Shown: one piece after another, positions 1 to 64,000 of the stretch
Layout of the letters: each line of letters starts with the position of its first letter
Position numbering within the stretch: position 1 is the first letter of the stretch
DNA from: Methanosarcina sp. MTP4
GTDB taxonomy: Archaea; Halobacteriota; Methanosarcinia; Methanosarcinales; Methanosarcinaceae
Reading direction: 5' to 3'
Assembly (NCBI RefSeq): GCF_000970045.1
Contig: NZ_CP009505.1
Span: forward strand, 2,356,001-2,420,000
Length of the DNA: 64,000 nucleotides
Made by a program: the position numbers and the translations under genes
The notes under the pieces: model-generated
Seen by the model: only the letters and a program-made list of their open reading frames with translations
Told to the model about the DNA's origin: nothing
Database searches by the model: none

Positions 1-1
1 C

Positions 2-484
2 GAAATAGACAGGCTCAGTGCCGAAGGGAGCGGAAAGGCAGTCCTTTCGGGCAGTTTCACCCTCAATATGCACCTTGAAAACGGAGTACTGGCTGTACTG
101 GAGCTATCCCCCGACTCTGCGGTCTACATTAAAGGGGCTTACAGATTCGAAGAGCAGACAGAAGACCACCATACCGTGTTCCTCTACTATATACAGTCGG
201 CAGACATTGAAATTCCGGGTTCCCGAAAAGCGGTTTTGCTCAACGCCGAAAACATATCCCTTACTGCAAGCGAAGGAAAAGGACAGGCAACATTCTTCGG
301 TAACGGCACCTATACCATTGAAGATGCCGGTGGGATGAAGGAAGAAGAAAAAATATGGGCAAACTCCCCGGCTGAGATGAATATCATGAATTCCAAACCG
401 GGACCCGATAGAATGACTCCCACCGGGCTGAGGGACGGAAGGACCGGAATGCACCGAATCGACCAAGGTTATACCTCCCGGTGA
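2..484 (+). CDS. C-terminal part of a hypothetical (surface?) protein
   Basis: The frame is open from the first complete codon at position 2 and ends with TGA at 482-484, so the 5' end lies outside the window. About 160 residues are visible. They look like beta-rich exoprotein sequence (alternating hydrophobic and polar residues, stretches such as ENISLTASEGKGQATFFGNG), followed by a Met-, Pro- and Asn-rich tail with no domain I recognise. An internal ATG at 68 is in the same frame but has no ribosome site, so I read it as internal. The next gene, about 100 bp downstream, also encodes an exported protein. Function unknown. Confidence 0.55.
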   Translation, partial: EIDRLSAEGSGKAVLSGSFTLNMHLENGVLAVLELSPDSAVYIKGAYRFEEQTEDHHTVFLYYIQSADIEIPGSRKAVLLNAENISLTASEGKGQATFFGNGTYTIEDAGGMKEEEKIWANSPAEMNIMNSKPGPDRMTPTGLRDGRTGMHRIDQGYTSR

Positions 485-584
485 ACAGCCAGCAAAAAGC
501 CAGAAAAAGCCAGCAGAGCAAAAAAGGTTAAAAGGATAAGGATAAGCTATAATCCAGACCAGAATTCCGAGTTTCCTGATTACC

Positions 585-1718
585 ATGAATTTGAGGTTTT
601 ACATCATCTGCATTGCCGCCGCACTCATGTTCGCAGCCCCTGCTACAGCAGCAGACAGCCCCGCCACAATCCACGGGGTAGTTTACGGCTGGGACACCTT
701 CGAACCCCTGGACAACGCCGTGGTCGAGGTGAACTCCATACCTTCCCAGTCCATGGTGGCAAAATACGGCGTCTATTCCTTCGAACTGGCTCCCGGAGCT
801 TACACTATCAAAGCCGGCTATTACCAGAACGGCACCCTCAGCTACTCAGCAGAAGAACCCATAACAGTTGAAAGCGAAGGAAACTACGTCCTCGACCTCC
901 TTCTCCTCCCCGTCTATTCCGAAGAACTTATGGACAGCCAATCATCCGGCACAGGCGAATTGTCCGAAATCCCGGTAACCGAAACCGAAAGCCAATCATC
1001 AGGTCTCGAGACTGCAGAACCGGATTCAGCTTCTGAATCAGAAGCGAATTCCGAATCGGAATCGGAAGTGGACACAGAAGAAGACGGAATTTCAGCCCGC
1101 GAAAGTTCAGCTTCGGCTTCTTCATCTCTGAATACAACTCACCTGTTTGCAGCCTTCATGCTCATTCTTCTGCTTGTAGGAGGATACCAGTTCTCCCTGA
1201 AGCAAAAAAGCGGAGAGAAAAAGCCGGCGGCAGAAGAAAAAGCAGGGGAAAGGCAGATCCATTCAAGAGTTTCAGTAACATCCCCGGCGCCTGAACCAGC
1301 GGTAGGGCAGACGGCAAAGCTGGAAACAAAGGCAGCAGCAGAGAAGGCGCCAAAGCCGGATGAAAAAACAGCGGCAGAACCGGCAGTAAAACCAATAACA
1401 GAACCTGAATCCGAAATTCATGAAAACACTGAAGGATCGGCTGAAGAGCCCGGTGAAGAACCTGCCGAAAAATCCGAAGAAAAAGAAGATACCTCTACCC
1501 CGAAAAAACCCCTACCCCTCCCGGCCGACCTTCAGGATATTATGGACATAATCCGGGTCCAGGGAGGCAGGATCACCCAGAAAGAGCTTCGCAGCAGGCT
1601 GAAGTATTCGGAAGGAAAGGTCAGCCTCATGCTTACCGACCTTGAAAGGAGAGGGCTGGTAGAGAAATTTAAAAGAGGGAGAGGGAACGTGGTTATAATT
1701 AAAGACGGGAAACGTTAA
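585..1718 (+). CDS. Membrane-tethered winged-helix regulator with extracellular beta-sandwich domain
   Basis: The 377-residue protein has an N-terminal signal peptide (about 1-22, ending ATAAD). A carboxypeptidase-regulatory-like beta domain follows (about 25-105, starting near IHGVVYGWDTFEPLDNAVVEV). Next come a Ser/Glu-rich stretch, one membrane helix (about 184-204), and a charged Ala/Glu/Lys/Pro linker. The last ~70 residues form a winged helix (IMDIIRVQGGRITQKELR ... KVSLMLTDLERRGLV). By topology the sandwich lies outside and the DNA-binding domain inside, so it could pass an envelope signal directly to DNA. That role is inferred; one-component regulators of this plan are known in methanogens. 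No clear Shine-Dalgarno site precedes ATG 585. It stands alone on its strand, with a degraded transporter fragment behind it. Confidence 0.75.
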   Translation: MNLRFYIICIAAALMFAAPATAADSPATIHGVVYGWDTFEPLDNAVVEVNSIPSQSMVAKYGVYSFELAPGAYTIKAGYYQNGTLSYSAEEPITVESEGNYVLDLLLLPVYSEELMDSQSSGTGELSEIPVTETESQSSGLETAEPDSASESEANSESESEVDTEEDGISARESSASASSSLNTTHLFAAFMLILLLVGGYQFSLKQKSGEKKPAAEEKAGERQIHSRVSVTSPAPEPAVGQTAKLETKAAAEKAPKPDEKTAAEPAVKPITEPESEIHENTEGSAEEPGEEPAEKSEEKEDTSTPKKPLPLPADLQDIMDIIRVQGGRITQKELRSRLKYSEGKVSLMLTDLERRGLVEKFKRGRGNVVIIKDGKR

Positions 1719-1787
1719 GGGCTCTATTTTGCAGGTTTCCCTCCAAACTTTATTTAAATTTGAATTCCTGGGACTGAAGACCTTCTC

Positions 1788-1931
1788 ATGGTCCCTGGCA
1801 ACCTCATCCTCATATACACAGCAGCCCTCTCCCTTGCTTTCGGAAACGGGATCATGTGGCCCTGTGTCATCTCAATCCTCTGGAACACCGGAAGAAACAT
1901 GACTCTTGCAAAAATTCGTGAAAAGCGATGA
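1788..1931 (+). pseudogene. Possible MFS transporter remnant (47 codons)
   Basis: A short frame from ATG 1788 to TGA 1929-1931 reads as a single hydrophobic segment with the core ALSLAFGNGIMWPCVISIL, then a short basic tail. The G-N-G-x-M-W-P arrangement resembles a late transmembrane helix of major facilitator exporters, where family members usually have GNGLMWPS. No flanking sequence continues the homology in any frame I read. I take it as a fragment of a deleted transporter gene. It could instead be a genuine small membrane protein. Confidence 0.35.
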
Positions 1932-2072
1932 AAAAAGTACTGAAAAAATGCTTAAAAATGGGTCGGTAGAAATCCTGTAATATTACTTAAAATGGCCCTG
2001 GGGTTTTGTGACAGGATTTAATGATGATTCCAGTTCCGGGATTTTTCTTTTTTCTTATCGACAACAAGGGCC

Positions 2073-2102
2073 CTCACCGCCCGCAAGGCGGGCGGCCTTT
2101 CC
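2073..2102 (-). repeat. Variable-arm palindrome, copy A
   Basis: On the minus strand it reads GGAAAGGC, then a palindrome with arms CCGCCCGC/GCGGGCGG, then TGAG. It shares its flanks, but not its arms, with the copies at 2452, 8683, 45513, 48931, 49571 and 52953. Confidence 0.6.
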
Positions 2103-2206
2103 GATTTATCTGGAAAAAGGTGTTTTCAAAATAAATTGCCATTACTGGCTTTTACTTTTATTCAACTCACTTCACGTCAATATTCTGACTTAAATTGTAA
2201 TTGCCG

Positions 2207-2280
2207 ACTTCATCTCTAATTCCTTACTTCATCTCTAATTCCTTACTTCATCTCTAATTCCTTACTTCACGTCTAATTTT
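2207..2280. repeat. 19-bp tandem repeat, about 4 copies
   Basis: The unit ACTTCATCTCTAATTCCTT occurs three times perfectly, followed by a fourth diverged, truncated copy (ACTTCACGTCTAATTTT). It is non-coding. Confidence 0.9.
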
Positions 2281-2451
2281 ATATTTACTGATAACTTGAA
2301 TTGATTGTGGATTTCTACTAATGCAGAATAGAAGATGTGAGTGCCTTTAATTTAGAATAGAAAAACTGCAAATGCGACCAGGCAGTTGACAAACAAAAAA
2401 TAACTGCTGTTGCTCTTTTTACTTATTTCTCTATCTTTTTAATTAATTTTT

Positions 2452-2482
2452 GGAAAAGCCGGTCAGCAAGCTGACCGGTGAG
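2452..2482 (+). repeat. Variable-arm palindrome, copy B
   Basis: Left flank GGAAAAGC, perfect palindrome with arms CCGGTCAGC/GCTGACCGG and a 2-nt loop, right flank TGAG. The arms are the same as in the copy at 45513-45543 on the other strand. Confidence 0.7.
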
Positions 2483-3020
2483 TGTGCCGGTACCTTAAAA
2501 GGTGCAGGAAAAACGGTACCTTGCTCTGAGTCCTATCTAACCAGCCGTTCCCGGATATGAGTAGATGCGCCATATTCGGACTATTAAACTTTACCATAGC
2601 CTTAATTTTATTTTTAAGCCAGATTAAAGATTAAATAGTCTAAAAATCTCCAAAAAAACCTTCATTGCTAAATATAATCCTCAAAATTCCTCTTTTCCGC
2701 TAAGTATGCTTTTATTATTAAATACCAATGAGGGGTTGACTGCCTCGAAGTATCCCTCCTGCGCAGTCAGCAAGAAACTCCACCCAAACACTCCATCAGG
2801 GGAGTCACCTACTACCTCGGCAGGTGGCTCATCCTCGTAGGGAAGCAGAAAAAGAAACCATGCTTCTCCAAGGCTATCTCCACAAAATGACGGCAGGAGG
2901 GAACGAGGAGGCAGCCATAGAAAAGAACAAACCCCTAGCATAAACGAAACACCTGAAAGCCAGAATGAGGCACCTTCCACCTCGCAGGTGCCTCTCCAAT
3001 TTACAATTCATCAATTACTC

Positions 3021-3046
3021 AATCAATCAATCAATCAATCAATCAA
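3021..3046. repeat. AATC tetranucleotide repeat
   Basis: Six perfect AATC units plus AA lie about 65 bp upstream of the ABC ATPase start. This is a simple-sequence tract that could vary in length by slippage. Confidence 0.9.
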
Positions 3047-3109
3047 TTCATCGACTCACGAAGAACTTCCATTACGAGAGCAGGTGCGCAACGTTTTGAG
3101 GTTTATATT

Positions 3110-4033
3110 ATGCTCATGGAAATTGCAGACACATTGAAAACAACACTGGATCCCAGAAAAGCCCTGGATTCCCTGAGAGGAGATGCAGATCCGGACAATA
3201 ACTTCGAAGGGCCGGATAATAGTCCAGGCGATGATCCGGGAAACGGTTCGAAAAATGAACCTGACCCGAAACCGCACGGGGAGCGTATTAAAAACTCAGA
3301 CTCAGTCAAACCTTCCCAGGATGGAAAAGCTCCCCTTATCAAACTGACTGATGTCTGGAAAATCTACCAGATGGGCGAAGTGGAATTTGCAGCCCTGAAG
3401 GGGATCGATCTGGAGATCTACGAAGGGGAATTCGTGGTTGTGCTCGGGCCCAGCGGGAGCGGGAAAAGTACACTTATGAACCTGCTTGGTTGCCTGGATG
3501 TCCCTTCCAGGGGCACCGTTTTGCTGAACTCCCGGGACATCTCGGAAATGGAAGAATCGGAACTTGCCCAGATCAGGGGGCAGATGATCGGTTTCATTTT
3601 CCAGAGCTTCAACCTGATCCCCACCCTGAATACCCTGGAAAACGTGACCCTTCCCCTTGAGTTCCAGGAAGAAAACCCTGGAAAGGCGCGGGAAAGGGCT
3701 GAGTACCTGCTCGATGTAGTCGGGCTTTCGGACAAGCATCACAACCTGCCTTCCCAACTTTCGGGGGGACAGCGGCAGAGGGTGGCAATAGCCCGCTCCC
3801 TTGCCGTAAACCCGCCGGTGCTCCTGGCAGACGAGCCAACCGGAAACCTGGACAGCAAGACAGGAGACTATATCCTTGAATTTTTAGATGAACTTCGCCG
3901 GAAAGAAGGCAAGACGATCATCATTGTAACCCATGACATGACCCCAGTCCAGTATGCGACAAGGGTTGTACACATCAAAGACGGCGAAATTGAAAAAATC
4001 GAAGAAGTTGAAGGGAATTATTGTAAGTTGTAA
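3110..4033 (+). CDS. MacB/LolD-type ABC transporter ATP-binding protein
   Basis: The 307-residue protein powers an export-type ABC transporter at the inner face of the membrane. A non-conserved acidic and Pro-rich N-terminal extension of about 70 residues precedes a complete nucleotide-binding domain. Visible motifs are Walker A (GPSGSGKST), Q-loop region ([18 protein letters not shown]), signature ([15 protein letters not shown]), Walker B with catalytic Glu ([13 protein letters not shown]) and the H-loop (IIIVTHD). The [12 protein letters not shown] stretch is typical of the MacB/LolD group. ATG 3110 follows a TGAGGT site at suitable spacing. The order ATPase, secreted subunit (4088), FtsX-type permease (5567) on one strand suggests a single operon. 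The N-terminal extension is unusual for the family. Confidence 0.93.
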
Positions 4034-4087
4034 TAAAAAACGTGAAAAATTTTGAAAGTATACACAATTTGCGATGGAGAAAAACTC

Positions 4088-5443
4088 ATGAAAAAGCTCT
4101 CTTTACTGATGATTTTGCTGGTGCTTTCGGCAATCTTACCCCTGAATGCCGGCACAGCCCTGGCTTCCACCGGATTGATAGATTCGGCTTCAGTCCAGAT
4201 CGACCTGACAAAACAGAACCCTGAAGCTGCCCGCCCGGGAGAACCTTTGGAACTTACCTTCAGCGTGCAAAACGACGGCTACGATGACCTGACGGACATA
4301 GTTGTCGAAGTCGAGCCTGAATATCCCTTCACCGCGATTTCCGGAGAAGCGCTTGAAAAAGAAATCGCCTACCTGGATGCGCGGCAGGATGACGCCGATG
4401 CAGCTGTCCTGAAGTTCAAGCTCATGACCGACGCCGACGCTTCCGAAGGCACTTACGAGCTTGATGTCACTACCACTGCCACGAGTGATGAAAAAACCGT
4501 CACCACCACACAAACCATCCTCCTTGAAGTCAGAGGCAAAGAATACGCCCAGATAGTGACCATCAACAAGGCAAACATCGACCTGGCTACCGAAGAACCC
4601 CTTGAGTTCATTGTCACCAATACCGGAAACTCCCCCCTGAAAAACATGGTCATTTCCTGGGAAGACCCCGAAGGCGTAATCCTCCCCGTCTACTCGGACA
4701 ATACCAAGTACATCAAGTATCTCGAAGCCGATGAATCCGTAACTGTTGCCTATACAGTCATGGCAGACGTAAACGCAGACCCCGGACTCTACACCCTCAA
4801 CGTAAACCTGACCTTTGAAGACTACGACTCCAACATCAACACCATCGAGACCACAGCCGGGCTTTTTGTAGGCGGAGAAACCGATTTTGACGTTTCCTTT
4901 TCGGAAAGTGATGAAGGAGAGATTTCCCTTTCCGTTGCGAATGTGGGAAACAACCAGGCATATTCCGTGAAAGTATCGATTCCTGAGCAGGAAAACTTCA
5001 GGACAAGTGGCAGTTCCTCGACCATTGTGGGAAACCTTGAGAAAGGAGACTACACCATCGCGTCTTTCGATGTCATGAGCACACAGGAATCAGATGAGGG
5101 ATCCGAAGATGCCACTGAGGGCGGGACAGCAAGAGCAGCAGGTTCCGGCAGCAGCCCATCCCTGGAAGTCCAGATTGAATACACGGATTCAAAAGGTGAA
5201 AGGATCACAGTCCTGAAAGATGTCCAGGTCGAGATGACAGCCCCTACCGGAGTTGATGGAAGCACGGGCAGGCCCGGAGCACAAACAAGCAGCGGGACCA
5301 GCTCATACGTTTACTATGCCCTGGTAATTGTAGTTGCAGGTGCGGGAGTCTTCCTCTACCGCAGGCAGAAGCAGGGTAAGAAAGGCTCCGAAGAAAAGGA
5401 AGCCGGGAAAGGAAAATACAGTTTCGGTATCCTGAACAGGTGA
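4088..5443 (+). CDS. Secreted COG1361-type (CARDB-like) membrane-anchored exoprotein
   Basis: The 451-residue protein has a signal peptide (MKKLSLL ... ALA) and at least three repeated beta-sandwich modules of the kind found in archaeal S-layer-related COG1361 proteins. These show Phe-Ser-Val-Gln-Asn and Ile-Val-Thr-Asn-Thr-Gly-Asn type strands. One membrane helix (YVYYALVIVVAGAGVFLY) and a short basic cytoplasmic tail close the protein. I chose ATG 4088 because GGAG lies just upstream and it begins the signal peptide; an in-frame ATG at 4052 adds 12 residues that do not fit. It sits between the ATPase and the permease, where bacterial MacAB systems have the periplasmic adaptor, so it is probably the external subunit of the exporter. 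That role is inferred. Confidence 0.82.
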   Translation: MKKLSLLMILLVLSAILPLNAGTALASTGLIDSASVQIDLTKQNPEAARPGEPLELTFSVQNDGYDDLTDIVVEVEPEYPFTAISGEALEKEIAYLDARQDDADAAVLKFKLMTDADASEGTYELDVTTTATSDEKTVTTTQTILLEVRGKEYAQIVTINKANIDLATEEPLEFIVTNTGNSPLKNMVISWEDPEGVILPVYSDNTKYIKYLEADESVTVAYTVMADVNADPGLYTLNVNLTFEDYDSNINTIETTAGLFVGGETDFDVSFSESDEGEISLSVANVGNNQAYSVKVSIPEQENFRTSGSSSTIVGNLEKGDYTIASFDVMSTQESDEGSEDATEGGTARAAGSGSSPSLEVQIEYTDSKGERITVLKDVQVEMTAPTGVDGSTGRPGAQTSSGTSSYVYYALVIVVAGAGVFLYRRQKQGKKGSEEKEAGKGKYSFGILNR

Positions 5444-5451
5444 ACTATGTT

Positions 5452-5537
5452 ACGGAAAAATGAAACGGAAAAATGAAACGGAAAATTGAACGTAACCATG
5501 AAACGGAAAATGAAACGGAAAATTGAACGTAACCATG
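5452..5537. repeat. Short degenerate direct repeats between exoprotein and permease genes
   Basis: Repeats of ATGAAACGGAAAA-type units and two copies of AAAATTGAACGTAACCATGAAA fill the spacer. It contains several small ATG starts but no gene. Spacing to the permease ribosome site (GGAGGG near 5555) is unaffected. Confidence 0.7.
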
Positions 5538-5566
5538 AAAGCCAGTAAAAACCGGAGGGATGCGCA

Positions 5567-6814
5567 ATGAGAAACGCAACCTACGTTAAAATGGCCCTTA
5601 ACATGCTCCTGCACAGCAAATTGCGGAGCTGGCTGACCATCATCGGGATCGTCATAGGGGTAGGGGCCGTAGTTGGGATTATCTCCCTCGGTGATTCCAT
5701 GGAGGCCCAGGTCCAGAGCAGGCTTGCCGATATGGACCTTACGAGCATCACCATAACACCCGGATACTCAGGTGCCCAGTCCCGGATGCCCGGACCCGGG
5801 GGTGGAGGAGGTGGTGATTCCTCATCCACAGACTCCGAACTGACCGACGACGACGTCGACGCGCTGCAGGGAATAGACGGCGTGCTGTACGTTGACACCC
5901 GGATTTCAGGGAGTGAAGAAGTGGACTACGCCGGAGAAACAGCGACCCTTTCCATCACTGGAGTAGATCCCCAGGTCTGGCAGTACATGAACACCCTGGA
6001 AGTAGAGTCAGGAAGGCTGCTTGAACCCGCCGATAATAACGTAGCAGTCATAGGAAGCAGTATTGCCACGGAAATTTTTGACCAGGAAATCGGAGTCAAC
6101 CAGGTGGTGGCGGTCAACGGCAAGTCCGTGCGAGTTGTCGGGATCCTGGAAGAAGAAGGCGGCGGGGACGACAGGAAAATCTACATGCCGATTGATTCGG
6201 CAGTCGACCTGATTGAAGATGCGGAAGAAGATGTATTCGATTCCATAGTGGTCAAGGTAGAAGATGAAGACCTCGTGGAACCCACAATTGAGGAAATCGA
6301 AGAGAGGCTAATGATCTCCCGCCAGATCCACCAGGAAAAAGACAGGGACTTTAGCGTATCGTCCTCGCTGTCCATGGCCGAATCCGTAACCGAAATGACC
6401 AGTTCCATGACCCTCTTCCTGGGAGCAATTGCAGCCGTATCCCTGCTTGTAGGAGCCGTCGGGATTGCAAACACGATGTTTACCTCGGTCCTGGAAAAGA
6501 CAAAGGAAATCGGCACAATGAAAGCCATAGGAGCCAAAAACCGGGACATCCTGTTGATCTTTGTCGTTAACTCTGCGATGGTCGGATTCGTAGGAGGGGT
6601 TTTTGGAGTCATGCTTGGAGCTTGTGTCTCAGCCCTTTTCCCCTACCTGGGCGTGAGCATAATGAGAACAGGAGGCGATACCGGAATTTCACTTTCCCCT
6701 GACCTGATGCTTTTCGGGCTTTCCATCGCTATCTTCATCGGAATAGTTTCGGGAGCATTCCCTGCTTACAGGGCTTCGAAACTGAAACCCGTGGACGCCC
6801 TGAGGTACGAATAA
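5567..6814 (+). CDS. MacB-type ABC transporter permease (FtsX domain)
   Basis: The 415-residue membrane protein has one N-terminal helix (about 18-42, LTIIGIVIGVGAVVGIISLGD) and a large extracytoplasmic MacB core domain (about 50-270). Three C-terminal helices form the FtsX domain and include the conserved stretch TKEIGTMKAIGAKNRDILLIF; it ends in the usual A-x-K-x-x-P-V-D-A-L-R-Y-E. Length and order match MacB-type permeases without a fused ATPase. The core contains a Gly-rich stretch (GPGGGGGGDSSS) that looks like a local expansion. GGAGGG precedes ATG 5567. It is the third gene of the export operon and a T-rich hairpin follows. Substrate unknown; peptides, lipids and small molecules are all possible for the family. 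Confidence 0.92.
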   Translation: MRNATYVKMALNMLLHSKLRSWLTIIGIVIGVGAVVGIISLGDSMEAQVQSRLADMDLTSITITPGYSGAQSRMPGPGGGGGGDSSSTDSELTDDDVDALQGIDGVLYVDTRISGSEEVDYAGETATLSITGVDPQVWQYMNTLEVESGRLLEPADNNVAVIGSSIATEIFDQEIGVNQVVAVNGKSVRVVGILEEEGGGDDRKIYMPIDSAVDLIEDAEEDVFDSIVVKVEDEDLVEPTIEEIEERLMISRQIHQEKDRDFSVSSSLSMAESVTEMTSSMTLFLGAIAAVSLLVGAVGIANTMFTSVLEKTKEIGTMKAIGAKNRDILLIFVVNSAMVGFVGGVFGVMLGACVSALFPYLGVSIMRTGGDTGISLSPDLMLFGLSIAIFIGIVSGAFPAYRASKLKPVDALRYE

Positions 6815-6850
6815 TCGGAAATGGAAGAATTGGAAATGGAAGAATTGGAA

Positions 6851-6891
6851 AAGAAAGGGTCTACAGCCCTTTCTTAGTTTTTCTTTTTAAC
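6851..6891 (+). terminator. Stem-loop plus T-tract terminator after the ABC operon
   Basis: AAGAAAGGG (6851-6859) pairs perfectly with CCCTTTCTT (6867-6875) around a 7-nt loop and is followed by a T-rich run. It falls between the permease stop codon and the next gene, so it plausibly ends the exporter transcript. Confidence 0.7.
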
Positions 6892-6914
6892 TGAAAATAT
6901 GGGGAGGAAGATGG

Positions 6915-7190
6915 ATGAATCTTTCACTTTCAGATATGGCGATTTACTCCGAAAAAAGGAGAAATATACTTCTGACCCTGGATGGAGAAAACAGAAGCAT
7001 TGAAGAAATCGGGCACATACTTAACGAAATTCCATTATCGGTCCGGATTAATGTAAAAAAACTGATTGACTGCGGGCTTGTGGTTGAAGACAACGGGACC
7101 TTCGGGTTATCAGACATGGCATTTCCGATAGTTGAGGACCTGAAAGCATTGCTGGAGTCTTTAGCTTTGTTAGAAGACAGTATCGATTAA
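6915..7190 (+). CDS. Small winged-helix transcriptional regulator
   Basis: The 91-residue protein consists of little more than one wHTH domain: YSEKRRNILLTLDGENRSIEEIG, then a recognition-helix-like IPLSVRINVKKLIDCGLVVE and a wing. The opening resembles the N-terminal wHTH of the methanogen regulator family that carries a DUF1724 sensor domain, but here the sensor part is absent. GGGGAGG lies seven bases before ATG 6915. It follows the ABC exporter terminator and precedes the transglutaminase gene, so either neighbour could be its target. No ligand-binding or Cys motif is visible. Confidence 0.72.
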   Translation: MNLSLSDMAIYSEKRRNILLTLDGENRSIEEIGHILNEIPLSVRINVKKLIDCGLVVEDNGTFGLSDMAFPIVEDLKALLESLALLEDSID

Positions 7191-7291
7191 AAAAACTGTT
7201 GGAGACCGAATACAGGTATTACGAAAATATTTCGGATAGGCACGAATAACCAGGAAAGTAAAAAATGACAAAAAAGGAGGTAGGAATCGGC

Positions 7292-8404
7292 ATGAAAAGA
7301 ATCTTTATTGTTCTCCGGACTACCTTGCTGGTGCTTGCGATATTGACAGTTTTTGCCTGTGCAGGCGAAATCCCGGGAACAGGAAATTCAGGAAATGACC
7401 CGGAAACCGGGTATGAGACAATCTACGGAAGGCTCTGCACCGAAGCCCGGAACGCGGCAACTCAGCACAGTAACTGGATATTCTTTATTGGAACCGGAAG
7501 CGAAACCGGCACCGGAATCATGCAGGACCGTAGATCTCCGGCAGGGTTCACGTCCCCCTCCCCCGCCTGGAATGGAAACATCCCAGGAAACATCCGTCCT
7601 GCCTCCAACAATGGACAGAATAATCAACAGCACCCCTTCTTCGAGAGAGAAAGCCTGAAAAATAGGGAAATGCTTGACCGGGAAGAACTGAACCGTTTCC
7701 TGGAAAACCAAAACCAGAACCAAAATCAGGACCTGGACCGAAATCAGAACTTCCAGCAGGAAGACGGAGCTTACTACCAGGCCTATGTTACCCCTGATGC
7801 GGATGCGGTGAAGAACTATCTTGAAGAAAATGGCCTTGACGACAAATACGAAATCTACGAAGCAGCCCTTTCTTGGATCTGGGTGTCCGATGAAGCCCTG
7901 CACGGCACGGAAGAAAAATGGCTGACCCCGGCTGAGTTCCTGGAGGAAACTCCGGATTATGCCGAAAACCCTGTCACCAGCGAACCTGTGAGCGATTGCG
8001 AGGAACAGGCACATGCCCTCGCTTCTCTCCTGATCGCATCAGGGGAATATGACGAGAGCAGCGTGAGAGTAACCATAGGAGAAGTCAATTTTGGAGAAAC
8101 TTCAGGCGGCCACGCCTGGGTTGAGGTCTACGAGGACGGAGCCTGGTTCCCCCTGGACGCAACTGGTGGACCTTACTATGATGAAGAAAGTTCCGAGGTG
8201 CTCTCGGATGTATCGGAAATAGATTATGAGGAGTACCGCAATAGTTCTTACCCGGTTGTGGAAGTCTGGTATTATTACAACAACGAGTACTTCGTTGACC
8301 TGGGAACCCAGAGCGGAGACGCCCCTATTTCATGGCAAAAGTTCCCTGAGAGTTATCAGGGAAATACACAGACCCGGGGAATCCAGAATTCCCGAATGCG
8401 TTGA
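7292..8404 (+). CDS. Secreted transglutaminase-like protease-fold protein
   Basis: The 370-residue protein starts with a signal sequence (MKRIFIVLRTTLLVLAILTVFACAG) that may be a lipoprotein signal. An Asn/Gln-rich linker (about 100-160) follows, then a transglutaminase-like core. The catalytic triad is visible as Cys in SDCEEQAHALASLL, His in GGHAWVEVY and Asp in WFPLDATGGP. Such archaeal domains are thought to act as cysteine proteases or amidases outside the cell. I chose ATG 7292 because a strong AAGGAGGT lies upstream; an ATG at 7265 would place that site inside the gene. The Gln/Asn-rich linker is low-complexity and probably flexible. It may share control with the small regulator before it. 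Confidence 0.82.
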   Translation: MKRIFIVLRTTLLVLAILTVFACAGEIPGTGNSGNDPETGYETIYGRLCTEARNAATQHSNWIFFIGTGSETGTGIMQDRRSPAGFTSPSPAWNGNIPGNIRPASNNGQNNQQHPFFERESLKNREMLDREELNRFLENQNQNQNQDLDRNQNFQQEDGAYYQAYVTPDADAVKNYLEENGLDDKYEIYEAALSWIWVSDEALHGTEEKWLTPAEFLEETPDYAENPVTSEPVSDCEEQAHALASLLIASGEYDESSVRVTIGEVNFGETSGGHAWVEVYEDGAWFPLDATGGPYYDEESSEVLSDVSEIDYEEYRNSSYPVVEVWYYYNNEYFVDLGTQSGDAPISWQKFPESYQGNTQTRGIQNSRMR

Positions 8405-8682
8405 AACCCAATAAAGGAAGTTCGAGAATGCTGGAGGTTCCGGGAGTACCGATTCAGTAATCTCCAGCTGTATTCCACCTGAACCGGAGAACAGTTTTTC
8501 AATTAGATGCCAAAGGGCGCCTCCGCCAGCTTGCCTGGCGGCCCTCACTAAAAAGAAAAAAGAGAGATTGAAAAAATATATACAGATTGTACAGGTTTCT
8601 ATTTTTGTTAAAACCATTACTTTTTTTAACTGATTTCACATTTTGTTTTCTTGTTTTTCTTCCTTTTTCTCACTTTTATTTT

Positions 8683-8713
8683 GGAAAAGCCGGCCGCCTC
8701 TGGCGCCCGGTGA
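8683..8713 (+). repeat. Variable-arm palindrome, copy D
   Basis: GGAAAAGC flank, imperfect palindrome CCGGCCGCC-TCT-GGCGCCCGG, then TGAC. Same flanks as copies A, B and E-H. Confidence 0.55.
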
Positions 8714-8854
8714 CAATAACATCATGAGATATCTAATACGGTTGCACCGATAACAATCACAAATTCAGAACCAGCCATTATTTTTTAGCCATAAACATCA
8801 ACTGAATAAGGCAGAGCAACCAAAAACAAAGAAAAGAAGGAAGGAAAACAAAAA

Positions 8855-9030
8855 CCTGTCCGTTACCTGTCTGTTACCTGTCTGTTACCTGTCTGTTACC
8901 TGTCTGTTACCTGTCTGTTACCTGTCTGTTACCTGTCTGTTACCTGTCTGTTACCTGTCTGTTACCTGTCTGTTACCTGTCTGTTACCTGTCTGTTACCT
9001 GTCTGTTACCTGTCTGTTACCTGTCTGTTA
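8855..9030. repeat. 11-bp tandem array, 16 copies
   Basis: The unit CCTGTCTGTTA is repeated 16 times without interruption (176 bp). Only the first copy differs, by one base (CCTGTCCGTTA). It ends about 30 bp beyond the stop codon of the minus-strand beta-lactamase-like gene. The unit is not a multiple of three and no frame uses it. Confidence 0.97.
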
Positions 9031-9060
9031 CCTGCCCTTTACTTTCCTGCCTCCGGGTTC

Positions 9061-10614
9061 TTAGATTTTTTTCAGGGCGCGGTGGGACATGTGCAGGTAT
9101 TCGGGTTTCCCGTCCTCCCCCGGGACCAGTATGAATTCCAGCGGCTGGCCCAGGAAGGGATTAGTTGCCAGAAAGCGGCTTTCCCCGATTTTCTTAACCG
9201 GGGCCTCAAGTTCCCCAATTTTCAGGAACAGTGTATCATCTTTTTTGACAAGATCCAGGTAGAGCTCGGGAGAATTGTAATAGTGACCCGCATAAGCGGT
9301 CATCTCCTCCTCAGTCATGACTTCCTCATCTATGGCCTTTCCAATCATCTCCTCCCCACTCATTCCTTCATCGGTAATGGATTCATCAATCATCCCATCA
9401 CCGGTTACGGGAAGCGAAACGTTTGCCTCCGAATCTTCTTCCATTTCTGCTTCAAGGGGCAGGAAGAGTTCCATTGCTTTTTCAGTGCTTTTCGGAAACT
9501 TTGTGCCGTAGGTATTGCTCAGGATGATCACTGCAAAGCGGTGCTCTGGGACCATAAGGAACTGGCATGTAAAACCTTCCATGCCTCCCGGGTGCTCAAC
9601 TATCTGCACGCCGCGGGAGTTGTGGATAAAGAGGCCGTAGCCGTAACTTCCGTTATTATAGCTGCTTATGACAGGGCTGTAAGGAGTGGAGAGTTTGCTT
9701 ATGGCTGAAGGGGAAAGGACCTCTTTTCCTTCAAGCCTGCCCTCGTTCATGAAAGCTATTGCAAAACGAGAGAGCTCGTTTACGTTCGAGAACATGAAAC
9801 CTGCAGGCCAGTTTCCGGCGTTGTCCGTATACGGCCTTATCACGGCAGGGCTTCCGTCCGGTAGGAGGTAGTGTCCCTGGGCCAGGGGAAAGGTCATTGC
9901 CTCGGTCGGGCGAAAAGTTGTGCGGTTCATGCCAAGGGGCAGGAAGAGGGATTCTTTTACCTGGTCGGCGTACGACTTATCCCCTGTTTCTTCTGCCACA
10001 AGCCCGGCAAGGGCATACCCCGGATTGGAATAGGAGAAGACCTCGCCCGGTCCGGTAAAGAATAGGGAATCGTCAAAGGCTCTTACTTCTTCGGAAAGTG
10101 CGGCCTCGTCATGCCTGCCGTAAGAGCTTGCTTCGTCCCGCAGGCCTGCCGTATGGGTCAGCAACTGGTGCGTCGTCAGCTGTGAGAGCCCGGGGCTGAG
10201 CCCATCTACATAGCTGCCGATCGGTTCGTTGAGGTCAAGTTTCCCGTCCTCGGCAAGCATGGCAAGGGTTGCTGCAGTATACATCTTGGTTGTCGAGCCT
10301 ATGCGAAAGAGGGTATCCGGGGTAACCGGGGTCCCGGTCTCGATGTTTGAGACCCCGAAACCCCTGGCAAAAACGATTTTATCACCGCTGACAACAGCCA
10401 CGGCCACTCCGGGGGTATGCGTTTCATTCATTTCATCGAAGACCACTGCTTCCAGTTCGCCAGCCCCCGTATAAATCAGGGCATTGGACTCTTTTGAATC
10501 TCCCGCATCAACCGAACCTGAGGCAGCCTGTACGTCCTCGACTTCAGTGCAGCCTGAACCCAGGAGCAGGAACGCCACGCCAACCGTTACCCAGAGTAAT
10601 GTAAAAGCTTTCAT
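9061..10614 (-). CDS. Serine hydrolase lipoprotein of the beta-lactamase/PBP4* family
   Basis: The 517-residue protein begins with a lipoprotein signal (lipobox LGSGC, Cys22) and continues into a class C beta-lactamase/D-alanyl-D-alanine peptidase-like fold. Active-site elements are S-x-x-K (STTK in RIGSTTKMYTAAT), Y-x-N (YSNPGYALAG) and HPGG in place of the KTG box. A Met/Glu/Ile-rich low-complexity insert lies around residues 395-440, then a small C-terminal beta domain. Archaea lack murein, so substrates are probably other peptides or esters; the family includes esterases. It is a single gene, divergent from the YkgJ-type gene, with an AT-rich promoter region between them. The stop codon lies just before the 11-bp array. 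Confidence 0.88.
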   Translation of the reverse strand: MKAFTLLWVTVGVAFLLLGSGCTEVEDVQAASGSVDAGDSKESNALIYTGAGELEAVVFDEMNETHTPGVAVAVVSGDKIVFARGFGVSNIETGTPVTPDTLFRIGSTTKMYTAATLAMLAEDGKLDLNEPIGSYVDGLSPGLSQLTTHQLLTHTAGLRDEASSYGRHDEAALSEEVRAFDDSLFFTGPGEVFSYSNPGYALAGLVAEETGDKSYADQVKESLFLPLGMNRTTFRPTEAMTFPLAQGHYLLPDGSPAVIRPYTDNAGNWPAGFMFSNVNELSRFAIAFMNEGRLEGKEVLSPSAISKLSTPYSPVISSYNNGSYGYGLFIHNSRGVQIVEHPGGMEGFTCQFLMVPEHRFAVIILSNTYGTKFPKSTEKAMELFLPLEAEMEEDSEANVSLPVTGDGMIDESITDEGMSGEEMIGKAIDEEVMTEEEMTAYAGHYYNSPELYLDLVKKDDTLFLKIGELEAPVKKIGESRFLATNPFLGQPLEFILVPGEDGKPEYLHMSHRALKKI

Positions 10615-10923
10615 GTTTCATCCATCCCTTCTTCCAATCAAGTTTAATTGCTAAAAAGTTATGCGGCTCAGAAGAAAATTTACGGACACATATAGAAATA
10701 ATTTTTATAAACTTCTAACTTTTCCTCAGATACTGCCTCTTCATTATTCTGACTATTTTCATTATCTAACTATTCTCTCTATCTAACTATTTGGACCTTT
10801 TTTTGGACCCGACTTTATCATTTATTTTAAAACTTGCCCAGAAAGCGAGTGGAAGGCATAGACGTATATATAATTTTGACAAAAATATAAGTAAAAAAAA
10901 TAAATGAGAGAAATATATAAAGA
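10615..10923. promoter_or_regulatory. AT-rich divergent promoter region
   Basis: About 310 bp between two divergent genes, very AT-rich, with several TATA-like stretches (TATATATAATTT near 10865, ATATATAAAG near 10912). Promoters for both genes are expected here; I cannot place the start sites. Confidence 0.45.
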
Positions 10924-11613
10924 ATGCTATTTATCTTTGGCAGAGGTTCAAGGTTGATCTTTAAAAAAATACCCATTCACATGTTTGAAAACTTCCACAA
11001 TATATTTAGTGGAAGTACTGAAAAAACCTTCAATATTTGCAGGGAATGCGGGGGGGCATGTGAACATAATAAGATCGGAACCCTGCTGCCCGGGGAAAAA
11101 GAGTATATGGCCTCAAAGCTGGGCATAAGCGTCTACGAATTCAAAACCCGATACCTGGATATCCTGGAAATGGACGATGGGACCCGGATTGATGTATTAA
11201 AATTAGGAAAATTGTGCCCTTTTTTGAACAGAGAAACCGACGAGTGCGAATGCCGGGAATTTAAGGCTATCCTTTGCAAGATATATCCTGTTGTTTTCAA
11301 AGTTGAGGGAGAAGGAGTAACTTTTATAATAGACAGCTGGTGTCAGCTATCGAAGAAAAAGGAGTGCAAGAGTTATTTCGAAACTGCAATACCCCTTTTT
11401 TCAGCTCTCCCTGTTCCGGCGGAGTGGTTCAGGTACGTAGCAAGCTACGATGACCTTTGCTTTGATTACGACCAGCTGAAAAAGCACAGGAAAGGTAAAA
11501 AACCCTGTGAAGTGTTTTCCCTGCAAGAACTGCTTGACCTGCAGAAGGACGATTTGGGAGCAGAACGCCTGCAGCTCTATTCCGAAACGGAAACCGAAAA
11601 ACTCATGGTTTAA
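10924..11613 (+). CDS. YkgJ-type Cys-cluster (zinc/iron-chelating) protein
   Basis: The protein carries the CxxCxxxC-type cluster of the YkgJ/Fli-B-like family (CRECGGAC near residue 40). Further down is the characteristic C-P-F-L-x6-C-x-C ... C-x-I-Y-P block (CPFLNRETDECEC and LCKIYP). Members bind zinc or an iron-sulfur centre and their role is mostly unknown. The C-terminal third is specific to this protein. The start is uncertain: ATG 10924 gives 229 residues, an in-frame ATG at 10981 gives 210, and neither has a good ribosome site. It is divergent from the beta-lactamase-like gene, and tnpB begins about 150 bp downstream. Confidence 0.75.
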   Translation: MLFIFGRGSRLIFKKIPIHMFENFHNIFSGSTEKTFNICRECGGACEHNKIGTLLPGEKEYMASKLGISVYEFKTRYLDILEMDDGTRIDVLKLGKLCPFLNRETDECECREFKAILCKIYPVVFKVEGEGVTFIIDSWCQLSKKKECKSYFETAIPLFSALPVPAEWFRYVASYDDLCFDYDQLKKHRKGKKPCEVFSLQELLDLQKDDLGAERLQLYSETETEKLMV

Positions 11614-11765
11614 CTTTGCAGGCGGGAAGGCTCCTTCCTCGGAGGCCGTAGGCCGACAGGTGGGGGATGAAAGCCGTCCACTTCCCGGAACTACAATAAA
11701 ATAACTTTTTACAAATTGTTCAAAGACTCGTATATATATGCAAACTGACATATTCTAAATGTCCC

Positions 11766-12913
11766 ATGCAACTAACTGAAAAGATCAAAATTCATCCTAC
11801 AGAAGAACAAGTCGATGTTCTCTGGACCACATCTAACCTCTGTAGGTTGACCTATAATTTTGCTCTGACCGAAAGACAGGAAGCGTGGAAAAACGAGAAC
11901 AGGCGTGTCAGGTATGTGGAACAACAAAACAAGCTACCCAAGATAAAAGAAAAGTTTCCTCAGTACAAAATGGTCTATTCCAAAGTGTTGCAGGGAGTTC
12001 TCAAAAAGCTTGACGCTAACTACAAATCATTTTTTGCCCTTCGAAAAAACGGGGATACAGGTGCAAGACCACCAAAACACAGGGGAAAAACTACTTTTTC
12101 ACAATAGTATACAACCAGAGTGGTTTCAAGTTCGGGGACGGAAACGTTTCTTTTTCCCATAAGGTCAACGAAGTTCCTCTGTCTTTTGAGATTGATAGGG
12201 GGTTCGAAAAAAGGAAAGTCAAACAGGTAGATATCTACAACAGTGACCCCTATAAAGCCAGAGGAGACTGGTTTATCTCAGTTACCTATGACTACGAACC
12301 GGAAGTTCAGTACCATGATAACGGTCTGTATCAGGCGATTGATGCAGGGGTTACGAAAATGGTAACTGCTGTCAACTCTTACGGAAAGTTTTTCGAAGCA
12401 AAAACCGCAAGACCTGATAAGTACTGGAACAAAAAAATTGATACTCTGAAATCCAGGAGAGATCACTGCAAGAAGAATAGCAGAAGATGGCAGAGGTTCA
12501 ATAGCAACGTCAAAAAAATGGAGAGAAAAAGATCTAACCAGAATAAGGATTATCAGCACAAACTCTCCCTAAAGATGGTTAAAAACACGAAGACTAACAC
12601 CATCATAGTAGGGGATCTGAAAGTCAAGAAAATGGCTAAGTCAAAAAAACTGAAAGGAAAGCGGAAAAAAGGACTTAACAGGTCTACTCAGAATCAGGGT
12701 TTCATTTCTCGCTTCATCGGATTTTTGACCTACAAAGCTGAAAAAGTAGGTAAGAAAGTAATAAAAATCGATGAAAGTTATACGTCAAAAGAATGTTACG
12801 TTTGCAAAAAACGGCATGATATGCCACTATATAAGCGAACTATGTCTTGTGATTGTGGAAACGTTATAGACAGGGATAAAAACAGTGCTATCAACATCAT
12901 GGAACGTTTCCTA
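11766..12913 (+). pseudogene. tnpB: IS200/IS605-type tnpB, 5' exon, with a -1 frameshift
   Basis: The RNA-guided nuclease/transposon protein is read here in two frames. Frame one (11766-12107) gives the N-terminal helical part (MQLTEKIKIHPTEEQVDVLW ...) and stops at TAG. The frame one base back is open from 12090 and carries the rest: RuvC-I (AIDAGVTKM), RuvC-II region (IIVGDLKVKKMA), a zinc ribbon (CYVCKK ... CDCG) and RuvC-III (DRDKNSAINIM). The RuvC-II position where TnpB usually has Glu is Gly here, so activity is doubtful. The frame change falls on G GGA AAA at 12083-12089. The exon ends at CTA 12911-12913, where the group II intron begins. Repairing the frame and removing the intron gives a 416-residue TnpB. 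Confidence 0.88.
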
Positions 12914-13457
12914 GTGCGACAAGAAGCTACAATATGAATTGCGGAAACGCTACCCCTTCCATTTGGGGTAATCCTACTATGACATGCGTAGATGGTAACG
13001 TCAGGGTATGAAGCTCATAGGACAATGTAGAGAAGTTTGGAAGTCTAATCTGGATCATCTGCTAGGATAAGAATACTATGAAGAACGTAATGTGAACCAT
13101 CATAAGAATCGTAAGTTCCGACAAGCGAAAATAGACTGATACGCTTGAACCAAAAGGTAAAAAATCTGACCATTATGGCTTAGGTAACATAATGGGAAAT
13201 GGACATTAGATTTTCGGTTCAAAGATGGCTTCTAAGGTACTCACAATTATTCATATTATAGAACTTGGTAAGCCCTATATGTTCCCTTCGGGGTAGGAAT
13301 TCCGTAAGGAAGGACGAAGATATAGAGGGTAGAGGAAAGGAGTAAAAAGCGAAAGACAATTCGTAATGAATTGTATAAGGGTTCCAAATTTGCCCCAATC
13401 TGAAAGGATGCAGACTTACTCTATGGTATCTAAACGTAAGAAATGAAGGTATGACCT

Positions 13458-15233
13458 ATGAAAGTAAGTTATTCAAATACGTTGATTGAAAATGCTGAAA
13501 CACTCGCAGTAGATCTTCTTTGGAGAGACACCAAAGAAGAAAACTATCACAGTGTACAGACTAAATCAATCGGCGAGAAGCTTACTGACAAGCAGCAACT
13601 GAAATTCCAATGGAATCACATCAACTGGAACAAAGTGGAAACGCACGTTAATAGGCTACAAGTCAGGATTACGAAAGCAGTCATTGAAGGAAACTGGAAT
13701 TTAGTTAAAAGACTAAGCTATTTGCTAACTCATTCCCACTATGCTAAACTGTTAGCTGTCAGGAATGTTATTCAAAATAAGGGTAAAAGAACGGCAGGGG
13801 TCGATGGAGAATTGTGGTCAACACCTGAATCCAAGATGAATGCCGCTCTAAGTCTAACTGATAAGAGGTATAAGGCAAAACCACTGAAACGAGTTTACAT
13901 TGAGAAATATGGGTCTAATAAGAAAAGACCTCTAGGTATCCCTTCCATGTATGATAGAGCCATGCAATCACTCTATGCACTAGCATTAAACCCGATTGCA
14001 GAAGCAACAGCAGACAAACGTTCTTTCGGATTTAGAAAATTCAGAAGTACACAGGATGCTTGCAGTCAAATTTTTTCACGGTTAAGTAGGAGATTTGACG
14101 CTCAATGGATACTAGAAGGTGACATAAGAGGTTGCTTTGACAACATTAGTCACCAATGGTTACTAGATAACATCCCAATGGACAAATCAGTTCTAAAGCA
14201 ATTCCTCAAAGCGGGGTTTGTTTTTGATCGAACTCTATTTCCAACAAATGCAGGAACTCCACAAGGCGGTATTATATCACCAATACTGGCTAACATGACC
14301 TTAGATGGAATTGAAAACCTATTGATTGATAAATACCATCGACATCCAAAAAGTGGAAAAATAACAAGCAATCAGCAAGCAAAATACAAAGTAAACTTTG
14401 TAAGATACGCTGATGATTTTATTGTCACTGCAAAGACAAAAGAAATAGTGGAAGAAATTAAAGGACTGATTAAAGACTTCTTGAAGGATAAAGGTCTGGA
14501 ACTATCGGAAGAAAAAACATTAATAACCCATATTGACGTTGGTTTTGACTTTTTAGGTTGGAATTTCAAAAAATACAAAGGAAAGCTTCTTATTAAACCA
14601 TCCAAGAAATCTATCGAGAAAGTTACCAAGAAAATCAGTAACTTAATCAAGAAAAATAAAACCCGGTCACAAGAAGCTCTAATTGACACTCTTAACCCAA
14701 TCATAACTGGGTGGTCTAACTACCATCAAAGTGTGGTATCTAAAGCGACATTTCAATCAATAGATAACAAAATATGGCTTATGCTTTGGAGATGGACTAA
14801 GAGAAGACACCCCATGAAATCAAGAAATTGGATTGCACATAAATACTGGCATCCCAAAGAAACGAGAAAATGGGTATTTTCAACATCGGAAAACCAACTT
14901 AAATTACTAGCAAATAAGATTATAGTCAGACACACTCTAGTCAAGTTAGACAAAAATCCATACCTCGATAGCGACTACTTTGAAAAACGCAAATTCAATT
15001 TAGGTGCAAAAAAGCTATCAGGGAAATTCAAAAAAGTATGGGAAAACCAAAAAGGCAAATGTCCCATCTGTAATCTTTCGATTAACATTAATGCTAATGC
15101 AGATGAAAGACCATTGCATCACATAGACAGAAATCGAAAGAATAACAGTACACCTAACTTAGTCTATCTACATGCACATTGTCACAGACAATACCATGCA
15201 ACTAATCCAAGACCGAAAACTGCTGCCCTATAA
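13458..15233 (+). CDS. ltrA: Group II intron reverse transcriptase/maturase with HNH endonuclease
   Basis: The 591-residue intron-encoded protein has the RT fingers and palm (PLGIPSMYDRAMQ; ILEGDIRGCFDNISH; GTPQGGIISPILANM), with the catalytic FVRYADDF box intact. A maturase X domain follows (GWSNYHQSVVSKATF). At the C-terminus is an HNH/zinc module (CPICN ... HHIDRNRKNNSTPNL ... HAHCHRQYH). All parts needed for splicing assistance, target nicking and reverse transcription are present and uninterrupted, so the intron may still be mobile. The gene lies in domain IV, and domain V begins 17 bp after its stop. Base composition is AT-rich compared with the host genes around it, consistent with acquisition by transfer. 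Confidence 0.95.
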   Translation: MKVSYSNTLIENAETLAVDLLWRDTKEENYHSVQTKSIGEKLTDKQQLKFQWNHINWNKVETHVNRLQVRITKAVIEGNWNLVKRLSYLLTHSHYAKLLAVRNVIQNKGKRTAGVDGELWSTPESKMNAALSLTDKRYKAKPLKRVYIEKYGSNKKRPLGIPSMYDRAMQSLYALALNPIAEATADKRSFGFRKFRSTQDACSQIFSRLSRRFDAQWILEGDIRGCFDNISHQWLLDNIPMDKSVLKQFLKAGFVFDRTLFPTNAGTPQGGIISPILANMTLDGIENLLIDKYHRHPKSGKITSNQQAKYKVNFVRYADDFIVTAKTKEIVEEIKGLIKDFLKDKGLELSEEKTLITHIDVGFDFLGWNFKKYKGKLLIKPSKKSIEKVTKKISNLIKKNKTRSQEALIDTLNPIITGWSNYHQSVVSKATFQSIDNKIWLMLWRWTKRRHPMKSRNWIAHKYWHPKETRKWVFSTSENQLKLLANKIIVRHTLVKLDKNPYLDSDYFEKRKFNLGAKKLSGKFKKVWENQKGKCPICNLSININANADERPLHHIDRNRKNNSTPNLVYLHAHCHRQYHATNPRPKTAAL

Positions 15234-15250
15234 AGGGTTACAAGATACTT

Positions 15251-15284
15251 GAGCTGTATGAGGTGAAAGTCTCACGTACAGTTC
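15251..15284 (+). ncRNA. Group II intron domain V
   Basis: A 34-nt hairpin: GAGCTGTATGAG pairs with CTCACGTACAGTTC around a GAAA tetraloop, with the usual two-base bulge and the AGC catalytic triad at the base. This is the most conserved part of the intron ribozyme. Confidence 0.93.
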
Positions 15285-15325
15285 TTAGGCGAGAAAGGGG
15301 GAGCAATCCCCCCGACTTAGCCGAC

Positions 15326-15427
15326 TCACAGAATGCCTTGTGGACAGGCTATCGGTACTTTGCCGATAATCTTCGACAAACAGGCTTGAAGATGGGTATT
15401 GAGTTCTTAGAGCCGATACATGGATGA
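15326..15427 (+). pseudogene. tnpB: tnpB 3' exon
   Basis: Thirty-three codons continue TnpB after the intron (SQNALWTGYRYFADNLRQ ...) to TGA at 15425-15427. The SQNALWTGYR stretch is the usual C-terminal sequence of this TnpB group. The frame stays open for some distance after the TGA (FKYSKEAPSS ...), so the stop may be a recent nonsense change that shortened the protein slightly. Confidence 0.85.
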
Positions 15428-15446
15428 TTCAAGTACTCGAAGGAAG

Positions 15447-15480
15447 CCCCTTCCTCGACTCCGAAGGAGGCAGGTAGGGG
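15447..15480 (+). repeat. Probable right-end hairpin of the IS200/IS605-type element
   Basis: CCCCTTCCT (15447-15455) pairs with AGGTAGGGG (15472-15480), followed by TAGTTCAC. A subterminal hairpin right after tnpB is where such elements end and where their guide RNA terminates. The exact boundary is not determined. A similar relic-like tail lies before tnpB at about 11625-11690. Confidence 0.5.
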
Positions 15481-15606
15481 TAGTTCACCTTTCATGAAAG
15501 AAAACTTTCCAGGGGCTTGAGCCGCAGAAAGGTTATTTCCCCCTGACCCAAAACTCGATCCGGAAAAGAGAAGCTTGGAGCAGGGAGGAAGAAAGTAACT
15601 ACAGGC

Positions 15607-17799
15607 TCAGTCCTTTTCCTCTTCCTCCTGCACTTCATCATTGGAGACGGTGCATTTTTTGCCTTTTATCGGCAATGTAAAAGCAAATGTGCTTCCTTCC
15701 CCTGCCTCGCTCCTGAACCAGACATACCCACCGTGCAGCTGGACAATCTGCTTGACCAGGGAAAGGCCTAACCCGGTACCCTGGAACTTTTTGGAGGCAA
15801 AGGAATCGACCTGGCTGAAAGGTTTGAAGAGTTTTTTCTGGTCCTTTTCCTCGATGCCTATTCCGGTATCCGTAACCGCGATTTCTACCATTTCCCCTTT
15901 CTTTTTCGCCTCGACCCTTACTAGCCCTTTTTCGTTAGAGAATTTTATGGCGTTGTCCAGGAGATTATAGAGGACCTGGATAAAGCGGGCTTCGTCAGCC
16001 CGGATGCTTGTAAGCTCGCGACCCACATCGATTTTGATTTCGATGTTTTTCCGGGAGGCGAGGGGGGCCAGCAGGGACTTTACACTGTCAAGCTTGCCGA
16101 CAAGTCCGAATTCACTGTACTTCAGCTCCATCTTTCCGGCTTCCACCTTTGAAAGGTCCAGGATATCATTGATCAGGTTAAGCAGATGCTTTCCACTCTT
16201 AGAGATGTTCCCCACGGACTTCAACTGCTTTTCATTCAGTCCCCCGAAGACCTTCTCACGCAGGAGGTCCGAGAACCCTATGATCGAGTTAAGAGGGGTC
16301 CTCAGTTCATGGCTCATGTTGGCCAGGAATTCGCTCTTGGTGCGGTTTGCAGCCTCTGCAATTTGCTTTTCCTGAAAGAGTTTCTCGGCTTTCTTGCTTT
16401 CCGTAATGTCTCTCCAGGTCTCCAGGATGCCTATGATCTTTCCGGCATCATCGGTCACGGGAACCGCCTGGATTGACCATACCATCCCGTCCCCCGCAGA
16501 AAGTTCCCCGGCTTTTTTCTCTCCTCTTTCAAAGGTCTCTTCCAGGCGCAGGTGTTCGATAGCCTGGCTGCTTATTCCGGGAGCAACTCTCTGGGAAAGC
16601 CCAACTGCCTCTTCGAGCTCCATTTTCATGTGTTCAAGCGCAGCCTTATTAGCCCAGATAATATTAAGGGCAGGGTCTACAAAAACGACCAGTTCATTGA
16701 GTGAGTCGAGGATAACCTTCTTCTCCCGTTCCTGGGTTTGAAGTTCCTGTTCCGCCAGGTCGATTTCGTTCAGCATTCCGTTAATCTCGCGGGACAGCCT
16801 GAACAGCTCATCATTGTCTTTGAGCTCCAGCCTTTTGGAAAGGTCTTTTTCAGCCCTGACCTTTGTCACGAAATCGTCAATCTCGGTTAACCTTGAAACA
16901 AAAAGACGGTCCAGGGCAAGCTTGACTCCGACACCGGTCAAAAGCCCTGTCAGCAGCAGGAAAAAGTACATATAATCAAGGGTTTTCTTGCCGTGGGAAT
17001 AAAGATCCCTCGGGAAATCCGCCCTGATGATAAGGGCAGGTCCACCTGCGATATCATTCAATTCAAAATAACCGGCGACCCTTTCTTCGTTTAGGGGTTC
17101 TACCACGATCCTTCCGGGGACCTCCGTAACACTTGAATATTCATTAAGAAAGTCCGGAGGCATTTCCTCGTCTACCCTGTACATGAGCAGGGAAGAACAG
17201 GTAAGTTCTTTAAAAGATTCCAGAAGGCCGCTATCGAAGTACCTCCCAAAAATAAGAGTGCCGCGCACAGGCCCTTCATACTTTGTGGAGAGAATCGGGT
17301 GGCAGGCAATAAACATCGGGCCCTCGGCAAGTAAAACAAAGCCGCTTATCTCATCGTCCTCTTCTTCCATAAGGAGAGTGCCGTCTTCAATCAATTCCAG
17401 CAGTCCGGCAGGTACGGGCACCTCTTCCTCGGTTTCAATGTCTATGGATTTCGCATATACAAGGGCCCCTGAGTCATTAACAAAAAGCATGAGGTTAACA
17501 TCAATTCCTGCAAGGGTCTCGTTTTGCAGGTCCACGTCAATGTATTCCTGGTTCTGGTCTTCTACAAACCGGCAGGTATCGTCCCAGCAAGCCCAATCCT
17601 GGACACTGTAATCAAGATATCCCTGTTTTGTGGCAACGGCGTTTTGAACCCGCTCTACGTTCTCCAGTGTATCCTCCGCTTCAAGCTCCAAAAAATTCGA
17701 TAGCTGCATATTATGGGTAAATGTAAATGCGGCAGTCAAAACTGCAAAAATTAAGAGAGTTATGATGAGTACTTTTTTACTTATATCCGTGCTGTGCAC
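15607..17799 (-). CDS. CHASE4 sensor histidine kinase
   Basis: The 730-residue membrane kinase has, in order: membrane helix 1 (about 9-30); an extracellular CHASE4 sensor (about 31-275, with the W-A-C-W-D-D-T motif); helix 2 (YMYFFLLLTGLLTGVGV); HAMP (EIDDFVTKVRAEKDLSKRL); and a PAS domain (about 355-475). HisKA follows with the phospho-accepting His in ANMSHELRTPLNS (about residue 497), then HATPase_c with N-box NLLDNAIKFS, G1 DTGIGIE and G2 GTGLGLSLVKQ. All catalytic boxes are intact. No receiver or response regulator lies next to it. It is a paralog of the gene at 18069-20201, from which it is separated by about 270 AT-rich bases, so each probably has its own promoter. Signal unknown. Confidence 0.93.
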   Translation of the reverse strand: MHSTDISKKVLIITLLIFAVLTAAFTFTHNMQLSNFLELEAEDTLENVERVQNAVATKQGYLDYSVQDWACWDDTCRFVEDQNQEYIDVDLQNETLAGIDVNLMLFVNDSGALVYAKSIDIETEEEVPVPAGLLELIEDGTLLMEEEDDEISGFVLLAEGPMFIACHPILSTKYEGPVRGTLIFGRYFDSGLLESFKELTCSSLLMYRVDEEMPPDFLNEYSSVTEVPGRIVVEPLNEERVAGYFELNDIAGGPALIIRADFPRDLYSHGKKTLDYMYFFLLLTGLLTGVGVKLALDRLFVSRLTEIDDFVTKVRAEKDLSKRLELKDNDELFRLSREINGMLNEIDLAEQELQTQEREKKVILDSLNELVVFVDPALNIIWANKAALEHMKMELEEAVGLSQRVAPGISSQAIEHLRLEETFERGEKKAGELSAGDGMVWSIQAVPVTDDAGKIIGILETWRDITESKKAEKLFQEKQIAEAANRTKSEFLANMSHELRTPLNSIIGFSDLLREKVFGGLNEKQLKSVGNISKSGKHLLNLINDILDLSKVEAGKMELKYSEFGLVGKLDSVKSLLAPLASRKNIEIKIDVGRELTSIRADEARFIQVLYNLLDNAIKFSNEKGLVRVEAKKKGEMVEIAVTDTGIGIEEKDQKKLFKPFSQVDSFASKKFQGTGLGLSLVKQIVQLHGGYVWFRSEAGEGSTFAFTLPIKGKKCTVSNDEVQEEEEKD

Positions 17800-18068
17800 C
17801 TCGAAGTGGCTTTGGGGGTTTTGAATTCACCAATGAGAATTTTTTGGGGTATTGGGGATCACACTGGCTATAGTTATAGTTGAAGAAAAAAATATATAAA
17901 ATTAATTAACTAATTGTAACAGAATAAAAGAATTTTTATATATATGCCTGCTCTATACTTTTTATTCAACCGATTTATAATACATTTATAATTTATATAT
18001 TAAGCAGTCCAAAGGTTTCTTATAATATAACCTCACCCCCGGATTTCCCGCAAAAAAACAGCTCAGTT

Positions 18069-20201
18069 TTATTTTTTCCCGGTTTTCAGGGGGATGGAAA
18101 AACCAAAGGTACTGCCCTTTCCAGCTTCACTTTCAAACCACACGTGCCCTCCGTGGAGCTGCACAATCTTCTTCACAAGGACAAGCCCAAGGCCGGTCCC
18201 CTGGTATTTTTTGGCTGCAAATGAATCGATCTGACTGAAAGGTTTAAACAGCCTTTCACGACCCTCCTTTTCGATACCAATCCCCTCGTCCCTTACCCCG
18301 ATCCATACCATATTCCCCTTCAGAGCTCCATTCACCTCTATAGTCCCTTTTCTGGGAGAGAACTTGATGGCATTGCTGAGCAGGTTTTCCATCACCTGGA
18401 TGAACTTGTTCCTGTCAGCCCGGATTTCGGGGATTTTGGGGTCAACATCGATATTGATCTCTATTTCCTTCTCGGAAGCTATAGGAGACATGAGGGACTT
18501 AATTTCGGCCAGGGTTTCCTGAAGCGAAAACTCCTCATAATTGAGTTCCATCTTCCCTGCTTCGATTTTTGAAAAATCAAGGAGGTCGTTGATCAGGGAA
18601 AGGAGATGCTTTCCGTTTTTGGAGATGTTATTGACGTAGCGAAGCTGTTTTTCATTCAATTCCCCGAAAAGCTGTTCGATAAGGAGGTCCGAGAACCCTA
18701 TGATCGAGTTAAGGGGGGTCCGAAGTTCATGGCTCATGTTGGCGAGGAACTCGCTTTTGGTCCGGCTTGCAGTTTCGGCAAGTTCCTTTTCATGGAGGAA
18801 TTTTTCCGCTTTTTTCCTTTCCGTTATGTCAAGGCAGGTTTCCAGGATTCCGATGATCTTTCCAGCCTCATCTTTTACGGGAATTGCCTGGATAAACCAC
18901 AGCTTCCCGTCAGGAGATGCAAACTCCCCGGATTTTGTCCTCCCGGAAAGGGTTTCTTCAAGCTCCAGGGCCCTGAAGACTCTTCCGCTTATCCCGGTGG
19001 CTTCCTGCTGCCTAAATCCAAGAGCATCATCAAGTTTCACGCCCATATGCCGGAGAGCGGCTTTATTGGCCCATACGACCCTGAAGTCGGTATCCAGGAA
19101 AATAAGCATCTCGTTTAGGGAATCGAGTATTGTCCTTTTTTCGGTATCCCGAGTCTTGATTTCCTTTCCGGCAAGACTTATGTCATCCAGCATTCCGTTG
19201 ATCCCCGCAGAAAGCCGGTACAGTTCATCCTCCCCTTTGATTTTAAGCCTCTTTGAGAGGTCTTTTTCCTTTCGCACCCTGTCAACGAAATCATCAATTT
19301 CACCCAGGCGGGAAATAAAGAGGCTGTCCAGGAGAATCTTGCTTCCCATTCCCATGACAATGCCCGTTGCGAGCAAGAGGAAATAGAGATAATACAGGAT
19401 TTTCTGGCCGTGGGCATACAGGTCCCTCGAAAGGTCCTGCCGGATCATGACAACAGGTTTTCCGTCAACCCCGTCCAATACAAAGTAAGCTGAAATCGTA
19501 TCTTCCCCGGAAGGGAGAATCACAACTTTATCTGATGTTTCGGGAAAAACCGCATGAAAGTCAGAGGTCATTTCCCTGTCCACCCTTGAAACGAGCAGGG
19601 AAGACCGGGTAACATCCTCAATAGAACCCACGAATTCATCGTCAAGACATCTCCCGAGAATTAATGTACCCTCCACAGGCCCTTCATGGTCACTCCGGAG
19701 TATGGACCTTGATGCAAGGAGCACCGGCATTTCGTCAAACAGGACAACTCCTCTTACGAAGTCGTTTTCACTTTCCGCAAGAAAAGGACCGTCTTTTATC
19801 ATTTCCTCCACCCCGCCAGGGAGAGGCACGGCTTCACCGGTGTTCAGGTTCACATACTTTGAATAAACAATGTCTCCGGAAGCATTAACGAAAAGAAAGA
19901 TATTTACTTCAAGATCTAACATTGACTCATTACCCAGGTTCGAATCAATGTATTCGGGATCTAAGGTCTGGACAAATTCATATGTGTCATCCCAGTAGCC
20001 CCAGTCCCGGGCGATATGATCAAGATAATCATACTGGGTTTCAACGGCGTTCTGCACCCATTCCACGTTCTTCAACGTATCCTCTTTCTCAAGATCCTGA
20101 AAGCTCGATAATAAAATGCTTTGAGAAGAAAACGCCAGCGTACAGGTTAACAGCGCAAAAATGAAAATAACTGCAAAAAGAACTTTTTTACCTATATCCA
20201 T
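18069..20201 (-). CDS. CHASE4 sensor histidine kinase, tandem paralog
   Basis: The 710-residue protein is built like its neighbour at 15607: helix 1, CHASE4 domain (with DWGYWDDTYEF), helix 2 (YYLYFLLLATGIVMGMGS), HAMP, PAS (about 350-470), HisKA (ANMSHELRTPLNS) and HATPase_c (NLLSNAIKFS, DEGIGIE, GTGLGLVLVKK). The kinase half is nearly the same in both proteins. The sensor half has diverged more, as expected if the duplicated pair now responds to different cues. The gene starts at ATG 20201 and has its own AT-rich upstream region. No partner regulator is adjacent. Confidence 0.92.
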   Translation of the reverse strand: MDIGKKVLFAVIFIFALLTCTLAFSSQSILLSSFQDLEKEDTLKNVEWVQNAVETQYDYLDHIARDWGYWDDTYEFVQTLDPEYIDSNLGNESMLDLEVNIFLFVNASGDIVYSKYVNLNTGEAVPLPGGVEEMIKDGPFLAESENDFVRGVVLFDEMPVLLASRSILRSDHEGPVEGTLILGRCLDDEFVGSIEDVTRSSLLVSRVDREMTSDFHAVFPETSDKVVILPSGEDTISAYFVLDGVDGKPVVMIRQDLSRDLYAHGQKILYYLYFLLLATGIVMGMGSKILLDSLFISRLGEIDDFVDRVRKEKDLSKRLKIKGEDELYRLSAGINGMLDDISLAGKEIKTRDTEKRTILDSLNEMLIFLDTDFRVVWANKAALRHMGVKLDDALGFRQQEATGISGRVFRALELEETLSGRTKSGEFASPDGKLWFIQAIPVKDEAGKIIGILETCLDITERKKAEKFLHEKELAETASRTKSEFLANMSHELRTPLNSIIGFSDLLIEQLFGELNEKQLRYVNNISKNGKHLLSLINDLLDFSKIEAGKMELNYEEFSLQETLAEIKSLMSPIASEKEIEINIDVDPKIPEIRADRNKFIQVMENLLSNAIKFSPRKGTIEVNGALKGNMVWIGVRDEGIGIEKEGRERLFKPFSQIDSFAAKKYQGTGLGLVLVKKIVQLHGGHVWFESEAGKGSTFGFSIPLKTGKK

Positions 20202-20439
20202 GATATGAGCCTCTGGGGCATCTCCTGGTTTCAGCTGGAAGGGATAAAGACCTGAAAGTGATATTATAATTATATTAAAAACTATTTAAATATTATTAAA
20301 CAAAGAATATGAAAATATCCAAAAAAAGTTTCGCCAAAAAAGGTCTGGCTTTTTAGACCATGAATATAACAAAAGTTAAGAAGTTGAATGGCCCAGGAAA
20401 TAAATGACCCGGAAGTTAAGGAGGTATACAAATACCCAC

Positions 20440-21720
20440 TTAAAGGGAAGAACGGATTCCGTTGATAATTTCTTCGAGCAGCCAGAGAGTGCCCTCGACA
20501 CCCATATATGTTTTAGGGATGAAATCGATGTACCCTTCCGAAGGCGTGGATATTTCTATACCTGCTTTACAGCGCCCCATCCCTTTCAAAAACCCGAGAG
20601 TGTAGCCGTCAGCAAAGGCAATGTCAGCTGTTTCATACTCAGGCTCCCTATCATAAGCCTTTTCGAAGCCTTTTTCTTTTAAAAACGCCTGGAGAGAGGC
20701 TTCAATTCCCGGACTGCCCCCGGGAAGGGTTTTGACCGCAAGGGGGACCATCCCAAGGTAGGAGTAGAGCCAGAGGGCAAGCGGATAGGCAAACGAGGCT
20801 TCGGCTTTTATTGAGAAGCTCGTACCCTTGGGGAGCCCGGAAAAGGAGTGGTAGCGTGCGAGTTTAGAATAACTGTTTTTCCTTGCAGCCCGGACAAAGT
20901 TAAGGGCAGGAGAGGGGTCGATCCCGAGGCATTTTGCAAGCTCCTGGAGAAGCTGCTCGGTAGCGTCAAACCCTATTGGAGCTCCCATAGGAGAGAGAAC
21001 CGCCGGGGTCCCGAAGCGTTCCCGGTACCATTCGGCAATTTTTTGTCCGTAAGCGGGGAAGAGCACGATATTACAGGCAGCACTGCTTGAGTTTTTCAGC
21101 TCTTCAACGGAAGTATCCGCAAAGAGCACGGCTCCGACCTCCAGCCCGAGAAGGGACAGGAGCTTTTTAAGCTCGGCTACCGTGCCCTCCCAGTGTTTAT
21201 GCAGGATGGAAAGCCCAATAATGTTCACCCTATTCTGATTCCTCGGAAGCGGCTTCAGTTCCAGGTGCTCAAGGAGAGCAAGCCCGGTGTTTTCAAAGCC
21301 TACCGGTGCGGGCAGGGAAAAGCCTGCACAGTCCACAGTAAAACAGCGCTCACTCACCCCGCTTTTTTTCAGGGCGGTTTCCAGGTCGTCCCCGATCAGG
21401 CTTGCCCCGGGAGAATTAATAACCGCAAGGAGGTCGTTGTTTTTCTCCGAGACCGTGGAAAGGAGCCTTTCAAGCTTTTCGAGGGACCCTTCAACATAAT
21501 CTTCCCAGTCCAGGTAGGTTGAAGGTACCCTCAGCTGCCCGAAATAAAACTCCCCCTGGAAAGCCATGGGGTCGTGGGAAGCTCCCCTGGGGAAATGTCT
21601 GTCCGAAAGAAAACTGTGATAAATCTTACAGCCTGTAGGCCCGTTCAGAAGGGCTGATGCGTCCTTAATTCCTTCAACCGTCAGAATGGAAGCCGTAAAA
21701 GCATCCGGGGAAAATATCAT
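20440..21720 (-). CDS. NifK/NifN-like nitrogenase-superfamily subunit (component 1, beta-type)
   Basis: The 426-residue protein has the nitrogenase component 1 fold: an opening FTASILTVEGIKDASALLNGPTGC, a central RVNIIGLSILHKHW, and a late AIDIAF-type stretch (TADIAFADGYTLGFLKGM). Canonical NifK has three cluster cysteines; here only Cys31 (LLNGPTGCK) remains. The first is replaced within the FTASIL region, and the third lies in NSPGASLIGDD where a Cys would be expected. It overlaps the NifH-NifD fusion gene by four bases (ATGA), and a perfect GGAGGTGA sits inside the end of that gene, so the two are translationally coupled and very likely form one complex. Substrate unknown. The fusion and the presence of this partner argue against CfbCD of F430 biosynthesis. 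Confidence 0.85.
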   Translation of the reverse strand: MIFSPDAFTASILTVEGIKDASALLNGPTGCKIYHSFLSDRHFPRGASHDPMAFQGEFYFGQLRVPSTYLDWEDYVEGSLEKLERLLSTVSEKNNDLLAVINSPGASLIGDDLETALKKSGVSERCFTVDCAGFSLPAPVGFENTGLALLEHLELKPLPRNQNRVNIIGLSILHKHWEGTVAELKKLLSLLGLEVGAVLFADTSVEELKNSSSAACNIVLFPAYGQKIAEWYRERFGTPAVLSPMGAPIGFDATEQLLQELAKCLGIDPSPALNFVRAARKNSYSKLARYHSFSGLPKGTSFSIKAEASFAYPLALWLYSYLGMVPLAVKTLPGGSPGIEASLQAFLKEKGFEKAYDREPEYETADIAFADGYTLGFLKGMGRCKAGIEISTPSEGYIDFIPKTYMGVEGTLWLLEEIINGIRSSL

Positions 21721-24104
21721 TCCTCTTCACCTCCATCGTATTTCCAGCCTTCAACCACAGGCAGGCGAAGCAGCGTACTCCAGCGTTTCGCAAGCTCGAG
21801 CCCGCTCATAAATCCCACTTTCGGAGAGAAGGGAATTGTGTCGCAGTGTACATTTTCTTCCGGGATAAGGGGAGCATAACCCGAAAGCACAAGGTCAGGT
21901 TTAAGGCTTTTTATGTCCTCGGCCCGCTGCCGGTCCGTATAGTTTTCCACAAACGGAATGTCCTCCGGAAACAGGGCCAGCTGTTTGTCTTTTCCAAAAG
22001 AGGAAGCCCGTATTCCGACTTTAACCAGCTCCATACCAAGATCCCGGATCGTATCAAGGACCCAGCCTATATCCTGGCTGTAACTTACGACAAGGACCTT
22101 TTTCCCCTCAAGATGGGGAGAGTATTTACTGAGTTCGATCCTGTACATTTGTTCCCGGGCTTCAAGGAAAGGCATGGGGTCTTTTTCCGGAGTAAGGCAT
22201 TTGGAGAGGGCTTTTACCCACCTGCTGCTGTCCCTGAAACCCACGGGGAAGGGATGTTCAAAAAAGCCAAGCCCGAAGTATTCGGACAGGTAATCCCTGA
22301 GCAGCCGGTTTTCCAGGCTGTTGTGGGCAAGGAGATTTAGCCCGGCTTTTTTGAAAGCCCGGATAGAAGAAGGGTCGGCCCTGCTCAGGAAACGGCAGTT
22401 TACCCGGAGCCCGAGCCCTTCAAGAAGCTTTTCCATGATCCGGAAGTTTTCCTCGTCCCTCGGGGAGAAGTTTCGCTCCCCGATAATGTTAACCAGGCCC
22501 TCTTCAGGTCTTACGGCAGGGTCGATAAGCCCGGCAACTTTCTTGCACCCTTCAAAAAACCCGTAAGAAAAGTCCCCTGTAAGGTTTCCATCCACAGGTA
22601 TCGGAAGAATCCGGGCCCCGGGATAAAGGCGCTTCATCTTCAAAACGGCTTTTTCGATATCATCTCCGATTATTCCTGATGGGCAGGTACTCACAACAAA
22701 AAGTAATTTCCAGCCTGAAGCAAGAGCTTCTTCCATCCTGCAGGAAAGCTTTTCAAGCCCCCCGAAGATGATGTCCTCTTCTTCCATATCCACCGACAGG
22801 AGCCCCGGAAGAGCCCGCCCTTCAAGACCCTTAACTCCGGTTTTCCTGAAGCTCCCGCTCCTCAAAAAGGAACTGGCAAGCGCATCGGAGATAATATGGG
22901 CACAGCTCCTGGGCCCGTGGAGGACCGTAAGAGCCCCGTTCACCTGGAATGTGGCAGTCACCGCTCCCGCAAATGCACAGCCGTAAAGAGGGGGTTTTAG
23001 CTCAGGAGTCCCTGGCCCGGAAGGACCCGGAACAGGAGCTTCTTCATTTCCCGAAGCAGGCTTTACCCTGGAAGAGTCAGAACAGGAGAGATTTCCGGAA
23101 CCACTGGAATCCCCAGCTTCACACTCGCAGGTTTCCCCCTCACAGGTCCCACATGCCTCAGAACAGCATTTTTCGGGCTCATTAATAGTCCCAACTTCAC
23201 TTCCTGCATCCTCCTCGAACCCACTTTCGCACCCTGCCTCCTTTTCGACCTCCCCCTGCATGAAGGTTGATGCACTATCTTCCAGACTCCTTCCGAGCAC
23301 CAGCTCTTCAAGTTCCCAATCTTCGAGAGGCCTTGCATGATAAAGCAAACTCCTGTCCTTTCCGATCTTTTCCACATACCTGGCAAGTTCCCTGAAAATC
23401 TCAGCGTTTTCGGATTCAGGGAAGGTTTCGATCAGTGTCTTTCCAGCTTTTTCAGCCCTGGAGAATATTTCGCTTCTGGGAATCGAGGCGACTACCGGAA
23501 GCCCCACGGCTTTTGAAAAAGCCGAAATCCGCCGATCCTCATCTTCAATGCCTCTGCTATTCCGGATAATTCCCGCAACCCGGGGGGAGGAATCCTCAAA
23601 ATTTTTGATGCCCCGGAGAATGTTATTTGCTGCGTAGATGGCCATGAATTCCCCGGAGGTAACAAGAAAAACAGCATCTGCATATTCACTCCGGAGGGGG
23701 ACCGCAAAACCGCCGCAGACAACGTCCCCGAGCACGTCGTAAAGGACAAGGTCAAGGGGGACGTCCCGGATCCCGAGCCTCACAAGCGCTTCAAAACTGC
23801 TCAGGATTCCCCGGCCCGCACAGCCGACTCCGGGCTTCGGACCCCCGGTTTCCACACAGGCGGCTCCCTTGAAACCTTTGAAGAGGAGACTTTCAAGGTT
23901 CTGTTTGTCAGGAGGCGTTTTCCTGAGGTAGTCCAGCACCGTGGGAATCTTCCTCCCTCCAAGGAGCAGCCGGGTAGAATCACTTTTCGGGTCACAGCCG
24001 ACCTGGAGGATGCTTTTTCCGGATTCAGCAAGAGCGGCGGAAAGATTTGCGGAAATCGTGGACTTGCCAATTCCACCTTTCCCATAAAGGGCAATCTGAA
24101 TCAA
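21717..24104 (-). CDS. NifH-NifD fusion, nitrogenase-like reductase
   Basis: One 795-residue chain joins an Fe protein to a component 1 alpha-type subunit. The NifH part (1 to about 270) has the P-loop GKGGIGKST (8-16), GCDPKSDST and both [4Fe-4S] ligands, Cys95 (GVGCAGRG) and Cys130 (DVVCGGFAVP). A linker (about 285-360) has seven closely spaced cysteines (CCSEACGTCEGETCEC) and a Pro-rich stretch. The NifD-like part keeps three cluster cysteines: YGCAFAGA, HGPRSCAH and STCPSGIIGDD. I see no equivalent of the FeMo-cofactor Cys/His ligands. Translation starts at TTG 24104 after GGAGTGA. Separate polypeptides are usual in the superfamily, so the fusion is notable. It probably performs ATP-driven low-potential reduction of an unknown substrate. 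Confidence 0.9.
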   Translation of the reverse strand: MIQIALYGKGGIGKSTISANLSAALAESGKSILQVGCDPKSDSTRLLLGGRKIPTVLDYLRKTPPDKQNLESLLFKGFKGAACVETGGPKPGVGCAGRGILSSFEALVRLGIRDVPLDLVLYDVLGDVVCGGFAVPLRSEYADAVFLVTSGEFMAIYAANNILRGIKNFEDSSPRVAGIIRNSRGIEDEDRRISAFSKAVGLPVVASIPRSEIFSRAEKAGKTLIETFPESENAEIFRELARYVEKIGKDRSLLYHARPLEDWELEELVLGRSLEDSASTFMQGEVEKEAGCESGFEEDAGSEVGTINEPEKCCSEACGTCEGETCECEAGDSSGSGNLSCSDSSRVKPASGNEEAPVPGPSGPGTPELKPPLYGCAFAGAVTATFQVNGALTVLHGPRSCAHIISDALASSFLRSGSFRKTGVKGLEGRALPGLLSVDMEEEDIIFGGLEKLSCRMEEALASGWKLLFVVSTCPSGIIGDDIEKAVLKMKRLYPGARILPIPVDGNLTGDFSYGFFEGCKKVAGLIDPAVRPEEGLVNIIGERNFSPRDEENFRIMEKLLEGLGLRVNCRFLSRADPSSIRAFKKAGLNLLAHNSLENRLLRDYLSEYFGLGFFEHPFPVGFRDSSRWVKALSKCLTPEKDPMPFLEAREQMYRIELSKYSPHLEGKKVLVVSYSQDIGWVLDTIRDLGMELVKVGIRASSFGKDKQLALFPEDIPFVENYTDRQRAEDIKSLKPDLVLSGYAPLIPEENVHCDTIPFSPKVGFMSGLELAKRWSTLLRLPVVEGWKYDGGEEE

Positions 24105-24159
24105 GAAAGCTCACTCCTGTATCGAAGAGAAAAATCCTGCCCCGGGACAAAATTCAAAA

Positions 24160-24231
24160 GTAGTTTCACATCTGAAAGTAGTTCCACATCTGAAAGTAGT
24201 TCCACATCTGAAAGTAGTTCCACATTTGACG
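24160..24231. repeat. 18-bp tandem repeat, 4 copies
   Basis: The unit GTAGTTCCACATCTGAAA occurs four times, the first and last with one or two changes. It lies in the 217-bp spacer between the third DUF1638 gene and the NifH-NifD gene, close upstream of that gene's ribosome site. Confidence 0.9.
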
Positions 24232-24321
24232 ACTGCAATTTTTGTAGGCTTTGCTTCATCTGCCATTTGTCACACTCTTTTTTAGATTAGTTCCTTTCGT
24301 CCCATTAAACAGTCAGGCCAA

Positions 24322-25188
24322 TTATTTCGGAGTCCCTATAACGGCTTTTCGGGCATGCTCGTAGGACCTTTTAGCGACTTCCACACTGCCCTTCATCTTC
24401 CTGACTTCCATGTTGAACCTGCAGGCAAATTCCCTGACATTTTTATGAAAATCCGGATCATACCCAAGGCCGGTATCAATTTTTCCGGCTACGCAGTATT
24501 TCGGGTCTTTCAGGTATTTACTGTCAAAATCAACGGAACTTTTGCCTTCATTTTCCATCTGACCCCAGCTCGAGACCCACATAGGAGTCAGGTAAATAGC
24601 CCCTGTTCCCCGGCAGGTCAGCATTGCCTCAGCATATGCGTCATTTCCTCCAAAAGCGGCACTTATGCAGTCTTCAACAGTCTCCCCGGAACAGTCCTTC
24701 ATAAAGTAGAGGGGACAACCAAGGTCTGCAAAATCTTCATCCAGTTTTCCCAGGGCATGTCCGCAACTACCGTAAAAGATAAGGATCCCGTCCGAAAAAG
24801 CAGCCATTTCCCTGATATTCCTGTAGACCTCGGATTTAAGGAGTTCCAGGTCGGCATGCAGGGCAAGCTTGAGCACGTTTACCACCACTGTTACCTTTTG
24901 CCCTGCCTTAAGTTTCATATCTTCATGCAGTTTTCGGAAAAAAGGGAGCGCCATAAGGGGTTTTGTAAGAAGCCCGAAACCCGAACCGTGCCCGGACTGC
25001 AGGAGCATCGGAACCCTGTCAAGGGGAGCTGTCCTCAGGACACAGTTTTCGGATTTAAGTTTGCGGATAAGCCCCATGGATTCCCTGTTATCCACAAGGA
25101 TCAGCTGCTTGAGCTCTTGGTCTTGAGACAAAACATACGTAAGTTCGTCTTCAAACATTCCACAGGCAATGATACTTAATACGGGCAT
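24322..25188 (-). CDS. DUF1638 protein (third in the nitrogenase-like operon)
   Basis: The 288-residue cytosolic protein belongs to the DUF1638 family, whose biochemical role is not established as far as I know. Family landmarks are the start PVLSIIACGMFEDEL, the central LIFYGSCGHALGKL, then CPLYFMKDCSGETVEDCISAAFGG, and TCRGTGAIYLTPMW. Several cysteines (GSCGH, GCPLY, KDCSG, EDCIS, LTCRG) recur in all four copies of this window and could bind metal or a cofactor. ATG 25188 follows a GAGGT site. It is closer to the copy at 43933 than to the two copies upstream of it. Its place directly before the NifH-NifD gene suggests a shared pathway; that is inference. Confidence 0.88.
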   Translation of the reverse strand: MPVLSIIACGMFEDELTYVLSQDQELKQLILVDNRESMGLIRKLKSENCVLRTAPLDRVPMLLQSGHGSGFGLLTKPLMALPFFRKLHEDMKLKAGQKVTVVVNVLKLALHADLELLKSEVYRNIREMAAFSDGILIFYGSCGHALGKLDEDFADLGCPLYFMKDCSGETVEDCISAAFGGNDAYAEAMLTCRGTGAIYLTPMWVSSWGQMENEGKSSVDFDSKYLKDPKYCVAGKIDTGLGYDPDFHKNVREFACRFNMEVRKMKGSVEVAKRSYEHARKAVIGTPK

Positions 25189-25314
25189 TTCCAGACCTCA
25201 GTTTTGCACCCTGGTATCGGGTATGGGGCTTTAAGGCAAGCTTTGTATAAAAGGTTACAGATTTTAATTCCGGATTTCAATTTAAAAATTCAAGTCCGGG
25301 CTCAAGTCCGGAAT

Positions 25315-26124
25315 TCAATTAGAGAGTTCTGCTTTGAGTTCCCTGTAACATTTATCAAATATTTTCTGGTTTCCTTTGAGCTCCAGTTCCACTACTTCAA
25401 AGCTGAAGATATCCGCAAAGTCCCTTATCCTTGCATCAAAATTTTCGGTGTACAAAAGCCCTGTATGGAGTTTCGCCACCCTCCCGTACCCTGTAATCTC
25501 ATGGGTCATCCTCATCATATTGAGGGCTTTTTCAGGGTCCTTATGCATCTTGTCAATGCTAAAGAGTTCCTTCCAGGCTGCGGAAAACATGGGCGTAAAA
25601 AGGTAAGTCCCTACATCACTGACACTTTTGAGCACTTTAAGGTACTGCTCGGTCCCCCCGAGAGTAGCCCCGATGCAGTCGTCAACGACCCTGCCGGTGT
25701 TGTCCCTGAGGATCCGGACAGGACAGGCAGGCACGCGGGAAGCAAAGTCTTCTTCTATATTCCCAAGCACGTTTCCGCAAAGCCCGTAGAAGAGCAGGAC
25801 TCCGGAAGAACAGGGGGCAAGTGTCTCTATGGTCTCATAAACCTTGTTTTTCAAATTTTCAGGCCGCGAGTGCAGGCCCAGCTCAAGCAGGAAGACCAGC
25901 AAAGTGTAATTTTCCGATTCGTTTCCATTATTATGGGAAAGCTCCGAAATCTCGTCCAGGGAAAGGACCTTATTCGGAAACCCGCAATTTTCCATTTTAT
26001 CCAGGATCCCCCCGGAGTTTTCGTTTTCAACCACTATGATCTCATCGATTGACGGATCATTTTCCAGGATCCAGAGGATTTCATCCTCCAGAACTTTACA
26101 CGACAGGATGCTCATTATCGTCAT
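25315..26124 (-). CDS. DUF1638 protein (second in the operon)
   Basis: The 269-residue paralog starts MTIMSILSCKVLEDE. It has the same landmarks as the other copies: LLFYGLCGNVLGNIEEDF, CPVRILRDNTGRVVDDCIGA and GTYLFTPMF. Compared with the copy at 24322 it keeps Cys in the CGN and DDCIG positions but lacks the one before GTYLF. I place the start at ATG 26124 rather than the preceding TTG, because this aligns exactly with the start of the other family members and follows GAGG at good spacing. It is very similar along its whole length to the gene at 26218, a recent tandem duplicate. About 125 bp separate it from the next gene. Confidence 0.88.
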   Translation of the reverse strand: MTIMSILSCKVLEDEILWILENDPSIDEIIVVENENSGGILDKMENCGFPNKVLSLDEISELSHNNGNESENYTLLVFLLELGLHSRPENLKNKVYETIETLAPCSSGVLLFYGLCGNVLGNIEEDFASRVPACPVRILRDNTGRVVDDCIGATLGGTEQYLKVLKSVSDVGTYLFTPMFSAAWKELFSIDKMHKDPEKALNMMRMTHEITGYGRVAKLHTGLLYTENFDARIRDFADIFSFEVVELELKGNQKIFDKCYRELKAELSN

Positions 26125-26217
26125 CAAGAAGGCCTCTTATAATTTATAAAGCGGGCATAAGCTCCCGGAAATTTAGCCAGGGGGATATAAGCGCAAATGG
26201 GTTCTCGTTCCTGGAAT

Positions 26218-27021
26218 TCAATCACAGATTTCTGTTCTAAGTTCCCGGTAACATTTATCAAATATTTCCTGGTTTCCTTCGAGTTCCATTACTTCAAAGC
26301 CGAAGGTATCCGCAAATTCCCTGATATTGTCATCAAAGTTTTCGGTATATGAAAGCCCTGTATTGAGCTTCGCTACCCTCCCATACCCTGTTATTTCATG
26401 GGTTTTCTTCATCATCTTAAGGGCTTTTTCGGGGTCTTTGTGCAGCTTATCCAGATGTACAAACTCATTCCAGGCTATGGAGAACATGGGCGTAAAAAGG
26501 TAAGTTCCCACATCACTTACACTTTTGAGTACTTTCAGGTACTGCTCGGAGCCTCCCAGGGTAGCCCCGATACAGTCGTCAACGACTTTACAGGAATTAT
26601 CCTTCAGGATCCTGACAGGACAGTCCGGCAGGCGGGAAGCAAAGTCCTTTTCCACATACCCAAGCACGTTTCCGCAAAGCCCGTAGAAGAGCAGGATCCC
26701 GGAAGAACAGGGGGCAAGCATCTCTACGGTCTCATAAACTTTGTTTTTCAACTTTTCAGGCCACTCGTGCAGGCCCAGCTCAAGCAGGCAGACCAGCACA
26801 GTGTAATTTTCCGATTCGTTTCCATCATTTTGAGAAATTTCCGAAATTTCATCCAGGGAAAAGACCTTATGCGTACAGCCGCATTTTTCCATTTTATCCA
26901 GGATCTCCCCGGAGTTTTCGTTTTCAACAACTATTATCTCGTCAATTGAAGGATCATTTTCCAGGATCCAGAGGATTTCATCCTCCAGGATTTTGCACGA
27001 TAGAATGCTCATTACCGCCAT
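26218..27021 (-). CDS. DUF1638 protein (first in the operon)
   Basis: The 267-residue tandem duplicate of the gene at 25315 starts MAVMSILSCKILEDE. The blocks ILLFYGLCGNVLG, CPVRILKDNSCKVVDDCIGA and DVGTYLFTPMFSIAWNEF are shared almost unchanged. It has one extra Cys pair relative to its twin (KCGCTHKV near residue 50), a possible metal site. ATG 27021 follows GAGG. It is the first gene of the minus-strand locus, so the promoter should lie upstream in the AT-rich region beyond 27025. Function unknown; association with a nitrogenase-like enzyme is seen directly here. Confidence 0.87.
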   Translation of the reverse strand: MAVMSILSCKILEDEILWILENDPSIDEIIVVENENSGEILDKMEKCGCTHKVFSLDEISEISQNDGNESENYTVLVCLLELGLHEWPEKLKNKVYETVEMLAPCSSGILLFYGLCGNVLGYVEKDFASRLPDCPVRILKDNSCKVVDDCIGATLGGSEQYLKVLKSVSDVGTYLFTPMFSIAWNEFVHLDKLHKDPEKALKMMKKTHEITGYGRVAKLNTGLSYTENFDDNIREFADTFGFEVMELEGNQEIFDKCYRELRTEICD

Positions 27022-27024
27022 CAA

Positions 27025-27439
27025 GAAAGCCTCATATGGAGCTGTTTTGTAGAATTATATCCTGAATTCCATGGACATCTGCATTTTAATATACTCAGGG
27101 TTATGAACTTCAAACCCTCACATTCAAACCCTCACATTAGTCGACTGCTAAATCAGGCAAAGGGGACTACAGAAATTAACGGGAAACGGTTATGGAAAAT
27201 AAACGCTATAAATATTAAATTGCGGACAGATAAACATGGGCTGGTTAAGCCATGGGGTCAACTAAACTGAGGCTAATTAAACCACGGGTTAACTAAACCA
27301 TGAATCGACAAGCTGTTGGCTAACTGAAAATGTTGGCTAACCAAAGCTGCTGGCTAACTAAATTACAGATAGATAAAAAGTAGACAGATTAAACCTGTCT
27401 TATGTCTCCCTGTCTTGTTTTGCCCTGATCTATTTTCAT
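27025..27439. other. Intergenic region with degenerate direct repeats
   Basis: Between about 27238 and 27365 there are eight or so loose copies of a GGCTAACTAAA-type unit (for example TTGGCTAACTGAAAA, TTGGCTAACCAAAG, CTGGCTAACTAAATT). It is non-coding and is probably an old, decayed tandem array at the head of the operon. Confidence 0.6.
27084..27095 (-). promoter_or_regulatory. Possible TATA box of the DUF1638/nitrogenase-like operon
   Basis: On the minus strand AGTATATTAAAA lies about 65 bp before the first start codon (27021). It fits an archaeal TATA element in place and composition, but was found by eye only. Confidence 0.35.
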
Positions 27440-27649
27440 TCATTTTTTGAAATTTTCAGGAATCTTCTGATCCGGGGTTACTCCATAATACCTGGTCCTT
27501 GCAGCCCCCCAGATGCAGCCATTTTTCCCGAAGATTTTCAACTCCAGATTCTGGATTGACTTGCATACGCTGTTGCCAGCCCTTGCCCCCCTGCAGACTA
27601 CGCAGTAATTCTCGCAAAAAACAGGAGGTTTCTCCTTATTTTCTCCCAT
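27440..27649 (-). CDS. Small Cys-rich protein
   Basis: The 69-residue protein carries the clusters FCENYCVVCRG and SVCKSIQ ... NGCIWG. The five cysteines (C-x3-C-x2-C ... C ... C) could hold a zinc ion or an iron-sulfur cluster. No signal peptide or membrane segment is present. A near-perfect ribosome site (GAGGTGAT) precedes ATG 27649, which supports a real gene despite its size. It lies about 400 bp upstream of the DUF1638/nitrogenase-like operon on the same strand, so a role there is possible but unproven. I do not recognise the family. Confidence 0.65.
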   Translation of the reverse strand: MGENKEKPPVFCENYCVVCRGARAGNSVCKSIQNLELKIFGKNGCIWGAARTRYYGVTPDQKIPENFKK

Positions 27650-27828
27650 ATCACATCACCTCTGAATTTCCAGAAACTTCGAGACTGTTTTCCGGTTGTT
27701 TCCGGCGTCTCCCAATTTTCTGGTTGCTTGATTAAAGTTATTTAAGGTCACTTAAGGCTGTTACGGGTCGTTTTTCAGTGGGAAGCTGCAAACTCCCCAC
27801 GAAAGCTGATTTCTGTCGGGAAACCCGA

Positions 27829-28233
27829 TCAGAGCAGTTTCTTCCCGGCTTCAGGGCCCGGGGCGCACTGGAAGACGCCTGTGATCTTAACTTCGATCAG
27901 GTTCTTTGCAGGAAGCCCGGGCTTTGCGGAATGTACGATCTCCCTCATCTTTTCAAACTTATCGCCCGAGTTGATTATTGCGGCTTCACCCTTTATCTGG
28001 AAGCAGCCTCCGGTCTCGGGACCCCAGACATAGATTGCGACATTGGGGTTTGCCTCAAGGTTTGCCAGGGACTTGACCATGAAGTTGTCTGCAATCCAGA
28101 TGGTTTCGTCATCCACGAGCTGACAGAAGCCTATAGGTACGACGTTTGGAACCCCCTCTTTGGAAGCGGTAGCTACAGGAAAGATCTTTACCTTTGAAAA
28201 TGCGGTTTTTATAGCTTCAGTTAACTGTACCAT
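27829..28233 (-). CDS. Pyridoxamine 5'-phosphate oxidase-like flavin-binding protein
   Basis: The 134-residue single-domain protein has the split-barrel FMN-binding fold. Visible marks are FPVATASKEGVPNVVPIG at the start of the barrel, ETIWIADNFMVKSLANLEANPNVAIYV in the middle, and GCFQIKGEAAIINSG near the end. Methanogen members often use FMN or F420, and most have no assigned reaction. ATG 28233 follows GGTGA; a GTG at 28242 is also possible. It is a single gene, divergent from the deaminase, with a short AT-rich region between. Distinct from the second family member at 31753. Confidence 0.85.
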   Translation of the reverse strand: MVQLTEAIKTAFSKVKIFPVATASKEGVPNVVPIGFCQLVDDETIWIADNFMVKSLANLEANPNVAIYVWGPETGGCFQIKGEAAIINSGDKFEKMREIVHSAKPGLPAKNLIEVKITGVFQCAPGPEAGKKLL

Positions 28234-28379
28234 AATATTCACCGAATGATGGTGTGCAGTACAAATTTATATATTTAAGCATTAGAATTCTGTACCAAAT
28301 GTTTTATTTGTGTACTGTAATGACCCTAAGTACATTAAAAAGCTTAAAGAAGATTTATTTTTAAAATGGGGGAATAAAA

Positions 28380-29000
28380 GTGGACATTCAGGAAATCAGG
28401 GAACTTGGGTCCAAACTGCTGGGAAAAATCGACTCGAGAAACGAAAAGGTTATGAACTGGAAGCGCTGGCTGGCCGAGTACGGCTTTCAGCCGGAATATC
28501 AGGACGACCCCTATGTCTGGCTGACGGACGTGCTGGCTTTAAAGTCCGTGGACTCGGGAAACTACGGTGTAGGAAGCATTCTGGTCGATGAGGAAGGAAA
28601 AGTCATTGCCCTGGGGCACAACCTTGTATATTCCCCGTACTTCAGGAGTGACCTGCACGGGGAGATGGTAGTCGTAAACCAGTTTGAAAAAGAGCACCCT
28701 GAAATCACCACCCTTGAAGGCTACACGCTCTACACCTCCCTGGAATCATGCCCCATGTGCCTTATCCGCCTTATTTCTTCGGGCATAAACAGAATCCTGT
28801 ACGCAGCAGCAGATTCGATAGCAGGCATGGTGAATTCCATTGACATGCTACCCCCTCTCTGGAAAGACCTTTCCGAGCGCCAGGTATTTTCAAAAGCCAG
28901 GTGTACCGAAGAGCTTTCAAGTGCCGCAACCGAAATTATGCTCATCAATGCCGAAGAACTCCTTGAGATCCTGGAAAAAAGGTCTAAACCAAGTTTCTGA
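28380..29000 (+). CDS. Zinc-dependent nucleoside/dCMP deaminase family protein
   Basis: The 206-residue protein has the cytidine/deoxycytidylate deaminase signature. His and the catalytic Glu are in DLHGEMVVVNQF, and the two other zinc ligands are in ESCPMCLIRLISSGINRILYAA. The fold is complete. An N-terminal extension of about 45 residues and the C-terminal part are longer than in tRNA adenosine deaminases, so the substrate (cytosine, guanine or nucleotide) is open. Translation starts at GTG 28380; GGGGGA precedes it. The last few codons and the sequence just after the stop are duplicated further on at about 30667, upstream of the second fasciclin gene. Confidence 0.85.
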   Translation: MDIQEIRELGSKLLGKIDSRNEKVMNWKRWLAEYGFQPEYQDDPYVWLTDVLALKSVDSGNYGVGSILVDEEGKVIALGHNLVYSPYFRSDLHGEMVVVNQFEKEHPEITTLEGYTLYTSLESCPMCLIRLISSGINRILYAAADSIAGMVNSIDMLPPLWKDLSERQVFSKARCTEELSSAATEIMLINAEELLEILEKRSKPSF

Positions 29001-29190
29001 TCTATTTTCAGGAATAAAGGTACTAAAAGCCCGAAATTTGCCCAAAAAGGCTCTATAAATAGATAATATTATATAAAAAATGGAATATATTAAGTGTGAA
29101 AATATATCACATAATATATGAATTCATACAGATGAGTCCATATATATGTGCAAGTTAATTTCTGTGTATAAAAAGGGGGGAGAGTCATAA
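28989..29190. repeat. Duplicated segment, first copy: deaminase 3' end plus fasciclin promoter
   Basis: From the last codons of the deaminase gene to the fasciclin start, this segment matches 30667-30880. It begins AGTTTCTGA-TCTATTTTCAG, includes a TATA-like TTATATAAAAAAT, and ends in GGGGGGAG. The second copy shows where the duplication began: inside the deaminase gene. Confidence 0.8.
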
Positions 29191-29963
29191 AGAAAATCAG
29201 ACTTTTTGCTGTACTCCTAATTGCAGCTATGCTATTCGCTTCCGGCTGTGCAGAGGAGCAGCCGGAAGAAGAAGTTGAAGAACCGGTAGATGAAGGCACC
29301 GAAGAAGAGATGGTCGAAGAAGAAGAGATGATCGAAGAAGAGGAGATAGCTGAAGAAGAGGAGATGGCTGAAGAAGAGATGCCGGAAGAAGAGATGCCGG
29401 AAGAGGAAGAAGCAGTAGTTGAAGAAGAAATGGCTGAACAAGCCGCAGAAGGAATGGCTGGAGAAGAAAATATAACCGAAGATGAAATGGCCGAAGATGA
29501 AATGGCCGAAGATGAAATGGCCGAAGATGAAATGGCCGAAGATGAAATGGCCGAAGATGAAGAAGAAATGAACATCGTGGAAACTGCCGCGTCATCAGAT
29601 GATTTTGACACACTGGTCACAGCAGTTCAGACTGCGGGTCTTGAAGAGGCCCTGAGTGGGGAAGGACCGTTTACAATCTTTGCACCGACAGACGATGCTT
29701 TCGACGACCTTCCACCAGGCACGCTTGATGATCTCCTTGAGGACGAGGATGCCCTGACAGATGTTCTTCTCTACCATGTGGCTGAGGGGGAATTTGATGT
29801 CACTGAAATCGAATCCGTTGAAACCATGCAGGGCGAGGAACTTCCAGTTGATCCCACCAGCGACCCGATAACGGTAGGTGACGCAAACATTATAGGGGAC
29901 AGAATTGAAACCAGCAATGGATTTATCTACCCAATAGATGAGGTACTGATCCCACCGGAGTGA
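29187..29963 (+). CDS. Fasciclin (FAS1) domain lipoprotein, start codon ATA
   Basis: The 258-residue secreted lipoprotein starts with a textbook signal ([20 protein letters not shown]). A very acidic Glu/Met-rich stalk (about 25-130) includes five perfect 15-bp AEDEM repeats, and one FAS1 domain follows (TIFAPTDDAF ... FIYPIDEVLIPP). FAS1 domains mediate adhesion. No ATG, GTG or TTG exists between the in-frame stop at 29169-29171 and the ATG at 29229, and starting at 29229 would remove most of the signal. The codon where the paralog has ATT is ATA here (29187), four bases after GGGGGGAG. I therefore propose ATA initiation. The next gene of this kind, 30876, is a duplicate. Confidence 0.85.
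   Translation: MKKIRLFAVLLIAAMLFASGCAEEQPEEEVEEPVDEGTEEEMVEEEEMIEEEEIAEEEEMAEEEMPEEEMPEEEEAVVEEEMAEQAAEGMAGEENITEDEMAEDEMAEDEMAEDEMAEDEMAEDEEEMNIVETAASSDDFDTLVTAVQTAGLEEALSGEGPFTIFAPTDDAFDDLPPGTLDDLLEDEDALTDVLLYHVAEGEFDVTEIESVETMQGEELPVDPTSDPITVGDANIIGDRIETSNGFIYPIDEVLIPPE
29478..29552 (+). repeat. 15-bp in-frame repeat (AEDEM), 5 copies
   Basis: GAAGATGAAATGGCC is repeated five times perfectly inside the acidic stalk of the first fasciclin lipoprotein. The unit keeps the reading frame and could expand or contract. The paralog at 30876 has a stalk with other repeats instead. Confidence 0.93.
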
Positions 29964-30660
29964 AAAATAAAAGAAAAGGTAAATTTATTTGATATTTTTA
30001 TTTTTTCCTTTTTTATTTTAAGACTTGAGCTTATACCATTTTCCACAGAATTTCTTATTTTCCAATAATATTGGCTAATAAAAATTATTTGCCGAAAAAA
30101 TTTGTTTAAAACACATTTTAAGCAATGATAAGCATAAATAAAGGTATAATGGCAATTATATGTAGTATTAATCGTTTAATAGGTAAAATAAGGGCAAATC
30201 GGGATTTCAAACATAGCAAAAAATTAGATTTTTGTGCATTATAAACTAAAAAATCATATTAAATGTTAATTTATAATTCATATATAACATAAATTAAGTA
30301 TTTATGATTAATACTTCTAATAGGCATTTTGAGGAGTACTAATTTAAAATCATTATATGTAATTTTTTGGCTAAATAAGTATTTTTAAGCTTTTTTTACC
30401 GTTTTAAAGCATTTTAGTAAATTTTGGCATAAGCTCACTTATGTTTAAAGATTTTAATGCTTAGTTTAACGTTTCTTTTAAGGAGTTTTAAGGGATTGAC
30501 TTTAAAATTATCCGGGAATTTTCTTCAAAATTTAGTTTTAGGGCTTCTTATAGTATCATTTCTTCGAAGAATAAAAAATGGGAAGCAGGATTAGCTATCC
30601 TAATCCGGATAAAAGCCAATTCGATTGCAACCATACCTCCCAATGCCATAAAGTCCCTTA
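29964..30660. other. AT-rich spacer between the fasciclin genes
   Basis: About 700 bp, strongly AT-rich, without an open frame I would defend and without obvious tandem repeats. Immediately beyond it begins the second copy of the deaminase-tail/promoter segment. Confidence 0.6.
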
Positions 30661-30666
30661 AAGCAC

Positions 30667-30880
30667 TGAAAATTAATGATAAGAGAGTTTCTGACCTATT
30701 TTCAGGAATAAAGGTCTGAAAAGCCCCTAATTCGCCAAATCACAGATAAGGTTATATAAAAAATAGAATATATAGTGTATGAAAAGTATATCACATAGTA
30801 TATGGATTCATACAGAATATTGATTCATATGTATGTGTTAAGAGTACTTAGGTAATTCAAACAGGGGGGAGATTTATTAA
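30667..30880. repeat. Duplicated segment, second copy
   Basis: Matches 28989-29190 at most positions, including a vestige of the deaminase gene end (GTTTCTGACCTATTTTCAGG), the TATA-like stretch TTATATAAAAAAT and the GGGGGGAG ribosome site. It carries the promoter of the second fasciclin gene. Confidence 0.8.
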
Positions 30881-31526
30881 GAAAATAGGACTTTTTGCTG
30901 TCCTTCTAATTGCAGCTATGCTGTTCGTTTCCGGTTGTGCGGAAGAAACCCCGGAAGAGGTAGCACAGGAAACAGCTGAAGAAGCACAGGAAACGGCTGA
31001 GGAAGCAGAAGAAGAAGCACAGGAGACAGCTGAGGAAGCAGAAGGAGAAATAGAGGAAGCACAGGAAGCAACGCAAGAAGCAATTGAGGCTGGACAAGAA
31101 GCACAGGAAGCAGAAGAGAGAATGAATATAGTGCAAACTGCCGTGGAATCGGGTCAATTTGACACCCTGATTACAGCAATTCAGACTGCTGAGCTCGAAG
31201 AAACCCTGAGCGGAGAAGGACCATTCACAGTCTTTGCCCCTACAGATGAGGCTTTTGACGCCCTTCCACCAGGCACGCTTGATGGACTCCTCGATGACAA
31301 GGACGCCCTGACAGATGTTCTTCTCTACCATGTGGCTGATGGAGAACTCATGGCAGCTGACGTTGTTGAAATGACGTCCATTGAAACCCTGCAGGGTGAG
31401 GACCTCACGGTAACCGTAATGGATGATACGGTTACGGTAAATGATGCGACCATCATCACCACAGATATTGAAACAAGCAACGGTGTCATCCACGTAATCG
31501 ATGCAGTTCTGATCCCGCCGGAGTGA
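30876..31526 (+). CDS. Fasciclin (FAS1) domain lipoprotein, start codon ATT
   Basis: The 216-residue paralog of the lipoprotein at 29187 has signal [20 protein letters not shown], a helical Ala/Glu/Gln-rich stalk built on AQETAEEA-type repeats, and one FAS1 domain ([20 protein letters not shown] ... [14 protein letters not shown]). Between the in-frame stop at 30849-30851 and ATG 30918 there is no ATG, GTG or TTG. The codon at the signal-peptide Met position is ATT (30876), at the same four-base distance from GGGGGGAG as in the first copy. The FAS1 domains are close, but the stalks differ, which suggests the stalk evolves by repeat turnover. Its promoter region is a copy of the first gene's. 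Confidence 0.85.
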
Positions 31527-31752
31527 AAGTAGAAGAGATAAAATACGTTTTTATTTTTTCTGCATTTCCCTTTTTCTACATTTCCTTTTTCTACATTTTT
31601 GGTCTCAGGTTTCCTTTAAGGAATTTTTCTTCAAAAAAGAAAACCGGAAAAAACCGGCTTAGTTCTCAAGAAATACCTGATTCTCAAGAAATACCTGTAA
31701 ATCAGAACTTTATGCTTCTTCTAATTAGATATCCGAATTACCCTGACACTTT

Positions 31753-32193
31753 TCAGAAAGTTGCCGTTTCTCTGTGCCCGAATTCCACACTGTAATCCAG
31801 GTAATAGACAATATCAGGAACAATCTTTATGAGTATCGTGTCAGGGTTCGGGGGCATATCCGCAATGATAGGAAACTTTCCCACCATTATTTCCCCGATC
31901 CTCCGCATTTCCCCTTCATCTTCCACTATATAGGCAAAGCCTTCCACCTGAAGGGCCTGCATGTCAAACCAGTCCGGATCGTCTTCGTCAACGGTAAAAG
32001 CCACAGCCTGGTTATGCATGATGTTCCGGACTTTCCGGGTGCTTCGGTTTGTTGCCAGGTATACGGTCGTATCTTCGGATACGTAGGCCATGGTGTGGGC
32101 CATGGGCCTGCCTTCCGGGCTCACGGTCGCAAGGTTCAGGTAAAAATGAGTTGCAAGGTATTCGCTAATCTTCTGCTTGAGCTCTTCTTTCAT
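31753..32193 (-). CDS. Pyridoxamine 5'-phosphate oxidase-like protein
   Basis: The 146-residue split-barrel flavin/F420-binding protein has the core FYLNLATVSPEGRPMAHTMAYV followed by VYLATNRSTRKVRNIMHNQAVAFTV, typical of the general-stress/PNPOx-like group. C-terminal IKIVPDIVYYLDYSVEFGH closes the barrel. I choose ATG 32193 because GGGGGAAC lies directly upstream; the frame could start earlier at 32226 but without a ribosome site. It is a single gene whose upstream side abuts a 330-bp AT-rich region. Reaction unknown. Confidence 0.85.
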   Translation of the reverse strand: MKEELKQKISEYLATHFYLNLATVSPEGRPMAHTMAYVSEDTTVYLATNRSTRKVRNIMHNQAVAFTVDEDDPDWFDMQALQVEGFAYIVEDEGEMRRIGEIMVGKFPIIADMPPNPDTILIKIVPDIVYYLDYSVEFGHRETATF

Positions 32194-32526
32194 TGTTCCC
32201 CCAACTGTATACTTCAATAAATTCATTAGTTGAATTCAAGAATTACATTCATTAATTCCATTCATTAAAATCTCTCCTATAAAGCCTTTTCAACTGAATT
32301 TCTTCAGCAAAGGTTTCCGGACCACAAATGTTTCCCACACAAATGTTCCCATATAGTGTAGATAAATCAAATTTATAAATTTTACCTATAAAAAATTCAC
32401 ATTCATTATTATTCATCCCTTTTTGGGGCTTTCACACACCTCTTAAAAAATATAAGGTGCATATTATAATTTCTTATAGATATATATACCTCGAAATCAT
32501 TGTCTTGAAATAGGGGGAGATTATCG
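32194..32526. promoter_or_regulatory. AT-rich divergent promoter region
   Basis: Between two divergent genes. A TATA-like ATAGATATATATACC lies at 32476-32490, about 40 bp before the plus-strand start at 32527. No coding frame. Confidence 0.45.
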
Positions 32527-33057
32527 ATGAACGCCGAAGCGCAAAAGGCATCTTTAAACCGGAAAATCCGCATTTTCATATCAGTGCTTGTAATGATGTC
32601 GATAGCAGCATATCCTGCAGGAAGCGCAGCATCGGAAAGCCCGGATCAGGGAGACTACCAGGAGCAGGAAACAGCCCTGGATGTGGAGGTCATGGTTAAT
32701 CCGGACAGGAATGTCAACTGCCTGAAAACGATGGAATTGGGGGATGTAAAGATCGCAGTCCTGGGGTCAGACGAACTTGATGTTACGCAGATACAGACCG
32801 AATCGGTTGCTCTGGGCTGTGAAAAGACAGAAGAATCCATTAAGCCGCTTGCTTTTGAATACGAGGACATTTCCACTGACGGGTACACTGACCTGGTAAT
32901 GGTGTTCGACAGTCATGAAATGATCGTAAAATTTGACCTGAAAAACTGCTTCTGCAAAGAAGCACCCCTGAAAGTTACGGCCAGCCTGGATGAAAGTGCC
33001 GGAGCAAAAGCAATAACCGGAAGCGGTACGACCCTTATCCTTCCAAGTTTCAGGTGA
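32527..33057 (+). CDS. Secreted protein with a repeat-type beta domain
   Basis: The 176-residue protein has a signal peptide (about 1-38, after a charged stretch, ending GSAASE). One domain follows, with the pattern VMVNPDRNVNCLKTMELGD, KIAVLGSDELDVTQIQTESV, DISTDGYTDLVMVFDSHEMI. This is a module familiar from many archaeal and bacterial exported proteins, where it reads IxPxxxxNxINxxxxGxxxVAILGxxxFDVTxIDPxTV ... DGxxDLxLxF. Its function is not known. Four cysteines (NCLK, GCEK, NCFC) may form disulfides. GGGGAG precedes ATG 32527, and a TATA-like element lies about 40 bp upstream. A single gene. Confidence 0.8.
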   Translation: MNAEAQKASLNRKIRIFISVLVMMSIAAYPAGSAASESPDQGDYQEQETALDVEVMVNPDRNVNCLKTMELGDVKIAVLGSDELDVTQIQTESVALGCEKTEESIKPLAFEYEDISTDGYTDLVMVFDSHEMIVKFDLKNCFCKEAPLKVTASLDESAGAKAITGSGTTLILPSFR

Positions 33058-33214
33058 AAGCCGCCTGAGCTAAGATAAGCTGGTACAAGCCAAAAACCTC
33101 AAATAAGCTACATACCCGAACAAGAACAGAAAAAATAGCGGGAAAAGAGCCGAAGGTTTATTCAAGTATTCAGAATGAAAAAGAATAATTTATTTCGAGA
33201 ACCTTTAAGGCCCT

Positions 33215-34210
33215 TTAGTCCCCGTTTCGCTTTTTTACACACTCTTTTAATTTTTCCTCAAGCCTTATTCGGGAGATAAAGACTCCGAACTGGGTAGCAA
33301 TTGTCTCGATGACGGTGCGTACGCTGTCGGAGAGTTCATATTCCAGCTGGGAAGCGAGGTAAAAGGCAGCGATGACCTTTTTTCCGTGCTTAACAGGAAT
33401 GATTGCCGTTGCCCTCAGGTTTTCCCTTCTGAGTGCATCGTCCCTGGAGGTAAGCAGAAGGTCTATATGCTGTTTGTAAACGGGCTGCCCTATCATCACA
33501 AGCTTGGCGTTGGGAGAACTGGCACTGTAGTGAGAACCATGCTCGATAAAGGTTGGAGAAAACCCGCGGTAAATTTCAAGGGACATGTCGCCTGTCTCTT
33601 CATCGATCAGGTATATGCCGCCTGAATCGATTTCATCGATCGTGAGACAGGAATCCAGAAGTAGTTCCAGGGTTTCATGAAGGTCTTCCGAGGTGCTGAG
33701 GGCTATCCCGAGGTCCCGCTGGATGTAAAGTAGTTTTTCTTTCCGTTTGCGTTCGGTTATATCCAGGACTATGCCTTTCAGGTACTTTACAACCCCGTTC
33801 TCATCGGCTTCGATAAAGGTTCTCTCTTCAACCCAGCGCACTTCCCCGGACTTTGTAAGGATCCTGTATTCATGGGTAAAGTCCACGTATTCTTCCTCAA
33901 TCCTCCTGGAAAGTTCCCTTTCGACCCTTTCCAGATCATCCGGGTGCACAATGTTCCCATACATGAGTTTTCCTGAGGTAAACTCTTCGATTGTGTATCC
34001 GAACTGCTTGATGTTTTCTGATACGAATTCGGCGGGCCAGTATTTTTCGGCCCTCCAGAGGAAAACAGTCACAGGCACCTTATTTATAACCGAAACAAGC
34101 TCCTTTGCCATTTCCAGGGCACTGCAAAGCGCCTGCTCATTCATATAATTGGAGGCCTTTAACCTTTTGTGATTTCCATTTTTACTTGAATTCGAAGCCA
34201 TTTTAGCCAT
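33215..34210 (-). CDS. PAS-GAF sensor protein without a kinase domain
   Basis: The 331-residue cytosolic protein has one PAS domain (about 45-155; GYTIEEFTSGKLMYGNIVHPDDLERV then the PAC part YRILTKSGEVRWVEERT) and a GAF domain (about 165-320; GGIYLIDEETGDMSL and AFYLASQLEYELSDSVRTVIETIA). It ends shortly after, so there is no histidine kinase or output domain. Such proteins usually act by binding a kinase partner. The likely start is ATG 34210 with GGAG six bases upstream; a GTG at 34222 is possible. No neighbour in the same operon. Confidence 0.85.
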   Translation of the reverse strand: MAKMASNSSKNGNHKRLKASNYMNEQALCSALEMAKELVSVINKVPVTVFLWRAEKYWPAEFVSENIKQFGYTIEEFTSGKLMYGNIVHPDDLERVERELSRRIEEEYVDFTHEYRILTKSGEVRWVEERTFIEADENGVVKYLKGIVLDITERKRKEKLLYIQRDLGIALSTSEDLHETLELLLDSCLTIDEIDSGGIYLIDEETGDMSLEIYRGFSPTFIEHGSHYSASSPNAKLVMIGQPVYKQHIDLLLTSRDDALRRENLRATAIIPVKHGKKVIAAFYLASQLEYELSDSVRTVIETIATQFGVFISRIRLEEKLKECVKKRNGD

Positions 34211-34470
34211 TTTGTTCTCCACTTTTGCACGGGGTTTTAGCAGGAAATATGAGAATTTTCACCTATTTAGATTTTTTGCTCTAAATGAGAAAGATTGCAT
34301 GATAGGTTAAATAGCTTTTGATTTGATTTTCCCACATTTTCAGAATGCAGCTCCTCAAAAACTGAAAAAAGAAGATAATGCCTCCAGTCAAGGAAAATAA
34401 AAATAGAGGGAAAAATATATAAAGGCAAGACTGTCCCTAAAATATAGGTAATTTAAAGAGAAAAAAGAGC

Positions 34471-35700
34471 TTAACGAGCGGGCTGGCTGCTAAACTTCTT
34501 TAAGAATTCATTTATATCCTCGCTCTGCCAGCCGTCTATTAACTCCCTTATCGCCGCCTCCCTCACAAACTCGTCTTTTTCCCTGAGAGCTACCTTCTTG
34601 ACCAGCGGAAGAGTCTCAGGATCTTCATTCCAGCCATTTGCCAGTTCCTGGACTGCTACGATCCTTACAAAATTGTCATTATCATTGAGTAGCCTGTCCC
34701 AGATCGTCTTCAGGGTTTCAGGCCTTTCAGGCCAGTTTCTTGCAAGCTCTTCGACAGCACATTTCCTGACAGAATAATGACTGTCTTTCACGGCTTTTTC
34801 CAGTATAAGGTCAAAAACTCCCGGTTCCCCGGACCATAAAGAAGCAAGCATGTGGAGAGCGATTCCCCGAACCATATTATCTTCATCACTCAGGCACCTT
34901 TCCCTGAGGAGTTCCAGCGTTTCGGGTTTGTCCGACCATCCTTCTGCAAGTTCTTTTATTGCAGCTCCCCTGACCGAATAATGCTCATCTGCTACTGCCC
35001 CCTCCCTTATAAGGCGAAGAGCATTTTCCTCATCATGCCAGCCTTCCGCAAGTTCCTGGACAGCCGCACTCCGGACCGAATAATGTTCATCCGAAAGCGC
35101 CTTTTCCCTGAGAAGTGGAAAAGTCTCAGGAGTTTCTTTCCAGTACTTCCCCAGGCTCTGGACTACGACGGTCCTGACAAAAGAATCCTTATCCTTCAGC
35201 GCCATTTCCTTCACAAAGTCAAAGGTACAGCAGCTACTCCCCCAGCGCCTGGAAAGCTCCTGAATGGCCGCACTCCGGACAAATTTGTCTTCCGCGTTTG
35301 CCGCCCAGTCCCGGAGAAGGTCAGGGGTTCCCGGCATGTCCCCCCAGTGAGCTGCAAGTTCCCTTACAGCGGCCCTCCGGACCTCATAGTTAACATCTTC
35401 GATAGCCCGCCCCCGGACCAGCGCCAGAATGCCCGGTTTTTCGTTCCAGAGCCTTGCCAGTTCCCGAAGGGAGATTTTTCTAACCGTATAGTTGCTGTCC
35501 TTAATCGCTCTCTCTCTGACTATCTCGAAGACTTCGGCGTCATTCCTGTATTTGTCCGCAAGCTTGAGGACCGCTTCACGCCTTACCGTGTAATCTTTAT
35601 CCTTTACTGCCTTTTCCTTTAGTGACTTTACGTTTTCTAAATGACAGTTTACACTTTCATCAGGATCTTCAGGGGGGAGAGATACAATGCTTCCCGGCAT
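34471..35700 (-). CDS. HEAT-repeat protein
   Basis: The 409-residue protein consists of about twelve helical repeats of 31-32 residues with the pattern VRxAAVxELAxxWxxxPETxxLLRERAxxDxxY (PBS-lyase HEAT type). Nothing else is visible: no signal, membrane segment or enzyme motif. The repeats are very regular, which suggests recent internal duplication. GGTGG precedes ATG 35700. HEAT arrays of this kind are protein-interaction scaffolds; in some bacteria they attach phycobilins, which does not apply here. The partner is unknown. Confidence 0.88.
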   Translation of the reverse strand: MPGSIVSLPPEDPDESVNCHLENVKSLKEKAVKDKDYTVRREAVLKLADKYRNDAEVFEIVRERAIKDSNYTVRKISLRELARLWNEKPGILALVRGRAIEDVNYEVRRAAVRELAAHWGDMPGTPDLLRDWAANAEDKFVRSAAIQELSRRWGSSCCTFDFVKEMALKDKDSFVRTVVVQSLGKYWKETPETFPLLREKALSDEHYSVRSAAVQELAEGWHDEENALRLIREGAVADEHYSVRGAAIKELAEGWSDKPETLELLRERCLSDEDNMVRGIALHMLASLWSGEPGVFDLILEKAVKDSHYSVRKCAVEELARNWPERPETLKTIWDRLLNDNDNFVRIVAVQELANGWNEDPETLPLVKKVALREKDEFVREAAIRELIDGWQSEDINEFLKKFSSQPAR

Positions 35701-36196
35701 TTCTTTCCACCTGTATATTATATTGACAGTATATATTTAAACAATAATTAAAAAACAATCAGTAAATAAGCCTTTCTATGTGAAATCAGTAACTTCATAA
35801 AAAACCGACTTCAAGTTTGAAAGGAAGTTTTTATGCCAGCCGGCCTCTGGAAAGATCTGGAAAAAATAACTATCAGTCAACAAAATGTAAGAAAAACACC
35901 TTCTCCGAAGATAACCCCCGTTCAAAATACTTAAATTCCGGGGAACATTTTTTTCTATTTTGCTTTTCCTTTTTAGAACATTCCATTTTTCCCTTCTTTT
36001 ACCCTGTTAACGGGGATACAAATTCATAAAGCCCAAAAAGAACTATCTTAAGAGGTCAATTTGATATATTAACAGATAGATCTCATTTAATAGACCGGCC
36101 TGCAGTAAGCGAAAAGTGTAGAAGGGAAAAAGGCATCTGGAAAGGATGTAAAAATAAGAATTAAAAAAGTAATGCAAAAGGGGGGATTGGTCCGGT
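35701..36196. promoter_or_regulatory. AT-rich region between the divergent HEAT and glucan phosphorylase genes
   Basis: About 500 bp. No credible coding frame: a 70-codon plus-strand frame at 35817 has no ribosome site and atypical composition. Both genes should be driven from here; TATATTAACAGATAG near 36065 is a candidate promoter of the phosphorylase gene. Confidence 0.4.
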
Positions 36197-37873
36197 ATGG
36201 ACGACATAGAGGGAGTACTGAAGGGACAGAATATTGCTTATTTTTCTATGGAAATCGGACTTTCGAATGAGATTCCGACCTATGCCGGAGGCCTGGGTAT
36301 CCTTGCCGGGGATACCATCCGTTCAGCCGCGGACCTGAAAGTTCCCCTTGTAGCCGTAACCCTGGTTTGCAACAAAGGCTACTTCAAACAGGTGCTTGAA
36401 GACTCGGGCAGTCAGCACGAACAAAAAGAGGAATGGGTCCCGGCCCATTTTATGACCCTGCTTCCCCCGGAAGTAAGCGTGAACATCCGGGGAAAAGATG
36501 TAAAGGTCAGGGCCTGGCTCTACAACTGCAAAAGCCTGACAGGCGGCTGTGTCCCTATCCTTTTCCTGGACACGAACGTTGAAGGGAACTCCGAAGAAGA
36601 TAGAGGCATAACCGATTACCTTTACGGAGGCGACCAGCGCTACCGGCTCAAACAGGAAATAGTGCTCGGGATAGGAGGGGTCAGGATGCTCGAAGCCCTC
36701 AACTTCAAAATCCGGAAGTACCACATGAACGAAGGCCATTCAAGCCTTCTTGCCCTGGAACTCCTCAAGAGAAACGGGCTGAAAGTTACGGATGTAAAGG
36801 AAAGCTGCATCTTTACCACCCACACCCCTGTAGAAGCCGGACACGATAAGTTTGACTATGGACTTGTAGAAGAGCTGATAACAGATAGGAAAGACCTCGA
36901 AGTCCTCAGGAAATTCGGAGGGGAGGACAGGCTGAACATGAGCCTCCTTGCCCTGAACCTCTCCAACTACATTAACGGCGTCACGAAACGACACAGCCTT
37001 ATTTCACAGGAACTCTTCCCCGGGTACAAGATCCAGTCAATCACAAACGGAGTCCATTCCTACACCTGGACTTCCCCCTATTTCAGGGAACTCTACGACC
37101 GCTACCTCCCGGGCTGGGCAAACGAGCCCGAACTCCTGGTCAGGGTAGGGGGAATCCCGGACGACGAGATCTGGGCTGCACACAGAAGCGCCAAGAGAGC
37201 CCTGATCGATGAGGTAAACAGGGAAACCGGCGTTGGGATGGACTACGAGACCCTGACCATAGGCTTTGCCCGGCGCATGACCGAATACAAACGTCCGACC
37301 CTCATTTTCTCCGACCTTGAGCGGCTCAGGAAAGTGAACAATATGGGTAGGATGCAGCTGGTTTTTGCAGGCCAGGCCCACCCCAGAGACGAAGCCGGAA
37401 AAGGACTGATCCGGGAAATCTTCAGGTACATCGAGGAACTGAAAGGTGAAATGAAGATTGTCTTCCTGGAAAACTACGACATGGAAATGGCAGCAAAATT
37501 GGTCTCGGGCGTCGACCTCTGGCTGAACACCCCACAGCGCCCTTACGAAGCCTCGGGCACCAGCGGCATGAAAGCCGCCCACAACGGAGTCGTAAACTTC
37601 AGCGTGCTTGACGGCTGGTGGATCGAAGGCTGGATCGAAGGCGTAACCGGCTGGGCCATAGGCCCGGAACCCGATGAAGAATTCTCCGATGAAGAGTGCA
37701 TGGCCTGTGAAATCAACGACCTCTACAACAAGCTCTACTACATCATCGTCCCCATGTACTACGACAGGAAAGACGAGTGGTTCAAGCTCATCAACAATTC
37801 CATAGGCATGATAGCCTACTACTTCAACAGTCACAGGATGATGAGGCGTTATGTGACAAACGCCTACCTATGA
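36197..37873 (+). CDS. glgP: Alpha-glucan (glycogen/starch) phosphorylase
   Basis: The 558-residue enzyme of the archaeal/thermophilic glucan phosphorylase group releases glucose 1-phosphate from stored alpha-1,4-glucan using pyridoxal phosphate. Marks are the start AYFSMEIGLSNEIPTYAGGLGILAGD (split at FSMEIG and GGLGILAGD), KYHMNEGHSSLLALELL, THTPVEAGHDKF, RMTEYKR, and the PLP-lysine block EASGTSGMKAAHNG (Lys near 458), followed by LDGWW. The length is typical of the short group without the DUF3417 N-terminal domain. GGGGGGAT lies upstream of ATG 36197. It is alone on its strand, without other glycogen genes in the window. It indicates glycogen as a carbon and energy reserve. Confidence 0.93.
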   Translation: MDDIEGVLKGQNIAYFSMEIGLSNEIPTYAGGLGILAGDTIRSAADLKVPLVAVTLVCNKGYFKQVLEDSGSQHEQKEEWVPAHFMTLLPPEVSVNIRGKDVKVRAWLYNCKSLTGGCVPILFLDTNVEGNSEEDRGITDYLYGGDQRYRLKQEIVLGIGGVRMLEALNFKIRKYHMNEGHSSLLALELLKRNGLKVTDVKESCIFTTHTPVEAGHDKFDYGLVEELITDRKDLEVLRKFGGEDRLNMSLLALNLSNYINGVTKRHSLISQELFPGYKIQSITNGVHSYTWTSPYFRELYDRYLPGWANEPELLVRVGGIPDDEIWAAHRSAKRALIDEVNRETGVGMDYETLTIGFARRMTEYKRPTLIFSDLERLRKVNNMGRMQLVFAGQAHPRDEAGKGLIREIFRYIEELKGEMKIVFLENYDMEMAAKLVSGVDLWLNTPQRPYEASGTSGMKAAHNGVVNFSVLDGWWIEGWIEGVTGWAIGPEPDEEFSDEECMACEINDLYNKLYYIIVPMYYDRKDEWFKLINNSIGMIAYYFNSHRMMRRYVTNAYL

Positions 37874-37900
37874 AACCGGGAAAAACTCCCACTTCACATT

Positions 37901-39091
37901 TTATCTATCCTGCTTTATTTTTCGAATTTTATCGCGGGCTTTTCCCGCCTTTTCCGGTTCCCTGGCGCTTTCCCACAAATCCGCTGAGATTTTGAACGCA
38001 TTTTCCGCCCCCCGGCCATTCCCAAGGTCCAGAAAAACACAGCCTTTCTCATACCAGGCTGCGGCGTAACCGGGTTTCAACCGGGTTGCCTTTTCAAAAG
38101 CATGAAGGGCTTCTTTCCCGCTCCCCATTTCAAACAGGACTTTACCTCTCAGGTACCAGGCTTCAGCGTTGTCAGGTGTTCTTTTGAGAGCATTTTCAAA
38201 AGCTTCCCTGGCTTTTTCCTGCTCCCCGAGCTTCAAATTGAGCTTTCCCTTTTCAAACAGGGCTGTGGTGCTTTCGGGATTTGCTTCCAGGGCCTGTTCG
38301 TATGTTTCAAGGGCTTTTCTGGAGCGTCGGATCTGCACCAGCATGGCATCTTTCCCATTCCAGGCATTTTTCTGGACCGGGTTCAGGTTAAGGGATTTTT
38401 CGAACGCTTCGAGTGCCGCCTGAAAACGTTCAAGTTTTACGAGTACGGCTCCCTTATTTGCCCAGGTTGCGGCGTGGTCAGGGTTGAGTTTCAGGGCTGT
38501 CTCGAAAGTCGTCAGGGCTTCTTCATAGCGTTTGAGCTTCAGCAGGGCAACCCCTTTATAAAACAAGGTCCCGAAATGCCCCGGTTTTCCGGCAAGCACC
38601 CTGTCGAACGCTCCCAGCGCCATTTTTAGCCGGCCCTGCTTGTAAAGTGTCACCCCCTCTTCATACAGGGCTTCGGGACTTTTACAGCCCTCTGCTCCGG
38701 CCTCCCCGGCCTTCCCGGTATCCCTTTGACCGCCGCCTTCCGCGAGGTATTTGAATCCCGTATCTTCCCCATCCTTGCCGAAGGCTGGCCGGACATCGGT
38801 GTAGACAAACTCCGGTTTCGGCACGAAAGCCTTGCAGATGCCGCCAGGTTCCGGACTCCTGCTTGTAACGACACAGTACCCGTCCACGTATTTCGAACAG
38901 GTCCCGCAGCAGTAAACGCGCCTTTCCAGCCGGTAGCGGATCTGGTCAAGTTCGGTGGTCACGAGGCCCTGGTTCAACCGGGTCTTGAAGGTCTCGTAGG
39001 GGATGTCCTTGATTTTGATGTAAACAGTTGCAGGTGCCGGAGGATCCCATTTAGGGGGATTTTCGGTTCCACTTTTGTTTTTGTGTTTCAT
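37901..39091 (-). CDS. TPR protein with N-terminal Cys motif
   Basis: The 396-residue cytosolic protein has an N-terminal part (1-100) with a cysteine cluster (CCGTCSKYVDGYC ... GGICKAF). It may bind zinc or an iron-sulfur cluster. Seven or so tetratricopeptide repeats follow (about 145-385; for example GTLFYKGVALLKLKRYEEAL and AWANKGAVLVKLERFQAAL), and the end is basic. The combination of a Cys module with TPRs is unusual; TPRs alone would give a scaffold. The ribosome site is weak. It converges with the glucan phosphorylase gene, only 28 bp between the stops. Confidence 0.82.
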   Translation of the reverse strand: MKHKNKSGTENPPKWDPPAPATVYIKIKDIPYETFKTRLNQGLVTTELDQIRYRLERRVYCCGTCSKYVDGYCVVTSRSPEPGGICKAFVPKPEFVYTDVRPAFGKDGEDTGFKYLAEGGGQRDTGKAGEAGAEGCKSPEALYEEGVTLYKQGRLKMALGAFDRVLAGKPGHFGTLFYKGVALLKLKRYEEALTTFETALKLNPDHAATWANKGAVLVKLERFQAALEAFEKSLNLNPVQKNAWNGKDAMLVQIRRSRKALETYEQALEANPESTTALFEKGKLNLKLGEQEKAREAFENALKRTPDNAEAWYLRGKVLFEMGSGKEALHAFEKATRLKPGYAAAWYEKGCVFLDLGNGRGAENAFKISADLWESAREPEKAGKARDKIRKIKQDR

Positions 39092-39408
39092 GGTTTGATG
39101 GGAGGTTTTTAGGCAATTTATCTAATAAAGATAATCCCAGGTCAGGGAGGAACTCAAATTTGAAAGTAGTAAAATTTAAAATAATATATTTATGGTTCTA
39201 TATGTTTATTTGAGAATCCTTTACCATGAAAGTTAATAAGAAACATAGTTTCGGGACAATTTTCCGGTTTGGATAGGATGAAAAAGTAATTCTTGAACAT
39301 CCGAACCGGTCTTGATGAGGAAACTGGAATTGAGTCGGAAACCACTTCGAAAGATTATTTAAACTATAAAAAACTTATAAAGTGTGAAGCAGGAGGAAGT
39401 TTGACAGT
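39092..39408. other. Intergenic region before the three-PAS kinase
   Basis: About 320 bp between divergent genes, AT-rich, with TATTTAAACTATAAAAAAC near 39355 as a likely promoter element of the kinase gene. No gene seen. Confidence 0.4.
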
Positions 39409-41331
39409 ATGGATGAAGTAGAAATGGAACTCTTTTTAAAATCCCAGTATCCCGAACTTCCTGAGGGAGAAAAACTGCCATTCTCCGACAATAGTCTTGC
39501 ACAAAGCCTGAAAAGGGAAGAAAATTACCGGTTTTTTGCTGAAAAGACCGGTAGAATGTTCTTTGATGCCGATATTGAAAAAATGGAGATTGAGTGGGCA
39601 GGAGCAATAAAGGACCTTACAGGGTGCGACGCGGAAGAATTCAAGCAAATCGACCTGGACGCCTTCAAAGAGCTTTTGCATCCCGAAGATAGAGAACGGG
39701 TCAGTCGGATTATAGATTCTTCCCTTGAAACAGGGGAGGTAATCGATGAAGAATACAGGTTGCGCAGGAAAAACGGGAGCTATGTTAATCTGGAAACAAA
39801 TGTAATTTTTCAAAAAGACGAAGGGGGACGCCCTTACAGGGCGCTTGGAGTATTAAAGGATATAACGGAAAAAGTACTTTCCAGGCAAAAACTGGAGAGA
39901 ATCGAAGAAAAGTTCCTCTACGTCGCCAAACAGACAGGGCAATTGATCTTTGACATTGATACGAAGACAGATAAAATTGAATGGGCAGGAGCAATCGAGG
40001 AAATTACCGGCTTCGCCCCCGGAGAATTAAGCAAAGTCGACCTGCCTGCCCTCAGAAACCTTATCCATCCCGAAGAAATAGATAAAGTATGGAGCGCCCT
40101 GGAACATTCCCTGAAGACCGGGGAGAAATTCTACCAGGAATTCTGGGCCAGGAAAAAAAATGGCAGCTATATGTACGTGGAAAACAGTTCGATATTCCTG
40201 AAAGATGAAAAAGGAAAAGTATACCGGGCTCTCGGCGTGATGAAAGACATTACGGAAAAGAAGCAAAGCCGGGAAAAACTGGAAAAAAGTGAAGAACGCC
40301 TCCGCACGTATATGCAAAACTTTAAGGGGATCGGTTTCCAGCTTGACCGGAACTTTATTCCTGTGATGATGCAAGGAGCTGTGAAGGAAATTCTCAGCTA
40401 CTCCCCGGAAGAAATTCTTTGCGGAAAAATCAAGTGTCTTGACCTCGTTGATCCTGAAGACAGGAGTCAATTCCTTGCGAACCAGAAAGAACTGATAGAG
40501 TACCCCAAAAAAGTAATAGAGCATGAATACAGGGTCCTGCGCAGGGACGGAATGAAGAAGTGGGTCCATGAAGTAATCCAGAATATTCGTGATTCTGAGG
40601 GAGAAACCTGGCTATTCCAGGGGTTTATTCATGACATCACCGATAAAAAGCTCGCAGAGGAAACCGTAAAGCGAGCCGAAGAAACCCGTAAAAAAGAAAT
40701 CCACCACCGCATCAAAAACAACCTGCAGGTTATCTCCTCCCTTCTGGACCTTGAAGCCGAAAAATTCACCAGCCGGGAAGTTGTCGAAGCCTTCCGCGAA
40801 AGCCAGAACCGGATAATTTCCATGTCCATGATTCACGAGGAACTGTACAGGTCCGGAGACGTGGAAACCTTTGATTTCACGGCATACATTCAGAAACTTA
40901 CGGTAGAACTCTTCCGCTCCTATAAACTGGAAAGCGCTGAAATCAGCCTTCAAATGGATTTAGAGGAAGGTGTTTACCTGTATATGGACACCGCAATCCC
41001 GCTGGGAATCATCATTAACGAAATTATATCCAATTCCCTTAAACACGCATTTCCCGATGGAAGAAAAGGGGAAATCCGGATCAAACTCTACAAAACGGAA
41101 AATCCTGCAGAAAATCTTGAAGAAAATCCCGAAAGCTGCAAAAATTCCCGGTTCACGCTTCTCATCTCGGATAACGGTTCAGGCCTTCCGGAAAACATCG
41201 ATTTCGATAACCTGGATACCCTCGGCTTACAGCTTGTAAACACCCTGGTGAACCAGATAGAAGGGGAAATCGAGATTGGGAGAAACGGGGGAACAGAATT
41301 CAGGATCAGGTTCGGAAAAATGGATGGTTAA
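39409..41331 (+). CDS. Soluble sensor histidine kinase with three PAS domains (HisKA_2 type)
   Basis: The 640-residue protein has no membrane segment. PAS1 (about 40-150) and PAS2 (about 165-285) are very alike (EWAGAIKDLTG / EWAGAIEEITG; LHPEDRERV / IHPEEIDKV). PAS3 (about 295-415) is divergent. The dimerisation domain is of the HisKA_2/HWE-like kind with its His in KEIHHRIKNNLQVISSLLDLEA (about residue 430). HATPase_c follows (IINEIISNSLKHAFPDG; ISDNGSGLPE; TLGLQLVNTLVNQIEG). The nearly identical first two PAS domains point to internal duplication. GGAGG lies 12 bases before ATG 39409. No cognate receiver protein is next to it, as is common for methanogen kinases. Confidence 0.92.
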   Translation: MDEVEMELFLKSQYPELPEGEKLPFSDNSLAQSLKREENYRFFAEKTGRMFFDADIEKMEIEWAGAIKDLTGCDAEEFKQIDLDAFKELLHPEDRERVSRIIDSSLETGEVIDEEYRLRRKNGSYVNLETNVIFQKDEGGRPYRALGVLKDITEKVLSRQKLERIEEKFLYVAKQTGQLIFDIDTKTDKIEWAGAIEEITGFAPGELSKVDLPALRNLIHPEEIDKVWSALEHSLKTGEKFYQEFWARKKNGSYMYVENSSIFLKDEKGKVYRALGVMKDITEKKQSREKLEKSEERLRTYMQNFKGIGFQLDRNFIPVMMQGAVKEILSYSPEEILCGKIKCLDLVDPEDRSQFLANQKELIEYPKKVIEHEYRVLRRDGMKKWVHEVIQNIRDSEGETWLFQGFIHDITDKKLAEETVKRAEETRKKEIHHRIKNNLQVISSLLDLEAEKFTSREVVEAFRESQNRIISMSMIHEELYRSGDVETFDFTAYIQKLTVELFRSYKLESAEISLQMDLEEGVYLYMDTAIPLGIIINEIISNSLKHAFPDGRKGEIRIKLYKTENPAENLEENPESCKNSRFTLLISDNGSGLPENIDFDNLDTLGLQLVNTLVNQIEGEIEIGRNGGTEFRIRFGKMDG

Positions 41332-41680
41332 ACAGCATTCCGGCCTAATACCAGGTCGATGTCGGGTTAATGTCGGGTTAATGTCGGGTTAATGTCGGGT
41401 TAATGTCGGGTTGATTCCGGCTCCGTTAATGTTACTTATTTTACTGATTTGAAGCTTTACTGGTTTAAAGCAAAGTTTTTGATAAGCCGCCAGGAAGTCA
41501 CTCCTGATTTTACCACTAATCAATTAGTGTATGGTAAAGTAAGTTACTCGCAAGTACACTAAATAGCCTGTAACGTACGTCAGATACCTGAGAACATACA
41601 TCAGATACCCGATAACATACGTCAAATGTCCGGAAATATACACATCAAATGCTCGATAACCGGGGCATTAACCTACCCTT
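41332..41680. other. Repeat-rich intergenic region
   Basis: Besides the 11-bp array (listed separately) there are about four loose copies of an ACATACGTCAGATACCTGAGA-like unit (about 41573-41660), 20-24 bp long and diverged. Also AATCAATTAGTGTATGGTAAAG near 41518. No gene seen. Confidence 0.6.
41359..41413. repeat. 11-bp tandem array, 5 copies
   Basis: ATGTCGGGTTA five times, the last ending in G. The period is the same as in the 16-copy array at 8855, with a related but different unit. Confidence 0.95.
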
Positions 41681-43165
41681 TTACGCATCATTAGAGGACA
41701 TTGAACTGTTTTCCGCAGAAACAACGTAGTTGAAATTCAACCACTCGCTTTTGTCACTTTCCTGGTCCGCCGCGTCAACAGCCCAGACGCGCCACCGCCC
41801 CTTTTCTGCATCGGGGAATTCAAAGGTGTAGATAGTTTCGTTTATGTCGGAGACTATCCAGGGCTCTTTAAAGTCCGAAAGCCACGTACCGGTTTCGTTT
41901 GAGTAGTAATCGATCTCTACCGCATAACTCGCTGCATCCGGAACAGCCTCCCACTCAAGTGTTGTCAGTCGCGGGGAATGATTGAATACCGTTCCGTCAG
42001 CAGGGTAAAGTTGTTTTGGAATTGAGATCGACTGAGTTGACTCAGAGGAAGTTGAGTTAGATGACGAGGAATCCAAGGAAGTGGAATCCGAGGAATTAGA
42101 GTCCGAAGATGTAGAATCTAAAGATGTAGAATCTAAAGATGTGGAATCCGAGGAATTAGAGTCCGAAGATGTGGAATCCGAAGATGTGGAATCTGAAGAT
42201 GTGGAATCCGATGAAGTGGAATCCGAGGATGAAAGTCCTGAGGATGTGGAATCCGATGAAGAGTCAGAGGAAGTTGAGCCCGACGATGAGGAGCCTTCCA
42301 CAATTGAGCCAGACGGTGAAGAACCTTCCACAAACACGACTTTGGTAGCTTCGACACTTCCTGCTTCGTTTGTGGCTATCAGGGTGTAATCGGTGGTTTC
42401 ATTGGGGAACACATGCTGGCTACCATTTAAACCTACAGTTCCGATGTCGGGTTCTATGAAAACTTTTTCAGCACTGGAAACCTGCCAGACTAAATTGGAA
42501 CTATTTCCTGTCCCGATAACGTCCGAATCGGCATTGAAAGAATCGATGGAAGGCAACTTATTTTCAACTGAAATAAGACAGGAAGCTATCTCTTCCTGGT
42601 CCCCACTCGAAGCTTTAAGCTGGTAAGTGGTGGTTTCAGCAGGGGACACGGAAACTGTCCCGACGGGATCTACGCTTCCGATATCTGGTTCTATAGTAAC
42701 GTTCTTAGCTCCGGAGACATCCCATTTTAAAACGGGACTATTTCCTTCCCCGACAAGGTCCGTTTCCGCATCAAAGGAATTGATAACCAGAGCTTCCTCT
42801 TCAACCGTAACCGTGCAAAAGTCTACTTTTTCATCGTCATCATTCGAAGCTGTAAGCTTATAGGTGGTGGTTTCGGTAGGAGAAACCTCAAATGTCCCCT
42901 CCGGGTTTTCAATTCCAATACCAGGCTCTATACTTATATCCGTAGTCCCGGAAACCCCCCAGCTTAAAGTGGAATTTCCTCCAACTTCAATAAGTTCCGG
43001 ACTTGAATCAAAAGAATCGATTTCAATAGGTGCGGGGGAAAGCAAGGTATTAAAAGCAATAATTATACCCAGAATAGAACCAGTCAATTTTATAATCTCA
43101 GGCAATGAATTCCAGGAATTCTTCAGTTTATCCCATAATTCTCTTTCACGGTCTATTCCACTCAT
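41681..43165 (-). CDS. Membrane-anchored surface protein with Ig-like repeats and Ser/Thr/Asp stalk
   Basis: The 494-residue protein has a short cytoplasmic start, one membrane helix (about 22-42, IIKLTGSILGIIIAFNTLL) and three tandem Ig-like modules of about 80 residues (SFDSSPELIEVGGNSTLSW; SFDAETDLVGEGNSPVLKW; SFNADSDVIGTGNSSNLVW). A long Ser-Ser-Asp-Ser-Thr repeat stalk (about 275-375) follows. The C-terminal domain resembles fibronectin type III (PKQLYPADGTVFNHSPRLTT ... RWRVWAVDAADQESDKSEW). The stalk is likely glycosylated. The start overlaps the end of a 79-codon frame (43162-43401) by ATGA, which suggests translational coupling. Function unknown; adhesion or wall structure is plausible. 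Confidence 0.8.
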   Translation of the reverse strand: MSGIDRERELWDKLKNSWNSLPEIIKLTGSILGIIIAFNTLLSPAPIEIDSFDSSPELIEVGGNSTLSWGVSGTTDISIEPGIGIENPEGTFEVSPTETTTYKLTASNDDDEKVDFCTVTVEEEALVINSFDAETDLVGEGNSPVLKWDVSGAKNVTIEPDIGSVDPVGTVSVSPAETTTYQLKASSGDQEEIASCLISVENKLPSIDSFNADSDVIGTGNSSNLVWQVSSAEKVFIEPDIGTVGLNGSQHVFPNETTDYTLIATNEAGSVEATKVVFVEGSSPSGSIVEGSSSSGSTSSDSSSDSTSSGLSSSDSTSSDSTSSDSTSSDSTSSDSNSSDSTSLDSTSLDSTSSDSNSSDSTSLDSSSSNSTSSESTQSISIPKQLYPADGTVFNHSPRLTTLEWEAVPDAASYAVEIDYYSNETGTWLSDFKEPWIVSDINETIYTFEFPDAEKGRWRVWAVDAADQESDKSEWLNFNYVVSAENSSMSSNDA

Positions 43166-43401
43166 AAACAGACTTCCATGTAGTCCACAAAGATCAACAG
43201 GTAATAATTCTTTACCGTAACTCGGAAAAAATCAGTCCCATCTTCAGGAAAAAGTTCATTTTTAGTTATTTTATTACCTTCATTTACTATGCCTGGACCC
43301 CACAGTAATGTTCGAATTTCGCAATAATGTTTGAAGTCTACGGTATATGCAGGCCACGGACTTAGTATGAATTTTTGTATTTGGCATGAAATATATTCCA
43401 T
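43162..43401 (-). CDS. Possible small protein coupled to the Ig-like surface gene
   Basis: A 79-codon frame whose TGA (43162-43164) overlaps the ATG of the next gene (43163-43165) as ATGA. The sequence (for example TLLWGPGIVNEGNKITKNEL) has ordinary composition, with several aromatic residues and no signal. The TTATGA overlap supports a real gene. Weak ribosome site and lack of recognisable family speak against it. Confidence 0.4.
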   Translation of the reverse strand: MEYISCQIQKFILSPWPAYTVDFKHYCEIRTLLWGPGIVNEGNKITKNELFPEDGTDFFRVTVKNYYLLIFVDYMEVCL

Positions 43402-43535
43402 AGTTCGATATTATAATATATATAAATTGTGGCACATAATTTCAAAATTTACAAAAACAGTTCCAGAAAGACCGAAAACATTAGCACTTCATTTTGAAAA
43501 AATCAGCAGTCGATAAGCATTTCCCATAGCCCATA

Positions 43536-43682
43536 AAAACCCGAAGCTCTGAACCTCAAGCAGGTCCGGGGAGGGGAGCCGTGGGGATCAACCTGCCGAA
43601 AGTCATGGAAAAAGCAGGTATCGAGCTTGAGTTCTGCAACCCTGAAAAAACTGTGTGCGTAGGGATTCTGCTGGTGGAATGA
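43536..43682 (+). pseudogene. Unidentified gene remnant
   Basis: An open stretch without a start codon ends at TGA 43680-43682. Its last 35 codons read as ordinary soluble protein (GINLPKVMEKAGIELEFCN ... VCVGILLVE). Base composition is gene-like, but there is no start, and upstream is a TAA at 43533. Most likely the 3' end of a deleted gene. Confidence 0.3.
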
Positions 43683-43731
43683 AAAAACTAAAAAGGAAAG
43701 ATTGGTGGAAAAAGCGGGAATCAAAAAACAG

Positions 43732-43843
43732 CCGGAAAACTAAAACCGGAAAACTAAAACCGGAAAACTAAAACCGGAAAACTAAAACCGGAAAACTAAA
43801 ACCGGAAAACTAAAACCGGAAAACTAAAACCGGAAAATTGAAA
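43732..43843. repeat. 14-bp tandem array, 8 copies
   Basis: CCGGAAAACTAAAA seven times perfectly, then one diverged copy. It lies about 90 bp upstream of the fourth DUF1638 gene; further degenerate GGAAAGCGGAAA units follow to about 43915. Confidence 0.95.
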
Positions 43844-43932
43844 GCGGAAAGCGGAAATCAAATAATAGCCTAAAAACTAAAAATGGAAAGCGGAAAGCAG
43901 AAAGTGAAAAACAGCCGCAAAGAGGTTCTTAC

Positions 43933-44820
43933 ATGCCCTTACTGAGTATTATCGCCTGCAGGATATTTGAGGACGAACTTACCCATGTCCTTTCGAGTGA
44001 TAGGGAACTGGAGCAGTTGATTGTGGTAGAAGGCAGGGATAGTTTTGGGCTGCTCCGGAAACTCAAGTCCGAAAACTGCCTGTATAGAACAGCACCCCTG
44101 GACAGGGTCCCCTTTCTCCTGGGAAAAGGGCAAGGCTCTGGTTCCGGCTCCGGTTCCGGCTTCATGTCGCTTGCAAAACCCCTGATCAAGCTTCCTTTTT
44201 TCAGGATAATTCACGAAAAGATGAAGCTCAAAGCGGCTCACAGGGTGACGGTGGTCGTAAACCCGCTCAGGCTGGGGCTTCATGACGATCTCGATCTCCT
44301 CAAGTCCGAAGTCTACGGAAAGATCCGGGAGATAGCCTCGTTCTCAGACGGAATCCTCATCTTTTACTGCAGTTGCGGAGAAGCCTTTGAAAATCTGGAA
44401 GAGGACTTTTCGGGATTTGAATGTCCCGTTTACTGCCTGAAAGACGGAAACGGGGAAATCGTGGCAGACTGCATAAGCGCCGCCATCGGGGGAAACGCCG
44501 CCTACGACGAAACCATGTACTCCTGCCGGGGAACTGGCGCCCTCTACTTCACGCCCATGTGGGCTTCGGCCTGGAAAGAGATGGCAGAAGAAAGGAAGAA
44601 ATCCCGGAATCTCGACGACAGTTTCCTGAAGGACCCGAGGTACTCACGAGTTGTAAAACTCGATACCGGCCTTTCATACGACCCCGATTTCAATAAAAAT
44701 GTCCAGGACTTTGCCCGCACTTTCAACATGGAAATTGTAGAAATAAAGGGAAGTACGGAACTTGCGGAAAAGTCCTACAAGGCTGCCAAAAAAGGTGTTA
44801 TCCAGCATACTCTGGAATGA
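43933..44820 (+). CDS. DUF1638 protein, fourth copy
   Basis: The 295-residue protein is closest to the copy at 24322: the same opening (PLLSIIACRIFEDEL), central block LIFYCSCGEAFENLEEDF, then CPVYCLKDGNGEIVADCISAAIGG and SCRGTGALYFTPMW. It has an insert of alternating Gly-Ser residues (GKGQGSGSGSGSGF) where the relative has only GHGSGFG, produced by expansion of a GGTTCCGGCTCC-like unit. The gene stands alone, 17 kb from the nitrogenase-like operon and on the opposite strand. The upstream region contains the 14-bp array and the downstream region a 24-bp array. Function unknown. Confidence 0.87.
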   Translation: MPLLSIIACRIFEDELTHVLSSDRELEQLIVVEGRDSFGLLRKLKSENCLYRTAPLDRVPFLLGKGQGSGSGSGSGFMSLAKPLIKLPFFRIIHEKMKLKAAHRVTVVVNPLRLGLHDDLDLLKSEVYGKIREIASFSDGILIFYCSCGEAFENLEEDFSGFECPVYCLKDGNGEIVADCISAAIGGNAAYDETMYSCRGTGALYFTPMWASAWKEMAEERKKSRNLDDSFLKDPRYSRVVKLDTGLSYDPDFNKNVQDFARTFNMEIVEIKGSTELAEKSYKAAKKGVIQHTLE

Positions 44821-44822
44821 TT

Positions 44823-44900
44823 TTTCCGGAACTCGTTCCAGAACACTTTCCGGAACTCGTTCCAGAACACTTTCCGGAACTCTTTTCCGAACTCTTTCCA
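44823..44900. repeat. 24-bp tandem repeat, about 3 copies
   Basis: TTTCCGGAACTCGTTCCAGAACAC twice perfectly, then a diverged third copy, directly after the stop of the fourth DUF1638 gene. Confidence 0.9.
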
Positions 44901-45002
44901 AAAATATCTCAAAAGCTCATTCTTTTATCGCTCAGCGGCACATCATCATTTTTATACAAACAAGACGAATATTTATCCAGGAATCAATAGGGGGAATTCA
45001 CG

Positions 45003-45440
45003 ATGGAACCACAGAAATCAGAACGAGAAAGCTACTGGGACGCCAAAACTTTTGCATTCATCACCGACAAAACAAAACCCGCAATGAAATGGGCCATATC
45101 CGAACTCAAAAACCGGGGCAAAAACGTCTACGTCGTGGATCTATCCGACTCCCCTGAACCCGGCTCTTTAATAAGCGTATCAGGCCTGCCCATGGGCATC
45201 GACCACGTCGTGATCGGCATAACAAAAACCGAACCTGCAGACCTCATCCCTGTCCTGAAAGGCAAAGGCGTAAAAAAAATCTGGTTCCACTGGAAAACCG
45301 AAACCGAAAAAGCCCTTGATGCCTGCAAAAGCCTTGACCTCGAATGCATGACCGAGCACTGTCCCATGATGTACCTGGGAGGCGACTTCAGCATACACGG
45401 GGTCCACAGGGCGATTGCGAAGATGACGGGGAAGTATTAA
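45003..45440 (+). CDS. CoA-binding-domain (YccU-like) protein
   Basis: The 145-residue single Rossmann-type domain resembles the CoA-binding protein family. Marks are FAFITDKTKPAMKWAISELKNRGKNVYVVDLS, the central IDHVVIGITKTEPADLIPVLKGKGVKKIWFHW, and the late Cys motif EHCPMMYLG that replaces the usual C-P-x-x-Y region. Family members are small stand-alone relatives of succinyl-CoA synthetase alpha N-domains; their cellular role is unknown. GGGGGAA precedes ATG 45003. A palindrome of the variable-arm family follows and may end its transcript. Confidence 0.8.
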   Translation: MEPQKSERESYWDAKTFAFITDKTKPAMKWAISELKNRGKNVYVVDLSDSPEPGSLISVSGLPMGIDHVVIGITKTEPADLIPVLKGKGVKKIWFHWKTETEKALDACKSLDLECMTEHCPMMYLGGDFSIHGVHRAIAKMTGKY

Positions 45441-45512
45441 AAAAGGGGGGATTATTCCCTTATTCAGTACCCTTTGAAACCGTTTTCGATTTGCTTTTCG
45501 GGTACCGGGGCT

Positions 45513-45543
45513 CTCACCGGTCAGCTTGCTGACCGGCCTTTTT
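45513..45543 (-). repeat. Variable-arm palindrome, copy E
   Basis: On the minus strand: GAAAAAGGC flank, palindrome with arms CCGGTCAGC/GCTGACCGG (as in copy B), TGAG flank. It sits between converging genes and could act as a bidirectional terminator. Confidence 0.7.
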
Positions 45544-45574
45544 CGAAGTTGGCGTGAATACAATGAGAATATGT

Positions 45575-48500
45575 TTACATTTTTCCATAAATTGATATGA
45601 GCCTGTATGTAATTTGACCACAGAAAGGATGGTCTGGACCCAGTGTATTTTCGATAATATCAAGAGCTTTTTCGAAAGAATGAATAGCTTCATCATACTT
45701 TCCATTTTTATCATAAAAATCTGCTAAATTGACAAGAGATATTGCAACTTCTGGATGTTGCAGACCCAAAATCTTTTCACGAATCTCAAGTGATTGTTCG
45801 TAAAGTTGAAGAGCTTTTTCGTATTCCCCCGTCTGATGATAAAATGTAGCGAGATTGTTGAGTGTTCTCACGAAGTCTGGGTGCTCTTTACCCAGTACCT
45901 TTTCAATTATTTCAAGTGCCCGATGATAAAGTGGCAGTGCTTTTTCGTACTTTCCCATTTGACGATAAAGTTCTGCTAGGTTGTTTAATGTTATTGAAAC
46001 TAAAGGGTGTTCTAATCCCAGTACCTTCTCACGAATTTCAAGTGCCTGATTATAAAGTGGGAGCGCTTCTTGGTATTCTTCCCTGCTAGCATGAAGTGCA
46101 GCAAGATTGTTTAATGTTGTTGCTGTTTCTTTATGGTTTAATCCTAACGTTTCTTTTTGAATTTCGAGAGCTTCATTATATAAAGAAAATGCTTTCTTGC
46201 AATTTCCCATCTGTTGATGAACTAATGCTTGGTCATTTAATGTTATTGCAAATTGTGGATTCTTTTTACCGACTGTATTTTTTAATATCCTAGCATTCTT
46301 TTCATAGATCGACAATGCTTCCGAATAATATTTGAGATTTGCATAAAGCCCTGCTAAGCCATTTGAAGCAACGACCACTTCAATATGATCCTCACCCAAT
46401 ATGTTTTTACTAATATCCAACCCTTTTTCAAAAAGAGATATAGACTTTTCATATTCTCCTAATCTTTCATATAACTCTGCTAAATTATTGAATGAACGAG
46501 CTAAATCAGGATGTTTATCATCAAAAATTTCTATTCTTATGCTCAGAGATTTTTCATACAGTGAAAGTGCTTGGTCATAAATCCCTTTGTCCATATAAAG
46601 CAGTGCTAAATTATCACAAAGTATTGAAATATTTGGATGTTCTGGTCCCAGTACTTTTTCATTGATTTCAAGTGACCGACTATATAGAGGTAGTGCTCTT
46701 TCATACTCTCCCATCTGACGATGGAGTTCGGCTAGATTGTTTAGTATTGTCGCAACATACGGGTGTTGTTGCCCCAGTACCTTTTCACGAATTTCGAGTG
46801 CCTGCTGATAAAGTGGTAGTGCTTTTTCGTACTCCCCTATCTGATGATACAGTGCAGCGAGATTGTTTAAAGTTTCTGCAAAATTAGAGTGTTGTGGCCC
46901 AAGTACCTTTTCCTGAATTTCAAGTGCCTGCTGATAAAGTGGTAGTGCTTTTTCGTACTTTCCCGTTTGACAATAAAGTACACCAAGATTGTCTAGGGTG
47001 TGTGCAACAGCCGGATGTTCTAATCCCAGCACTTTTTCAAGAGTTCCAAGTGCTTGTTTATGAAGAGGTAGTGCTTTTTCGTATTCTCCCATCTGGTAAT
47101 AAAGTGTAGCAAGATTGTTTTGTGTTGCTGCAACAAACTTGTCTTGTGTCCCCTGTACCTTTTCGATTATTTCAAGAGTTCTTTTATATATTGATAGTGA
47201 TTTTTTATACTCCCCAACGTGACGATAAAGTGTGGCGAGATTGTTTAATGTCGTTGCAACTTCAATGTTTTCTGAACCTTGTTTTGTTTCAAGTATCTTG
47301 AGTAACTCTTCATACATTGGAATAATAAGTTGCCAGAATGCAGCTTTGTCAAATGGATCCACGTATCTAATGAACCACTCAAATAATTCTTCAGTTTCAA
47401 GTGTTTCTTTTGCATGGTAGAAGGCTTCTGTAAAGGCGGTTTCGTGTTCTGGATTTATGGATTTTATGTCGAGGTCCTTTATCTTGTTGCTGTAAAAGTC
47501 AAGCATGAAATTATGGACTTCTTTTTTCAAATCTTGATCTTGGTAAACCTGCAGGCTCTCCCTCATGAGTGGATGCAATTGGAGTTTCCCTTCGGTTTCC
47601 TGGACAAAAGAGAATCTATTCAATTCCGAAAATGCTGTGAGAGGATAGCCTGTATTGAAATTATTGATTAATGCTTTGAAAATATCTTGATTCCAGAACC
47701 GAGGAGTTGAAAGAACTTTCAGGGTTTCTTTTTCCGGGACACCCAAGTATTTCATAAATCTGTCAAAGATTTCACTTCGAGTTGTGCCAAAATCACTAGG
47801 TTTAGGAGAACTGGTCTTTGCGATTTCGGTATATGTGTCAACCGCAAGTTCAAGGTAATAAGGAACGCCTTCGCTGCCTTCAATTATTACCTTTTGAATC
47901 TCCTCTTCTTTAATTCCGCAGCGATTCAGAAAATCAAGGGCATCTTCCAGGGGGAGTTTTTCTAGTTTGTATTGTTCAAGATAATTATTCCAGTCCTTAT
48001 CGGTTTCTTCCCAGCGGAGTTTCTCCCTTCCGCATATTACCCAAAGGGATAATTTTTGCAGGTTTGCTATAAGTTGCCTTATCCATTCATCTCGGGAATT
48101 ATAACTTCCCTGCCCTCTTTCCTTTTCCCAGAGAGCTTCATAACTGTCTATGAAGATAACTGTCGATTTTGAAGTTTTTTGTAGGTAGTCAGCCAGGTCG
48201 TGTGCAAAAAATACAGGAAGCTTTTTTACAATATCCGGTGCTTCCATATCTGGCAGTCTAGCGATGTCATTTTCTCTCTTTAATGACCATTCCTTAAAAT
48301 GGTCAGGAGCTCTTTCTACAACCTTTTTTATGCTGCTGTAATTTATTGAGAAAAAACCGCCAAATGAATCAAGAAGATCTGTTACAATACTGTCTTCGGA
48401 GTATCCATCCTTTGAAAGAGGAGTATATGGATCAACTTTTCGCCGGTAGGCGGCATGTGCGATATCGAATAAGTGGAATTTGACACCACATTTTTGATTC

Positions 48501-48799
48501 AATTCGTTTTTCAGGATTCCAAGAAATTTATCCATTTGCCTGTGGGACTCTATACTGAAATCAACCGTAGCCCAGATAATACCTGTTTTTTGATCTGGTT
48601 CGTTATGTTCATCAAGCTTTTTTGGCAGTTCTTTTCGCAAACTGGTCTTTCCGATTCCGCCTATCCCATAGTAAACCAGAACGCTGTAATTTTTGTTGCC
48701 AATATTTTGAAAGGCAGTTTCAAATGCTTCGATGAATTCTTCTCTGTCAACAAATGGTCGATCTTCTTTGCCAGATACAGGTGTAGGACAAACTGCCAA
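45575..48799 (-). CDS. STAND-type ATPase with long TPR array
   Basis: The 1074-residue protein has an NTPase domain (about 1-330) with P-loop YYGIGGIGKTS (Lys51) and Walker B-like STVIFIDSYEALW. A winged-helix/linker region follows (about 330-470), and then about fourteen 42-residue kinesin-light-chain-like TPRs (pattern ALPLYQQALEIREKVLG ... HPxVATTLNNLAxLY). The architecture is that of STAND signalling switches (NB-ARC/NACHT-like), which use the repeats to sense a ligand and the NTPase to oligomerise. Many act in defence, but I see no effector domain at either end. Translation starts at TTG 48799 after GGTGG. Composition is more AT-rich than the surrounding metabolic genes. It is alone on its strand. 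Confidence 0.85.
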   Translation of the reverse strand: MAVCPTPVSGKEDRPFVDREEFIEAFETAFQNIGNKNYSVLVYYGIGGIGKTSLRKELPKKLDEHNEPDQKTGIIWATVDFSIESHRQMDKFLGILKNELNQKCGVKFHLFDIAHAAYRRKVDPYTPLSKDGYSEDSIVTDLLDSFGGFFSINYSSIKKVVERAPDHFKEWSLKRENDIARLPDMEAPDIVKKLPVFFAHDLADYLQKTSKSTVIFIDSYEALWEKERGQGSYNSRDEWIRQLIANLQKLSLWVICGREKLRWEETDKDWNNYLEQYKLEKLPLEDALDFLNRCGIKEEEIQKVIIEGSEGVPYYLELAVDTYTEIAKTSSPKPSDFGTTRSEIFDRFMKYLGVPEKETLKVLSTPRFWNQDIFKALINNFNTGYPLTAFSELNRFSFVQETEGKLQLHPLMRESLQVYQDQDLKKEVHNFMLDFYSNKIKDLDIKSINPEHETAFTEAFYHAKETLETEELFEWFIRYVDPFDKAAFWQLIIPMYEELLKILETKQGSENIEVATTLNNLATLYRHVGEYKKSLSIYKRTLEIIEKVQGTQDKFVAATQNNLATLYYQMGEYEKALPLHKQALGTLEKVLGLEHPAVAHTLDNLGVLYCQTGKYEKALPLYQQALEIQEKVLGPQHSNFAETLNNLAALYHQIGEYEKALPLYQQALEIREKVLGQQHPYVATILNNLAELHRQMGEYERALPLYSRSLEINEKVLGPEHPNISILCDNLALLYMDKGIYDQALSLYEKSLSIRIEIFDDKHPDLARSFNNLAELYERLGEYEKSISLFEKGLDISKNILGEDHIEVVVASNGLAGLYANLKYYSEALSIYEKNARILKNTVGKKNPQFAITLNDQALVHQQMGNCKKAFSLYNEALEIQKETLGLNHKETATTLNNLAALHASREEYQEALPLYNQALEIREKVLGLEHPLVSITLNNLAELYRQMGKYEKALPLYHRALEIIEKVLGKEHPDFVRTLNNLATFYHQTGEYEKALQLYEQSLEIREKILGLQHPEVAISLVNLADFYDKNGKYDEAIHSFEKALDIIENTLGPDHPFCGQITYRLISIYGKM

Positions 48800-48930
48800 T
48801 CTTTTCCACCGCCAGAAATGCAGGTTAGATTAAAATTTCCAATATGTGAATATGTTATGAACTTGCATTATATTACACTACCTGAATTCTTTCAATTCAA
48901 AAAATCAGAAGTCTTCTTTGTCTAAGACAA

Positions 48931-49490
48931 GGAAAAGCCCGAGCTTGCGCTCGGTGAAAAACAGGTTTAAGACAGCTATTCCGGCAGCTTCGCTTGAATT
49001 AAAAATCAACATCTTCGGCGCCGGTTTACTCAAATATATCCCTTAACTTGAACCGAAAAAAAATAAAAAATTAAAAGTGGAGGGTGTTTTATTGATGAGG
49101 AGTGAGTGAGACTCGTTTCGTTTTTGGAAGAAAAGTTTGCGTCCCCATCTTAAAAAAACCTGGAAATTCCGATCGGGTTTTTCGTGGGGGGTCCGAACGG
49201 AGAGATATTCCATTTTCTGGGAGAGTTATTGAGGTATTTGGCTCACGGGGGGGTGTGAGGTTCTCTTTTTAATCTTTTTATATTGTAATGTTTTTAGTGG
49301 AGTAGGTGTTTGCTAGAAGATATTAAAGAGATGAGAACGCAAGTTATACTAGGACGTCCAGGTATTTATTATTTTTAACACAAAATGTTATTCATATCTA
49401 AGTTCTTAGCTAATTGTTCTAACATTTAGGCCAAACACTAACATTATATGATCTTACTAACAGTGAGCTGCCGGCAAAGAGTTGAGATTT
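48931..49490. repeat. 560-bp non-coding direct repeat, copy 1
   Basis: It begins with a variable-arm palindrome (GGAAAAGC, arms CCGAGC/GCTCGG). It continues through conserved stretches such as AAAGTGGAGGGTGTTTTATTG, GAGATGAGAACGCAAGTTAT and ATTATATGATCTTACTAAC. Copy 2 matches it over its length with scattered changes and small indels. No protein frame is kept open in both. Confidence 0.85.
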
Positions 49491-49570
49491 ATCCCGACGG
49501 CTGTACGACCCTGTTTTTCGCACCAATTTCGGTTCTGTATCCACCATAAGAAGGCCTTTGCAGCAGGTAG

Positions 49571-50137
49571 GGAAAAGGCCCGAGCTTGTGCTCGGTGAAA
49601 GCCAGGTGAAAGCCAGGTGAAAACCAGGTTCAGGACAGCTCCGCTTGAATAAAAAATCAGCATCTTCGGCATCGTGTTACTCAAATAGATCCCTTAACTT
49701 GAAACGAAAAAAAGAAAAAATTAAAAGTGGAGGGTGTTTTATTGATGAGGAGTGAGTGAGACTTGTTTCGTTTTTGGAAGAAAAGTTTGCGTTCCCATCT
49801 GAAAAAACCTGGAAATTCCGATCGGATTTTTATGTGGGGGGTCCGAAAGGAGAGATTTTCCTTTTTCTGGGAAGAGTTATTGAGATTTGGCTCACGGGGG
49901 GTGTGAGTTTCTCTTTCTGATCTCTTTATCTTGTGATGTTTTTAGTGGAGTAGGTGTTTGCTAGAAGGTGTTAAAGAGATGAGAACGCAAGTTATACTAG
50001 GAGCTCGAGGTATATATTATTTTTAACATAAAATGTTATTAATATCTAAGTTATTAGCTAATTGTTCTAATATATAGACCAGACACTAACATTATATGAT
50101 CTTACTAACAGTGAGCTAACGGTAAAAAGTTGAGGTT
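49571..50137. repeat. 560-bp non-coding direct repeat, copy 2
   Basis: Same sequence as 48931-49490, separated from it by about 80 bp. Near its start it has a local triplication of an AAAGCCAGGTG unit. The palindrome loop differs by one base (TTGT against TTGC). Confidence 0.85.
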
Positions 50138-50377
50138 TTTCCAGGCGTATTTGCTTGCAGTAGCCTTGTGATATCTGCTTTTGTACCTGCCCACAGTATT
50201 TTTATTATAAAAATGAAATTAATCGAATAAATACCATTTTTTTCCTCAACCTCGAAAACAAAAACAATTTATGATAGGTTCTGATAGGTTATTTTTCTGT
50301 ACAAATAGAAACCTGTACACAATTATGACGCTCAAGTATATAAATATACACAACATTTCACTGTTTGGTTATAATTT

Positions 50378-50578
50378 ATGGAGTTAGAAGACATTAATAA
50401 CTAAGTACAGAACGCCAGCGCAGAAGAACTCAAAGCCTTTGGCTTCCTCAGCCAGTGGATGATGGAAAATGTACCCAAGTACTGCAACTGCCCCTCAAAG
50501 TGCTCCGAAAACTGCGAGCTTGCAAAAGCCCTCGGAGGAGCCCTGCAGGCTGCCAGGCAGAGACTGAGCGCTGAATAA
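50378..50578 (+). pseudogene. Small Cys-rich gene broken by an in-frame TAA
   Basis: ATG 50378 opens a frame (MELEDINN) that meets TAA at 50402-50404, then continues in the same frame to TAA 50576-50578. The remainder is well-formed protein: NASAEELKAFGFLSQWMMEN, then YCNCPSKCSENCELA and ALGGALQAARQRLSAE. The four-Cys cluster (C-x-C-x3-C-x3-C) suggests a metal or Fe-S site. The stop could derive from AAA by one base change. A start after the stop would need an ATG at about 50459-50464 and would remove the first half. I read it as a recent pseudogene or as a gene with readthrough. Confidence 0.55.
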
Positions 50579-50680
50579 GCAAGCAAGGCAAAAAAGAAGA
50601 ATCAGCGTCAAAAGAACCGATGGAATCCTTCGGGATTCTGCCGCTTCTTCATTCTATATATCTATAAATCCGGTGGTCAT

Positions 50681-51097
50681 ATGAAAAGCAAAGGATTTTT
50701 CCAATCGATAACTGCTACTTTAAAATACGTAAACCAGGAACCTGAAATAAGCTCAGGTGCCTATTCGATAAACGGGAATAAAATTGAGGTTTCTTTAGAC
50801 CGTGTTCCTGAACTGGAAAGCGTGGGAAATGCGGCAAGCATAATGGATGACAGCCTGCCAGACTCGATAATCATTGCCAGGCCGGAAAAAGACAAATACG
50901 TGGTTGCCTCAAGCAAATGCGCACACAGGGGCAGGGCACTTGCATACGAACATGACAAAAAAGTGTTCAGGTGCTCATCTCTCGGGCATTCGGAATTTAA
51001 CCTTGACGGGTCAAGGACAAAAGGACCCGCTGGCAAAGGAATAAATATGTACGGATATTCGATTGACGGGGATAAAATGACGATAGAACTGGATTGA
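50681..51097 (+). CDS. Rieske-like protein with altered spacing
   Basis: The 138-residue protein has a Rieske-type sequence in its C-terminal part. The first pair of ligands is in KCAHRGRALAYEH, the second in FRCSSLGHSEFNLDG, and TKGPAGKGINMYGYSID closes the fold. A standard Rieske site is C-x-H ... C-x2-H; here the second pair is C-x4-H, two residues longer. The cluster geometry may therefore differ, or the binding site may be degenerate. GGTGGT lies six bases before ATG 50681. There is no signal or membrane helix. It follows the broken Cys-rich small gene by about 100 bp on the same strand, so the two may once have been one operon. Confidence 0.7.
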   Translation: MKSKGFFQSITATLKYVNQEPEISSGAYSINGNKIEVSLDRVPELESVGNAASIMDDSLPDSIIIARPEKDKYVVASSKCAHRGRALAYEHDKKVFRCSSLGHSEFNLDGSRTKGPAGKGINMYGYSIDGDKMTIELD

Positions 51098-51170
51098 TTT
51101 CGACAGTGCTTGATTTCAGTCTATTTCCCCTAAGTTTGCTGTGTGGTTCTCTAAGCGAAGCTGATATTTA

Positions 51171-51202
51171 ACAGGTTTAAGACAGCTATTCCGGTTGCTT
51201 CG
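51171..51202. repeat. Short extra copy of part of the 560-bp repeat
   Basis: Thirty-two bases (ACAGGTTTAAGACAGCTATT and the following CCGG-x2-GCTTCG) match 48961-48992 with two differences. It shows that part of the duplicated sequence is also dispersed. Confidence 0.75.
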
Positions 51203-51264
51203 TTCTTAGTTCGGAACTTCAAAAGGCTCGAAGATTTGAGGTTCAGTTTTTCTCAAGAACCCTT

Positions 51265-52809
51265 TCATTCCGCATGCTCGACCCTCTCCATTTTCTCATA
51301 AAGCGCCAGCAGGTTATTCCTCGTGATCTTGAAATAGGGATGGTCAAGCCCGAGTTCCTTTTCAATGATCCCGAGCGCTCGCTCGTACATCTCGATTGCG
51401 GTTTCGTATTCGCCCATGCTTTCGTGGAGGCCTGCGAGGTTGTTCAGAGTTGTGCCTACGTCCATGTGTTCGGAGCCAAGGGTTTTTTCGGTGATCTTGA
51501 GGGCTCGGGTGTAGAGGGGGAGGGCTTTTTTGTGTTCGCCCATCTGGCGGTAGAGTTCGGCAAGGTTGTTCAGGGTCTTGGCAACTTCGGGGTGCTCTTC
51601 GCCAAGAAGCTTTTCCCGGATGGCAAGGCTCTTTTCGTAGAGTTCCAGGGCTTCTTTGCACCTTCGCTTCCGGACATAGACGCCTGCCAGGTTGTTCAGG
51701 GTGTTGGCATAGCCCATGTGCTCGGTTTTTCCGAGCTTCTCGAAGATTTCCAGGGATCGGGTGTAGAGGGCGAGGGCTTTTTCAGGGCTGCCCGTATTGT
51801 AGTAGAGCAGGCCCAGGTTGTTAAGGGTCTGGGCTACCTGGGGGTGGTCGGGGCTGAGGGACATTTCCTGGAGTTTAAGGGCTCTTCCGTAGATTTCCTC
51901 TGCCTCGTCCATCCGGTCCATCTCCTCCGAGAGCAGGACGCCCAGGTTGTTCAGGGTGCCTGCAGTGTAGGCCTGGAATTTTACGTTTTCCGGGGAGGCT
52001 TTCCGGAGTGTTTCGAGGTGATCTAGGGCCCGGCGATAAAGCTCTTCGGCTTTTTCAGGCTCTTCCGTGGCCCTGTAGAAAAACGCCATCCTGTTCAGGG
52101 TCCTGACAGTTTCCAGGTTCCCGGGGTGTTCGGGGTTTTCGAGGTGCTCGAGCTCGAAGACTTTTTCATGGATTTCAAGGGCTCGTTCATAGAGGGGGAG
52201 AGCTTTGTCTTTTTTGTCCATGAAAAAATAGAGGACTGCAAGGTCACAGAGGGTGTTTCCGGTCTCAAGGCTATCCGGCCCGGGTTCCTTTTCCCGGATG
52301 GTGAGAGCCCGGGTGTAGAGGGGAAGAGCTTCCTCATACTTTCCCAGATACCTGTATATCCCCGCAAGGCCGTTCAGGGCTGCTGCCGTTACCGGGTGCT
52401 CGGGCCCGAGCTTCTCTTCGGCAATATCCAGGACCTGTTCGTACATCGGGGAGAGCAATCTCCAGGAAGCTGAGCGGTAGAAGGGCTCGGAATACCGGGT
52501 GAACCAGTTGACCAGGTCTTCGGGGCCGAGTTCCTCCTTTGCACGCCTGAAAGCTCTTTTCAGGACGGTTTCGTCTTCAGGGGTGATCAGTTCGGGGTCC
52601 AGGTCTTTTAACTGGCTGCTGTACTCTTCAAGGCTCTTCAATTCCTCTTTCGCTTCTATTCCCCTGACTTTCACTCTCACTTTTTTCTTCCCAAGCTTCT
52701 TCTCTTCCCTCTCCCCTCTTTCTTTTGCTTCCCCCATCTCAGCAGCTTCCTTTTTTACTTCCCTTTCAGCTGATTCTTCTTTTCCCGTGCTTTCCGTTGA
52801 ATCATTCAT
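51265..52809 (-). CDS. TPR protein (kinesin-light-chain type)
   Basis: The 514-residue cytosolic protein begins with a Glu/Lys-rich stretch (about 1-55). A short region similar to the linker of the STAND protein follows (SLEEYSSQLKDLDPELITPEDETVLKRAF ... WFTRYSEPFYRSASWRLLSPMYEQVL, split here), then about eight 42-residue TPRs (LGPEHPVTAAALNGLAGIY; LGEEHPEVAKTLNNLAELY). The shared linker and repeat type tie it to the 1074-residue protein at 45575; this one has lost, or never had, the ATPase half. GGAGGGG precedes ATG 52809. Higher GC than the STAND gene. It is probably a scaffold. Confidence 0.85.
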   Translation of the reverse strand: MNDSTESTGKEESAEREVKKEAAEMGEAKERGEREEKKLGKKKVRVKVRGIEAKEELKSLEEYSSQLKDLDPELITPEDETVLKRAFRRAKEELGPEDLVNWFTRYSEPFYRSASWRLLSPMYEQVLDIAEEKLGPEHPVTAAALNGLAGIYRYLGKYEEALPLYTRALTIREKEPGPDSLETGNTLCDLAVLYFFMDKKDKALPLYERALEIHEKVFELEHLENPEHPGNLETVRTLNRMAFFYRATEEPEKAEELYRRALDHLETLRKASPENVKFQAYTAGTLNNLGVLLSEEMDRMDEAEEIYGRALKLQEMSLSPDHPQVAQTLNNLGLLYYNTGSPEKALALYTRSLEIFEKLGKTEHMGYANTLNNLAGVYVRKRRCKEALELYEKSLAIREKLLGEEHPEVAKTLNNLAELYRQMGEHKKALPLYTRALKITEKTLGSEHMDVGTTLNNLAGLHESMGEYETAIEMYERALGIIEKELGLDHPYFKITRNNLLALYEKMERVEHAE

Positions 52810-53107
52810 GAATTAGCCCCTCCTGAACAAAAAAAAACTAATATTGTAACCTTTAGTGTAAATATTTCTGAGTGATCCTATATTACAGTATCACGGTCAA
52901 AATTTTTCAAATAAATCTGAAACATGGCAACCACCGAGTTTCAGACCCCATGCTCACCACGCTCGCCTCAGGCGAGCGGCCTTTGCTGTTGTAAAATGAT
53001 GAAAAAGACCCATTAGAATAAGTGATTTCAAAAGATGTTGATGTAACTGTGAAGAAAGGGGAAAATAATTTCAGGTACGAAGTTCGGATTTCTGGCGTGA
53101 GAATATG
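52810..53107. other. Intergenic region interrupted by an IS; possible decayed frame
   Basis: It holds a variable-arm palindrome (52953-52984). With the IS and one target copy removed, an open stretch from a GTG near 53020 runs through the insertion site (DVDVTVKKGENNFRYEVRI ...). It is too short and start-poor to call. The IS may have landed in an already decayed gene. Confidence 0.4.
52953..52984 (-). repeat. Variable-arm palindrome, copy H
   Basis: On the minus strand AAAGGC flank, arms CGCTCGCC/GGCGAGCG around TGA, then TGGTGAG. A weaker relative lies at 54794-54823. Confidence 0.55.
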
Positions 53108-53115
53108 CTGGGTCC
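53108..53115. repeat. 8-bp target-site duplication, left copy
   Basis: CTGGGTCC directly before the IS; the identical 8 bp occur at 54737-54744 directly after it. Confidence 0.88.
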
Positions 53116-53149
53116 GACTCAGTTCCAAAATCCAGTGATAAAAGTAAGT

Positions 53150-53200
53150 GTAACACCATTACATAAAATTTATAATTAGTTGATTATGTAATGATGTTAC
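53150..53200. repeat. Inverted repeat upstream of the transposase gene
   Basis: GTAACACCATTACATAA (53150-53166) and TTATGTAATGATGTTAC (53184-53200) are complementary except for one base. The loop is 17 nt. It ends nine bases before the transposase ATG, so in mRNA it would fold next to the start, or in DNA serve as a binding site for the transposase. Confidence 0.85.
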
Positions 53201-53209
53201 GGCAAAAAC

Positions 53210-54514
53210 ATGGTGACAATATACCTTAACCTTAATAACTTTTCTGAGCTTCCTACTCTTTTGGACATTTTTGGCAATTATGACAACGATTATGAATATA
53301 CTGCAGAAGGAATTTTTCGTAAAAAGACTTCTCCATCATGTCCTAAATGCAACATTCCTATGGTTCATAATGGTTACAACACATACACCAAAAAAGGGCT
53401 TGGAGACGTCAAAATCGGCAAATATAAGTGTTCAAATTGTAACTGCACACTTGAAGAAAATCGTAGTTTCTGGGAAGAGATTAAGTCTGTTCTTTTTGAT
53501 TCATTTAACGATTTTTTTCAACTACTCAGATATCATAATGTCTCACATAAAGGAATTTCTTCCATTATGGATTTCATATATCCAAGATCAAAAAGCACTA
53601 TTCTCAGAGAATTCAACAAAAATATGGATCAAGAGAAGGTTCCAAATGTAGAATATGTATACATGGTACACTATGACGAACAGCATCCAAAGGAAGGACG
53701 TTGTCAAAAATATCGTTTAACCTTACTTGATGCAAAAACTCAAAGACCATTAGCTGATGAGCTTTTTGATGATAAAAATTCAGAAACAATCAAAAATTTC
53801 CTTAAAAAGCATCTGGATACTTCTAAACCTGTGTTCATAGTTACGGATTTTGACAATACTTATCCTGGAGTTTTAAAGGAAGTTTTTGGAGATAAGTTAG
53901 TACATCAGTATTGTTTGATGCACTTAAACAAGCTTATAGTTCATGATTTTCCACGGAAAACGTCTATTGAGCAGGAATTATTGAAATATAAAATGTTGAA
54001 CATATTTTATAATCGAGAAAAGGAGATCGATTTTCTGGAAAAACTTCTACCTGAGGAACTTAATTTAAGCGGTGACGAAAAACAGTACGTAGAATGGATT
54101 AAAACGGCAAAAAAGCAATTTAATAAGTATAGACATGGATTAAAACTTGAAAGGCGAAGAAAAAAAGAAAATCTCACACATCATTGCCTTGAAAAGGCAA
54201 GAACAAATTTTGAAGATTTGATGAGAAATATAAGAACATACGATGAAGGTATCCAAAAACGACTGTGGATGATCAATAGTCATTGGTTAAATCTTACTGT
54301 GTTTCATTATCTTCCTGGATCTCCAGCAACGAACAATCCAATAGAAAGCTATTTTTCAAAAAGTCTTAAAACAGATAGCAAAAAGCAGTTTAGAACTGAT
54401 ACTGGAATTGAAAACCAGATTAAACTCGCTAAGATGAAAAGAGCGGGAATGATAACAAAACCAGACAAATCACTTTTGGAGTTATTTAGAACATTTACAC
54501 CTTTCAAGGTATAG
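53210..54514 (+). CDS. DDE-type IS transposase
   Basis: The 434-residue transposase has an N-terminal zinc-ribbon (CPKCNIPMVHNGYNTY ... KYKCSNCNCTL), as in ISL3-like enzymes. A catalytic core follows, with Asp in MVHYDEQHPKEGR, Asp in VFIVTDFDNTYPG, a downstream QYCLMHLNKL, and a late Glu in NNPIESYFSKSLK. These three acidic residues probably form the DDE triad. C-terminal basic residues follow. AT-rich composition compared with flanking host genes fits a mobile origin. The ATG at 53210 lies inside the shadow of the inverted repeat, which could limit its own expression. The reading frame is complete. Confidence 0.9.
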   Translation: MVTIYLNLNNFSELPTLLDIFGNYDNDYEYTAEGIFRKKTSPSCPKCNIPMVHNGYNTYTKKGLGDVKIGKYKCSNCNCTLEENRSFWEEIKSVLFDSFNDFFQLLRYHNVSHKGISSIMDFIYPRSKSTILREFNKNMDQEKVPNVEYVYMVHYDEQHPKEGRCQKYRLTLLDAKTQRPLADELFDDKNSETIKNFLKKHLDTSKPVFIVTDFDNTYPGVLKEVFGDKLVHQYCLMHLNKLIVHDFPRKTSIEQELLKYKMLNIFYNREKEIDFLEKLLPEELNLSGDEKQYVEWIKTAKKQFNKYRHGLKLERRRKKENLTHHCLEKARTNFEDLMRNIRTYDEGIQKRLWMINSHWLNLTVFHYLPGSPATNNPIESYFSKSLKTDSKKQFRTDTGIENQIKLAKMKRAGMITKPDKSLLELFRTFTPFKV

Positions 54515-54736
54515 TGAACGATTCTAAGATAAAAATTTCTTATCAAAATAGCGGAGCGTATCGATTTATCTCTCGGATAAATTTAATCTATATATGATAA
54601 TTATTTGAAAATTTAAAAAAATTGAACTCAAGGTGGAACTAAAAGATGAAGTTAACATACTGATGCATTTAGTTTTGAGGAAAGTCGTGATTCAGTGAAA
54701 GAAATAATGAAAATCACTGGATTATGGAATTGTGTC

Positions 54737-54744
54737 CTGGGTCC
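54737..54744. repeat. 8-bp target-site duplication, right copy
   Basis: CTGGGTCC, identical to 53108-53115. Confidence 0.88.
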
Positions 54745-54871
54745 CTAAAGTTAATTTTTTTCTTTGCCCCTTCTTCTTTCTTTTTTAACTTGGTAAAGGC
54801 CGCAAAGCTAAGCTTAGCGTGGGCTGCTGTCGGGGTTGAGAAATCAATGGTTGCTCTGGGTTTCGATCTTT

Positions 54872-55828
54872 TTAATGCTTGATCCCTCCCAGTTTCTCGA
54901 TTATTTCATTCGAATATTCGGGCACTGAACCGGGTTTTGATGCTACGTAAGTCCCGATGACGCAGGCAAATGAAGCAGCATCCGAAACGTTGCAGCCCAA
55001 AAAGTAAGCATAAAGGAAACCTGCGGAAAAAGCATCCCCTGCTCCTACGGTGTCGGCTACTTCTATGGATGTTGTTTTGATTTCTTCATAGTCACCGCAA
55101 TTGTTTTCATTATGGAAAACCGCTGCTCCCCCGGCTCCTTTAGTTATACAGATGAGTGTGATACCGGGGTATTTTTCAACCAGCAGGCTGCAGAGTTCCT
55201 TACCGGCATGGTTTTTATTAAAAAGCAGCCCGGAAATTATGGTGGCTTCCTCCGAGTTCATTTTCACGATATCAGCAAATGCCAGGGAAGTTTCGATCCA
55301 CTCTTTTTCGTAGAAACCGGGCCTCAGGTTTACATCATAGAAGAGGTGCTTTGCCCTGATTACCGGAAGCAGCCGCCAAAGCGTTTTTATGTTTACTTCC
55401 GAGCGCTGGGCAAGGGTCCCGAAGCAGAAAACGTCCCATTCTTCTGCAACAAGGACATCCGTTTTTTCGGAGTCAAGCTTGATTGCGTCCCAGGCTACGT
55501 TTTCGTGAATCTTGAAGTTTGGAATTCCCTCGTCATTCAGTTCTACAGAAACGGTTCCGGTGGGCCTTCTTTCATCGACAAAGATGTATGAGGTATCAAT
55601 TCCGAGTTGCTTCGCTTTGTTCAGGAGTTCGGTCCCCAGTTCATCTTTCCCTACGGCTGAAATCACGGCGGTTTTTGTTCCCGTTTTTGCTTCCGTTTTT
55701 GCTCCCCTCGTTTCTCCCAGTTTTGCGAGGTGGGCGGCAAGATTTAAGGGAGCGCCGCCGAGGTGAGCTGAGCCATTGATGATGTCGAAGAGGATTTCCC
55801 CAAAGGTGAGGGCTTTAATGGCTTTCAT
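54872..55828 (-). CDS. PfkB-family sugar kinase (fructokinase-like)
   Basis: The 318-residue ribokinase-fold enzyme transfers phosphate from ATP to a sugar or nucleoside. Seen are the N-terminal FGEILFDIINGSAHLGGAPLNLAAHLAKLG (signature 1 region), the lid AVGKDELGTELLNKAKQLGIDT, and the PfkB signature 2 VADTVGAGDAFSAGFLYAYF with the catalytic Asp. The AHLGGAPLNLAAHLAKLG part resembles bacterial fructokinases. A Lys/Thr repeat (AKTEAKTGTKTA) after residue 40 is a small local expansion. It is divergent from the MATE gene. In an archaeon with glycogen it may feed hexoses into storage or osmolyte pathways; the sugar is not determined by sequence. Confidence 0.88.
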   Translation of the reverse strand: MKAIKALTFGEILFDIINGSAHLGGAPLNLAAHLAKLGETRGAKTEAKTGTKTAVISAVGKDELGTELLNKAKQLGIDTSYIFVDERRPTGTVSVELNDEGIPNFKIHENVAWDAIKLDSEKTDVLVAEEWDVFCFGTLAQRSEVNIKTLWRLLPVIRAKHLFYDVNLRPGFYEKEWIETSLAFADIVKMNSEEATIISGLLFNKNHAGKELCSLLVEKYPGITLICITKGAGGAAVFHNENNCGDYEEIKTTSIEVADTVGAGDAFSAGFLYAYFLGCNVSDAASFACVIGTYVASKPGSVPEYSNEIIEKLGGIKH

Positions 55829-55975
55829 TTATCTCTCTTTCATCTCCTTCACTTTTTATCTTTATTTAATTACGAAATGGCTTTATACTTTCCTGCTTAG
55901 GGGAGTCCCTGTAAATTTTCATTTAAAATGGTCGCAATTCACTGATAACAGCACTGATAACAGGAGATTACAAGT

Positions 55976-57361
55976 ATACACGAACGAAGCAAATTCCTGG
56001 GCACGGAAAAAATAAGCAGCCTCCTCTTCAAGCTCTCGGCTCCCTCAATCCTCGGGATGCTCGTCTACGCCCTGTATAATATAGTGGACACGGTCTTCGT
56101 CGGACAGGCCCTTGGCGAAGAAAGCGTCCAGGGCATCGGCGGGCTTGCGATTGCTTTTCCTATCCAGATGCTGGCTCTGGGAATCGGAATCGGGCTAGGG
56201 GTAGGAGGTGCGTCCGTAATTTCCAGGGCGCTCGGGGCAAAAGAGCTCAATAAAGCCGAAAAAACTCTCGGGACCGCCTTTTCCCTTGCCATTTTCCTGG
56301 GGCTTGCCTACACGGCAGTCGGGCTGTACTTCCTTGACCCTCTGCTGGAACTCTTCGGGGCAACCGAGGGGATCATGCCCTATGCCAGGGACTACCTTGA
56401 AATAACCCTGGCAGGCTCGGTCGTTTTTACTCTTGGAATTGCTGCCGAAGACCTGGTGAGGGCTGAGGGCAATGCCCGCTACGCCATGTTTGGAATGCTC
56501 CTCGGCGCCGGCCTGAACATCCTCCTTGACCCGGTCTTCATTTTCGGTTTCGGGATGGGAGTAAAGGGAGCTGCGATTGCAACCGTGATAGCCCAGTTTG
56601 TGTCCATGACTTTTTTGCTGCGTTATTTCCTTGCAGGCAAAGGCTCCGTGCCCTTCAAAATCAGGATGCTTAAAACCGACCCCGGAATAAGCAGGGAAAT
56701 GCTTGCCATCGGGATAAGTCCCCTGATTATCGAAGCCTCCAACAGCGTCATGATGATTTTCGTAAACAACGCCCTTGGGACTTACGGAGGGGACGTCTCG
56801 ATCGCCGCTTTCGGGATCATCCACCGCCTGATCATGTTCATCTTCCTCCCCATGCTCGGAATATCTTTTGGCTTGCAGCCGATCATAGGCTACAATTACG
56901 GGGCAAAACAGTTTTCGCGGGTGGTCGAGTCCGTGAAGGTCGCCCTGAAACTGAGCACCCTCCTTTCCCTGGCAGGTTTCCTGCTTTTCTTCCTTTTCCC
57001 TGAGCAGATCCTCTCCATCTTCAGCCCTGATGCCGAACTGGCGGCTGTCGGGACCAATGCCATGAGGATCGTCGTGCTGGTCCTGCCCTTCATAAGCTTC
57101 CAGGTCATCGGGACCACCGTTTTCCAGGCGCTCGGGATGCCAAAGCCCGCTTTCATCCTTTCACTGGCAAGGCAGTTGCTTTTTCTGCTCCCGCTTGTGC
57201 TGGTGCTGCCGAAGTTTTACGGGTTGAACGGGGTCTGGGCAGCGTTTCCGATTTCGGATTTTATGGCGTTCGGGCTGGCGGTTGGGTTGTTGTGGTGGGA
57301 GTACCGGAGGTTTGGGAGTGAAGAAAAAGAAGAAGGGGTTGAGGTTTGGAGTGAGGGATAA
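55976..57361 (+). CDS. MATE-family multidrug/cation exporter, start codon ATA
   Basis: The 461-residue protein has twelve predicted membrane helices in the MATE arrangement: two halves each beginning with the conserved motif (FKLSAPSILGMLVYALYNIVDTVFVG; then LAIGISPLIIEASNSVMMIF). It exports drugs or metabolites using a Na+ or H+ gradient. Family proteins begin with ERSKFLGTEKISSLLF; this sequence is encoded upstream of the first ATG (56057). The in-frame stop TAA lies at 55958-55960. Only ATA (55976), ATT and CTG codons are available between them. ATA 55976 has GGAG nine bases upstream. ATG 56057 alone would delete the first half of helix 1. It diverges from the PfkB gene. Confidence 0.85.
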   Translation: MHERSKFLGTEKISSLLFKLSAPSILGMLVYALYNIVDTVFVGQALGEESVQGIGGLAIAFPIQMLALGIGIGLGVGGASVISRALGAKELNKAEKTLGTAFSLAIFLGLAYTAVGLYFLDPLLELFGATEGIMPYARDYLEITLAGSVVFTLGIAAEDLVRAEGNARYAMFGMLLGAGLNILLDPVFIFGFGMGVKGAAIATVIAQFVSMTFLLRYFLAGKGSVPFKIRMLKTDPGISREMLAIGISPLIIEASNSVMMIFVNNALGTYGGDVSIAAFGIIHRLIMFIFLPMLGISFGLQPIIGYNYGAKQFSRVVESVKVALKLSTLLSLAGFLLFFLFPEQILSIFSPDAELAAVGTNAMRIVVLVLPFISFQVIGTTVFQALGMPKPAFILSLARQLLFLLPLVLVLPKFYGLNGVWAAFPISDFMAFGLAVGLLWWEYRRFGSEEKEEGVEVWSEG

Positions 57362-57836
57362 TGACTTCTTTTCGTCATACACTTTGAGTAGAGTATTATT
57401 GAACCTTAACTCCGTCATTTTTAGGGAATAAGTATATCTTAATCATAAATTTCCAGAATCAGCCATCTCTAATATATATAGCCCTACTTTTTTTCACTTT
57501 CACTACTTAGGGTCATATAATCATTCAGGATGATAATTGTAAGATATCTCTTGGCTTGGAATACGATGTCCATATTCAATACTTATTCCCTAATTTGCCC
57601 GAGTTAAGATTTGAAATATTTTTTTATTAAATAATGTTTTTTATACGACCTCAAGTTTCAGCTAAAGCAATAGTATCTGTTGCACTTTTTGATTAAGAAC
57701 TTCTTTTTTATTGACACTTGTGTCCATATGATTATTTCCATCATCAGGTTTTCTTAGTACATACGATAAAGTTATGAACTATGTTTTCAACATACTAACA
57801 TCTTAACACTCATATAATCAAATTATATTTTAGAAG
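57362..57836. other. AT-rich boundary before the TPR-PIN island
   Basis: About 475 bp, with low GC from here until about 61890. It contains ACTTATTCCCTAA and TTTAGGGAATAAGT at 57419-57433 and 57579-57595, inverted copies that could form a large loop. No gene seen. Promoter for 57837 should be here. Confidence 0.45.
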
Positions 57837-58262
57837 ATGTTTGCAATGGTAAATGAAAATGATTCTTGTAAAAATATTAATGGTGGTACCGGAATAACTG
57901 CAGGCGGAGATGTTAGTGTTAGTAATAAAGACGGCTTGATTGCAATAGGATCAAATATTACGCAGAGTCAAACAATACCATCACTAGATTTTGAAAAGCT
58001 AGGGGATGATTTACTTGCCTTCAAGGAAGCAATTTCAAGATCAGATATTTCGACTGAGGATAAACAAATTATCGAAGGCGACATAAGTGCAGCGATTAAA
58101 GAGGCTAAAAGGGAAGAACCCATGTTATCTAAGATTGTTGATAGATTTGAATCTGCTATTGAAGTTATCGAGGAAACTAAAAGAAAAATTGAAGATACAG
58201 GAATTCTCAATCTTGCAGCTAAAATAGCTACTACATTAGGAATTAACCTAATTTTATCATAA
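57837..58262 (+). CDS. Small partner protein with GITAGGDV motif
   Basis: The 141-residue protein has an N-terminal stretch NINGGTGITAGGDVSVSN, then a beta-like IAIGSNITQSQ. A helical part follows (DFEKLGDDLLAFKEAI ... KAAIKEAKREE-type, 45-120), and the end is hydrophobic (NLAAKIATTLGINLILS). The N-terminal motif recurs in the next protein (GGNGITAGRDVIVNAH). Such short GxGITAGxDV stretches are seen beside signalling or conflict NTPases and may serve oligomerisation. An alternative start is ATG 57846. The next gene starts 17 bp after its stop (at ATG 58280), so the two form an operon. I do not recognise the family beyond the motif. Confidence 0.65.
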   Translation: MFAMVNENDSCKNINGGTGITAGGDVSVSNKDGLIAIGSNITQSQTIPSLDFEKLGDDLLAFKEAISRSDISTEDKQIIEGDISAAIKEAKREEPMLSKIVDRFESAIEVIEETKRKIEDTGILNLAAKIATTLGINLILS

Positions 58263-58279
58263 TTTTGGAAGGGTGTTTC

Positions 58280-61009
58280 ATGGGGGAAGAGGTCCACAAG
58301 GAAGATATCCACAAAAATGTAGACATAAAAGGTGGAAATGGGATTACAGCTGGAAGGGACGTTATTGTTAATGCTCATTCGAGTGATGTTATTGTTGGAA
58401 ATATAACACAATATGTTCATACAGAAGCTGTAGAAGACAGGATTAATGAGTTAATAGAATTTGCAAAATTTTGTACTAAAAAAAAGGAATATAAAAAAGC
58501 TCTAGAATTCTACGATAAAGCAAAATCTAAATTAGAATATAGTCCATCAGATCGTTTATTTGTTAAGGTAATTGTTGGAGAGGCGGTCTGCCATCATAAA
58601 AAGGGAAATTTTGGCAAAGCAAAAAAATTAATCCTTGAAGCTGAACTTGTAGACCCCGAAAATCCTATTGTGTTAGCGGATCTTGCATCTCTTCTGAGAA
58701 TTGAAACCCCAGAAAGAGCTGAAACTTACGCAAAAAAAGCACTTGAATTAGACCAGAACAACGTTTTGGCAATGTGTACTTTGGGTTTACTAGAATCTGA
58801 AAGAGGGAATACGAAAGAAGGTCTTAGGAAATTAAGAGAGGCTTCTGTACTTAATCCTAATGATGCTTATCCAATTTACTGCATGAGTCATGTTCATTCT
58901 TTTGAAGGTGATTATGACAATGCAATCAAATTAGGTTTGGAAGCTATAGGCATCGAACCTGAAGATTCTTCATATCATAACGCTTTAGGCATACTTTATT
59001 TGAAAGCTTCTTCTCCTTATGGGGAGGTTTTTGTCAGTTATGAATCAGAAGAATATGTAAATCAGGATTATATCGAAGAAGCAATAAAAGTTTTGGAAAA
59101 AGCAAGAGATTTAAATGATTCACAGGGTAATTACCACTTAAACTCTGAAATATACGTGAATCTAGGATGTGCATATCTGGCTAAAAACGAAATAGATATG
59201 TCAATTGATTTTTTAAATAAGGCTTTAGATTCGGGATTAGATTGTGCTGATGTTTATATTAAGCTTGGTGAAGCTTACGCAAAAAATCAAAATTGTGGTA
59301 AAGTAATAGAATACTATCAACCTCTTATTGAAAACGATGATATTACTGGTGATGAACTCTTTGTCGTGAAAGCTAATCTTGCAGGTGCATATGCCGCTGC
59401 AAACAAGCTAGATGAAGCTGAAGCATTATTCGATGAGTTAATTAAGCAAAAGCCAACAAACCCACATTTGCACATAGACTTAGCAAAAGTTGCTGAAATT
59501 AGGGGGGATTTTGAAAAAGCTATTGATGTTTTGAATAGAATTAGTGATGTCCCTCAAAATCTTTGGGAATACAATTACATTAAAGGTAGGTTGAATCATA
59601 AAATTAATGATTACGAGCAAGCAGCTATTCACTTTAAAGAATCAATAAAGAGTAGTGGTGGGGCACGTGAACCAACAATAGGTTTGATAAATTTGTACAT
59701 TGACTGTGGAATGCATGAACATGCTATAAAATATGCTGAAAAATTGGTTGAAACCGATATTAGGGGTATTGATCTGTATAATCTTGCCACACTTTATTAT
59801 TCAGCAAAGGATTACAAAATGTCTGCTGATTTTTCGAGAAAAGCTTTAGATGCAGGTTATAATGATTTAGAAACTTACAGACTGCTATGTATTTCTCTTT
59901 TAGAAGCACATGATACCTTGTCAGCTAAGCTCGAATTAGAATCTGCTTCAAGCAAGTTTCCTGATGATTTAGAATTGAAACTAATTTATACAGATGCTTT
60001 GATACGATTGAATGAAGATGAAAAAGCTGTTGCAATTCTAAATGATATTATTCAATGTAAGCCTGCATTCACTCCAGCGCATTTATCTTTAGCAAATATT
60101 TATTTAAGAAATGGTTCGTATGAAAAAGCTTTGGAACTTGCTAAAAAAGCATCTATTCTTGAACCAAAAAATGAACATGTATACTTTGTTTGGGGAAATT
60201 GTTTACTTAAATTAGGCAAAGTAGATGAAGCAACAGAAAAAATGATAAAAGTATCAGAGTTAAATCCAGATTTTGAGTATACAAGATTCGTAAAAGCCGA
60301 AGAATTCATCACTTGCATGGAACATCAGGCTGTTATTTCGCAGCGCATAATAGAGAACTACGAAAATGGAAGTATGACAATATCAAAAGTAGCTGAGATT
60401 CTAAATAAAGAAACAATTGATTTGTTGAACCACATAAATAATTACAAAGTATCGGAATATTTAGGTTTATCCGATGAAAAAATAGATCAGTTAAATATAC
60501 CATCCGTGGTGAAGAAAAATGTACTTTTGGATGACACAATATTAGGTATACTGATCACAATTGATAAACAAGATTTATTAAAACTGGCATTTAATCACGT
60601 ATATATTACAAAGGAACTTGAAAAGGAACTCATTAATAATACTTATGGAGAAGGCCATCCTTGGTGGCAAGCCAAAAAAACCCTCAAGATTTTCCAAGAT
60701 GGATGGATCGAGGGTTTAAGGTCCAGCGAAATATCTATTCTTGCTACGAAGAAGATATTTTCAGAAAAAAAACTAAGTAAAAAAGATATCTCTTTTGTTT
60801 CTCTATCTCTGGATAATGATTGTCTTTGTATGACAGAAGATTTGCTTCTTAGAACCTATTTGGAACGTATGGAGAAACCAACTTGTGGGATAGTTGGATT
60901 GTTGAATTATTTGGTCCATAATAATTTAATAAAAAATGAAGAGGTTGAATCAATACATAAAAGTGTAAAATCTTTATGTGAAATAGATTTCAAAAGAATG
61001 GAGCGATGA
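58280..61009 (+). CDS. TPR protein with C-terminal PIN-like domain
   Basis: The 909-residue protein starts MGEEVHKED with the motif GGNGITAGRDVIVNAH and GNITQYVHTE. About 16 tetratricopeptide repeats of 34 residues follow (about 50-680; for example NVLAMCTLGLLESERGNTKEGL and HVYFVWGNCLLKLGKVDEATE). The last ~175 residues look like a PIN ribonuclease: VLLDDTILGILI, YITKELEKELI, FVSLSLDNDCLCMTEDLLLRTYL and PTCGIVGLLNYLV give Asp, Glu, Asp/Asp positions for metal binding. Combined TPR and PIN suggests an RNase whose activity is set by protein contacts. The start is uncertain between 58265 and 58280; GGAAGGGTG favours 58280. AT-rich like its partner. Confidence 0.72.
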   Translation: MGEEVHKEDIHKNVDIKGGNGITAGRDVIVNAHSSDVIVGNITQYVHTEAVEDRINELIEFAKFCTKKKEYKKALEFYDKAKSKLEYSPSDRLFVKVIVGEAVCHHKKGNFGKAKKLILEAELVDPENPIVLADLASLLRIETPERAETYAKKALELDQNNVLAMCTLGLLESERGNTKEGLRKLREASVLNPNDAYPIYCMSHVHSFEGDYDNAIKLGLEAIGIEPEDSSYHNALGILYLKASSPYGEVFVSYESEEYVNQDYIEEAIKVLEKARDLNDSQGNYHLNSEIYVNLGCAYLAKNEIDMSIDFLNKALDSGLDCADVYIKLGEAYAKNQNCGKVIEYYQPLIENDDITGDELFVVKANLAGAYAAANKLDEAEALFDELIKQKPTNPHLHIDLAKVAEIRGDFEKAIDVLNRISDVPQNLWEYNYIKGRLNHKINDYEQAAIHFKESIKSSGGAREPTIGLINLYIDCGMHEHAIKYAEKLVETDIRGIDLYNLATLYYSAKDYKMSADFSRKALDAGYNDLETYRLLCISLLEAHDTLSAKLELESASSKFPDDLELKLIYTDALIRLNEDEKAVAILNDIIQCKPAFTPAHLSLANIYLRNGSYEKALELAKKASILEPKNEHVYFVWGNCLLKLGKVDEATEKMIKVSELNPDFEYTRFVKAEEFITCMEHQAVISQRIIENYENGSMTISKVAEILNKETIDLLNHINNYKVSEYLGLSDEKIDQLNIPSVVKKNVLLDDTILGILITIDKQDLLKLAFNHVYITKELEKELINNTYGEGHPWWQAKKTLKIFQDGWIEGLRSSEISILATKKIFSEKKLSKKDISFVSLSLDNDCLCMTEDLLLRTYLERMEKPTCGIVGLLNYLVHNNLIKNEEVESIHKSVKSLCEIDFKRMER

Positions 61010-61896
61010 AGACATCTTGTTTAATGAAACTGGTGGGTGAATTCTCAGGGTTGCCTAAATAAACAAAAACTAAGAATAGAGTTATCAATATTAATATCAT
61101 TCGTCCATCCTCACTTAACTGTATTCCCAAACAACAAAATTATCATATCAAATTCGATTAAATGTGGGGTTTTTATCCGGTTTCGGATTTGAAGGAATGT
61201 TGAATTCGATTTTTTGGTGGGGTTTAGGTTTTTCTGGTTGGTTCTCAAAGTGTCTTATCAATGTCAAAAATCAAAAAAAGAGGGTGAAAATAGACACCTT
61301 TTTCTTCTTATTTTACATTAAACAGATCATATTTTTAATTGATGAATTCCTGAAGTGGACTAAACACACACTCTTCTATTAATTTAGAAGTTTGTTTTGT
61401 ATCTGTTTTTACTGATGATTTTTCAAAATGATAGTCATCTCTATGGTGGGTTTTTAGGATGTCCTGATTCTTTATCAAAGCTACCTAGCCTTGTAGCCTC
61501 TAATAAAATTTCTCCACACCTCCAACTTTTTAATCCTTTTAATTTCAAATCCACCACAACTTTACGATTTCTCGAAAGAATAATTCCGGCACAAATATTT
61601 CCATAAATCCCTCACACTCATTTTCTACACAGAGTTTCCAATAAGTATATATCTCCCCGTTTTAATATAAATACCAGCAAAACTACCCTTGCATCCAAAA
61701 TTGCCATCTGGCAATCTAACACATATCTGAGAAAATACGGTAGCAGAGTAGTTTGAGAAATAGATTCTCTGTTAATACAGCATAAGGGGGAAGCTGCTTA
61801 GCAGGATTTGTAAATGGAATTTCTTTTACTGGACAGTGTAGACGTTCCGGAACAAATTTTGTGAAACCAGCTAATTACGAATAGGGGAGGATGAAT
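61010..61896. other. AT-rich region after the TPR-PIN operon
   Basis: About 890 bp without a convincing gene. A 72-codon frame at 61164 (Phe/Trp-rich, GFLSGFGFEGML) and a 69-codon frame at 61397 lack ribosome sites. Promoter for superoxide dismutase is probably within 61740-61880. The region has the same low GC as the island to its left. Confidence 0.5.
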
Positions 61897-62505
61897 ATGG
61901 CTAAGGAATTGTATAAATTACCGCCTTTGAAGTTTGGTTATGCGGACCTGGAACCTTATATTTCCGAAGAACAGCTGCGGATACACCATGACAAGCACCA
62001 TCAGGGTTATGTGAATAATACGAATTCAATTCTGCAAATGATGGAGAAAGCAAGGAAAGATGGCACGGATTTTGACTATAAAGCAACCGCAAAAGCCCTG
62101 GCTTTCAATATGGGTGGGCACGTCCTTCATAGCTATTTCTGGTGGGAGCTGACGCCTGCGGAAAAGGCGAGTAAGGAACCTGTCGGGGAACTGGCTGAAG
62201 CTATCAAGGAAGACTTCGGGACTTTTGAACGGTTCAAAAAGGAGTTCTCCCAGGTTGCAGCAAGTGTGGAGGGTTCCGGCTGGGCAGCTTTAACTTTCTG
62301 CCGTGATACGAAAAGGCTCGGGTTCATGCAGATAGAAAAGCATAATGTAAACCTGATCCCGGATTTCCCGGTACTTCTGGTTGTAGATGTATGGGAACAT
62401 GCTTACTATCTTGATTACAAGAATGAAAGGGGCAAATTCATAGACGCTTTCTGGAATATCATCGACTGGGAAGAAATCGACAAATACTTCAAGACAATTC
62501 GGTAA
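61897..62505 (+). CDS. sodB: Iron/manganese superoxide dismutase
   Basis: The 202-residue enzyme converts superoxide to hydrogen peroxide and oxygen in the cytosol. It shows the typical start [34 protein letters not shown] with the first metal His. [18 protein letters not shown] carries the second His. [18 protein letters not shown] carries Asp and the third His. Length and motifs are complete. GGGGAGG six bases before ATG 61897 fixes the start; ATG 61891 would be right next to the site. Whether iron or manganese is used cannot be told safely; most methanogen enzymes are iron-type. It lies at the edge of the AT-rich island but has host-like composition. Confidence 0.95.
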
Positions 62506-62820
62506 TTCGGCGAATTCGGTTAAACGATATGGAATAATTCAGGTTTTTACTGTTTACCAGGACAAAGGTTGCTCTGGTTAAGCGTATGCAGGTGTCCCGC
62601 CACCGTTAAAAAATAAAAAATAAGATATTATATTCTTTGGTGGTCGTTTGATTATGAAAATGGGTTAATACCTGTCTTTTTTCCTTTAATTCATCTTTTG
62701 AATCTTCCCTGTCAAAGCGGGCTGGCCTCGCTACCGCTCGGGACAAGAACGACGGGGGATACCCGGTTATTTCTGTTCAGTTCACAGAAGCTTCCTGCTG
62801 CCTTTGGGAATGCGGAACAA
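62506..62820. other. Intergenic region after superoxide dismutase
   Basis: About 315 bp between converging genes, with several short imperfect palindromes (GGCCTCGCTACCGCTCG-like near 62723) and TCTTTTTTCCTTT runs. No gene; transcripts from both sides probably end here. Confidence 0.4.
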
Positions 62821-63591
62821 TCATTTACCGCTCTTCAATTCCAGGATTTCGGTCTCTCCGTTCAGTTCCACCGTGACCCTGCCGGGATTATTTCTGTCGG
62901 CTTCGGTTCCACCCGAGCCTTCGTGGCGGACATAAACAGTGTTGGAAGGAGTGAAAGCCGGGTCTATTGTGTGCCTGAAGGGCCACTGTTCCGGCTGCTT
63001 AAAGCCAAAAAGTGCGGGTAATGCGATTTTTGATGTGATCTTATAACTCAGGGGACGCCCTTCGGCATGCCTGAGGGAACGCCCGGCGTAACTTCGGGAG
63101 TGTTCGAGCCTGGAAAATTCGTTCTTTATAGCAAGGATTGTCTTAGTTGAGACGGGGGACTGTATCTTTGTCGAACTTTCCCCATAATAGGTGAAATAAT
63201 TAATGAAGACATATTCATCATTATCAAAATCAGTGCCTAGCCCCTGCCCCTCTGAAGTTACCCTGCCTCCACTTGAGGGCATATAGTAAGGTATGTTAAT
63301 AACATAGGATATGTTAACCAGCTTCGGAAGAGAAGACTCCGGCAGGTTGCCTTTGTATGTTACAAGAAGAAGATAATCGTGTGTCCCGTAATAGTGAGTT
63401 TTGTTATTTGCTGTTATGAATACATGGCTTTCGTTTAGCATGTACTTTGCTTTCCAGCTTTCGTTTTCTCCCTCGAATACATCATGGAATGTGATCACCT
63501 GTTTCTCCGTGATCAGTTCTTTTCCGGAACAGATGGGAGAGATGGCCAGTAAGCAGACAGAAATTAGTAAAAAGAAACCAGTTACTTTCAT
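62821..63591 (-). CDS. Secreted hypothetical protein
   Basis: The 256-residue protein begins with a signal sequence (MKVTGFFLLISVCLLAISPICSG). A beta-rich exoprotein domain follows, with YYGTHDYLLLVTYKGNLPE, VNISYVINIPYYMPSSGGRV and VFINYFTYYGESSTK, and it ends in a strand-rich NTVYVRHEGSGG and TVELNGETEILELKSG. I do not recognise a family. The frame extends to 63711 on the 5' side, but those 40 residues are not signal-like. ATG 63591 is therefore preferred, although GGAG lies 17 bases before it. Regular alternation of hydrophobic residues suggests a jelly-roll or similar fold. Confidence 0.65.
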   Translation of the reverse strand: MKVTGFFLLISVCLLAISPICSGKELITEKQVITFHDVFEGENESWKAKYMLNESHVFITANNKTHYYGTHDYLLLVTYKGNLPESSLPKLVNISYVINIPYYMPSSGGRVTSEGQGLGTDFDNDEYVFINYFTYYGESSTKIQSPVSTKTILAIKNEFSRLEHSRSYAGRSLRHAEGRPLSYKITSKIALPALFGFKQPEQWPFRHTIDPAFTPSNTVYVRHEGSGGTEADRNNPGRVTVELNGETEILELKSGK

Positions 63592-63824
63592 TCTCACTTG
63601 GAAAATCTCCTTCTTCAGGCCTGAAAATTTATTAACTGCATATAAATTTATAAATGTTCCTGAAATATCTTTCCAAACTGGGTTTTCAGTTTTCTTGTTT
63701 TTTACCTTCACCCTAAAAAAAAGCTGAATTTTGATGGTAGTATTTCATGCTAGGGAAAAACGACTTAATTACACATACATTGGAGATTACGTAACCAACA
63801 ATTATGCTCATAATCTGCTGTGCT

Positions 63825-64000
63825 TTACAACAAATTATCATCTGCCCATGCTTCAAAAACTTGCAATTGTTCTTCTGTATGGAAGTAATGCTCCCCGTGT
63901 TCAAGAACTTTAACTTCCGCTTGATACCTCTCTGCAAATACGGAAATCTCTTTCCATTCAGACAGATCATCACCCGAACCATACAAAATTGCAGTTGGTA
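63825..64000 (-). CDS. C-terminal part of an alpha/beta hydrolase
   Basis: On the minus strand an open frame enters from the window edge and ends with TAA at 63825-63827. The 58 visible residues read PTAILYGSGDDLSEWKEI, then FAERYQAEVKVLEHGEHYFH and EEQLQVFEAWADDNLL. This is the last part of an alpha/beta hydrolase of the DUF-type small esterase group: the Asp region (GSGDD) and the catalytic His (GEHYFH) are both in place. The rest, including the nucleophile, is outside the window. It has host-like composition. Confidence 0.75.
   Translation of the reverse strand, partial: PTAILYGSGDDLSEWKEISVFAERYQAEVKVLEHGEHYFHTEEQLQVFEAWADDNLL

Follow-up and report, generated by a model that had tools for sequence, protein, structure and literature searches.

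The 64,000-nucleotide stretch of Methanosarcina sp. MTP4 DNA analysed here (the window) carries a 2412-bp group II intron of the CL/IIB type at positions 12914-15325 of the plus strand, delimited by Rfam matches, an empty site elsewhere in the genome and a family alignment, and inserted in the tnpB gene of an IS200/IS605-family element. The explanation that best accounts for the locus as a whole, and that we consider very probable, is that a CL/IIB intron retrohomed into one frameshifted copy of tnpB, with an intact paralogue elsewhere in the genome. Of two full IS copies, one would have received the mobile intron by retrohoming, in the 3' part of its tnpB, after site recognition through EBS1, EBS2 and EBS3 pairing; precise splicing would bring the TnpB C-terminus back together in frame. 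The frameshifted locus would nevertheless encode no full TnpB even once spliced, the intact TnpB being encoded by the intron-free paralogue. The right end and the presumed omega RNA region remain whole, so the locus may still give a guide RNA in trans. The sequences demonstrate the boundaries, the empty site, the pairings, the frameshift and the integrity of the ORF; splicing activity, mobility, and the production and use of a guide RNA in trans are what we infer from them.

An intron-free copy in the same genome defines the intron boundaries

The original prediction had proposed a search for empty sites, and one is present in the source genome itself: the same IS200/IS605-type element occurs without the intron at C1:1981495-1982872 on the minus strand (locus L047). 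The joined flanks of the window intron match this copy at 1448 of 1469 positions with the junction 12913/15326 unbroken. The junction sequence of the empty site is CGTTTCCTA^TCACAG, and the empty target sequence without the intron is GGAACGTTTCCTA/TCACAG. Because the intron-free copy joins at this point, the intron is exactly 12914-15325; its boundaries are proven by the paralogue, which is the strongest boundary evidence. Of the proposed feature 12914-15427, the start therefore stands and the end does not: the intron stops at 15325, and 15427 is where the tnpB stop codon finishes. The exons joined at 12913/15326 read ERFL/SQNALWTGYR in frame, as had been claimed, and the empty copy shows this very reading. 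The locus is a clear example from nature of nesting between two mobile elements, and the unoccupied site is present in the same genome.

The two ends of the intron were also matched by Rfam models, D1-D4-7 (RF02012) at 12951-13097 (E 2.4e-11, 66.1 bits) and Intron_gpII (RF00029) at 15249-15325 (E 1e-9, 61.8 bits), in agreement with the predicted group II intron starting with GTGCGAC and ending with ...CCGAC. The conserved GUGYG start is present as GTGCG in the family alignment. The source genome consists of one contig (4.21 Mb, 99.91% complete), its relatives being Methanosarcinaceae-like methanogens; it contains this one full copy of the intron and one deleted relative, lacking the ORF, at C1:2034879-2035564 (L048).

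Splicing anatomy and the intron-encoded protein

Domains V and VI occupy 15249-15325 (plus strand) by Rfam match and by fold, and they fold well (z = -3.9), with the branch-point A15319 bulged in the domain VI fold 7 nt from the intron 3' end. Both the domain V and the branch A seven bases from the end that had been read from the sequence are thus borne out. The intron-encoded protein (IEP) of 591 aa, at 13458-15233 on the plus strand, comprises RVT_N, RVT_1 (with YADD), GIIM and a C-terminal HNH-type Cys/His endonuclease region, and its best solved match is the maturase chain 6me0 (E 6.8e-169, residues 46-583). The HNH part was identified by its Cys/His residues and by the 6me0 alignment, which extends as far as residue 583; Pfam gave no HNH match of its own for this part of the IEP. 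The RT/maturase/HNH ORF is apparently intact. Together with its length and host group, the match to 6me0 points to an intron of the CL type. The structural characters expected of a mobile CL/IIB group II intron are found here, namely domain V and the GUGYG start, EBS1-IBS1, EBS2-IBS2 and IIB-type EBS3-IBS3 pairings, a bulged A, and an IEP with RT, maturase and endonuclease regions. Such anatomy supports splice competence and precise excision of the window intron, and the earlier description of a retroelement nested precisely, with splice-competent anatomy, in an RNA-guided nuclease gene holds.

Covariation identifies the exon-binding sites

For nine distinct introns of the family, the 5' region was aligned with the intron's own 5' exon, and intron columns covarying with the exons were sought; ten introns outside the column selection, some of them near-copies, served as a check set. 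Two sites emerged among the nine introns, EBS1 at 13181 (score 47.0 of 54, permuted mean 21.6) and EBS2 at 13114 (43.5 of 54, permuted mean 17.7), and for each of them 0 of 20,000 permutations scored as high; in 60 trials with permuted exons, no position anywhere scored above 31.5. Within the check set (n=10), EBS1 and EBS2 matched their own exons at means of 5.0 and 4.7 of 6 positions, compared with 3.2 and 2.2 for swapped exons.

In the window copy, EBS1 (TAGGTAAC, 13181-13188, plus strand, as are all of these elements) is placed in a stem loop by its hairpin fold. It pairs at 7/8 positions, with one internal mismatch, with GTTTCCTA (12906-12913), the extended form of the covarying IBS1 TTCCTA (12908-12913). 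EBS2 (AGTTCC, 13114-13119) covaries with the 5' exons and IBS2 (GGAAC) is at 12901-12905, where one of the changes in the intron-free copy is located (window position 12901). EBS3, a single column (A at 13222), pairs with IBS3 T15326, and this match was observed in 7/7 introns of the discovery set and 10/10 of the check set, the latter with three pair types. These pairings at covarying sites support the intron boundaries, and the family-wide map of EBS1, EBS2 and EBS3 pairing helps to predict insertion sites of these archaeal introns.

By contrast, the TAGGAA at 13294-13299 (plus strand), originally taken as EBS1 for its match to IBS1 TTCCTA, is without covariation. It lies inside a conserved GGTAGRA motif that is near-constant among the nine introns despite their differing exons (permutation p = 0.25), and it was rejected as a chance match confined to this copy.

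The one EBS1 mismatch could be read as a sign that the intron is an inert relic which neither splices nor moves, making the locus a doubly inactivated transposon. The single full copy with its one deleted relative in the genome and the frameshift in the host gene point the same way. However, the complete IEP ORF with its YADD and HNH residues, the intact 5' and 3' ends and the intact domain V/VI all argue against a relic, and we regard this reading as doubtful.

The host tnpB gene carries a frameshift upstream of the intron

Exon 1 of tnpB lies at 11766-12913 and exon 2 (SQNALWTGYR...EPIHG stop) at 15326-15427, both on the plus strand, the latter delimited by its sequence and by the empty copy. 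The TnpB of this element carries the domains PF12323 (HTH_OrfB_IS605), PF01385 (OrfB_IS605) and PF07282 (Cas12f1-like_TNB) and matches ISDra2 TnpB (8bf8, E 1.2e-15). A single base is deleted at 12085-12090 (plus strand), about 0.8 kb upstream of the intron, leaving five As near 12085 versus six in the intact copy, so that the ORF stops at 12107 and TnpB ends after 113 aa. The deletion is derived, because the frame is kept in the intact paralogue and in three homologues from other genomes. The intron-free paralogue encodes an intact TnpB of 416 aa containing ERFLSQNALWTGYR (L047:1557-2807).

A functional RNA-guided nuclease locus calls for a tnpB frame that is continuous after splicing, and the frame here is broken near 12085. 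Because of this separate frameshift, splicing alone would not yield a working TnpB, and the claim that removal of the intron restores the protein reduces to restoration of the C-terminal junction. The accompanying suggestion, that the intron is tolerated because it splices out, is weak for the window copy, whose gene is frameshifted upstream and has an intact paralogue elsewhere. Judged from its sequence, the window tnpB reads as a pseudogene.

That the lesion lies in a run of As raises the possibility that it is a sequencing error and that splicing restores a functional TnpB from the window copy. Homopolymer indels are common assembly errors, and the remaining frame is open (12086-12913) and shares 99% identity with that of the intact paralogue; if the deletion were such an error, the spliced TnpB would be intact. 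However, a single 4.21-Mb contig with 99.91% completeness does not suggest poor assembly. Beyond the deletion, four non-synonymous changes (E59K, A277T, Q357K, P415H) and four synonymous ones are derived on the window copy, against four non-synonymous and one synonymous on the intron-free copy (both polarised with L052 and L054), although the differences between the two copies are too few for inferring selection or for separating decay from constraint. We consider a sequencing error unlikely and retain the derived frameshift in the preferred explanation.

In the intact TnpB (L047:1557-2807) and its homologues, the usual position of the RuvC-II glutamate is occupied by G (IVGDL), a glutamate being found in IDE(S/R)YTS instead. 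A few aligned TnpB homologues have (I/V)FEDL, and about as many have VNP in place of IDE. The IVGDL/IDE pattern of this TnpB family looks like a relocated catalytic residue.

The right end and the presumed omega RNA region are left whole

Ends shared with the second copy place the IS200/IS605-family element, which is of the tnpB-only form, at 11614-15488 (plus strand), 3875 bp with the intron and 1463 bp without it. The uninterrupted pre-insertion site TTTAA/CTTTCATG in the related genome G001 indicates that the element, which has defined ends, was inserted after TTTAA and generated no target duplication. This TTTAA (11609-11613, plus strand) is a putative TAM, and the upstream gene terminates at its TAA. 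Within the IS ends there is no further ORF for a TnpA, and the element has no tnpA of its own; one Y1_Tnp gene is found elsewhere in the source genome. Isolated-tnpB elements are a recognised form, and tnpA is thus not required (PMC8612924).

As the original prediction stated, the intron lies just upstream of the presumed guide RNA region, with 163 nt of 3' exon and right end following it uninterrupted. By analogy with ISDra2 and from its fold (z = -3.2), the presumed omega RNA (reRNA) scaffold would span the tnpB 3' end and the right end at 15350-15488, and a presumed 16-nt guide would come from the flanking host DNA at 15489-15504 (both plus strand; PMC8612924). Given that the ISDra2 reRNA measures about 150 nt including its 16-nt guide (PMC8612924) and that the 163 nt are uninterrupted, a whole omega RNA could come from either the spliced or the unspliced transcript. 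The locus shows that a group II intron can occupy tnpB with the guide RNA region untouched. Since the guide RNA donor and the intact nuclease gene are separate, use of the guide in trans by the paralogue is testable.

On C1, the IS right end recurs in nine more short copies (L038-L046; about 38-98 bp, 82-92% identical). Nearly all of them lack the left end, and they either belong to other tnpB elements or are solo ends. A tandem array of an AT-rich, GAAGGTAACAAGAAGAAATGAAAAGT-like unit of about 27 bp lies upstream of the intact IS copy (L047). On the minus strand of the window, two adjacent and similar histidine-kinase-like genes (15607-17799 and 18069-20201; 730 and 710 aa) are probably a tandem duplication.

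Related introns lie mostly in other genes or between genes

Family introns in related genomes are located in DDE transposase genes (L008, L024), istB (L166), a group II intron RT gene (L011), an SNase-like gene (L143) and at apparently intergenic positions. Among plasmid sequences, related introns were all that a search recovered. One of them, with a largely deleted ORF, splits a different tnpB (L119:2306-3208, in G111:C106). This intron is 85% identical to the window intron in the 5' region, and its own EBS1 pairs 6/6. Joining its exons produces a single open frame, about 407 aa long, that carries OrfB_IS605 and TNB domains. A TnpB profile scan over about 80 intron neighbourhoods of related genomes, the earlier loci and 43 loci of a wider genome scan revealed a clear flanking TnpB at the window and L119 only. 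From these sequences, tnpB has been struck at least twice independently, at different sites, by introns of a family commonly lodged in mobile genes.

These two independent cases could suggest specialisation of the intron for tnpB, with modulation of TnpB versus guide RNA production. By contrast, insertion site and EBS1 differ between the two introns, relatives are mostly in DDE transposase, istB, intron RT and SNase genes or intergenic, and among the surveyed loci TnpB fragments flank only two introns plus one weak match; such specialisation is therefore very improbable. It is just as hard to credit the broader proposal that the archaeal CL lineage repeatedly uses tnpB genes as safe sites and that splicing sets the TnpB:omega RNA ratio; if true, splicing would keep TnpB compatible with its overlapping guide RNA precursor. 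We rejected tnpB as a recurrent homing site, given the clear flanking TnpB at two surveyed loci only. The weak match, a TnpB fragment (E 2e-5) on the opposite strand, lies beside a group II intron domain V in L187 (G097:C1:2556600-2560800).

Comparison with known nested elements

No paper on a group II intron within tnpB was found in the open-access literature, the scope of our search. The window locus is real, well defined and ordinary in kind, representing a known type of nesting; the facts added are its empty site, corrected exon-binding sites, a frameshift and a second tnpB case. A well-studied precedent is RmInt1, which interrupts the ISRm2011-2 transposase gene of Sinorhizobium meliloti (PMC4238363). 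There too a group II intron interrupts an IS gene that needs splicing for its expression, but RmInt1 belongs to class D/IIB3 and its host gene encodes a transposase rather than an RNA-guided nuclease (PMC4238363). In Thermosynechococcus elongatus, F4 introns are described in ISEL1, of the IS200 family, and the introns insert preferentially into other introns or into insertion elements (PMC2882425). Those CL/IIB1 introns resemble the window intron in lying inside an IS200-family element and in preferring other mobile elements, and differ in being bacterial and in comprising three introns at one conserved site in ISEL1 (PMC2882425).

Closer in host are the archaeal CL1A introns of Methanomicrobia, which share the host group and probably the intron type (PMC8919778), and the nested introns of Methanosarcina, which share the host group and likewise lie in other mobile elements, although the arrays described are intron-in-intron whereas the window intron is in tnpB (PMC4424553). 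IStrons also combine a self-splicing RNA with an IS, so that splicing hides the insertion, but in them a group I intron shields the host gene from the IS, whereas the intron in the window is a group II retroelement lodged in tnpB itself (PMC4227781).

Follow-up and report, generated by a model that had tools for sequence, protein, structure and literature searches.

A linked gene pair for an AbiTi-related small protein and a TPR-PIN protein with a common N-terminal tag at an exchange site in Methanosarcina

Described systems and the gene pair

Apart from CRISPR and restriction, the immunity of archaea has been little explored (PMC12988326). The gene pair described here lies in the window (the whole stretch of 64,000 nucleotides that was analysed) and encodes a small helical protein and a large protein with TPRs and a C-terminal PIN domain. 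The latter combination was held by the original prediction to be an undescribed type of RNase, but TPRs and PIN had already been published together in 2021, in the TPR-GreAB-C-PIN conflict proteins with variable N-termini (Kaur et al. 2021, PMC8195603). The large protein resembles these in having a variable N-terminal element, TPRs, a helical linker and a C-terminal PIN domain. It differs from them in having neither GreA/B-C nor a match to PF20698, and in having a conserved tagged neighbour encoded by a partner gene, whereas the known members are mostly standalone genes.

The lactococcal AbiT system (AbiTi/AbiTii) acts by abortive infection and is encoded by two genes; the AbiTi of Coprococcus catus has been found to be toxic in E. 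coli, its AbiTii not neutralising it (PMC3985639). The window unit likewise consists of two genes, and the module of its small protein shares homology with the AbiTi-like C-terminal part seen in plasmid AbiTii proteins; unlike in AbiT, however, the partner is a TPR-PIN protein and the small protein itself has no match to the AbiTi model. No AbiTii was found in the window's genome. PDC-M14B, a multi-gene phage defence candidate of PADLOC, is similar in that the C-terminal half of its model covers both tag and helices, but the archaeal small protein corresponds to this module alone, without the first 150 positions of the model. In STAND NTPase-TPR systems with effector-associated partners (PMC8195603, PMC7159879) the likeness concerns the usual neighbour of the small gene, a tagged NB-ARC/nSTAND-like ATPase with TPRs, whereas the partner in the window has no NTPase domain. 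The principle of the EADs (same references), one element common to two neighbouring proteins, also applies to the pair, although the tag is short and could be matched to no described EAD. Finally, DS-5 of DefensePredictor is a two-protein PIN defence system in which both proteins are needed and which is not a toxin-antitoxin (PMC13092281); as judged by its description it shares with the pair a PIN domain and a second protein, but there the second protein is DUF5830/AcrIF4-like. The features of the locus are as follows:

56057..57361, + strand: MATE transporter, left flank of the exchange site (comparison with relatives)
57846..58262, + strand: small gene (start ATG 57846), 138 aa; tag and AbiTi/PDC-M14B-like four-helix domain
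57882..57965, + strand: tag of the small protein (GGTGITAGGDVSVSNKDGLIAIGSNITQ), from alignment; low confidence in the AF2 model
57990..58238, + strand: residues 49-131 of the small protein, a four-helix domain as predicted by AF2
58280..61009, + strand: large gene (start ATG 58280), 909 aa; tag, TPRs, helical linker and PIN
58331..58411, + strand: tag of the large protein (GGNGITAGRDVIVNAHSSDVIVGNITQ), from N-terminal alignment
58440..60290, + strand: TPR superhelix, about residues 55-670 (Pfam TPR matches)
60341..60520, + strand: helical linker (QRIIENYENGSMTISKVAEIL...), like the pre-PIN segment of TPR-GreAB-C-PIN proteins (weak hhalign)
60521..60970, + strand: PIN domain with acidic D751, E779/E781, D836 and E853/D854 (profiles, hhalign)
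61891..62505, + strand: Fe/Mn superoxide dismutase (SOD), right flank of the exchange site (comparison with relatives)

The gap between the two genes is 17 bp and their GC content about 31-35%, most of the window being higher, in agreement with the adjacent AT-rich genes of the original prediction. The small ORF spans 57837-58262 and has a further ATG upstream, at 57837; the one at 57846 appears to be the better start, as judged by the fit to homologues. Within the large ORF (58265-61009) the gene likely starts at ATG 58280, which is preceded by GGAAGGGTG. An Rfam search around the gene pair gave no match and a tRNA search of the 64-kb window found none; a plasmid tblastn search with the window proteins, or with one archaeal small protein, as query was also without match.

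The shared tag and the small protein

A tag common to both N-termini had been predicted and is clearly present. Local alignment of the N-termini of the small and the large protein gave a score of 71. When the N-terminus of the partner was shuffled 5000 times the score never exceeded 48, and the remainder of the partner reached 28. The DNA pattern for GITAG..DV occurs at exactly two sites in the 4.2 Mb genome, both in this pair, and at none when read backwards. At the DNA level the full motif was matched 26 times genome-wide; most of these matches were set aside as chance, being located inside unrelated genes or outside called ORFs; a motif search in viral contigs found none.

The small protein was found in 8 of the 112 genomes of the family, and also in ANME/Methanophagales archaea. 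At all 14 loci read in detail the small gene adjoins a tag-bearing gene, so that the predicted linkage of tagged genes was upheld by the neighbourhood survey. The partner, however, is usually another one: at 12 of the 14 loci the partners include a tagged STAND/NB-ARC-like ATPase with TPRs (four of these loci have frames broken or cut by contig ends), and only at the remaining two, the window and L017, is it a TPR-PIN protein. No nuclease domain was seen in the STAND-TPR partners. The tag is thus no signature of this RNase. It is a module widely carried by archaeal STAND-TPR proteins and by the small proteins encoded next to them, and a feature of linked partners which is not specific to the TPR-PIN RNase. 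Tags within a pair were more alike than those of permuted pairings (p 1.4e-4, 13 pairs; p 0.0026 when the most divergent pair, L045, was left out; these p values ignore shared ancestry). Assembly of the two proteins through the tag would be consistent with both the linkage and the likeness of paired tags. In L070 the tag-helix module and an AAA/STAND ATPase form a single fused protein, a Rosetta-type link. Two tagged STAND proteins (L055 and L061) were without a small gene within the stretch that was read; L055 is on the same contig as one of the pairs (L072), and L061 is in the same genome as that pair. At the L068 locus (256-4376) three tagged genes follow each other in a row, encoding a small AbiTi-like protein, a tag-TPR protein of 306 aa and a tag-STAND-TPR protein.

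The AF2 model of the small protein has four helices, mostly with pLDDT about 90, behind the tag, which is disordered and of low confidence. Together with the hydrophobic C-terminus this agrees well with the helical, hydrophobically ending protein that had been predicted. Pfam gave no match to the small protein at E 1 or better, antitoxins included, and TRADD-N and other EADs, which the literature offered as candidates for the identity of the tag, were rejected on this basis. Foldseek searches of the model against PDB were without significant match; the best-overlapping match among those listed was the four-helix PedB (2ip6, TM 0.78 by target), which at E 1.3 was taken as a bundle resemblance only.

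The small protein is no orphan: its family proved to be AbiTi/PDC-M14B-like. The C-terminal half of the PADLOC model PDC-M14B matched the small proteins of L018 (3.6e-10), L073 (2e-9), L072 (6.9e-8) and the window (8e-4). In a further relative, L046, there were matches to PDC-M14B as well as to AbiTi (1.4e-5), and through it related proteins were found on plasmids of Vibrio, Aeromonas and Pseudomonas. Those read in detail consist of AbiTii (3.6e-49 in L117) followed by a tag-helix segment. The C-terminal segment of the L117 protein matched AbiTi with 1.1e-7 and PDC-M14B with 1.9e-7, and in another plasmid AbiTii (L119) a similar tag, GDVSGSQIQIGSNSSNQTQTQT, can be seen. When the small proteins of Methanosarcinales/ANME were compared with the AbiTii C-terminal segments by hhalign, an E of 3.7e-7 and a score of 45 were obtained, whereas the best of 100 column shuffles scored 17.4 and the reversed comparison 15.4. 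It should be underlined that this sequence homology to the AbiTi module holds at the level of the family: the AbiTi model gave no direct match to the window's own small protein, which is linked through its relatives. In an archaeal AbiTii match (L123) no tag-helix C-terminus was recognised by eye. An uncharacterised two-gene unit encoding proteins of about 300 and 460 aa was also noted (L025 4099-6383, L047 2292-4639 and L048 3502-5770); the C-terminus of its second protein matches the tag-helix family.

The kinship with AbiTi bears on what the small protein might do. One reading, which we consider rather improbable, is that the small protein is a killer effector (membrane or other), with the large protein serving mainly as sensor and its PIN domain being secondary. 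The toxicity of C. catus AbiTi alone in E. coli (PMC3985639) points in this direction, as do the hydrophobic C-terminal helix and the STAND-TPR pairs, in which the lack of a visible nuclease leaves the small protein as a possible effector. However, the module is also found C-terminally on AbiTii, ATPase and HTH-like proteins, which would fit an adaptor better, and the acidic positions of the PIN domain are retained in the large protein.

A type II toxin-antitoxin, with a PIN toxin carried on a TPR chain and the small upstream protein as a VapBC-like antitoxin, is in our view unlikely. The small gene coming first, the tight spacing and the PIN domain do recall VapBC, but because the relatives of the small protein mostly pair with STAND-TPR proteins devoid of PIN, the small protein is apparently not a PIN-specific antitoxin, and this was dropped as its main reading. 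Its family is also AbiTi-like, and AbiTi of C. catus is itself toxic and left unneutralised by AbiTii (PMC3985639); moreover, no Pfam antitoxin matches it at E 1 or better.

The large protein

Pfam matches of the large protein to TPR_2 (1.8e-38) and TPR_19 (5.1e-36) define a TPR region of ~620 aa, and about 16 TPRs are plausible as judged from this length (roughly residues 55-670). No NTPase domain was among the Pfam matches listed for the window proteins. The TPR-PIN protein has a patchy distribution, being present in 2 of the 112 genomes of the family (the window's and that of L017). The whole large protein is about 50% identical to its L017 orthologue, and the pair of small and TPR-PIN protein is kept in that one other genome at ~50% identity.

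None of the Pfam PIN models matched the large protein significantly. A profile was built from its C-terminal 236 residues and L017, the sole clear orthologue, and in a search of 393 genomes of the phylum this profile found standalone archaeal proteins of ~155-170 aa (E 8e-11 to 5e-8), assigned by Pfam to PIN, DUF3368 and PF20698. Comparison of the C-terminus with four of these standalone PINs by hhalign gave a probability of 98.8% and an E of 1.1e-16 over 139 columns. The acidic residues D751, E779/E781, D836 and E853/D854 are invariant in both orthologues and acidic in the aligned standalone PINs. As judged by these profiles, the C-terminus of the large protein is a PIN domain, as had been predicted, and it may well cleave RNA. 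The assignment rests on sequence profiles because the AF2 model of linker and PIN, obtained from a two-sequence input, was uninformative (pLDDT 44). A contig scan of genomes with PIN alignment patterns, which lay in the linker, gave no match.

True TPR-GreAB-C-PIN proteins are present in the same archaeal family, namely L093 (PF20698 2.4e-21, GreA_GreB 1.2e-8) and L094. The gene of the latter (G081:C1:2250500-2261000) lies, by eye, between apparent specificity and modification genes of a type I restriction system. PF20698 gave no match to the large protein of the window, and GreA_GreB was found neither when the last 236 residues were searched with a limit of E 1 nor among the whole-protein matches listed. 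By these two features the large protein would fall outside TPR-GreAB-C-PIN, though by analogy it may work like that design. That it is a TPR-GreAB-C-PIN member minus GreA/B-C, with the N-terminal EAD/effector swapped for the tag and with transcripts of invader DNA as target, seems to us quite unlikely: the TPR-linker-PIN order is alike, bona fide members exist in the family and the hhalign comparison of linker and PIN is colinear over 203 columns (score 30.6, maximum 24.6 in 60 shuffles), but PF20698 is not matched, GreA/B-C is not seen at E up to 1, and the 22% probability of this weak match contrasts with the far stronger 98.8% for standalone DUF3368-type PINs.

Proposed conflict system and its locus

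The reading that we prefer, and to which we give an even chance, is that the pair constitutes an accessory NTPase-free two-gene conflict system composed of a TPR sensor/scaffold, a tag-docked AbiTi-like partner and a PIN RNase effector. Such a system would probably be antiviral and of the abortive-infection type, and DS-5, with its need for both proteins, is a precedent for a PIN system of two proteins. The large protein would combine sensor and effector in one chain, with the TPR superhelix binding an invader-related ligand or restraining the chain, and the PIN domain, once released, cutting RNA. The AbiTi-like four-helix protein would act as an adaptor or co-effector docking on the large protein, most simply tag to tag. 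As the ATPase of the relatives' partners is absent here, the switch would have to operate without NTP-driven oligomerisation, and what is most unusual about the mechanism, compared to the relatives, is this lack of an NTPase. More tentatively, it is possible that the pair is an archaeal immune system without NTPase, a TPR-PIN RNase having taken the place of the STAND ATPase beside the AbiTi-like protein, the AbiTi module being a general docking/effector subunit of AbiT, STAND-TPR and PIN systems. One tag-helix module ties together lactococcal AbiTi, archaeal STAND-TPR proteins and TPR-PIN nucleases, which are usually handled separately. If it is a shared docking/effector part, the AbiT-type mode of action becomes testable, and a number of unannotated archaeal operons can be grouped together as candidates for immune systems.

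The pair is located between the MATE and SOD genes. In three congeners and another relative, whose MATE is 89-95% identical, these two genes likewise enclose a variable slot. The cargo differs each time and consists of a pentapeptide/ion-channel gene, of a VOC-like gene, of small genes or of Lamassu/ABC-3C. The last is a three-gene Lamassu/ABC-3C located between MATE and SOD in a congener (L110, G008:C115:47000-56410), with matches to LmuA (8e-95), LmuB (1.3e-154) and LmuC (5.9e-45) and to CTD6 and MC2 of Pfam. The MATE-SOD slot is thus an exchange site that accepts defence genes in this genus. No further defence gene was identified in the window's own slot. The Lamassu in the slot of a congener makes a defence role of the pair more likely, yet it is circumstantial and leaves that role unproven. 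The defence role suggested by the original prediction is plausible; that it is antiviral is what we infer.

An inverted repeat of 15 bp without mismatch (TTAGGGAATAAGTAT), its arms separated by 143 bp, is located just 3' of MATE (57421-57593), and could be the remnant of a small mobile element marking the exchange site. About 3 kb upstream of the pair, within a stretch of 33-35% GC, there is a transposase-like gene (53210-54514; DDE_Tnp_IS240 1.9e-4, below the cut-off of Pfam). The lowest GC content of the window, 29%, is reached at 30001-31000.
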